IMG/VR virus record: IMGVR_UViG_3300020171_000105 | Coordinates: 1 to 28,284 of that record | Length of the DNA: 28,284 nucleotides | Source of the DNA: a virus | Strand: one strand, 5' to 3' | In this document: positions 1 through 28,284 of the stretch, piece after piece | Position numbering within the stretch: position 1 is the stretch's first letter | Layout of the letters: each line of letters begins with the position of its first letter | Notes under the pieces: generated by a model | Seen by the model: the letters and a program-made list of their open reading frames with translations, nothing else | What the model was told of the DNA's origin: nothing | Database searches by the model: none | Position numbers and translations under genes: made by a program

Positions 1-334
1 ACTTGGTACACTCATCCCAGGTCCCGGTAAACATTACAGAATTATAAAGCAGGTTAATTACATTAAACATATATTCCTCCTTTGGGTTTGGGCCGGCCAA
101 AAGCCCATTTGCAAAAGCCAGCATGTCCGTAGAAATTGACCTGACTTCCGAAGGGATTGCGACAACGGTTGATATTTTGTTTCCACAAGTGCAGGTGAGG
201 TCTATTTGCCGATATGTTTCAGTTTGGATTGCTGGTGTCTTTGGTGTTGTTTCCTGATTGGTCATGAAATATGAGATGCAGACGATTATGGCTGAAAAGA
301 CTGCGATGATTATGATGTCTCTGTGTTTTTTCAT
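1..334 (-). CDS. Membrane-anchored protein of unknown function, C-terminus cut by window edge
   Basis: The minus-strand frame is open from ATG at 334-332 to the left edge, so at least 111 residues are encoded and the C-terminus is missing. The N-terminus is a short basic segment (MKKHRD) followed by a hydrophobic stretch at about residues 7-24, which looks like a single membrane anchor or uncleaved signal. A short Cys-rich patch (TCTCG) follows near residue 50. A GGAGG ribosome binding site (346-350) lies inside the end of the upstream gene, so the two minus-strand genes form one transcription unit. I do not recognise the family. The position next to phage late genes and the membrane anchor would fit a lysis-associated or superinfection-exclusion protein, but this is only inference. 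Confidence 0.6.
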   Translation of the reverse strand, partial: MKKHRDIIIIAVFSAIIVCISYFMTNQETTPKTPAIQTETYRQIDLTCTCGNKISTVVAIPSEVRSISTDMLAFANGLLAGPNPKEEYMFNVINLLYNSVMFTGTWDECTK

Positions 335-340
335 AGTTTT

Positions 341-526
341 TTATTCCTCCTTTTCCTTCCTGTGCCTGTTCATAACATCAACAATATAGTTCCCAAGATT
401 CGGGGATTTGCCGTGACTGCCCGTGGCCTTGTGCCGGAGCTTATCTTCTGTAACCTGGTGTTCGATCCATGCGCGGAGATCGTCAGGGAAGCTCAGAATA
501 TAAAGCGGTGAGAATAGTTTAGACAT
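341..526 (-). CDS. Small ribbon-helix-helix (ParD/CopG-like) protein
   Basis: The product has 61 residues. The core looks like ParD/CopG antitoxin-type repressors: a short strand (YILSF), then PDDLRAWIEHQV as helix A, a basic/Gly turn, and GNYIVDVMNRHRKE as helix B. I chose the ATG at 526-524 because a GGAGG sits about 10 bases upstream on the minus strand. An in-frame ATG near 610 would give 89 residues but lies within the predicted -35 box. No toxin partner (RelE/ParE type) is visible on either side, so it is more likely a transcriptional regulator than half of a toxin-antitoxin pair. The 16-bp palindrome over its own promoter would suit autoregulation, which is common in this family. The DNA-binding role is inferred from sequence resemblance only. 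Confidence 0.6.
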   Translation of the reverse strand: MSKLFSPLYILSFPDDLRAWIEHQVTEDKLRHKATGSHGKSPNLGNYIVDVMNRHRKEKEE

Positions 527-581
527 TTTCAGTTGCCCTCCATATCTTGTATCTCCAAAAAGTTTAATGCTGCATGATGTG

Positions 582-597
582 TTAATATTAATATTAA
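582..597. promoter_or_regulatory. 16-bp palindrome overlapping the -10 box (candidate operator)
   Basis: TTAATATTAATATTAA is fully self-complementary. It covers the -10 box and part of the spacer of the minus-strand promoter. A dimeric repressor bound here would block RNA polymerase, and the ribbon-helix-helix protein encoded just downstream is the obvious candidate. It is very AT-rich, so a chance palindrome cannot be excluded. Confidence 0.4.
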
Positions 598-610
598 AAT
601 ATAATGTCAA
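582..610 (-). promoter_or_regulatory. Sigma70-type promoter for the minus-strand genes
   Basis: Read on the minus strand, TTGACA (610-605) is followed after exactly 17 bases by TATTAA (587-582). This is a perfect -35 box, ideal spacing and a -10 with four of six consensus bases. The start of transcription would be near 575, giving a leader of about 50 bases before the ribbon-helix-helix gene. Confidence 0.7.
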
Positions 611-648
611 GTGAAATATTTATTATTTTTAGTTTTGAATGAATTTTC

Positions 649-676
649 TTGCAATCTTTATTTATACGGATATTTT
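649..676 (+). promoter_or_regulatory. Weak candidate promoter toward terS
   Basis: TTGCAA (649-654), 16 bases, then TATTTT (671-676) is the best sigma70-like pair I see upstream of terS. A lone TATAAT occurs at 726-731 without a matching -35 box. Late promoters of phages often need a phage activator, so the true late promoter may not resemble sigma70 consensus. The rest of the 527-784 gap holds no gene. Confidence 0.3.
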
Positions 677-682
677 ATATCC
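668..682. promoter_or_regulatory. Inverted repeat GGATAT-TTT-ATATCC
   Basis: Perfect 6-bp arms with a 3-base centre overlap the weak plus-strand -10 box. A second short inverted repeat, GAATgtATTC, lies at 691-700. Either could be an operator in this divergent control region. The palindrome is read directly from the sequence and the role is inferred. Confidence 0.3.
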
Positions 683-784
683 AGTGTGTAGAATGTATTC
701 ATTCAGGCGGATATATAGTATGCGATATAATTAATTTACAGAACAAAGGATTGTTTATGTGAGCAATATCAACGAGGAAGCCTG

Positions 785-1513
785 ATGATTTCAGACGAGC
801 AATTAAAGGCTAAATTAAAGAAACGGTATGACAAGCGGTATGATCGGCCGCCTCCGAAACGGCCGCCCGGTCGTCCTCGCGGTGATTCTATTGCGCGTAA
901 GACAAAGCATGGAATAGTGCAGGAAAACGGCCTTGTTTTTGTTGCTAAATATCCCGAGCCCGCTTCTGCTAATCCGGAAGGCAAAGGCCTCGGCGGATCT
1001 ACCCCAAAACATTTCGGTGCAAAGAAAAAACGCGGGGACATGCTTATCGCTTATCTGGGTAATACCGTAAATCCATGGCCGGAATCCAGAGCAGAATATT
1101 GTGGAATCGCAGGCCTTAAATGCAAATCCAGTTATATCTATAAATTGTTTACGGCTGCCGAACTGGACGATATCGAATCTAAGGCGCTCGATAATCGCCG
1201 GAAATGCTATTCTCCAAGATTATCAAAAGTTGACGATGCCCTATTTAAAACAGCAACCACAGACGGCAAAGCTCCCGAAGTCAAACTCGTTTATGAGAGA
1301 TTCGAAGGATGGAGCCCGAAGACCCCGCCGCCGGTTTCAGTGTCACCCGTTATCGTATTTCCAATAGCACCGCTACAGAACATTGAAGATTGGCAGCGGT
1401 TTATCACTAATAATAATCTCAAAGAAAATACATTGCTTACGCAAGACGCCGGGGTTTCTAACAACACAGAAAGCGCAAAGGAAGCCGTAATTGATATCCC
1501 CGCTGGCCAATGA
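785..1513 (+). CDS. terS: Terminase small subunit (TerS)
   Basis: The 242-residue protein directly precedes the large terminase. Small subunits recognise packaging sites and load DNA onto TerL. The central part (about residues 100-172) has a helix-turn-helix-like segment around SRAEYCGIAGLKCKSSYIY, followed by a helical stretch ending KAPEVKLVYERFEGW. That resembles the end of many TerS proteins, where a helix bearing a KLxxE/xxFxGW pattern is common. The N-terminus is very basic and Pro-rich with an AT-hook-like core (RPPGRPRGD, near residue 29), which may add minor-groove DNA binding. The C-terminal 60 residues are low in recognisable features. GAGG lies upstream of the ATG. TerS assignment rests mostly on position and this weak similarity. 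Confidence 0.7.
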   Translation: MISDEQLKAKLKKRYDKRYDRPPPKRPPGRPRGDSIARKTKHGIVQENGLVFVAKYPEPASANPEGKGLGGSTPKHFGAKKKRGDMLIAYLGNTVNPWPESRAEYCGIAGLKCKSSYIYKLFTAAELDDIESKALDNRRKCYSPRLSKVDDALFKTATTDGKAPEVKLVYERFEGWSPKTPPPVSVSPVIVFPIAPLQNIEDWQRFITNNNLKENTLLTQDAGVSNNTESAKEAVIDIPAGQ

Positions 1514-1582
1514 CGCAGGATGGATTCTTTTTATTTACGATATCGGTAAGTCGATAGTCGATTTAATTGCGAGGTTATTCAG

Positions 1583-4036
1583 TTGACGACACCAGGGCAA
1601 GCAGCACCGCAGAATGTAGTCTGGTTTCCGCAGGCAGGACCGCAGACGGAAGCCTGTCTATGCCCTGTTGATGTCATTAAGTTTGGTGGTAGCCGTGGAA
1701 GTGGCAAGTCGGATGTATTGCTTGGAAGACAGTTTTTCGGAGCCATAACTTACGGTCATTTATGGAATGGATTAATAATCAGACGCAAATATAAAGACCT
1801 GAAAGAATTAAGGCGGCGCATAGCAGGACTTATCAGAAACGGACTCCCGGCCGAACTTGTTGGCGGTGAACAGCAGACGAATGTTTTAAGATTCAAAAAC
1901 GGCGGTCTCGTAACAATCACGGCTATGCAATATCAAGAAGCCCTGAATGACTGGATAGGCCACCAGTTTGTTGAAATCTCAATCGACGAGGCCCCACAAT
2001 TACCATTTTTTACAACCGCTATTGATAAACTAAGAGGCTCCTTGCGTTCTGCCGGTGGAGTCAGAGGACATATTTTCTGCACCGGAAACCCAGGCGGTCC
2101 GGGACATGGACAGGTCAAGAACTTCTTCAGGCTCGGATCGGGCGGCAATCCGCCTAAAGTTCCCTTCTTTGTAGAAACGGAACATAACGGAATTATACAT
2201 CGTGAATCAAGGGTTTACATCCCGTCTTTTCTTACCGATAACAAAATCTTGTGTGACGCAGATCCGCAGTATGTCTCTCGCCTCGCAGCCATTTCAGATC
2301 CCGTATTAAGGAAAGCATGGCTTGATGGCGATTGGGATGTGTTTATCGGTCAGGCTTTCGAAGTTACCAGCAAGCACATCATACCAAATCAACCGGTTCC
2401 GGAATTCGCACCAATATATATGACTTACGACTGGGGTTTCGGGAAACCTTTTTCGATAGGTTGGTGGTGGTCTGACAGAGAGAACAGGCTTTACAGATTT
2501 GCTGAATGGTACGGATATAGCGGGAAAGAGGATGACGGCTTGAGGATGGTTGATTCTGCCATCGCTGATGGGATTATCGCAAAAGAACATGAATTGGGAA
2601 TTGAGAGCAGGGTTCAAATCAGGCTTTGCGATCCGACTTCATTCAACAAAAGAGCCGATACTTACGGCGGAGGGCAGGGGCCTTCAACCGCAGATATATT
2701 TGCGGAAAAGGGAATCCCCTTAACCCCTGGGGACCCAAACCGAAAACTCAAGATCAGGGCGGTCAGGGAAAGACTTGCAATACCGAGAGACGGAAGCCCG
2801 CCGATGATGATGGTTTATGAGAACTGTTCTCACTTTATAAGAACGATTCCTCAGCTTGCGATTGATGAAGAGAATCCGGAGGAAATCGATGATGGCCAAG
2901 AGGACCATTGCCTGCACGGAGGAACATTAATTGAGACAGAACAAGGGTCTATCCCTATAAAAGAATTGGTTAATAAAAAAGGGAAGATACTGACAGCCGG
3001 TGGATATTGGACTGATTTTTCTGATTGTAGATTAACAAGAAAAGATGCAGATGTTGTGAAAGTGGAATTTGAAAATGGGAAAGTGGTAACTTGCACTGAT
3101 GACCATAAATTCTTTACTAAAACAAATGGATATATAAGAGCAAGGGACTTGACAAATGAAACATGCCATATTAGTATAAGCCTCAACCAACATTTAAAGG
3201 AGGCTACTATATGGAAGTCAAGATTATTAACGAAACAACGCAAGAGTTTGATGGTAAAAGATATTGGTTATGCGGTTTCTATTTTCAAAGAAAAGGTGTT
3301 AGATTGCATCGAGTTGTTTGGGAATTTTTCAATGGTAAAATTCCTAAAGGAGCTCATTCCCACCATAAAGACGGAAACCGTTCAAACAATCAACCAGATA
3401 ATATTATGCTTAAATCTGCAAGTGAACACATGTCTTTGCATGGTAAAAAGAACGATCACACAGCATGGATTGAGTCTATGCATTCCGGGGCTGTTGCATG
3501 GCATGGAAGCGAACAGGGCATTGAATGGCATAAGCAGCAATATCAAAAACACTGTAAAAACAAAATGCATGTTAAGGAAAGTAAGCTCTGCGAATATTGT
3601 GGTGAACCATACGAAGGGTTATCATTCAGCAAATATTGTTCAAGAAAATGTCAGCAACGAAAATGGCAAAATAAAAACCGCAAATCCGGAACATGTTCTA
3701 TGTGCGGAAACGGCTTTATCGGATTCGGGAAAACTTGTTCAAGTTCTTGTGCAGCAAGAAAAACGTGGGCAACTCGTAAAGGCAAGGAGCGTTAAACCAG
3801 CCGGGAAAGCCGATGTTTATTGTTTGAATGCCGCTGATACACATGCGTTTTGTGTTGAAGGCGGCATTCTTGTTCATAACTGTTACGATGAATCCGCGCT
3901 TATAGCCATGTTTTTTACGGTGCCGATGCTCGATATAAAGCCAAAGAAAACACAGGCGGAAATTGATTGGGAAATTATTACTGGCGTTAGAAGCAGCGGG
4001 ACACAAAGTTCGGCGGCTTTTATAGCAAGCGACTGA
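1583..4036 (+). CDS. terL: Terminase large subunit (TerL) interrupted by an intein
   Basis: The 817-residue precursor should splice to 493 residues (1-442 plus 767-817), a normal TerL length. It is the packaging ATPase and headful or site-cutting nuclease. Seen: Walker A GGSRGSGKS (35-43), Walker B ending SIDEA (D135, E136), and coupling motif CTGNPGG (166-172). The RNase H-like nuclease motifs are TYDWGFG (D283), RLCDP (D350) and DH/CYDE, with D441 just before the intein. The start is TTG at 1583. It is the only plausible start after the in-frame stop at 1547 and has GAGG about 9 bases upstream. The intein parts the third catalytic Asp-His from the following CYDE, so unspliced protein should lack nuclease activity. 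Flanking terL sequence is more GC-rich (35 of 60 in 2041-2100) than the intein. Confidence 0.96.
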   Translation: MTTPGQAAPQNVVWFPQAGPQTEACLCPVDVIKFGGSRGSGKSDVLLGRQFFGAITYGHLWNGLIIRRKYKDLKELRRRIAGLIRNGLPAELVGGEQQTNVLRFKNGGLVTITAMQYQEALNDWIGHQFVEISIDEAPQLPFFTTAIDKLRGSLRSAGGVRGHIFCTGNPGGPGHGQVKNFFRLGSGGNPPKVPFFVETEHNGIIHRESRVYIPSFLTDNKILCDADPQYVSRLAAISDPVLRKAWLDGDWDVFIGQAFEVTSKHIIPNQPVPEFAPIYMTYDWGFGKPFSIGWWWSDRENRLYRFAEWYGYSGKEDDGLRMVDSAIADGIIAKEHELGIESRVQIRLCDPTSFNKRADTYGGGQGPSTADIFAEKGIPLTPGDPNRKLKIRAVRERLAIPRDGSPPMMMVYENCSHFIRTIPQLAIDEENPEEIDDGQEDHCLHGGTLIETEQGSIPIKELVNKKGKILTAGGYWTDFSDCRLTRKDADVVKVEFENGKVVTCTDDHKFFTKTNGYIRARDLTNETCHISISLNQHLKEATIWKSRLLTKQRKSLMVKDIGYAVSIFKEKVLDCIELFGNFSMVKFLKELIPTIKTETVQTINQIILCLNLQVNTCLCMVKRTITQHGLSLCIPGLLHGMEANRALNGISSNIKNTVKTKCMLRKVSSANIVVNHTKGYHSANIVQENVSNENGKIKTANPEHVLCAETALSDSGKLVQVLVQQEKRGQLVKARSVKPAGKADVYCLNAADTHAFCVEGGILVHNCYDESALIAMFFTVPMLDIKPKKTQAEIDWEIITGVRSSGTQSSAAFIASD
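3193..3199 (+). promoter_or_regulatory. Candidate -1 slippery heptamer T-TTA-AAG
   Basis: In the TerL/intein frame the codons are TTA (3194-3196) and AAG (3197-3199), preceded by T3193. This matches the X-XXY-YYZ pattern. A -1 slip gives TTT AAA and enters the HNH frame, which is open from 3175. The result would be a TerL-intein N-half fused to the endonuclease. I see no clear downstream pseudoknot, and seven-base matches can occur by chance. Confidence 0.25.
3196..3203 (+). promoter_or_regulatory. Internal ribosome binding site AAAGGAGG for the nested HNH gene
   Basis: AAAGGAGG ends 7 bases before the ATG at 3211, an optimal strength and spacing. It lies inside the intein coding sequence, where it reads as Lys-Glu-Ala. 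Its presence is the main evidence that the HNH frame is translated independently rather than being a frameshifted piece of the intein. Confidence 0.85.
3211..3795 (+). CDS. HNH homing endonuclease nested out of frame inside the TerL intein
   Basis: The 194-residue protein lies wholly inside the intein but one frame back from it. Residues 31-77 form an HNH_3-type domain: RLHRVVWEFFNGKIP leads into HSHHKDGN (H51, H52), the NN pair (59-60), N64, then SEHMSLH. The segment AVAWHGSEQGIEWHK is typical of free-standing phage HNH endonucleases. Two C-terminal zinc-binding units follow: C127/C130/C143/C147 and C162/C165/C176/C180. The start is set by AAAGGAGG 7 bases upstream; the frame has a stop at 3172. 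The gene begins just after splicing block B and ends with TAA at 3793 where the C-terminal splicing part starts. Its likely role is cutting intein-less terL alleles to spread the intein by recombination. The target site is unknown. Confidence 0.9.
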   Translation: MEVKIINETTQEFDGKRYWLCGFYFQRKGVRLHRVVWEFFNGKIPKGAHSHHKDGNRSNNQPDNIMLKSASEHMSLHGKKNDHTAWIESMHSGAVAWHGSEQGIEWHKQQYQKHCKNKMHVKESKLCEYCGEPYEGLSFSKYCSRKCQQRKWQNKNRKSGTCSMCGNGFIGFGKTCSSSCAARKTWATRKGKER

Positions 4037-4064
4037 TGATTAAACAAAAAAAGGAGAAGGCGAG

Positions 4065-4730
4065 ATGAAAAGATTATGGGCTGTATTAACTGCATTTTTA
4101 ATGATTATGTTTTTGATTGCCCCTGTTTATGCGGGCAATAACAGGGCCGTAACGGTCGGCGGAGACCAGGCAACCTTTCCTATCATGGAATATGGAGACA
4201 CATCCGCAAGTGGTGATAATGAGTTACCGACCGTAACAAGGGCCTTGCAGCAACCGAAATTTATTGATTTGGGGTTGAACGATGCCTTCATAGTCGGTAC
4301 TGGAATTATGAGTAATGACGGAACGACAGCTCCGGGCGTAGCGATAACTGATTCAATACCCAAAATTATCTATGCAAGTTCAGCGGAAACCGCGAAACTG
4401 GCTTGGAATCTTAAGCTCCCGAATTATAATGGCGGTCTCGTTGTAAAAATGTTGGTGTCAGGAAGCTCCCCGGATTATACCAGTCAGCGAATAGATTGGG
4501 ATCTGATTTTTAACTCGCCCGGAACGGTATTTGCGACCGAGATAGCGCAGACAGCGGCACAGCCAACCGAAACAGCACTTTCAACAAAGAACGGGCTTAT
4601 AACTCTCACGCCAAATGCAGCTGCACTTGCTGCCGCTTCTAAAGACACCTTGATTACATTGCAGATTTGGAACGATGGTTCAAGCGATTATACGATGGAA
4701 ATCGGTAAGGTGTGGGCTGAGTATTATTAA
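4065..4730 (+). CDS. Exported protein of unknown function with signal peptide
   Basis: The 221-residue product starts with a classic Sec signal: MKR, a hydrophobic core at residues 4-19, and a cleavage-like site VYA|GN after residue 23. The mature part is rich in Thr, Ala, Ser and short beta-like strands, with no Cys, and looks like a beta-sandwich domain. I do not recognise the family. The ribosome binding site AAAAAGGAG is strong, and the gene follows terL after a 28-base gap. An exported protein inside a head-assembly operon is unusual. Possible roles include altering the host envelope during infection, or a virion surface protein whose N-terminus only resembles a signal. A second exported protein (26407-26907) also starts MKR and shares an SPDYT motif, but overall similarity is not evident by eye. 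Confidence 0.75.
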   Translation: MKRLWAVLTAFLMIMFLIAPVYAGNNRAVTVGGDQATFPIMEYGDTSASGDNELPTVTRALQQPKFIDLGLNDAFIVGTGIMSNDGTTAPGVAITDSIPKIIYASSAETAKLAWNLKLPNYNGGLVVKMLVSGSSPDYTSQRIDWDLIFNSPGTVFATEIAQTAAQPTETALSTKNGLITLTPNAAALAAASKDTLITLQIWNDGSSDYTMEIGKVWAEYY

Positions 4731-4747
4731 TAATAATAGGTAGTTGA

Positions 4748-5773
4748 ATGAATAAAACCTTGTCAATAATCATCGGCCTGATCCTCATAGTGGCCTGCAT
4801 ATATAGGGTGCCAAACTCTATTATGCGGGCCTCTATGGAACTTTCTGCCGTTGTCGGGATCTCGTTGATATTGGCTATCTGGCTTGTCGACAGGGTAAAT
4901 ATCTGGCTCGGAGTGTTTGTTCTTCTGGCCGTATTCTCCCATGTTTATCCGGTTTATAACGCCGCTGGATACAAGACTTTGCACAATATCCTGATCGCTT
5001 CAGGTTTGCTTCTCTTTATGAGCTATAGGCCTGAATATTTTGAGCATGTCTTCGATGTTCTGCTGATTGTTGCAGTGGTGAATTTAATCGTTATCGGCTT
5101 CGACTTACTGAATATCCATGTTCCATACCGAATGTTCTGGGGTGCTGACTGCGAAGGCGTAACGGCAAACAGGAATGAATCTGCGGCGCTTTTTGCTTTC
5201 GCATTGCCGGCCGCTTTCCGGAAAGGCAGGGGCTGGGTTATCCCCCTGATCGTAATCGGGTTGATACTTACCCGAACTTCCGGCGCCGCAATAGCAATTA
5301 TGGCAGGCATTATAATTTATTGGAAACTCAAGGGATATCGTTTTTTGTTCTGGTTTATATTGGCCAGTGCGCTCGGATTCCTTCTGTATATTCTGTTTGT
5401 TGACACCGCCTCGGTTGAATCCCGATGGGTCATGTGGGGCGGCGTTATGGAAGCGATAAAGCAAAAACCTCTGCTCGGATGGGGTCTTGGTCAATATCCG
5501 AATGTTTATAACCATAGTCCGCATAACGAGTTCTTGAGAATGGTTTTTGAAATGGGTTTCGTTTCGGTTCTGATTCTGGCCGGATATGTTGCAACCAGCA
5601 TATTGAAACTTTGGGGAGAGGAAATATCAGACAATAAAATACTTTGCATAACAGCTCTCGTTATAATTGCTGTAAATTCATTTATAAGTTTTCAGCTTCA
5701 TATCGGAGTTACGGCTTTAATGTCACTGTTATGGCTTGGAAAATTTGAGGGGGGTGTTCGTGATAACAGTTGA
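4748..5773 (+). CDS. O-antigen ligase/polymerase-like membrane protein (Wzy_C type)
   Basis: This 341-residue integral membrane protein has roughly nine to eleven hydrophobic segments. Its second half carries the Wzy_C signature. R226 and W230 (SRWVMWGGVMEAI) precede PLLGWGLGQY (241-250), then HSPHNEFLRMVFEMG (256-270), as in WaaL O-antigen ligases and Wzy polymerases, where a large periplasmic loop holds catalytic Arg and His. GVTANRNESAALFAFALP (137-154) is the family's upstream conserved loop. The likely substrate is an undecaprenyl-linked surface polysaccharide in the inner membrane. Known seroconverting phages such as Pseudomonas phage D3 carry an O-antigen polymerase, so changing the host surface to block superinfection is plausible here. 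Its place between terL and portal suggests late expression. The ribosome binding site is weak (TAGGTAG). Confidence 0.8.
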   Translation: MNKTLSIIIGLILIVACIYRVPNSIMRASMELSAVVGISLILAIWLVDRVNIWLGVFVLLAVFSHVYPVYNAAGYKTLHNILIASGLLLFMSYRPEYFEHVFDVLLIVAVVNLIVIGFDLLNIHVPYRMFWGADCEGVTANRNESAALFAFALPAAFRKGRGWVIPLIVIGLILTRTSGAAIAIMAGIIIYWKLKGYRFLFWFILASALGFLLYILFVDTASVESRWVMWGGVMEAIKQKPLLGWGLGQYPNVYNHSPHNEFLRMVFEMGFVSVLILAGYVATSILKLWGEEISDNKILCITALVIIAVNSFISFQLHIGVTALMSLLWLGKFEGGVRDNS

Positions 5774-6041
5774 GGGGATAAGTTTAGGATATCTATTGTT
5801 TTTATTCATGCTGCAAGGCGTCTTGATTATTGTTGCTGTAATGGCCGGAGCTTATGCGGTCTTCAGAACAAAGAGAGATGCTTATGATCCGTTCATGCAG
5901 ATCAGGGAACCGAAGGGATCTGCTTTCAACATCGGAGAAGAGGGCAATATTATTGAGAAAGAAAAAGAGCCCGAACTCCCCGGGGTTATAAAAAGAATGA
6001 ATGAAAGATTCTTGCATCAGACGGAAGCAGGTGCCGCATGA
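5760..6041 (+). CDS. Small single-pass membrane protein
   Basis: The product has 93 residues. I place the start at GTG 5760, which has GAGGGGGG 5 bases upstream. An earlier in-frame ATG at 5736 would lie deep inside the preceding gene without a ribosome binding site. The gene overlaps the O-antigen ligase-like gene by 14 bases, suggesting translational coupling. One hydrophobic segment spans about residues 6-34, followed by a charged cytoplasmic-type tail (KRDAYDPF, then an EKEKEPELPG stretch). I do not recognise a family. Its coupling to the membrane polysaccharide protein suggests a partner role, but it could equally be an unrelated virion or membrane protein. Confidence 0.65.
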   Translation: MITVEGISLGYLLFLFMLQGVLIIVAVMAGAYAVFRTKRDAYDPFMQIREPKGSAFNIGEEGNIIEKEKEPELPGVIKRMNERFLHQTEAGAA

Positions 6042-6511
6042 AAAAGAGTTTTATGAATTATGCTGGAAGAGACCTTATTTGCCGTAGTTGCCGCGGCGTA
6101 TTCTATAAAACCACGGATCAGTTTCAACCCGACAGATTAATATCTGCAAATATGTTCGCCATGATCGAGCCCTATAAATCGCAGATGTGGGATGAATTCC
6201 CGAAAGATCCGGACGGTACCGGCGGATACGGTCAGCTTGTGTGCCCTTCATGCGGGAGCGAATACGCGGACGGTAACGGATTCGCAATAGTAAAGGGTGT
6301 CGCAGTCCGGAGCAAACCGCTGAATAAACTGGAGCTTGCATATCTTGAAAGAGAGAGAAAGCAGCGGTTTAAGCCAGCCGTGAACGAGCCCGCAGTTCTG
6401 CAGGTGGCTGCCCATGAATGCGGATATTGCAAAACGATATACCGAGATCCCGAAGCAGCAAATAATTGCCTGATTTCCTGCAAGGAAAAAGCGAATAATG
6501 GGAAAAACTGA
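6038..6511 (+). CDS. Zinc-ribbon-rich protein of unknown function
   Basis: The 157-residue protein overlaps the previous gene by ATGA. It has eight cysteines in paired arrangements: C15/C18 (CRSC), C69/C72 (CPSC), C128/C131 (CGYC) and C144/C148. The first two pairs can form one zinc ribbon around a linker, and the last two another. There is no recognisable enzyme motif. It lies directly upstream of the portal gene with a 14-base overlap, so it is co-translated with the head genes. A structural or chaperone-like zinc protein, or a regulator, would fit, but I cannot name the function. Confidence 0.7.
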   Translation: MKKSFMNYAGRDLICRSCRGVFYKTTDQFQPDRLISANMFAMIEPYKSQMWDEFPKDPDGTGGYGQLVCPSCGSEYADGNGFAIVKGVAVRSKPLNKLELAYLERERKQRFKPAVNEPAVLQVAAHECGYCKTIYRDPEAANNCLISCKEKANNGKN

Positions 6512-8324
6512 AACCTATACTGATTATAACTTACGGAATATACCGGCCAAAGGGCATAAGGACGTAGCTAAGTTCGCCTGGGATTGTGTCGGTATCGCCC
6601 TTGCCGAAAGAGACCGCCTGAATCTGCCTGAAAGATGGCGTTGGAATAACAAGATGGTCAGGGGCAGTCATTGGAATAATACACAGAAAACTTCCAAAGG
6701 CAGCAAGATAACCGTGAATCTTATTTTCAGCAATAAGCAGAGAATAGTTGCGAACCTGACTGCAAGAAATCCGGCAGCGGAGGTTATTCCTCTTGACGGA
6801 AACAATGACGGCGTTCCCCAGATTAATACCTATCTCCGGAAATGGTGGATTGAATCATGCCAGCGGGATTCCTTAAAATCGTCGGTTGATCGCATGGAAG
6901 AATACGGCGTTACCTTCGAGAAGATGGTCTGGAATACCGACAAGGAAACCACGCAGACAATCGTAATGGACGCTTTTGCGGTTTTAATTGCTCCCGGGTA
7001 CTGGACAGATATTGCGGCAGAAGCACCGTATATTGCTTTTCTGGATGCCATGCCTATTGAGGATATCGTTTTCAAGTTCGGAGTTGAGGCCGAGGATGTT
7101 GCTATCAGCGAAATATACTCGATCATGGGAGAAGACAGGGAAAAGAGTGTTCCTGATCCAAAAGGAAATAAAAGCTCGTATGTGAAATATTCCGACACTT
7201 TCAAGACGGCGCAGCAGGCAAAAAGTTCAACAGAAAGCATCAAGGCCGGTCGCGCCCTGGTAGCTGAATTATGGATAAGGGATTATTCCAAAGATGCGGA
7301 CAGCAACTTTAAATATCCGGGAAATATCAGGGTCGTTACTGTCGTTGAATCAACAAAGGCTGGCGGCGTTCTTCTGCTTTCCGATGTTGCAAATCCGAAC
7401 ATTAATCCGGCGTTGGAACCCGAAATAGCCTCAGCAAGTTATTTATGGAACAGATTCCCGCTATCAAAAGCCAACAGCTTCGAAGACACAACGAGCATAT
7501 ACGGATATTCGATTGTTGAACAGGTCGGGGATCTCGCGCTTAAGATTGACGAGATATTTTCAAAGATGGTTTCCTGGGCTTTGAAGGTTATGGCTCCAAT
7601 ATTCGTATGCCCTACGGGCATAGGCATAACGGAGGAAAACCTTATGAACAGGGTGAATCTGGTACTGAGACCAAACAGGCCTATACCTATTAACACTATC
7701 GGATATATCGCAACTCCAAATCTACCGGCTTCATTCTCGAATATCTTGCAGGTGCTTATCAGTTTCTTTGACAGGATATATGCCATTGAGGAAGCGGATC
7801 GTGGCGTAGTCCCAAAGAACGTGATAGCTGCCTCGGCGATCACGGCATTACAGGAAAGAAACGAAATGCTCATGCAGCATAAAGTCGGTGCTGTCAAATA
7901 CCTGGTTGGAGAAAGAGGCAAGAGTGCAATTTCCATGCTTCAGAACTTCGCACCTTTTGAGATCACGGTGGATTCTGACGGAGATCATGTCGCATTCTTA
8001 GGAACGGATCTGGCAGGCAGAAAGTTTAATTATGTGGTTGAAACCGGGTCTATGTTGCCGAGAACGACACTTCAAACAGAAGCTATGTCAGAGAAATATT
8101 ATCAGTTAGGCGCGATAGATAGACAGGCATTGCTTGAAAACACGAACTATCCAGGATGGAAAAAGATTGTGGAAAGGACGGGCGAGGGAGTTCTTGGAAA
8201 TGCCTTACAAATTTTGGTGCAAGCTGGGCTCCCGCAAGAAGTAGCGAGAGAGTTACAAACAAAATTATTACAATCTCAAGGAGGCCCTGGCGGAGTGAAT
8301 CAAGTTAATGTGGTTCAAGGATAA
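6498..8324 (+). CDS. Portal protein
   Basis: The 608-residue protein is in the expected place between terminase and scaffold/capsid. Portal dodecamers form the vertex through which TerL pumps DNA. Features matching short-tailed phage portals include the N-terminal WRWNNKMVRGSHWNN segment, a stretch with INTYLRKWW and a central alpha/beta region. A long helical region follows around DLALKIDEIFSKMVSWALKV, with a late segment AIEEADRGVVPKNVIAASAI. The C-terminal tail is Gln/Gly-rich (LLQSQGGPGG). The length is usual for podovirus portals and shorter than P22 gp1. It starts inside the previous gene with AAGGAAA upstream. I assign it from overall pattern and synteny. Confidence 0.85.
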   Translation: MGKTETYTDYNLRNIPAKGHKDVAKFAWDCVGIALAERDRLNLPERWRWNNKMVRGSHWNNTQKTSKGSKITVNLIFSNKQRIVANLTARNPAAEVIPLDGNNDGVPQINTYLRKWWIESCQRDSLKSSVDRMEEYGVTFEKMVWNTDKETTQTIVMDAFAVLIAPGYWTDIAAEAPYIAFLDAMPIEDIVFKFGVEAEDVAISEIYSIMGEDREKSVPDPKGNKSSYVKYSDTFKTAQQAKSSTESIKAGRALVAELWIRDYSKDADSNFKYPGNIRVVTVVESTKAGGVLLLSDVANPNINPALEPEIASASYLWNRFPLSKANSFEDTTSIYGYSIVEQVGDLALKIDEIFSKMVSWALKVMAPIFVCPTGIGITEENLMNRVNLVLRPNRPIPINTIGYIATPNLPASFSNILQVLISFFDRIYAIEEADRGVVPKNVIAASAITALQERNEMLMQHKVGAVKYLVGERGKSAISMLQNFAPFEITVDSDGDHVAFLGTDLAGRKFNYVVETGSMLPRTTLQTEAMSEKYYQLGAIDRQALLENTNYPGWKKIVERTGEGVLGNALQILVQAGLPQEVARELQTKLLQSQGGPGGVNQVNVVQG

Positions 8325-8327
8325 TAT

Positions 8328-8507
8328 ATGGAACTTAAAGTTTGTACAAGATGTAATGAAGCTCAACCGCTTGAAAACTTTTCTATGGATAATGGGCAAA
8401 AGAGCGGCTTGAGATGCAAGTGCAGATGGAAAGAAGACAATTTAAAGAAGAATAACAGGGTTGATAGTCCAATTCAATCGAGTTTAATTTTTTCAGGAGG
8501 ACAGTAA
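8328..8507 (+). CDS. Small CxxC protein (59 residues)
   Basis: This short gene starts 3 bases after the portal stop, with AAGGA about 7 bases before its ATG, and ends just before the next gene's start. The sequence opens MELKVCTRCNEAQPLENFS and continues with KSGLRCKCRW. This CTxCxxxxPLxxFxxxxxxxxGLxxxC pattern is the zinc-binding head seen on many phage HNH/endonuclease VII-like and small unannotated proteins. Only the zinc head is present, so it may be a remnant of a longer nuclease or a stand-alone zinc protein. It is AT-rich compared with its neighbours (21 of 60 G+C in 8341-8400), which hints at later acquisition. Confidence 0.65.
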   Translation: MELKVCTRCNEAQPLENFSMDNGQKSGLRCKCRWKEDNLKKNNRVDSPIQSSLIFSGGQ

Positions 8508-8511
8508 TTTT

Positions 8512-8775
8512 ATGCCAATATACGATTATAAATGTTCAATATGCGAACATGAATTTGAAAAATATATGCCGATAACAAAGGCGAAAGTCGGGGTTAAATG
8601 CCCTGAATGTAAAGGAAAGTCAGTAAAAGTATTAACAGGTTTTAAAGGCAGAGCGCATGACGACAACCCCGTATGGCTTGATAAGAGCGTCCGGGATGTG
8701 CTCGGTGAGAATGTGCAGACAAGGACAGATTATAAACGATGTTTGAAGGAGAATCACTTGATACCAATAGGTTAG
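8512..8775 (+). CDS. FmdB-family zinc ribbon protein
   Basis: The 87-residue protein begins MPIYDYKCSICEHEFE, the hallmark opening of the FmdB/CxxC_CxxC_SSSS zinc-ribbon family. Pairs C8/C11 and C30/C33 make one zinc site. The remainder (RAHDDNPVWLDKSVRDVLG) is a short tail. FmdB-like proteins were first described as putative regulators in methylotrophs and are common in phage genomes, often near portal and capsid genes, without a proven role. AGGAGG lies about 12 bases upstream of the ATG. Family assignment is firm, function is not known. Confidence 0.85.
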   Translation: MPIYDYKCSICEHEFEKYMPITKAKVGVKCPECKGKSVKVLTGFKGRAHDDNPVWLDKSVRDVLGENVQTRTDYKRCLKENHLIPIG

Positions 8776-8782
8776 GCTTTAA

Positions 8783-8800
8783 CGTGAGAATTGTCTCACG
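8783..8800 (+). terminator. Stem-loop upstream of the scaffold gene
   Basis: CGTGAGA-ATTG-TCTCACG forms a perfect 7-bp stem with a 4-base loop 8 bases after the FmdB-like stop codon. No T-run follows, so it is a weak terminator at best. It may be an RNA processing or stabilising element before the highly expressed scaffold and capsid genes. The gap 8776-8887 otherwise contains only a 10-bp palindrome, CGGTTAACCG, and no credible gene. Confidence 0.4.
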
Positions 8801-8887
8801 CAAGCATATATGAACGCGGCTAAACAAGCAGCGGCCCGTGTAAACGGTTAACCGCGAGATGTCCCGCAGAAAAAGGAGAGAACACAG

Positions 8888-9661
8888 ATGGAACCAACAA
8901 AAGTAATCGACGGAATGAAACCGGCAATGGAAGCAGTAACGCCTGAAGGCGATCCGGCAGCAGCAGTAAGTCCACCTGAAACAGCAGCTCCTGAAGCTGC
9001 GGCCTTAGTTGCCAAGATACAGGCACTTGAGACCAATTACCAGAACCTTCAGACGGAGTATGGCAGACGCGGAAGTGAAGTAGGCGAGTTGAGGCAGACA
9101 GTCGCACAACTTCAGGCTGACATTCCTAAACTTGTTGAACAGGCAAAAGTTACGCCACGGGCGACTGATTATGAGTCTATGTTGTCCGGCGTCAATACGA
9201 GGTTTGAGAGCGGCGAAATAACCGTATCTCAAGCCCTTGCGGAAACCGCAAAGATAACGGCTGAAGTGGCAAATCAAAGAGCCACACAAACAGCGCAGGC
9301 GGTTATAAGCAAGGCGCTTGCAGACAGGGATAACAACGATGTCAAAAAAGCGTTTCTGTCAAAACATGATGACTTTGCCGCTATTGTCGAATCCGGCGCA
9401 CTTGAACCCATAAAGGCCGAAGACCCTCTCATGAACAATGTATCCGCCTATTTCGCATTTAAGGCACAGAGCGAATACGAGAGAGGTAAGACTGAAATGG
9501 CAGCCCTTAAAGAAGGCGCAAAAGTAGCAGGAACGGTTCTGGGAAAACCCGGAGCCGACCTATCGAAGCAAAACAGAAAGACACCAACAACTGAAGCCGA
9601 GGTCTCTTCGTCCATGCTTTCCGCACTGGAAGCGCACAGGGCGAAGGAGGGCTCCGGCTAA
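8888..9661 (+). CDS. Scaffolding protein
   Basis: The 257-residue protein lies immediately before the major capsid gene, the standard scaffold position. It is highly charged, lacks Cys and Trp, and has a Pro/Ala-rich N-terminus. A coiled coil follows at about residues 40-85 (ALVAKIQALETNYQNLQTEY, then LRQTVAQLQADI) and mostly helical segments after that. The C-terminus is Lys-rich, as in scaffolds that bind coat protein through a basic helix-turn-helix. Such proteins guide procapsid assembly and then leave. The strong AAAAAGGAG site supports high expression. The assignment rests on position and composition, since scaffolds diverge rapidly. Confidence 0.75.
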   Translation: MEPTKVIDGMKPAMEAVTPEGDPAAAVSPPETAAPEAAALVAKIQALETNYQNLQTEYGRRGSEVGELRQTVAQLQADIPKLVEQAKVTPRATDYESMLSGVNTRFESGEITVSQALAETAKITAEVANQRATQTAQAVISKALADRDNNDVKKAFLSKHDDFAAIVESGALEPIKAEDPLMNNVSAYFAFKAQSEYERGKTEMAALKEGAKVAGTVLGKPGADLSKQNRKTPTTEAEVSSSMLSALEAHRAKEGSG

Positions 9662-9682
9662 ATTAACAAGGAGAATTGAATC

Positions 9683-10648
9683 ATGGCTTTAACTCTGAGC
9701 GAACTCAATGCCGTAACCGGGGATTATTGCGACGGCAGATCGACCGACATCTATTCTTCCGATAACGTCCTTTTATGGAAACTGATGTCAAAAGGCAAAA
9801 TGAACGCCAATCTCGTTACGCCGAATGAGATTGTTGATAACGGCGAGAATATCCGCGTTGTCCTTGAGTATGCGTCAAGCAACACCGGATCATATGGCAA
9901 GAACACCACGATCGCCCAGGGCAAGGTTAAAATCCTCAATGCCGCAAGATTCAGATGGGCGGGTTATTATGCGTCCAACGCGATTGACCTGGACGACAAA
10001 AGGGCGAACAGCGGGGATGCGGCTTATGTTGACCTGGTGAAAACCAAGCTGCAGAACATCGAAAAAACCATCCGTGACAACATGGGTGGCGAGATTTACG
10101 GTTCTGCCGCAGACGGCGACAGCTTCCTTGGTCTTGGCAATCTGTTCAATACCACAACTTCAACGACTTACGGTGGTATCGCGGAAGACGACATGGCCAA
10201 GTGGAAGGCGAACAAGGATGCAACAGGCGGAGCAATCACCTTTGCAATTCTTCAGGCCATGAGACGCGGAGCTTCGGTAGGCCAGACCAACAGGGCAAAA
10301 CCGAATCTTTACATCACAACCGAACTTCTGAAAGACGCTTTCGAGAATACGCTTTCGCTTCAATCAAGGTACAGCGATGCCGAACTCGTAACAGTCGGAT
10401 TTGCGAACATCATGTTTTCAAGCTATGCGCCGGTAGTTGCGGACGACAAACAGACATTGGGATATTGTGATGCTCTGAACCTGAACTTCCTGTCAATCAA
10501 AACCCATAAGGATTTCGCTTTCACAAAGCCGGTATGGGAACATGACAAGGAACAGCCGGATACGGAAGTGGCAAATACAAGATGGTCCGGACAGCTTGTA
10601 ACCTCCAACCGGAGAGCGCATTACCGGAAGACAGGTCTTACCGCTTAA
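9683..10648 (+). CDS. Major capsid protein (HK97-fold)
   Basis: The 321-residue protein follows the scaffold with an AAGGAG site. The N-terminus (MALTLSELNAVTGDYCDGRSTDIY) and the pattern of a beta hairpin with an E-loop-like segment (GENIRVVLEYASSNTGSYG) suit a coat protein of the HK97 fold. So do the spine-helix-like stretch (YVDLVKTKLQNIEKTIRDNMGGEIYG) and the C-terminal A-domain with WSGQLVTSNRRAHYRKTGL. It has no N-terminal delta domain or protease motif, which fits the presence of a separate scaffold. Codons look optimised for high expression, with many C-ending codons compared with neighbouring genes. Position between scaffold and adaptor genes supports the call. Confidence 0.87.
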   Translation: MALTLSELNAVTGDYCDGRSTDIYSSDNVLLWKLMSKGKMNANLVTPNEIVDNGENIRVVLEYASSNTGSYGKNTTIAQGKVKILNAARFRWAGYYASNAIDLDDKRANSGDAAYVDLVKTKLQNIEKTIRDNMGGEIYGSAADGDSFLGLGNLFNTTTSTTYGGIAEDDMAKWKANKDATGGAITFAILQAMRRGASVGQTNRAKPNLYITTELLKDAFENTLSLQSRYSDAELVTVGFANIMFSSYAPVVADDKQTLGYCDALNLNFLSIKTHKDFAFTKPVWEHDKEQPDTEVANTRWSGQLVTSNRRAHYRKTGLTA

Positions 10649-10685
10649 CATGAGCGCAACAGGAATATTTAACCTTAATTAAAAT

Positions 10686-10705
10686 AGAGGGGCGAAAGCC
10701 CCTCT
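10686..10705 (+). terminator. GAAA-tetraloop hairpin after the major capsid gene
   Basis: AGAGGGGC-GAAA-GCCCCTCT makes a perfect 8-bp stem with a GNRA tetraloop between the capsid gene and the next gene. No U-tract follows (GGGAAAAGG), so complete rho-independent termination is unlikely. Partial attenuation, or 3' end protection of capsid mRNA, would explain why it sits here. The structure is seen directly and the role is inferred. Confidence 0.5.
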
Positions 10706-10725
10706 GGGAAAAGGAGAGAATCACA

Positions 10726-11079
10726 ATGAGACATTTTATACCTGTAAATTTAGTATTTGCAGCCGGCGCAGCGACTTTTTATATGCAGAATCCGCTTGCA
10801 AGACCCTTCGTACTGAGAAACGTAACCGGGGCTGCCGATGCTGCTATCGGTACAGACGAAACGGTTACGATAACTGAAAATTCAGCACCGACATCTCTCG
10901 GAGTTTTAACCTTTGCCGGAACCGTAGCGGCTGCCGATGTTGGCGCATGGGTTACAGATACCACCAATGGCGATCACATAATCGCCGCCGCCGAAGTTCT
11001 TAAGTTCGTAACAACCGCTGGAGCAGCCGGGAATGCTCTGCTTACGCTTGAACTGGACGATCATTGCCTGGAGGCGTAA
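10726..11079 (+). CDS. Probable virion protein, decoration or head-stabilising type
   Basis: The 117-residue protein follows the capsid gene after the GAAA hairpin and has a strong AAAAGGAGAG site. It is Ala/Thr/Val-rich with alternating beta strands and no charged helical regions. The motif GTDETVTITENSAPTSLGVL and a following Gly/Ala-rich stretch suggest a compact beta fold. Short genes at this position commonly encode capsid decoration proteins or head fibres. I do not recognise the family, so decoration is inferred from position and composition. Confidence 0.55.
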   Translation: MRHFIPVNLVFAAGAATFYMQNPLARPFVLRNVTGAADAAIGTDETVTITENSAPTSLGVLTFAGTVAAADVGAWVTDTTNGDHIIAAAEVLKFVTTAGAAGNALLTLELDDHCLEA

Positions 11080-11082
11080 GCC

Positions 11083-11997
11083 ATGCCGACACAAGCTGAA
11101 CTCATAAGCAGGGTTTCATCCCTGTTGAGGGATTCGAGTGTTACTTCCGCCACTATCTTGGGATACCTGAATGAAGGTAATCTCAAGATAGCTGGTGGGG
11201 TTCTCCTTCCCGATGGTCAAAGAACAAAGCCACTTGAAGACTTGCTGGTATATGCGGCATTAACTTCAAGCATAACATTGCCTTATATTGCATTGCCGAC
11301 AGCGGCAGGGAGCGCATATCAGCGTGACTTGTTTCTGTTGTTAAGCTCGACACAAAATAGGGAAATTCCCCTGCTTAACAAAACGGCATGGATGCGATTT
11401 GTCCGGTCGGATATTCTTCTTAATGGCGCAGGAGCGATATATCAAGCTACCGTCAAGGGAAACAGGCTTTATTATGTCTCAATTCCAACAGTAGCGGAAA
11501 GCCTGATAGCTCATTATTACCGCAAACCGGTTGATATGGCAACGTATTCAGCGGCAACGATCTCTTTCGATTCCGCGACAAAAACCATAACGGACACGGC
11601 AAACGGCCTTGGGGTATTCGCAGGAGGCATAGGGCAGCAGATAGATGTTACCGGCAGCACCAATAATAATAACAAGCTCACGGTGTCCACGGTGGCGGCA
11701 GGCGGTGGTTCAATGGTTGTCGAAGAAGCTCTCACAACAGAAGCCCTGGGAGCCACGGTTGTAATCAAAAGCCGGGCGGAAGGAACGCCGGAACACCTGC
11801 AATACGGTCTTCTGGTTAATTATGCCTGCGCTGAAATATTCAGATTTATTGAATCCCGGTTGAACTTAAAGAATCCACGGGCAGATATACACGAAAACAT
11901 GTTCACAAAAGCCTTGGCTGATCTTAATGCACTCTTACCTGATATGCCGGGTGAGGTTATGATTTTGGATGATGATGCAGACCATCCCGACGATTAA
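11083..11997 (+). CDS. Head-tail adaptor-like protein with an inserted beta domain
   Basis: The 304-residue protein begins MPTQAELISRVSSLLRDSSVT with helical content like the adaptor proteins of short-tailed phages (P22 gp4 and T7 gp11 role), which bind below the portal. The N-terminal and C-terminal parts (about 1-155 and 232-304) look like the adaptor body. Residues about 158-230 differ: they read ATKTITDTANGLGVFAGGIG, then TNNNNKLTVSTV, then GATVVIKS. This is a small beta module (tG...nNkltVsxV...) that recurs in unrelated phage structural proteins. GGAGG precedes the ATG by 10 bases. The adaptor call is based on position, size and helix pattern. Confidence 0.6.
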   Translation: MPTQAELISRVSSLLRDSSVTSATILGYLNEGNLKIAGGVLLPDGQRTKPLEDLLVYAALTSSITLPYIALPTAAGSAYQRDLFLLLSSTQNREIPLLNKTAWMRFVRSDILLNGAGAIYQATVKGNRLYYVSIPTVAESLIAHYYRKPVDMATYSAATISFDSATKTITDTANGLGVFAGGIGQQIDVTGSTNNNNKLTVSTVAAGGGSMVVEEALTTEALGATVVIKSRAEGTPEHLQYGLLVNYACAEIFRFIESRLNLKNPRADIHENMFTKALADLNALLPDMPGEVMILDDDADHPDD

Positions 11998-12006
11998 CAG
12001 GCGGTA

Positions 12007-14580
12007 ATGGACGGTAAACGTACCCAATATTCTCTCGATAAAAAATGGATGCCTGCGGCTAATTCTGCAACCATAGGTGATAATTTTGCCATGTTAAAGA
12101 ATCTCCGGCCTGCAGATGGCGGACTGCGCCCGGTGCTCGGATATAGCAAAATCAACACAACCCAATACACGGCACATCCAAGTGGCAGAAACGGCTGTCA
12201 TTTCAAAACAAAGTACGGTGACAGTCATGTTCTTGTCTGGACAGAAGACGGATATGTAATCGAGAATAAAACCGCTATTCCGGCTCAAGGCGATTTTGAA
12301 TCTACACTCTGGCACACAGATGCCGCTGGAGCCGATTTAGGCCGCTTTACCGAAGCCCCCGGATACAACATGGCTTATTGCAACAGCAAAGAGTCATTAA
12401 TATGGGGCGGTTCGCAATTACGGCTTGGCGGTTTATTCACAATGGATAACGGCACGTTCAACGATACCGAGAATGCCAAAGATTTCAGCGTGATTGTCAA
12501 CGATCTGCTCCAAACCACCGGGCATTATTTCTCTTTAGGCACACAGAAGTTTTTCCTTTGCCTGACAACAAGGAAAGCAAAAGGATTTAAGTTCTATGTA
12601 AAGACTGCAAACGATACAGCCTCAACAATGACCTGTAAGGTTTACACAGGTGCGTGGACTCCAGTTGGTGCTCCTTCTGATGGAACAAAACCGGCGACAA
12701 TATCCCTTGCTCAAACAGGCTCATTCTCTTTTTCGTCAACAGTAGCAGCCGCAATACCTTTTCATTATAAAGGCAACTATACTTACGCCTATCTGTTTGA
12801 AATAGATGCAGGAACAGCCGATATTTATCACATAACCGCAGACTGCCCTCCGCAAGCTTTTTGCGATATATGGGACGGTTCTTTCGAGACCATGTTGCAA
12901 TGCCAGGTGAAATTTGGTGGAGTTTATGAGGATTACACGCCTGATGTAGCCTTGAAAGATTCTTATACCGGATCTCCGATAGGTGCCGAACTCGATGGGC
13001 TTACGGCCACGGATGAAGTCATATTCATGTCAGATGTCAGGCTTGCCGGTATTCGAATTAAAATGGCTCCGGGTTGTGAGAATCTCGCCGCCTCAGTCGC
13101 AACATGGTCATATTATACAGGCGCGGCATACGCTTCATGCTCTGCGGCAGATGGTACAATAAACCCGGCAGGAACAACTTTAGGCAAAGGCGGATATGTC
13201 GCATGGAATCCGCCTGCGGTTACTGCCGAAAAGCCTCAATTCTTATTCGGCACTTTCGGTTATGCGTATAAACTGACGGTTTCAAACACGCTTACCGGCA
13301 TTCACGGTGACGCAACGATCAGTGTCGCAATAGATGAGGCCGTAGGAATACCCGCTCAACAGGAAGTGCCTTTATTCAGATTTTGCCTGCCGTTTAAAGA
13401 AAGACTTCTGGGATGCGCCCTCCTTGAAGCCAATGAAGGCAACGCGATTGATTACACGCCTGCAAATATGCCCGATACATGGAACGGACCAGAAAGCTCA
13501 ATGTTCGGCATTCAGAGATTACGGGCAGATACCATCGAAGACCTGATTGCCGGAATTACAATATTCAACAGATTCGGTAATAATATCTTTATGGTTGCCT
13601 TGATGTTCACGCAGAACACCACTCATGTATTCAGCGGTGACGGTCCGGAAGATTTCAAGATTGAGAAAATAGCTTCTTCGATAGGATGTCCCGCGCCTTT
13701 GACATTATGTTTAGCAAATATCGGTTTTTCCATGGCGAATGACGTAACCCGGAACGTAGCTTTATGGTTATCGAATTCCGGGCCTATGATGTTTGACGGT
13801 GCTTTAATGGCTCCGGTGAAAGGGCTCGAAAACTTCTTCGACAGAACAAGGACGGAATGTGTCAGTTGGAGCTACATAGAAAATTCAAGGGCATGGCTGG
13901 ACCCGAACGATCTTGTATGGCACCTGGAATTTCCGTCAGGATTAGGCCAGATTTCAAACAATGTTCATGTGGCAATAGATCTGACAAGAATTGAAAGAGG
14001 TTGGTTTCAATATGATTATATAGGCGCTTCAACGCCAAAATGCGGATTTCCGGTTACAGACAACGATGGAGCTACATATATTTATGGCTGTCTGGATTCT
14101 GGCCATTTAGTGAGAATGAATTACGGCTCTTCATGGGACGGGCAACCAATTATCTATACGCTCGAAATGGGCGATTTATGGCCGTCCGGGAATATCTGGG
14201 ACGTTACACAGATCAGGGAGTTTAAGCTGATTACCAGTCGCGGCGACATCGATCTTACCGCTGATATATATGATTGCTTTGACGGCAGCAAGTACACGAT
14301 TATTGATTATGAATGGATTGGTAATGATTACGAATGGATAGATAACGATTATGAATGGCTGACCACAGGCGGAATTTCTTCCAGCGTAAAATCAACCTCA
14401 ATGTTAATTCCAGCAGACACTTCAAAGGGCTTGTTCATAGGCACGAAGCCGGTAAATTTTACAGGCAGAACGCACAGAATAAAATTAGCAATAGATAATT
14501 TAGCACAAGACAGTAATCTCAGACTGATCGGATACGGTCTTGCTTGGGACATAACCCTCGAGGATATCAAAGAGTCTTAA
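12007..14580 (+). CDS. Tail nozzle / stabilisation-type protein
   Basis: The 857-residue, beta-rich protein follows the adaptor. The opening ADGGLRPVLGYSKI resembles the G-G-x-R-P-x-G-Y start of P22 gp10 and other short-tail nozzle proteins, which close the portal channel as a hexameric tube with beta-propeller parts. Numerous Trp and Gly turns suit a large beta structure (LGQISNNVHVAIDLTRIERGWFQYDY). The N-terminal part up to about residue 430 includes what look like extra beta domains, making it longer than P22 gp10. Near the C-terminus is a triple heptapeptide repeat (see repeat feature). The ribosome binding site (AGGCGG) is weak, and coupling to the upstream gene is likely. Confidence 0.65.
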   Translation: MDGKRTQYSLDKKWMPAANSATIGDNFAMLKNLRPADGGLRPVLGYSKINTTQYTAHPSGRNGCHFKTKYGDSHVLVWTEDGYVIENKTAIPAQGDFESTLWHTDAAGADLGRFTEAPGYNMAYCNSKESLIWGGSQLRLGGLFTMDNGTFNDTENAKDFSVIVNDLLQTTGHYFSLGTQKFFLCLTTRKAKGFKFYVKTANDTASTMTCKVYTGAWTPVGAPSDGTKPATISLAQTGSFSFSSTVAAAIPFHYKGNYTYAYLFEIDAGTADIYHITADCPPQAFCDIWDGSFETMLQCQVKFGGVYEDYTPDVALKDSYTGSPIGAELDGLTATDEVIFMSDVRLAGIRIKMAPGCENLAASVATWSYYTGAAYASCSAADGTINPAGTTLGKGGYVAWNPPAVTAEKPQFLFGTFGYAYKLTVSNTLTGIHGDATISVAIDEAVGIPAQQEVPLFRFCLPFKERLLGCALLEANEGNAIDYTPANMPDTWNGPESSMFGIQRLRADTIEDLIAGITIFNRFGNNIFMVALMFTQNTTHVFSGDGPEDFKIEKIASSIGCPAPLTLCLANIGFSMANDVTRNVALWLSNSGPMMFDGALMAPVKGLENFFDRTRTECVSWSYIENSRAWLDPNDLVWHLEFPSGLGQISNNVHVAIDLTRIERGWFQYDYIGASTPKCGFPVTDNDGATYIYGCLDSGHLVRMNYGSSWDGQPIIYTLEMGDLWPSGNIWDVTQIREFKLITSRGDIDLTADIYDCFDGSKYTIIDYEWIGNDYEWIDNDYEWLTTGGISSSVKSTSMLIPADTSKGLFIGTKPVNFTGRTHRIKLAIDNLAQDSNLRLIGYGLAWDITLEDIKES
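14305..14367 (+). repeat. Three tandem 21-bp units encoding DYEWI(G/D)N
   Basis: Units at 14305-14325, 14326-14346 and 14347-14367 (last one diverged at its end) encode DYEWIGN, DYEWIDN and DYEWLTT near residue 770 of the nozzle-like protein. They are in frame and differ at a few bases, so they are not a very recent slippage product. An exposed aromatic/acidic loop in the tail tip is the likely protein consequence. Confidence 0.85.
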
Positions 14581-14610
14581 TTATGAAAAAATGCTAAAGG
14601 AGTCTTAAAA

Positions 14611-15519
14611 ATGAGTAGGAAAAACGCAACCTGTTATGGACTGACCGGCGGAGCAACCGGGTCCTTGGATTCGATATTATCAACAAGCCTGACAGATAAC
14701 AGCATGGCGCTGACTATTGATGCCGCAGGGGTATTTTATGCTCATTACTACGATCCTTTGAGCGCTGCCGCGGAATCGAGTCCGGACGTAATTAAGCCCG
14801 ATGATCTGGGTGTAGGGGCTGCCGGAAGATGGTTACTGCTTGCAATAGCGCTGAATAATTACGCCACTGCCGCAGAAATCATCACAGGCACAGAAGCAGC
14901 GAAGGCAGTTGCACCGGATCAGTTAAGGGCATCTGAAGCGACTGCTGCTGAGATAGTGACAGGTACTGCTGTTAAGCTAATCACAGCAAACCAAGCGCAC
15001 ACATCCCTGATGAAAGTTTCTGGTTCCAACCTTGCCATAGGTGCTGACGCTGATGGAGATATGTACTATCGGGCTTCAAGTCTTCTCGCACGACTTGCCA
15101 TAGGCGCAGCAAACCTAAAAAAGTTCGTCAATGCTGCGGGGACTGCGCCGGAGTGGGCGGCGGGTCTATATATTGGAAAGGCCACGCGGGATTTAACGGC
15201 GGCAACCGGTGATGTTGCCTACACGGGTGTTGGATTCAAACCTAACACGGTTATATTTCTTGGGGGAATAAATGAAGCCACAGGTGCTTTTTGGGGCTTT
15301 GGTAATGCGACAGTCAGCTACGGTCTTAGCGCAAATATGGCTGGAACTGCGGATAATTTCCAGGTATTTGATACAGGCTGTATTTTGTATTATATAGGAG
15401 CAGGGGTATATCAGGCCGCAGCTATTAAGACTCTTGATAGTGATGGATTTACTCTCACATGGACTAAAGTAGGGGCTCCAACGGGGACATTAACTGTCTA
15501 CTATGCAGCTTTTAGATAA
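14611..15519 (+). CDS. Tail fibre protein
   Basis: The 302-residue protein starts after AAAGGAG. Residues about 93-130 hold two copies of a module common in fibre shafts: ATAAEIITGTEAAKAVAPDQ and ATAAEIVTGTAVKLITANQ. The C-terminal 110 residues start DVAYTGVGFKPNTVIFLGG and end TGTLTVYYAAFR, a beta-rich tip of the kind used for host recognition. The N-terminus, with FYAHYYDPLSAA and a GRWLLLAI motif, is probably the virion attachment domain and resembles the start of capsule-type tailspike or fibre adapters. No lyase or glycosidase motif is seen, so it probably binds rather than cuts. The following gene is probably its partner. Confidence 0.7.
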   Translation: MSRKNATCYGLTGGATGSLDSILSTSLTDNSMALTIDAAGVFYAHYYDPLSAAAESSPDVIKPDDLGVGAAGRWLLLAIALNNYATAAEIITGTEAAKAVAPDQLRASEATAAEIVTGTAVKLITANQAHTSLMKVSGSNLAIGADADGDMYYRASSLLARLAIGAANLKKFVNAAGTAPEWAAGLYIGKATRDLTAATGDVAYTGVGFKPNTVIFLGGINEATGAFWGFGNATVSYGLSANMAGTADNFQVFDTGCILYYIGAGVYQAAAIKTLDSDGFTLTWTKVGAPTGTLTVYYAAFR

Positions 15520-15529
15520 GGAGAAAACT

Positions 15530-15976
15530 ATGAACCGAGTATGCTTAACAAAAGATGGCAAGTTGATTGAGATGCAGGGCGGTGGTAATGTCGATCGTGT
15601 CTCAGAAGACGAGTTTAATAAAATCAATACTGATAAGGATAAAACTTATCAAAATTATCTTGCTGATTGTGATGCTCTGGAAGCTATGCGGCTTAATACC
15701 CTAAAGCAGAACGCTATCAATGCCGGACGTCTTGAATCTGATATTGAGGTCAAGTGGGTTACTGATGCCGAATACTTGATAGCAAAAGCCGAAGACCCGA
15801 ATGAGATTGCAAGGATAGCAGAGCAAGAAGTGGCAAAAATTAAATCTAAACTTGCAGAACTTGACCTAAAATCTATTCGCTCAATCCGGGAGTGGTTTGT
15901 GAAGCAAGCGGATGCACCAGAGTATCTGGTGGCTTATGATGTGGAAGCAAAAGCCGAGAGAGCTAAACTGAAATAG
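15530..15976 (+). CDS. Tail-fibre-associated protein of unknown function
   Basis: I chose ATG 15530, which has AAGGAG 6 bases upstream (15518-15523), over an in-frame ATG at 15503 inside the fibre gene. The 148-residue product is helical and charged. Its C-terminus (SIRSIREWFVKQADAPEYL, then EAKAERAKL) resembles a sequence found at the end of small proteins encoded right after fibres in many phages. There the pattern is xIRxIREW and a closing EAxxxRAxL. Fibre chaperone or attachment roles are the natural guesses from context, but no experiment-backed function is known to me. Confidence 0.6.
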   Translation: MNRVCLTKDGKLIEMQGGGNVDRVSEDEFNKINTDKDKTYQNYLADCDALEAMRLNTLKQNAINAGRLESDIEVKWVTDAEYLIAKAEDPNEIARIAEQEVAKIKSKLAELDLKSIRSIREWFVKQADAPEYLVAYDVEAKAERAKLK

Positions 15977-16031
15977 CTCGCAAGGGTGGTTTATATACAT
16001 TTACGGGAAACAGAATTGCAGGAGTAATAAA

Positions 16032-16526
16032 ATGGAAGACACAATATTAAGCAACTCACGCCTGACAATGGATAATCCGAGATTCGCGGACAATGTTGCC
16101 CGGATGGTAAGGCTTATGGGAAAGAAGCCCGGAGTTGAAAAAGAATGGGCTGCCATAGCCGCGGGAACAACAGATAAAGATTTCAGGGCAAAAATGAACG
16201 CTGCAATCAATGTTGCGAATAATAAATACAAGGAAGGCAGGCTTGGGCTGGAAAGGCAAAGGCTTGATATTGATAAAGCAAGTCAAGGGGGTCGGCTTGG
16301 GCTTGATCGTCAGCGACTCGATATCGGCAAAACTAATGCGGATAGGGATTTTTATCTTAAAAGCAGGAATCTAAAAATGGATAATGATTGGAAGCCCGGA
16401 GCTGTTCTCGGTGTAGCCGATATTGCGGTGAAAGGGTATTTTGGATCGGAAACCGCTAAGAGAACAAGGCAACGAGCAGATAGGGTTAATCTGCTTAATG
16501 AGAAACTATTCGGCAAGGAGAGATAG
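16032..16526 (+). CDS. Helical repeat protein, possible internal virion protein 1
   Basis: The 164-residue protein has a central duplicated segment, GRLGLERQRLDIDKASQG and GRLGLDRQRLDIGKTNADRD (about residues 69-106). It is followed by DFYLKSRNLKMDN and a short hydrophobic stretch (AVLGVADIAVKGYFG). The repeat is a helical LxLxxQRLDI pattern that also appears in the next gene and near the start of 18492-19631. Preceding AGGAG is 8 bases from ATG. The cluster's position after tail genes and before a giant protein matches the ejection-protein cassettes of short-tailed phages, whose proteins enter the cell with the DNA. The function is inferred from that context. Confidence 0.55.
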   Translation: MEDTILSNSRLTMDNPRFADNVARMVRLMGKKPGVEKEWAAIAAGTTDKDFRAKMNAAINVANNKYKEGRLGLERQRLDIDKASQGGRLGLDRQRLDIGKTNADRDFYLKSRNLKMDNDWKPGAVLGVADIAVKGYFGSETAKRTRQRADRVNLLNEKLFGKER

Positions 16527-16774
16527 AGATGCTGCAACAGTACTTAGCCTCAGGCAGAAACCTGAGAAAGAACCTCGGACAGAAGGAAGCGATTTACGCG
16601 CAGGCCGATCTTCTACCGCAGAGGAATCAGATTAAGGCTGATACCAAATTCAGAGAAGATGAACTCGCTCTTTCCAGAGAGGGACTTGCTCAAGAGGGTA
16701 AATATAACGAACAGAATCTTGCGCTTTCCAGAGAGGGACTTGATATTGACGCGGCAAATGCGGATAGGGATTTT
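16335..16774 (+). repeat. 18-bp direct repeat shared by two adjacent genes
   Basis: AATGCGGATAGGGATTTT occurs at 16335-16352 in the first helical repeat gene and again at 16757-16774 in the second. Both copies encode NADRDF in frame. The two identical copies 422 bases apart suggest that one gene arose by partial duplication of the other, or that the two exchange sequence. Confidence 0.85.
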
Positions 16775-17236
16775 GATTTATCGGTTAAGGGCTTGAAGCA
16801 AGATACGGCGGCTGCCAAAAGGTCAAACCTTCTCGGCGTTGGCAAGCTCGGCCTTGACGCTTATCTCGGTTACAGTGCAAACGCCGATACTCCATCAAGC
16901 ATGATAGCGGGTTCAGATAGTAAAGGCGGTGTTACAAAAGCTGCTGGAGAGTTCTTATCGCCTTCTCCCTCAGGCGGTGTTAGTGGTGTTAGCGGTGGCG
17001 GAGTGTTTGATACAGTCACAGGCGCAATAAAAGAAAGGCCGATTGCCACAGGGTTAGGCGCTGTCGCAGGCTCTTATTTTGCAGATGATCTTGCGGAGGC
17101 TCTCCCTGGTGGAGAAAAAGAATGGGCGGTTGCGGCTCCTGTTGCCGGGGCGATTATTGGGAACGTGGCCTCTAAATACGCGGCTCCTGTTGTGAGTAGT
17201 TTATGGAAAACAGTAGGAAGCTGGTTTGGATTTTAA
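16529..17236 (+). CDS. Helical repeat protein with hydrophobic C-terminus, possible internal virion protein 2
   Basis: The 235-residue protein follows the previous gene after 2 bases. Its N-terminal third carries two copies of ELALSREGL/NLALSREGL (18 codons apart) and then NADRDFDLSVKGLKQD, related to the neighbouring gene. A Gly/Ser linker (PSPSGGVSGVSGGG) leads to a hydrophobic C-terminal half: ATGLGAVAGSYFADDLAEAL, then AVAAPVAGAIIGNVASKYAA and SLWKTVGSWFGF. That half could insert into a membrane. A coiled-coil arm plus membrane-active tail is what one would expect of a protein that lines an ejection channel. The family is not recognised, and the role is inferred. Confidence 0.55.
   Translation: MLQQYLASGRNLRKNLGQKEAIYAQADLLPQRNQIKADTKFREDELALSREGLAQEGKYNEQNLALSREGLDIDAANADRDFDLSVKGLKQDTAAAKRSNLLGVGKLGLDAYLGYSANADTPSSMIAGSDSKGGVTKAAGEFLSPSPSGGVSGVSGGGVFDTVTGAIKERPIATGLGAVAGSYFADDLAEALPGGEKEWAVAAPVAGAIIGNVASKYAAPVVSSLWKTVGSWFGF
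16670..16742 (+). repeat. 19-bp direct repeat inside the second helical repeat gene
   Basis: CTTTCCAGAGAGGGACTTG is present at 16670-16688 and 16724-16742, 54 bases apart (18 codons, in frame). It encodes the LSREGL repeat. Exact identity points to recent tandem duplication or gene conversion. Confidence 0.9.
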
Positions 17237-17253
17237 GCAAGGAGAATTGAAAG

Positions 17254-18495
17254 ATGGCTCAAATAAATATCGCAAGTTATGGTAGGAAATACAAAAATCT
17301 TCTTGATACAAGTGGCGTGAGAAGCCCTATTCGTAGGATAGCGTCACCCATTACATCGCCCATTACAAAGCCCATTACAAAGCCCATTACAAAGCAGGCT
17401 ATTTACGAATCGGTGAAAGATCCCATGTCTATGCTGCCGGATATATATAATTATACTGGCGGTGACGGCGGAGATAAGTCTGGTTCTTTGGATGCAGGGT
17501 ATGACCCTTCTGAAACACAGCAGGCGGCAGACAGGATAATGTCTGACTTTATGGGATATGATGCTGTTGGCATGGGGAAAAAAGCGGTCTCTCTTGGTTG
17601 GAACGCCATCACATCTCCGGTTACAATGGGGGTGCCTTTTGCTGAAGACGTACTATCTGAGACGCTTGGCGCGATCAACACAAGGCAGAACTCACTTGCC
17701 CTTAACGATATTATGACCGAAAACGAAGATATCTCTCCCGAGATTGGGAGGTCTGCCCTTAATTCAATACGCGGAACAACGGTTAGCGATGATCTGGCAA
17801 CTATAGGCATAGAGGCAATGGGTGATGAAGGTAGAAAGTCGGCACAGCAATTAAGCAGTCTTTCCGAAAAAGCGGCTTTTGATAAATCTCATCCTGTACT
17901 CGGATTTGCCAAACATAATGTAACTGACCCGATTTGGAGCGCGGTTAAGAATGTGTTCGGAGAAGCTACGCCGGGAACGACGAATCAAACACCATCTGTT
18001 GATTTTTCAAGCGCAGAGAATAAAGGCATGGGTGTAAATTCAGGTTTTGCTAATCCAAGAGGTGTAGTTGGTTCATCTGCTGCAAGCACAAACTCTATGG
18101 ACGACGGCCACATGGATGCCGGGGTTGCTGATGCTATCGGGTCTGACGCTGGCAAGATAGTGTGTTCTGCCATGAATGAACTCTACGGGTTTGGACATGA
18201 AAGAAATATCGCATGGCTGAGATACTCAAAATATCGCTTAAAACCTGAACACGCCATAGGGTATCACTTCCTCTTTAAGCCTTTGGTTAAGATAGGCTTT
18301 AAATCAGGCAACAGATGGTATCATTTAATTGTAAGAAAGACCCTTGAACATATCGCAACCCGCAGGACGGACGATTTAAGCGCGGAAATGAACAAAACAA
18401 AACGGGATTTAATCGGCAGGATTGAAAGGGCTATTCTGGAACCCATTTGTTTCTGGGCAGGCAGATTGCTTGATAAAAAGGAGTGCCATAAATGA
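17254..18495 (+). CDS. Phage protein with tandem PITK repeat and conserved C-terminal domain, possible ejection protein
   Basis: The 413-residue protein opens with a basic segment and then SPITSPITKPITKPITKQA (residues 31-49). The middle has hydrophobic/amphipathic parts (GMGKKAVSLGWNAITSPVTMG) and a Gly/Ser-rich linker. Residues 299-405 form a domain I have seen at the C-terminus of phage structural proteins: GKIVCSAMNELYGFG, then IAWLRYSKYRLKP, HAIGYHFLFKPLVK, and VRKTLEHIATRRTDDL with AEM and LEPICFWAGRLL. That domain has no known enzymatic role to my knowledge. AAGGAG lies 10 bases upstream. It is grouped with the ejection cassette by position and ends in an ATGA overlap with the next gene. 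Confidence 0.6.
   Translation: MAQINIASYGRKYKNLLDTSGVRSPIRRIASPITSPITKPITKPITKQAIYESVKDPMSMLPDIYNYTGGDGGDKSGSLDAGYDPSETQQAADRIMSDFMGYDAVGMGKKAVSLGWNAITSPVTMGVPFAEDVLSETLGAINTRQNSLALNDIMTENEDISPEIGRSALNSIRGTTVSDDLATIGIEAMGDEGRKSAQQLSSLSEKAAFDKSHPVLGFAKHNVTDPIWSAVKNVFGEATPGTTNQTPSVDFSSAENKGMGVNSGFANPRGVVGSSAASTNSMDDGHMDAGVADAIGSDAGKIVCSAMNELYGFGHERNIAWLRYSKYRLKPEHAIGYHFLFKPLVKIGFKSGNRWYHLIVRKTLEHIATRRTDDLSAEMNKTKRDLIGRIERAILEPICFWAGRLLDKKECHK
17347..17394 (+). repeat. Four tandem 12-bp units (PITS/PITK)
   Basis: CCCATTACATCG is followed by three identical CCCATTACAAAG units (17347-17358, 17359-17370, 17371-17382, 17383-17394). They encode PITS-PITK-PITK-PITK. The three perfect copies suggest ongoing slipped-strand copy-number change that keeps the frame. 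Confidence 0.95.
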
Positions 18496-19631
18496 GACAA
18501 AACTTATTCGGAGAATTAAGCTCAATCGGGGATACGGTATATAAAGGCCTTACGGCTCCGGCTGATTATGCGCTTCAAAATGCCAAGCTGGGCCTTGAGG
18601 AAAAGAAACTCGGTTTCGATATCGGCCAGCAGAAGGAAGAGTCTGAGAGAAAGAAGAAGACATTTGATCTGGACTTACCGGAAGCCGAGCATAAAGCTGC
18701 ATTGTTTAAAGAAGAAGAAGCCCGCGCCAATGCTCCTGTAAGGGCTACTGATATATTGGGCGATTCAATATCCGGACTGAAATTCGGATATTCACTCGAT
18801 AAAGATGGCATGACGAACATCGATAAGATAAAACAGGTCACCGGGACCATCCTTGATACGGACGAATTTTCTCCCACAGCAGGAGCTTTCATAAACGCCA
18901 AAACAGGCAAGGCTATGACGCAACGGGAGTTTGAAAGATTCATGCCGCAGGTTGATATGATTCTTGAAGCCAATGCAGATCCGGTTAAGTTCTTGAAAAT
19001 GACCAAGGAAAATATCGATGATGATCTTTACAGGGGTAAGATTACAAAAGAAGAACATGCCGCCCTGCAGAAAGAAGTTAAGGGCTACGATAACGATCAA
19101 ACTCACCTGAAAGCATACGAGGCAAAACTTCAAAGACTTGCCAGATTCAAAGGCACGGAAGCTGAACTCGCCAGGAAGCGGACAGAGGAAAAGATCAAGA
19201 TTTACCGGGATAAAATTGATAAGACCGAAACCCGGAAAGCTGATTTTGCGGATAAGAAGAAGCTGCTTGATAAGGAAATTGCGGCCGGCAAATACGCCAA
19301 GACTCCTGAAAAGCCGGAAATGAACGAGCCGAAGGCAAGAGAGGAATTGTTTAAACTCGCAAAATGGGAAACTCAACTCGATAAAACCGGGGGCATGGAC
19401 GATATGCTTTTTGCCATGATAGCAAAAGACAACCCCGATCTCGCAGGCAAAATGCAGGGAGCCGACAAAACCGAAGCCAAGAAATTCATTAACGAGCAAA
19501 GGAATTATTATAAGGGCTTCCTGACTGCCAACAAAACAGCGAAAGACCTTGGTGGAGGCGGTTCAGGAGCGACTCACGTTTATATTCCAGGCCAGGGAAT
19601 CGTTTTAAAGAATCCGAAAGGACAGCGGTAA
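18492..19631 (+). CDS. Coiled-coil virion protein, possible ejection protein
   Basis: The 379-residue protein starts inside the previous stop (ATGA) after AAGGAG. The N-terminus repeats the cassette's theme (LQNAKLGLEEKKLGFDIGQQ, residues 28-47). Long charged helices follow, especially about residues 195-300 (HLKAYEAKLQRLARFKGTEA, then KIKIYRDKIDKTETRK), probably a coiled coil. The C-terminus ends with a Gly-rich turn and ATHVYIPGQGIVLKNPKGQR. There are no cysteines and no enzyme motif. Lysine and glutamate richness and location just before the giant protein suggest a second internal virion protein, perhaps binding DNA or packing beside the portal. The function is inferred. Confidence 0.55.
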   Translation: MRQNLFGELSSIGDTVYKGLTAPADYALQNAKLGLEEKKLGFDIGQQKEESERKKKTFDLDLPEAEHKAALFKEEEARANAPVRATDILGDSISGLKFGYSLDKDGMTNIDKIKQVTGTILDTDEFSPTAGAFINAKTGKAMTQREFERFMPQVDMILEANADPVKFLKMTKENIDDDLYRGKITKEEHAALQKEVKGYDNDQTHLKAYEAKLQRLARFKGTEAELARKRTEEKIKIYRDKIDKTETRKADFADKKKLLDKEIAAGKYAKTPEKPEMNEPKAREELFKLAKWETQLDKTGGMDDMLFAMIAKDNPDLAGKMQGADKTEAKKFINEQRNYYKGFLTANKTAKDLGGGGSGATHVYIPGQGIVLKNPKGQR

Positions 19632-22600
19632 ATGCCTGTTATTGAAATACCCGATAAACAGATGGTCGTTGACTTTCCGAACACCATGACCGCACAGGAA
19701 ATCGAAACGGCTATTCAGGGCGAGATATACGGCCAGAGGGAAAAATCTGCCCCGATTGTTTCTGTTCCCAATACCCCTGTGCCCCTTGATTATGGGTTAA
19801 GGGCAGACGGTACACCCAAAGGAACAGGTTGGCTCGGAGAGTTAAAAAGACCTGACGGAAAAGTATCGACCGAACTTTCAATAGGCGTTGAATTTGATGG
19901 AAAAGAAAGAGAAATACCCGCCCTTGTTCCGACATTAATAAAACCTGAAATCGACCATCTTCTGTCAGGAGCCAAACCCACAGACGCGATTGTAAATAAG
20001 GCAGTAGCATTTGCAAGGCAAAGAATCTCTCAAGGTAAGAGTCCTTTTAAGGAACAACCAAAGATCGCCGCTTCCGACAGATTTAATCCGGCTATTTCTA
20101 CCATTGCCCGGAGAGCGGAGAGGGGCGCACAGGAACAGGCAGACCAGCTGGGCGCTCCAATTTCAACTATTACTGGGAAACCGATACCGACAACAGATGA
20201 AAAGTTTGAGCAGACGGCTTTCATGCGAGATGCACCGGCGTCAGCTATTGGAATATTGGGTGGAATAGGCGCTCAAGCACTTGGCGGATATACCGCTCTT
20301 TTAAGATTGGTATCAACAGGCGATCTTGACAAGGCAAAGACAGTTCTTGACGAGATAAGCGCACAGCCAGCCAAGTTCATTAAGACCCCACAGCAGGCAA
20401 AGGTGGTTGAGAACATCAGTAAGGCCATGATGTACCTCCCGGAGAAAGGCGGAGAAGCCCTTGCATGGATGGGGAAAATCGCAGACACCGAACTTCAGAA
20501 GATGGGATCAGCACCAACATACCTTGAACCTACCGGAAAAACAATCGGGGAAGCCGCCGTTATTCTGGCTTTCCCTGCCCTGAAAGCCAAGATTGCAAAA
20601 TCAAACTGGTTCAGGATGTTGGCAAACGAGGAACGCGGACTCGTAGTTCAATCCCTTGATAATGCCATTAAGATGAATCCGAAAATGACCGAGGGCGAGA
20701 TCCTCCGGAAATGGGATAATCCGCAATGGAGAGAGGAAGCCTTATCAAAAAGAGCCACAGGCGAAACCCCACAATCAGGAGCCTCCGCCGGAACGCCCGC
20801 ACCGAAACCATCACCGACAGACGGACTGCCCCCCGAAGAAATTATAAGAAGGACAGAAATACTCGAATCGCAGGCAGCCAAAGGAATTAAGCTGACCCCG
20901 AAGCAGGAAGTGAATCTTAATGCGTATAAGTCGCTTATTGCCGAAAGAATAAAACCGACAATAAGCAAAGAGGATATTACCCCGACAATGGCTGGCCCCC
21001 TTCTTGGCCGGGAACCAATTCAAAGCGTCCTACCTAAAACCATCGACACCTCCTCGGTGGAAACCACGCAGACAGTTCCCGGCCAAGAACCTATTTCGCA
21101 AACCCCCAAGAAGCTGATGAACATTCCCGTAAATATCGTTGAGTCAAAAACAGAAAACGGGGTCAGTCACGAACTTTATAAAGCGGCCTCTGAAAAAGAC
21201 AATCGGAGTTTTTATCGTATTTTTGATACCGAATCGGGGAAGGCGGTAGGCGTAAAGGGTTATCCGACACTCGAAGCGGCAAAACGGGCGTATGAAAGCG
21301 TAGACGCGTCCGCTACCCTTACGGCAGTAAAGGTTGGCGAGGAGCCTTCGTCAGAAGCCCCCACAATAGAGCAAACCGAAAAGGCGGGTACGGATAAGGC
21401 TGCTGAAACGGAAGTTCCCGATCTTGACGCCCTTGACCTTATGGCGGTCGATATTTTGAACACCAAAGGTAATGAAAGAGGCGATTATGGAGAAGGAACC
21501 GTGCATCAAATCGGAAGTTCAAACCCAGAATGGTTCAAGAAGCTGAACAAGTCTATCGACTTTGAACATTTCAACGGCGAGAAGACTGTTAAATATGATG
21601 GCATAAGCCGAGACACCTTCTTTGCTATCCAGAAAAAGATTAAGGCCAAAGGCGTTGACTCTCTGACTGAGATTCAGAAGCGATATTACTTTTTCATTCA
21701 ACAGGTGATCCCCGATTTCAAAGCCCAAAGTTCAGACTTTAAGGCGATGGACGACCTTGCCTTCATGGAAGAGAAGGGTTACGAGCCTCTTGGCGGTAAA
21801 AAGATTATCGCAGGCGACCTGAAAGATGGCGACAAGGTTATTATCCGGGGAGAGGAATTTGAAAACAAGGGTATGAACGCAGACGGAACCATGACCCTTG
21901 AGGATGGCATACCGATTAAGGTTGATGTGTTTGACGAGATTACCATTGAGAGGATTAAGAAAGCTCCAATACCCGAAATGCCGGAGGAACTCAGAAAGAA
22001 AATCGAGGAAGCGGCAATAAAGGCAGGCGGCAGGCTCGACTACACAAAAGATGGTAAGCCGGGATATGCACACGACAGGGGAACTTTCAGCGTAACCGAT
22101 TTAAGCATGCCGGGGAATGAGACCTCTTTTGATGTGAGAACGCCGGAAGAAATTGCAGGGAAATTCGCGGAGGCCAGAAAAGCGGCGGAGAAAGCAAAGA
22201 CCGAAACCCTTCCCGAAGGTTTAACCGTCAACTGGAATAAAGTCGAAACCAAAGTCAAGGACGGCGTAAAAGGGACATATTACGCTACTTACAATAAAGA
22301 TGGCTCGTTTAAGAAATGGCACACAAAGACCGAGATTGACCGTCTAAAAACCCTCAAGGGAACCGAAGGGCTTAATTTAAAGCAGGATAGTTACGGCAAA
22401 CAGACCGGAGTAACCGGGAAGGAAACCAAAGGGAAACAGGCTGGATTCGGGTTTGTTGTTGAAGATCCGAGTCAACCGGAGATGTTCAGTCAAGAACCTC
22501 CTCCTGCAAGTAAGGTTAAGGCTGCTGAAAAGAAACCTGAAAGCCCAGAGGAATTTAATATAGGTAATTTCAGCGATAAGCCGGTCACAATGCAGATGCC

Positions 22601-25600
22601 GGAACTCGTTCAGCTATTCAAAGAACTATCTCAAGGCAAGTATCCCCAGATCACGAAAATCATAGGCCGTTCACTTAGAACTCAGGGCGCCTTTAATCCT
22701 GTTACTGGCGGAGTCAGATTACAGAAAGATATCTTTGCTGATCAGACCTGGGCTTTAAAGGTACTCGCGCATGAGATAGGCCATTGGATTGATTGGATGC
22801 CAGATAAGAATCTAAGCCGAGGAAATATACTCGGCAGGGTCGCCTCTCTCAAGGGATATATGGATCATTGGCTCGATGATATCTATGGCGGTAAAGGACG
22901 TATCACGGATGCCGACAAGAAGTTTTTTAAGAGGGAGGCTAAAAAGCTGGCAGGCGGTGAAAGATGGATTGATGAGGTTATCGAAAAGACACTCCCGATC
23001 ACTCCGGACGATATCCTTGATATCTGGAACTCCGGGTTACCGAAAGAAGCCCTTCATGCTGGCCTGCTTGATTATATCATGCGCCTGGATACCGCAGAAA
23101 AGAAAGCCATCGTTGTCGCTGCAATGAAAGGAATTATCCCGGATGATGTAAAGCAATTCGCCCGGATCGCCAAAGAATACACAGGCAAGAAAATCAAGGT
23201 TAAGATTCCTGCAAGCGATCAGGCTATTATGGATAAATACAAGGAGTTGATTGCGGAAGAACTCAAAAAGAGGAACATCTATAACCTTGACGAGATCAGG
23301 AACGAGCTTAAAGCCTTCACGCAGGAATGGAAACCTTTCGAACCCGACGGAGATCCGACATACACGAAATATCGGTTCAGCGGCAAAGAGCTTTACGCAG
23401 ACGCCATGAGCGGCCTCTTGACGAACCCGGACGCTTTCAGGGTTGTAGCGCCCAGGTTCTATTCGGCATGGTTCTCATGGATACACAGGAAGCCGGAATT
23501 TAAGTCGGTATGGGAAGCTTGGCAGAATAAAATAAGTGCTGGCTCCGAAGAAGTTACCAAAGAGCGTATGCAGAACATATACGATATGTTTGAAAAGAAC
23601 GACAAAGCCCGGATTGATGAACTGATGAAGCAGCGCGAAGGCTCGATTGTATCTGCTTATGACGGCTTAATGACATATTTCTGGGATAAGAATCACAAGG
23701 CGCTCGGACTATTACGGACTTTAAAGAAAGAGAAAGGCGTTAATGCGGATCATGCAACAGAAACAAGGAATATGATCGAAGAAGCCAACTATATCGCCAG
23801 CGAAATAAGCGTATATGTTGGAGATATCTTTGAACATATTATGAATCCGATTGAAGCTATGGGGTATGACGCAAAAGAACTCGGACTCGTACTTTTCCAG
23901 AAAAGGGTTTTAGGTGATAGATCAGAGATCGGGAACCCGCTCGGTCACTCCCCGGAAACGACAACAGTTGATATCAAGAACATTGAGGATAATATCTGGG
24001 GCAAGGAAAAAACAAAGGCGATTAATGATTTTGCAGACAAGTTAAGATCCATAAGAGAAAGCCTCGTCCTTCCCTTGGTGCAAGAATCGGGTTTGGCAAC
24101 CCCTGAATTTATGGGAAAAATCAAGGATACCAAATCATATGCAACCTTCTCCAATATCGAATGGTTTAAAAACAAAGGGGGTTCCGGCCCCGGAGCTGGA
24201 TTCTATCGGCAGATAGGAACGCTTAGCGAGATAGAGAATCCGCTTGTTTCTTTGATATTAAAAGATATCAGCCTTGTCAGGGCGGCGCGAATAAACATTA
24301 CAAAAAGAGAGCTTTCAATAGACCTCTATCATGCCGGAGCGATTGAACAGGCAAAAATGCGATGGAGTAAGGATGCCAACGGCAATGTACCGGTTGAGCC
24401 GACAGACCCTAAAAAATCCCCGTATTCCTTTATGGTTCAGGGTAAAGCAGAGCATTATTATGTCAGTAAGAAAATAGCTGATATGTTTGCATATGCCCCG
24501 GTTGAAGCTCAACAGCTTGCAACGATATGGAGATATTTATCACAACCGATACGCGAAATATTCGTTTCAAAGAATCCGATATGGATGACAAGAAACGTAA
24601 TCAGAGACGTTCGGCAAACGATTAAAAATATTCCGGAAGTTACACTGAAAGATATTCCGAAACTCTTGCTTGAATATAAAAGGGCTTTCAATGAAGTCCG
24701 AAGATACGTATTTGGAAAAGAAATGTCTCCCGCTATTCGTCAACTGTTTTTAGATAAAGCAATTCCAGTAAATAGGATATGGGCTGGATTTGACGAAACG
24801 ACCGAATCCGAACTTGACAGAATTGGTATCTCTTTGGACTTGTCGAGAAAACAGAATCTTGATTCCGCCATAGCGATAAGAGCAATAAAAAGTTTTTGGG
24901 ATGCTTTGGACAAGGTCGGCATGATATCTGACATATGGGGAAAAGTTGCTGGCGGAAAATATCTCAAGAAGTATTCGGATAGAACTCCAAAGCAGATAGC
25001 CGGCGTGGTAAGGCGCAGAGTTGGAACTCCTGATTATAAAAGGACTGGCACAGGGCAACAGATTACAAACAGCGTTGCTCTGTTTTCCAATATAGGCAAG
25101 GAGGGTGTTCGGGCAGCAATAGAATCTGCAACCGAAGATCCGGGCGGATACGCATGGAAAACTCTTTGGATGAATGTAATGCCGAAGCTCATTATTAACG
25201 CTCTTGGTTCAGGGGCTATTTTATGGGGCATGAATAAACTCGGATATGACGATAAAGACGATGAAGATATCAAGAAAGTCAAAACACTTCAAAGGGTTAT
25301 TGAGGGCATATCTGAATACGACAGGGCAAACTATACGATTATACCGCTTGGTTTAACTGATAGTGGAAAGTCGGCTTTCCTGAGAATCCCGGAAGACTAC
25401 GAAGGACAGTTCTGGGGGGCTCTTGTTCATAAATTAATGACGGGAAGGATTTTGGGGCATGAAGGAGTTTTTAACCTTATTGGCGACCAATCCCCATATA
25501 GTTGGCATCCCTATATTAATGCAATATCCAGACTGTCGGCATATTATGTTAAAGGACAAAATCCAGTCGATGATTACCGGGGCCGGAGCATTATGTCAGA

Positions 25601-26387
25601 CGCAACGTACACGGCAGGTGGAGCGGCGGCACATAAGGTGATGGCAAAATCAACATGGAAAGAGCTCGGGGGTAGCCTGATATATGAACCTGCATGGGAT
25701 GGACTTGAAAAGAGCGAGAAATCATATGAGAAAGCACTTCATACATTTCCCTTAAGTGCGCTTGGAACATTTTTAAGGTTTTCAGATCAAGGTATTACGG
25801 AAAAGATTGAGAAGGAAATCTCCAGAATCAGACAGACCAAAGCGAAACAGACTCTTGAAAAGAACGAGGCCTTTATTCGTCTGGTAAACGGCGAAGAACT
25901 GACCCCGGAACAGACCCTTGAAATTTTAATACAAAAGAAAGACGTAAGGCAAGACAAGATAATGTCATTGCTTGGTCGAAAATATGGCGGTGCTTATTTA
26001 CGCCAATTAACAAGAGCCGATTTATCTAAGGAAGAAAAAATAGCTGTTTTTATGATGATGATTATGGGGCAAGCTGAAACGCCAACAGAAAAGCCGGCAA
26101 CGCCACCCGAAAGCAAAGTCCCCGGCGAAATGAACATCCTGGGTCTTTCCTTACCGGGAACCCCGGATAAGAAACGTGCTATGCGCCAGGACAAAATAAA
26201 CGATTGGTCGGATAGATATTTGTCAGCCTCTAATAAGAAGGATGCCCGGTCTTTGGATAAAATCAGAATGGAACTCATGGAATTCAACAGGGCGCAGAAA
26301 GAAAAGAAGGCTTTCGGGATTACAATTAATATGTCCGATGTGATTCAATCGGCTCAAAGAAAGAAGTCTGTTTCAGGGCTACAATAA
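19632..26387 (+). CDS. Giant polyvalent ejection-type protein with HEIGH metallopeptidase motif
   Basis: The 2251-residue protein begins one base after the preceding stop (TAAATG). Residues 1-33 (MPVIEIPDKQMVVDFP) and 55-140 match N-terminal modules of large phage polyvalent proteins; the second opens GLRADGTPKGTGWLGELKRP and ends RISQGKSPF. Pro-rich linkers follow near 380 and 450. Around 1035-1255 is a probable zinc peptidase: VLAHEIGHWIDW (H1047, E1048, H1051), with E1253 in KELYADAMSGLL as possible third ligand. The last 700 residues hold conserved helical segments such as FNLIGDQSPYSWHPYINAIS and a hydrophobic stretch near 1850-1875 (MPKLIINALGSGAILWGMNK). The likely role is an internal virion protein injected with the DNA, able to cut a host or virion protein. 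No lysozyme or transglycosylase motif was seen. The N- and C-terminal halves may be processed apart. Confidence 0.75.
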   Translation: MPVIEIPDKQMVVDFPNTMTAQEIETAIQGEIYGQREKSAPIVSVPNTPVPLDYGLRADGTPKGTGWLGELKRPDGKVSTELSIGVEFDGKEREIPALVPTLIKPEIDHLLSGAKPTDAIVNKAVAFARQRISQGKSPFKEQPKIAASDRFNPAISTIARRAERGAQEQADQLGAPISTITGKPIPTTDEKFEQTAFMRDAPASAIGILGGIGAQALGGYTALLRLVSTGDLDKAKTVLDEISAQPAKFIKTPQQAKVVENISKAMMYLPEKGGEALAWMGKIADTELQKMGSAPTYLEPTGKTIGEAAVILAFPALKAKIAKSNWFRMLANEERGLVVQSLDNAIKMNPKMTEGEILRKWDNPQWREEALSKRATGETPQSGASAGTPAPKPSPTDGLPPEEIIRRTEILESQAAKGIKLTPKQEVNLNAYKSLIAERIKPTISKEDITPTMAGPLLGREPIQSVLPKTIDTSSVETTQTVPGQEPISQTPKKLMNIPVNIVESKTENGVSHELYKAASEKDNRSFYRIFDTESGKAVGVKGYPTLEAAKRAYESVDASATLTAVKVGEEPSSEAPTIEQTEKAGTDKAAETEVPDLDALDLMAVDILNTKGNERGDYGEGTVHQIGSSNPEWFKKLNKSIDFEHFNGEKTVKYDGISRDTFFAIQKKIKAKGVDSLTEIQKRYYFFIQQVIPDFKAQSSDFKAMDDLAFMEEKGYEPLGGKKIIAGDLKDGDKVIIRGEEFENKGMNADGTMTLEDGIPIKVDVFDEITIERIKKAPIPEMPEELRKKIEEAAIKAGGRLDYTKDGKPGYAHDRGTFSVTDLSMPGNETSFDVRTPEEIAGKFAEARKAAEKAKTETLPEGLTVNWNKVETKVKDGVKGTYYATYNKDGSFKKWHTKTEIDRLKTLKGTEGLNLKQDSYGKQTGVTGKETKGKQAGFGFVVEDPSQPEMFSQEPPPASKVKAAEKKPESPEEFNIGNFSDKPVTMQMPELVQLFKELSQGKYPQITKIIGRSLRTQGAFNPVTGGVRLQKDIFADQTWALKVLAHEIGHWIDWMPDKNLSRGNILGRVASLKGYMDHWLDDIYGGKGRITDADKKFFKREAKKLAGGERWIDEVIEKTLPITPDDILDIWNSGLPKEALHAGLLDYIMRLDTAEKKAIVVAAMKGIIPDDVKQFARIAKEYTGKKIKVKIPASDQAIMDKYKELIAEELKKRNIYNLDEIRNELKAFTQEWKPFEPDGDPTYTKYRFSGKELYADAMSGLLTNPDAFRVVAPRFYSAWFSWIHRKPEFKSVWEAWQNKISAGSEEVTKERMQNIYDMFEKNDKARIDELMKQREGSIVSAYDGLMTYFWDKNHKALGLLRTLKKEKGVNADHATETRNMIEEANYIASEISVYVGDIFEHIMNPIEAMGYDAKELGLVLFQKRVLGDRSEIGNPLGHSPETTTVDIKNIEDNIWGKEKTKAINDFADKLRSIRESLVLPLVQESGLATPEFMGKIKDTKSYATFSNIEWFKNKGGSGPGAGFYRQIGTLSEIENPLVSLILKDISLVRAARINITKRELSIDLYHAGAIEQAKMRWSKDANGNVPVEPTDPKKSPYSFMVQGKAEHYYVSKKIADMFAYAPVEAQQLATIWRYLSQPIREIFVSKNPIWMTRNVIRDVRQTIKNIPEVTLKDIPKLLLEYKRAFNEVRRYVFGKEMSPAIRQLFLDKAIPVNRIWAGFDETTESELDRIGISLDLSRKQNLDSAIAIRAIKSFWDALDKVGMISDIWGKVAGGKYLKKYSDRTPKQIAGVVRRRVGTPDYKRTGTGQQITNSVALFSNIGKEGVRAAIESATEDPGGYAWKTLWMNVMPKLIINALGSGAILWGMNKLGYDDKDDEDIKKVKTLQRVIEGISEYDRANYTIIPLGLTDSGKSAFLRIPEDYEGQFWGALVHKLMTGRILGHEGVFNLIGDQSPYSWHPYINAISRLSAYYVKGQNPVDDYRGRSIMSDATYTAGGAAAHKVMAKSTWKELGGSLIYEPAWDGLEKSEKSYEKALHTFPLSALGTFLRFSDQGITEKIEKEISRIRQTKAKQTLEKNEAFIRLVNGEELTPEQTLEILIQKKDVRQDKIMSLLGRKYGGAYLRQLTRADLSKEEKIAVFMMMIMGQAETPTEKPATPPESKVPGEMNILGLSLPGTPDKKRAMRQDKINDWSDRYLSASNKKDARSLDKIRMELMEFNRAQKEKKAFGITINMSDVIQSAQRKKSVSGLQ

Positions 26388-26406
26388 TATAAAAGGAGAT
26401 TCTATT

Positions 26407-26907
26407 ATGAAAAGGTTTTTAATCAGCATCTTAATACTGGCCTTGTTGATTGTACCTGTAGTATCGTATTCGGCTGGAATATCCGGCACCGCAACACCTG
26501 TTTATAACAGAGCAACGGGTAAGCTCGAAATGCTTCAGGTTGATTTGACCTGCGGAACAAAGGGAGTGACTTCCCCGGATTATACCGCAACGGTTATAAA
26601 TACGATATCCGGAATAGCGGATTATGATCTTAAAGGATTGTATCTCTACGAGGTCCGGGCAAAATTCAGCGATACACCGGCTACAATTAATTCAGATTTA
26701 ACCATAACAGACGACTTCGGGGTTGATTTGCTTGGCGGTGCCGGAACAGATATGCTTGATTCAGCCGATTATACTTCTGTTCCCGCAGGAACTTCGGCAA
26801 CAGTTTATTTTAAAAGGCCGGTCACGGGCAATATTACTGCGAACATCATAGGAAATCTGGTGAATGATGCCGTTATTTATATTCGCGCAATATTTGTCAC
26901 GCATTAA
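26407..26907 (+). CDS. Second exported protein with signal peptide
   Basis: The 166-residue product starts after AAAAGGAG. The N-terminus is a Sec-type signal: MKR, a hydrophobic core at about residues 4-19, and likely cleavage near residues 20-23. The rest is Thr/Gly/Asp-rich with repeated short strands. A segment LTITDDFGVDLLGGAGTDML recalls small beta proteins encoded near the ends of phage tail operons. One Cys is present (DLTCGTK). I do not recognise a named family. Like the protein at 4065-4730, it would be exported by the host, so both may act in the periplasm or at the cell surface during late infection. Confidence 0.7.
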   Translation: MKRFLISILILALLIVPVVSYSAGISGTATPVYNRATGKLEMLQVDLTCGTKGVTSPDYTATVINTISGIADYDLKGLYLYEVRAKFSDTPATINSDLTITDDFGVDLLGGAGTDMLDSADYTSVPAGTSATVYFKRPVTGNITANIIGNLVNDAVIYIRAIFVTH

Positions 26908-26941
26908 ATTGAATAAACCCTTAACTGAAGGAATCTGAAAA

Positions 26942-27187
26942 ATGGCACTTGATGAAATTGGAATGGGACTTGGAGGAGGAACTCTACTTGGGACAGTGTT
27001 GACCTACCTCGGCATGAAACAAAGGATTGACAGAATCGAAAAGGGCGCTGACGGCATGAAGGAGAAGATTCGCTATATCGACACCTGTGTTGAAATTCAT
27101 AAAGCAGTCGAGAGAAGACTGGAAAATATTGAAATAAAACAAGATGCTGTTCTTGGGATAGTTTCGGAACTTAAAGCGAGGAAATGA
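26942..27187 (+). CDS. Holin-like small membrane protein
   Basis: The 81-residue protein has one hydrophobic segment at about residues 7-25 (MGLGGGTLLGTVLTYLGMK). A charged coiled-coil tail follows (QRIDRIEKGADGMKEKIRYI, then RRLENIEIKQDAVLGIVSEL). It lies directly before the endolysin and overlaps it by ATGA. Its topology and position fit a single-span (class III-type) holin or another lysis-controlling membrane protein such as an i-spanin. A holin is the more economical guess because the predicted endolysin has no signal peptide and would need one. The family is not firmly recognised. Confidence 0.5.
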   Translation: MALDEIGMGLGGGTLLGTVLTYLGMKQRIDRIEKGADGMKEKIRYIDTCVEIHKAVERRLENIEIKQDAVLGIVSELKARK

Positions 27188-27690
27188 TGAGTTCCCGAAA
27201 CCTTGATGATGCAGTATATCAGATAAAAATCTTTGCAATGGAGCTTATTAAAAGAGCCAACGAAGAATTAAAGCTCAAGGTTTTTGTAACTTCTGTTATG
27301 AGAACATATGTCGAACAGGTGGCTTTGTATGCTCAGGGCAGAATGAATCTTTTTGAAGTGAATCAAGCTCGGAAGAAGGCGGGAATGTTGCCAATTGAAG
27401 CTCGGTTTAATAACAAAGTAACTTGGACTTTGAACTCAAAACATATTATCAATCTGGATGATAATACTCTCGAAAACGACAAGTCCAAGGCAGTTGATTT
27501 CGGAATTCTTGATAAGTACGGAGTATATCAGGGGAGTGAAAAGGCTGACACCAACAACGATACCAAGCCAGATTATCTACAACTTGGTGAACTCGGAATA
27601 AAACTGGCACATGAATTTGATTATCCAATAATTTGGGGTGGTAGTTTTAAAAACAATAAAGACCTACCCCATTACCAGTGGATGACATGA
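27184..27690 (+). CDS. Endolysin, M15-family peptidase (VanY / L-Ala-D-Glu peptidase type)
   Basis: The 168-residue protein shows M15 peptidase features. SVMRTYVEQVALYAQGR (37-53) matches the SxxRxxxxQxxLYxxGR N-terminal motif. Zinc ligands are likely H87 (SKHI) and D105 (SKAVDFG), with H163 in the closing LPHYQW, and a conserved E/D nearby. It cleaves the peptide part of peptidoglycan, as does the phage T5 endolysin of the same fold. The usual SxHxxGxAxD spacing is 7 residues between His and Asp, but here it is 18, so an insertion of about 11 residues (INLDDNTLEND) sits in the active-site loop. There is no signal peptide, so export would need the holin-like protein upstream. The start overlaps that gene (ATGA). 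Confidence 0.85.
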   Translation: MMSSRNLDDAVYQIKIFAMELIKRANEELKLKVFVTSVMRTYVEQVALYAQGRMNLFEVNQARKKAGMLPIEARFNNKVTWTLNSKHIINLDDNTLENDKSKAVDFGILDKYGVYQGSEKADTNNDTKPDYLQLGELGIKLAHEFDYPIIWGGSFKNNKDLPHYQWMT

Positions 27691-27926
27691 AAGATCGCAA
27701 ACCAATTTATCTGAATAAAAACGCAGTTGCATTGATTACAGTCTTTACAAGACCGGATCATATTGAGGATATGTGGACGACTGATTATCCTATATATAAT
27801 GAAGATTATAAGAAGGTTGCAGCAGAAGCGGCAAAGGAATTTATGGAGCAGCTTGATGAGCAGTATAATGAGTTGTTCTTAAGGGCATTGAAGAAGGAAA
27901 TAAACGAAAGGCTGAAACTATGGTAA
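27687..27926 (+). CDS. Small acidic helical protein of unknown function
   Basis: ATG 27687 overlaps the endolysin stop (ATGA) and gives 79 residues. A GTG at 27678 in the same frame would add three residues but has no separate support. The protein is acidic, with a helical C-terminal half (AAEAAKEFMEQLDEQYNELF, then RALKKEINERLKLW). No cysteines and no membrane segment are present. It sits in the lysis operon but no lysis motif is visible. I do not recognise a family. Confidence 0.6.
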   Translation: MKDRKPIYLNKNAVALITVFTRPDHIEDMWTTDYPIYNEDYKKVAAEAAKEFMEQLDEQYNELFLRALKKEINERLKLW

Positions 27927-28135
27927 GAGCAAAATTTAAAGTGAATAGTGTAAAGAATTATGAGCATGGTGCAGCAGAGGTAATGATGGAGCCTATCTCA
28001 AGTGGCTCTGAAGAGAACAAGCATTTCTGGAAGTATACTCCATCAGGCACTTTAAGCATGTGGATTGACAATCCCGATGCAGTCAAACAGTTTGTGCCGG
28101 GGCAAGAGTATTATCTGGACTTTATATTAGCGTGA
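27920..28135 (+). CDS. Small conserved phage protein (71 residues)
   Basis: The ATG overlaps the previous gene by 7 bases. The pattern MVRAKFKVNSV, then EENKHFWKYTPSGTLSMWID, then VPGQEYYLDFILA is a small beta-barrel-like protein that I recognise as recurring in phages and prophages of diverse bacteria. It is often near tail or lysis genes, with no assigned role. The conserved ENKxFWKxTPSG and GxEYYxDF parts support it being a real, constrained gene. Function unknown. Confidence 0.75.
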   Translation: MVRAKFKVNSVKNYEHGAAEVMMEPISSGSEENKHFWKYTPSGTLSMWIDNPDAVKQFVPGQEYYLDFILA

Positions 28136-28145
28136 TGAGGAAATA

Positions 28146-28252
28146 ATGGCTGAAACACAGGCGGGAAACTGACCGGAGACGGAATCCCTGCTACGCTTCA
28201 CAAGTCTAAGTCGCCGGAGCCAAAACAACACCCGCCACGCCGAAAAGAATAA
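28146..28252 (+). pseudogene. Possible short reading frame broken by a frameshift
   Basis: After GAGGAAATA, an ATG at 28146 reads MAETQAGN and stops at 28170. One frame over, from 28166, the sequence continues KLTGDGIPATLHKSKSPEPK to a stop at 28250. Adding one A to the GGGAAACTG run would join them into about 34 residues. It could be a sequencing error, a decayed gene, or nothing. The rest of 28253-28284 shows no feature. Confidence 0.2.
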
Positions 28253-28284
28253 TGACGCCTTAATGCGGTCGTAGGCGCACCACG

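What the first reader, a model, noticed from the sequence alone, without database searches (positions are those of the whole stretch)
2909..3880. HNH homing endonuclease gene nested out of frame inside a complete intein
Seen: a full set of splicing motifs (Cys443 block A, TDDH block B, DTHAF block F, HN-C block G) in the terL frame. Between them lies a complete HNH plus double zinc-finger protein one frame back, with AAAGGAGG 7 bases before its ATG. The HNH gene starts just after block B and stops where the C-terminal splicing half begins. Known: intein endonucleases are normally fused in frame and released by splicing. Inferred: here a free-standing-type HNH gene invaded a mini-intein and is translated separately, so the endonuclease level is uncoupled from splicing, as in group I introns with their own endonuclease genes. 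I do not know whether this arrangement has been reported.
Basis: partly seen in the sequence, partly recalled or inferred. Interest (0 to 1): 0.92.

Follow-up and report, generated by a model that had tools for sequence, protein, structure and literature searches.

The report
Intein hiding an out-of-frame endonuclease gene
A self-splicing protein insert in a phage DNA-packaging gene carries, in another reading frame of the same DNA, a complete DNA-cutting-enzyme gene; the same trick recurs in dozens of unrelated phages, so it is a real and widespread way of building a mobile intein.

Summary
Confirmed, and much bigger than reported. The terL ORF (1583-4036) holds a complete class-1-type intein (2909-3880). 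In the -1 frame inside it lies a 194-aa HNH/double-zinc-ribbon gene (3211-3795) with AAAGGAGG 7 nt before its ATG. I collected about 160 related HNH loci. Where both intein halves flank the HNH, the HNH is out of frame in 81 distinct loci (68 at -1, 13 at +1) and sits between split halves in 25. None of these is in frame; the only in-frame case is a distant PolA intein. The terL frame stays open by selection: GC-matched expectation 451 stops, 0 observed in the -1 class, with Met and stop-making codons depleted. Its amino-acid sequence in the overlap is unconserved and predicted disordered, while the HNH frame is conserved and predicted well folded. Free-standing homologues sit just behind intein-less terL genes. 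Best explanation: a terL-targeting homing endonuclease gene invaded a terL intein, is translated on its own, and makes the intein mobile. Closest published precedent: the out-of-frame HNH 'ShiLan domain' (PMC11855218), which has no splicing domain; a related preprint on non-canonical actinophage inteins could not be read. New variant of a known kind. Splicing, HNH expression and cutting are untested.

The parts
1583..2908 (+). terL N-extein (terminase large subunit, residues 1-442)
   Evidence: PHROG phrog_2 terminase large subunit E 3e-29; tblastn to intein-less terL genes 51-59% identical up to residue 442
2909..3880 (+). complete intein in the terL frame, 324 aa, C1 ... HN|C
   Evidence: NCBIfam intein_Nterm, Pfam Intein_splicing; invariant C1, T63, H66, N324 in 18 nested inteins; HINT fold
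2909..3175 (+). intein N-terminal splicing half (blocks A, B)
   Evidence: HMM E 2e-31 (this sequence was among the model's seeds); AlphaFold2 block pLDDT about 87-96
3191..3721 (+). terL-frame stretch antisense-free but overlapping the HNH gene: open, not conserved, predicted disordered linker
   Evidence: pLDDT below 50 for intein residues 95-271; terL-frame identity no higher than in the unused frame
3196..3203 (+). Shine-Dalgarno AAAGGAGG, 7 nt before the HNH ATG
   Evidence: sequence; equally strong sites in the nearest nested relatives
3211..3795 (+). HNH endonuclease gene, 194 aa, -1 frame, HNH_3 domain plus two CxxC..CxxxC zinc ribbons
   Evidence: Pfam HNH_3 E 6e-17, phrog_15471 E 4e-33; pLDDT 92.6 over 194 aa; best solved relative I-HmuI 1u3e
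3776..3880 (+). intein C-terminal splicing half (blocks F, G); its first 20 nt overlap the HNH 3' end
   Evidence: HMM E 4e-19 (among the seeds)
3881..4036 (+). terL C-extein (CYDES..., 51 aa plus stop)
   Evidence: empty-site relatives read EDH|VYDEA without an intein
3193..3199 (+). TTTAAAG, a possible -1 slippery heptamer overlapping the Shine-Dalgarno sequence; probably incidental
   Evidence: 7 of 68 nested loci have one, 6.3 expected

Best explanation
The locus is a mobile intein made of two genes that share DNA. (1) Shown by sequence: terL encodes a complete intein that should splice itself out of TerL; where a canonical intein has its in-frame endonuclease, this one has a stretch that only has to stay open and acts as a flexible linker. 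(2) Shown by sequence: the same stretch encodes, in the -1 frame, an intact HNH/zinc-ribbon endonuclease under protein-level conservation. (3) Inferred: the HNH is translated independently from its own Shine-Dalgarno site and ATG on the terL mRNA, so its amount is set by initiation and not by intein splicing. (4) Inferred: the HNH recognises and cuts intein-less terL near the DH|xDE site, and repair from the intein-bearing copy spreads intein and HNH gene together. (5) Inferred: it arose when a free-standing terL-targeting HNH gene, a form that still exists just behind terL in other phages, moved into a terL intein, i.e. collaborative homing made permanent.
For: Window anatomy. Recurrence: among HNH loci flanked by both intein halves, 68 distinct at -1, 13 at +1, 25 with split halves, no in-frame case in terL; at 80% HNH identity and strict intein motifs 62, 11 and 22. 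Selection for an open terL frame: 0 stops against shuffled means of 2.2 (-1) and 9.3 (+1), while split (7.3 vs 7.1) and free-standing (5.9 vs 5.7) genes match shuffles; GC-matched 451 expected, 0 seen; Met 0.8% against 1.4-1.8%, NTA/NTG leucine codons 48% against 66-69%, ATA 14% against 31-43%. HNH frame is the conserved protein: third positions change 1.9-2.0 times as often as first and second; terL-frame identity 42% equals the unused frame's 41%. Structure: HNH pLDDT 92.6 throughout; intein halves mostly about 87-97, overlap about 30-43; HINT fold matches DnaB, NrdJ-1 and RecA inteins. Mobility: closest terL relatives (51-59%) are empty at the exact site. Origin: free-standing homologues lie 36-95 nt downstream of the empty site in 6 of 6 loci whose terL end was recognised, and 9 of 10 further ones have a terL gene immediately beside them. 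Start codon is co-linear with free-standing genes.
Against: No expression, splicing or cleavage data. The +1 clade and some -1 clades show no Shine-Dalgarno site, so independent initiation is not shown everywhere. The window alone gives P=0.175 against its own codon shuffle. Nested status is defined by an open frame, so the test rests on the comparison with split, free-standing and +1 classes. Direction of change on the HNH tree is unrooted.
Confidence: 0.87

Rival explanations
1. The HNH is made by programmed -1 ribosomal frameshifting from terL, giving an IntN-HNH fusion and not a separately started protein.
For: The HNH is in the -1 frame and a TTTAAAG heptamer lies at 3193-3199 just before the HNH start.
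Against: Slippery heptamers are not enriched: 7 of 68 loci against 6.3 expected, and 0 of 13 in the +1 clade, where -1 slippage would not reach the HNH frame. Strong Shine-Dalgarno plus ATG in the window's clade. The start methionine is co-linear with free-standing HNH genes.
Confidence: 0.05
2. Decayed or mis-sequenced canonical intein: indels near 3200 and 3790 put an originally in-frame HNH out of frame.
For: Two compensating indels would give this picture in a single genome.
Against: The same frame offset in about 68 distinct loci from independent assemblies including named phages (TJE1, Highwayman, LS06); both frames intact in all; a second clade at +1; no in-frame relative in terL.
Confidence: 0.01
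3. Split (trans-splicing) intein with the HNH gene between the halves, as in fractured genes; the open frame is chance.
For: 25 relatives, e.g. Lactobacillus phage CL2 and Vibrio phage 1.245.O, have exactly that.
Against: In those the frame across the HNH has 2-13 stops; in the window and nested relatives it has none, against 451 expected.
Confidence: 0.02
4. The HNH is a packaging factor (as HK97 gp74-type HNH proteins next to terL) and not a homing enzyme; it was caught in the intein by chance.
For: HNH proteins beside terL are part of packaging machines in some phages (Kala 2014, cited in PMC12613952); the free-standing homologues also sit beside terL.
Against: Best solved relative is the homing enzyme I-HmuI; presence is patchy and repeatedly tied to intein or terL end; close terL relatives of the window have an empty intein site.
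Confidence: 0.05

Closest known systems
ShiLan domain / Pacc40 insertion: out-of-frame HNH in phage methylase genes (Arsenault, Gosselin, Gogarten 2025, PMC11855218)
   Same: A 195-aa HNH with flanking zinc fingers in the third frame of an insertion that keeps the host frame open; disjunct distribution; a free-standing HNH relative upstream of an uninvaded methylase in other phages.
   Different: No splicing motifs, so the insert is thought to stay in the methylase; no detectable Shine-Dalgarno site, leaderless GTG start proposed; methylase, not terL. Here a full intein surrounds the gene and a strong Shine-Dalgarno site is present.
Fractured genes with split inteins and a free-standing endonuclease between the halves (Dassa et al. 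2009; recalled, the paper is not held)
   Same: Separate endonuclease gene between the two intein halves; some relatives found here (25 split loci) have that layout.
   Different: In the window the intein is one uninterrupted ORF (predicted cis splicing) and the endonuclease gene overlaps it in another frame.
Canonical mobile TerL inteins of mycobacteriophages (Kelley et al. 2016, PMC5050341)
   Same: Inteins in terL, splicing competent, with endonucleases that cut intein-less terL.
   Different: Those endonucleases are part of the intein protein and the inteins lie in the ATPase domain; here the endonuclease is out of frame and the site is near the terL 3' end.
Group I introns with their own HNH gene (I-HmuI type)
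   Same: Endonuclease gene translated separately from a self-removing element; I-HmuI is the best solved relative.
   Different: Removal is by protein splicing, so the host frame must stay open through the endonuclease gene; no Rfam intron match in the window.
Actinobacteriophage inteins with 'non-canonical architecture' (Gosselin et al. 2025 preprint, cited in PMC11855218)
   Same: Unknown: may include out-of-frame endonucleases in inteins.
   Different: Could not be read; possible prior art for the general layout in actinophages.

Membership tests
Intein | Blocks A, B, F, G with catalytic residues (C1, TxxH, HN|C) | tested here: met
Intein | HINT fold | tested here: met
   AlphaFold2 halves mostly at pLDDT 87-97; Foldseek to DnaB/NrdJ-1/RecA inteins E 1e-6 to 1e-4
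Intein | Insertion at a conserved site of a host protein; empty alleles exist | tested here: met
   EDH|VYDEA in terL 51-59% identical
Intein | Actual protein splicing | not testable with these tools
   Needs expression of the precursor
Canonical mobile intein | Homing endonuclease domain fused in frame with the splicing domain | tested here: not met
   HNH lies in the -1 frame; no in-frame case in terL relatives
Split intein / fractured gene | Intein halves on separate ORFs | tested here: not met
   One ORF 1583-4036; met in 25 relatives
ShiLan-type insertion | HNH out of frame in an insert that keeps the host frame open | tested here: met
   definition from PMC11855218
ShiLan-type insertion | No splicing domain in the host frame | tested here: not met
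   Complete intein motifs
HNH homing endonuclease (I-HmuI type) | HNH motif and sequence/structure kinship | tested here: met
   HNH_3 E 6e-17; 1u3e sequence E 0.001, fold E 0.03, weak
HNH homing endonuclease (I-HmuI type) | Site-specific cutting of the empty allele | not testable with these tools
   Needs a biochemical assay

The most novel reading that the evidence does not exclude
Out-of-frame nesting is the normal architecture of a large family of terL inteins in phages of many bacterial phyla. It is the bridge from free-standing homing endonuclease genes beside terL to split inteins: free-standing gene, then dual-coded intein, then, once stops enter the host frame and trans-splicing takes over, a fractured gene. 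Selection acts on the host frame only to keep it open, to the point of shaping the amino-acid composition of the endonuclease.
Probability: 0.5. Interest if true: 0.85.

Novelty: new variant of a known kind. Interest (0 to 1): 0.76.

Why it matters
It shows a second way to make a mobile intein, in which the endonuclease is a separate overlapping gene, so splicing and homing can be regulated and can evolve apart. It supplies a natural series of free-standing, nested in two different frames, and split forms in one gene family, which makes the origin of inteins with endonucleases and of natural split inteins directly testable. It is also a clean case of de novo dual coding where one frame is selected only for the absence of stops, and it warns that annotation pipelines miss these genes: the nested HNH is unannotated in Tetrasphaera phage TJE1 and Acinetobacter phage Highwayman.

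Tried and rejected
Sequencing error or decayed in-frame intein: rejected by recurrence. Chance openness: not excluded by the window's own codon shuffle (P=0.175) but rejected with independent codon usage (P=0.003) and at family level. Programmed frameshifting as a general mechanism: slippery heptamers not enriched. RNA intron: no Rfam match in the window. Protein-level conservation of the terL-frame insert: none beyond that of an unused frame. A weak PHROG 3450 match to the terL frame over the zinc-ribbon stretch (E 0.04) was not pursued. Literature: two searches found nothing or nothing relevant; Dassa 2009, Gorbalenya 1998 and the Gosselin 2025 preprint are not held. A terL-end profile recognised only 6 of 31 free-standing loci, so neighbours of ten others were scanned with PHROGs.

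Full report
What is there. The terL ORF runs from 1583 to 4036 without a stop. In its frame, residues 443-766 (nt 2909-3880) form a complete intein: Cys1, block B TDDH, blocks F and G ending in HN followed by Cys+1. In the -1 frame, nt 3211-3795 encode a 194-aa protein that matches HNH_3 (E 6e-17) and PHROG 15471 'HNH endonuclease' nearly end to end (E 4e-33), with two zinc ribbons. AAAGGAGG stands 7 nt before its ATG. The gene begins 36 nt after the N-terminal splicing half ends in the profile match and its end overlaps the C-terminal half by about 20 nt. No Rfam intron is present in the window.

Is it more than chance? Using codon usage from six other stretches of the window, the HNH protein would put on average 4.5 stops in the terL frame, P(open)=0.003. 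Shuffling the gene's own synonymous codons gives P=0.175, because its codons are already adapted. So the single window is suggestive; relatives decide.

Relatives. Related HNH genes were collected from phages, viral contigs and bacterial genomes and each was classified by intein-half profiles and reading frame. The profiles were seeded with twelve loci, the window included. After removing duplicate loci there are 68 with the HNH nested at -1 in one uninterrupted ORF with both intein halves, 13 nested at +1, 25 with the halves on separate ORFs and the HNH between them, and 31 without intein halves. With one representative per 80% HNH identity and strict intein motifs the counts are 62, 11 and 22. 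The only in-frame case is a distant HNH in what looks from its C-extein like a DNA polymerase I gene (L251). Nested hosts are nearly all terL, most often at the DH|x-D-A/E-x-RY motif near the 3' end; L253 and L259 lie at another terL site and L221 in a portal gene.

Selection on the two frames. In nested genes the host frame has no stops by definition, so the comparison is with the other classes. Split and free-standing genes have the number of stops their codons predict (7.3 vs 7.1, 5.9 vs 5.7). The -1 class has 0 against 2.2 with its own codons, and the +1 class 0 against 9.3 in its own host frame while the other frame has 10.5 against 8.6. A GC-matched expectation from free-standing and split genes is 451 stops over the 68 -1 genes. 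The adaptation is visible in composition: Met is 0.8% in the -1 class against 1.4-1.8% in split and free-standing genes, leucine codons ending TA/TG are 48% against 66-69%, ATA 14% against 31-43% of isoleucine codons. Third positions of the HNH frame change 1.9-2.0 times as often as first and second positions, as in split and free-standing genes (2.1-2.3). In the overlap the terL-frame protein is no more conserved (42%) than the unused frame (41%). So the HNH is the conserved protein and the terL frame is kept open but not conserved.

Structure. AlphaFold2 on the terL-frame intein gives block means mostly between 87 and 97 for residues 1-90 and 291-324 and below 50 for 95-271, with Foldseek matches to DnaB, NrdJ-1 and RecA inteins. 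The HNH frame gives 92.6 over all 194 residues; [quoted passage not shown] The same DNA thus encodes a predicted disordered linker in one frame and a predicted compact enzyme in the other.

Mobility and origin. The closest terL genes (51-59% identical) have an empty site, EDH|VYDEA, where the window has EDH|intein|CYDES, so the distribution is patchy as for mobile inteins. Free-standing homologues lie directly behind terL: 36-95 nt after the empty site in all six loci where my terL-end profile matched, including PAE1, SN1, FBPa53 and Poludnitsa, and 9 of 10 further ones have a terL gene beside them. Their start codon aligns with that of the nested genes. On an unrooted tree of 125 HNH proteins the -1 nested form needs 13 changes (at least 8 by well-supported branches) and is interleaved with free-standing genes; the +1 form is one clade; the split form needs 9 changes. 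The simplest history is repeated movement between the terL flank and the terL intein; its direction is not shown. In 21 of 25 split loci the C-terminal half keeps the same frame offset to the HNH as in the -1 nested class while the N-terminal half does not. That would fit descent of split forms from nested ones, but the overlap of the HNH end with that half also constrains it.

How it is translated. Independent initiation is favoured in the window and its nearest relatives by strong Shine-Dalgarno sites. The +1 clade and some -1 clades lack one. Slippery heptamers before the HNH are not enriched (7 against 6.3 expected), although the window has TTTAAAG at 3193. Initiation is therefore inferred, not shown.

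What is known. An out-of-frame HNH of the same size and make-up, in an insert that keeps the host frame open, was described in 2025 in phage methylase genes as the ShiLan domain, explicitly without splicing motifs or a Shine-Dalgarno site (PMC11855218). Canonical TerL inteins with active endonucleases are known in mycobacteriophages, in the ATPase domain (PMC5050341). Collaborative homing of a free-standing endonuclease with an intron is described, and its origin called unclear (PMC10448857). Split inteins with an endonuclease gene between the halves are known as fractured genes (recalled; paper not held). A 2025 preprint on actinophage inteins of non-canonical architecture could not be read and may overlap. 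I found no held paper describing a complete intein with an out-of-frame endonuclease gene, but the full-text search covers only open-licence papers.

Verdict. Observation confirmed and interpretation supported, with splicing, HNH production and cutting untested. It is a new variant of a known kind (a mobile intein whose endonuclease is an overlapping out-of-frame gene), and it is widespread.

Noticed in passing
window 4748-5773: A 341-aa membrane protein with an O-antigen ligase domain (Pfam Wzy_C, E 8e-9) sits between terL and the next structural-type genes; unusual place for a surface-polysaccharide gene in a phage.
   Followed up: partly
window 19632-26387: A single ORF of 2251 aa with no Pfam match, about a quarter of the window.
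   Followed up: no
L221 1200-3500: A nested out-of-frame HNH-like ORF inside an intein of a portal gene in an Asaia astilbis contig: the arrangement is not confined to terL.
   Followed up: partly
L253 and L259: Nested HNH-containing inteins at a different terL site (W|CDE..AW, probably Walker B).
   Followed up: partly
L261, L262 (Vibrio phages 1.245.O and 1.238.A): Cultured Schitoviridae phages with the HNH, unannotated, between a terL ORF and a separate 'hedgehog/hint domain' ORF: looks like the split form.
   Followed up: partly
L089 (Tetrasphaera phage TJE1), L090 (Acinetobacter phage Highwayman): The whole nested ORF is annotated as terminase large subunit only; intein and HNH are not annotated.
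   Followed up: yes
PHROG 30251: This 'terminase large subunit' family profile is matched by L160 across N-extein, intein and C-extein, so the profile seems to include a nested intein.
   Followed up: no
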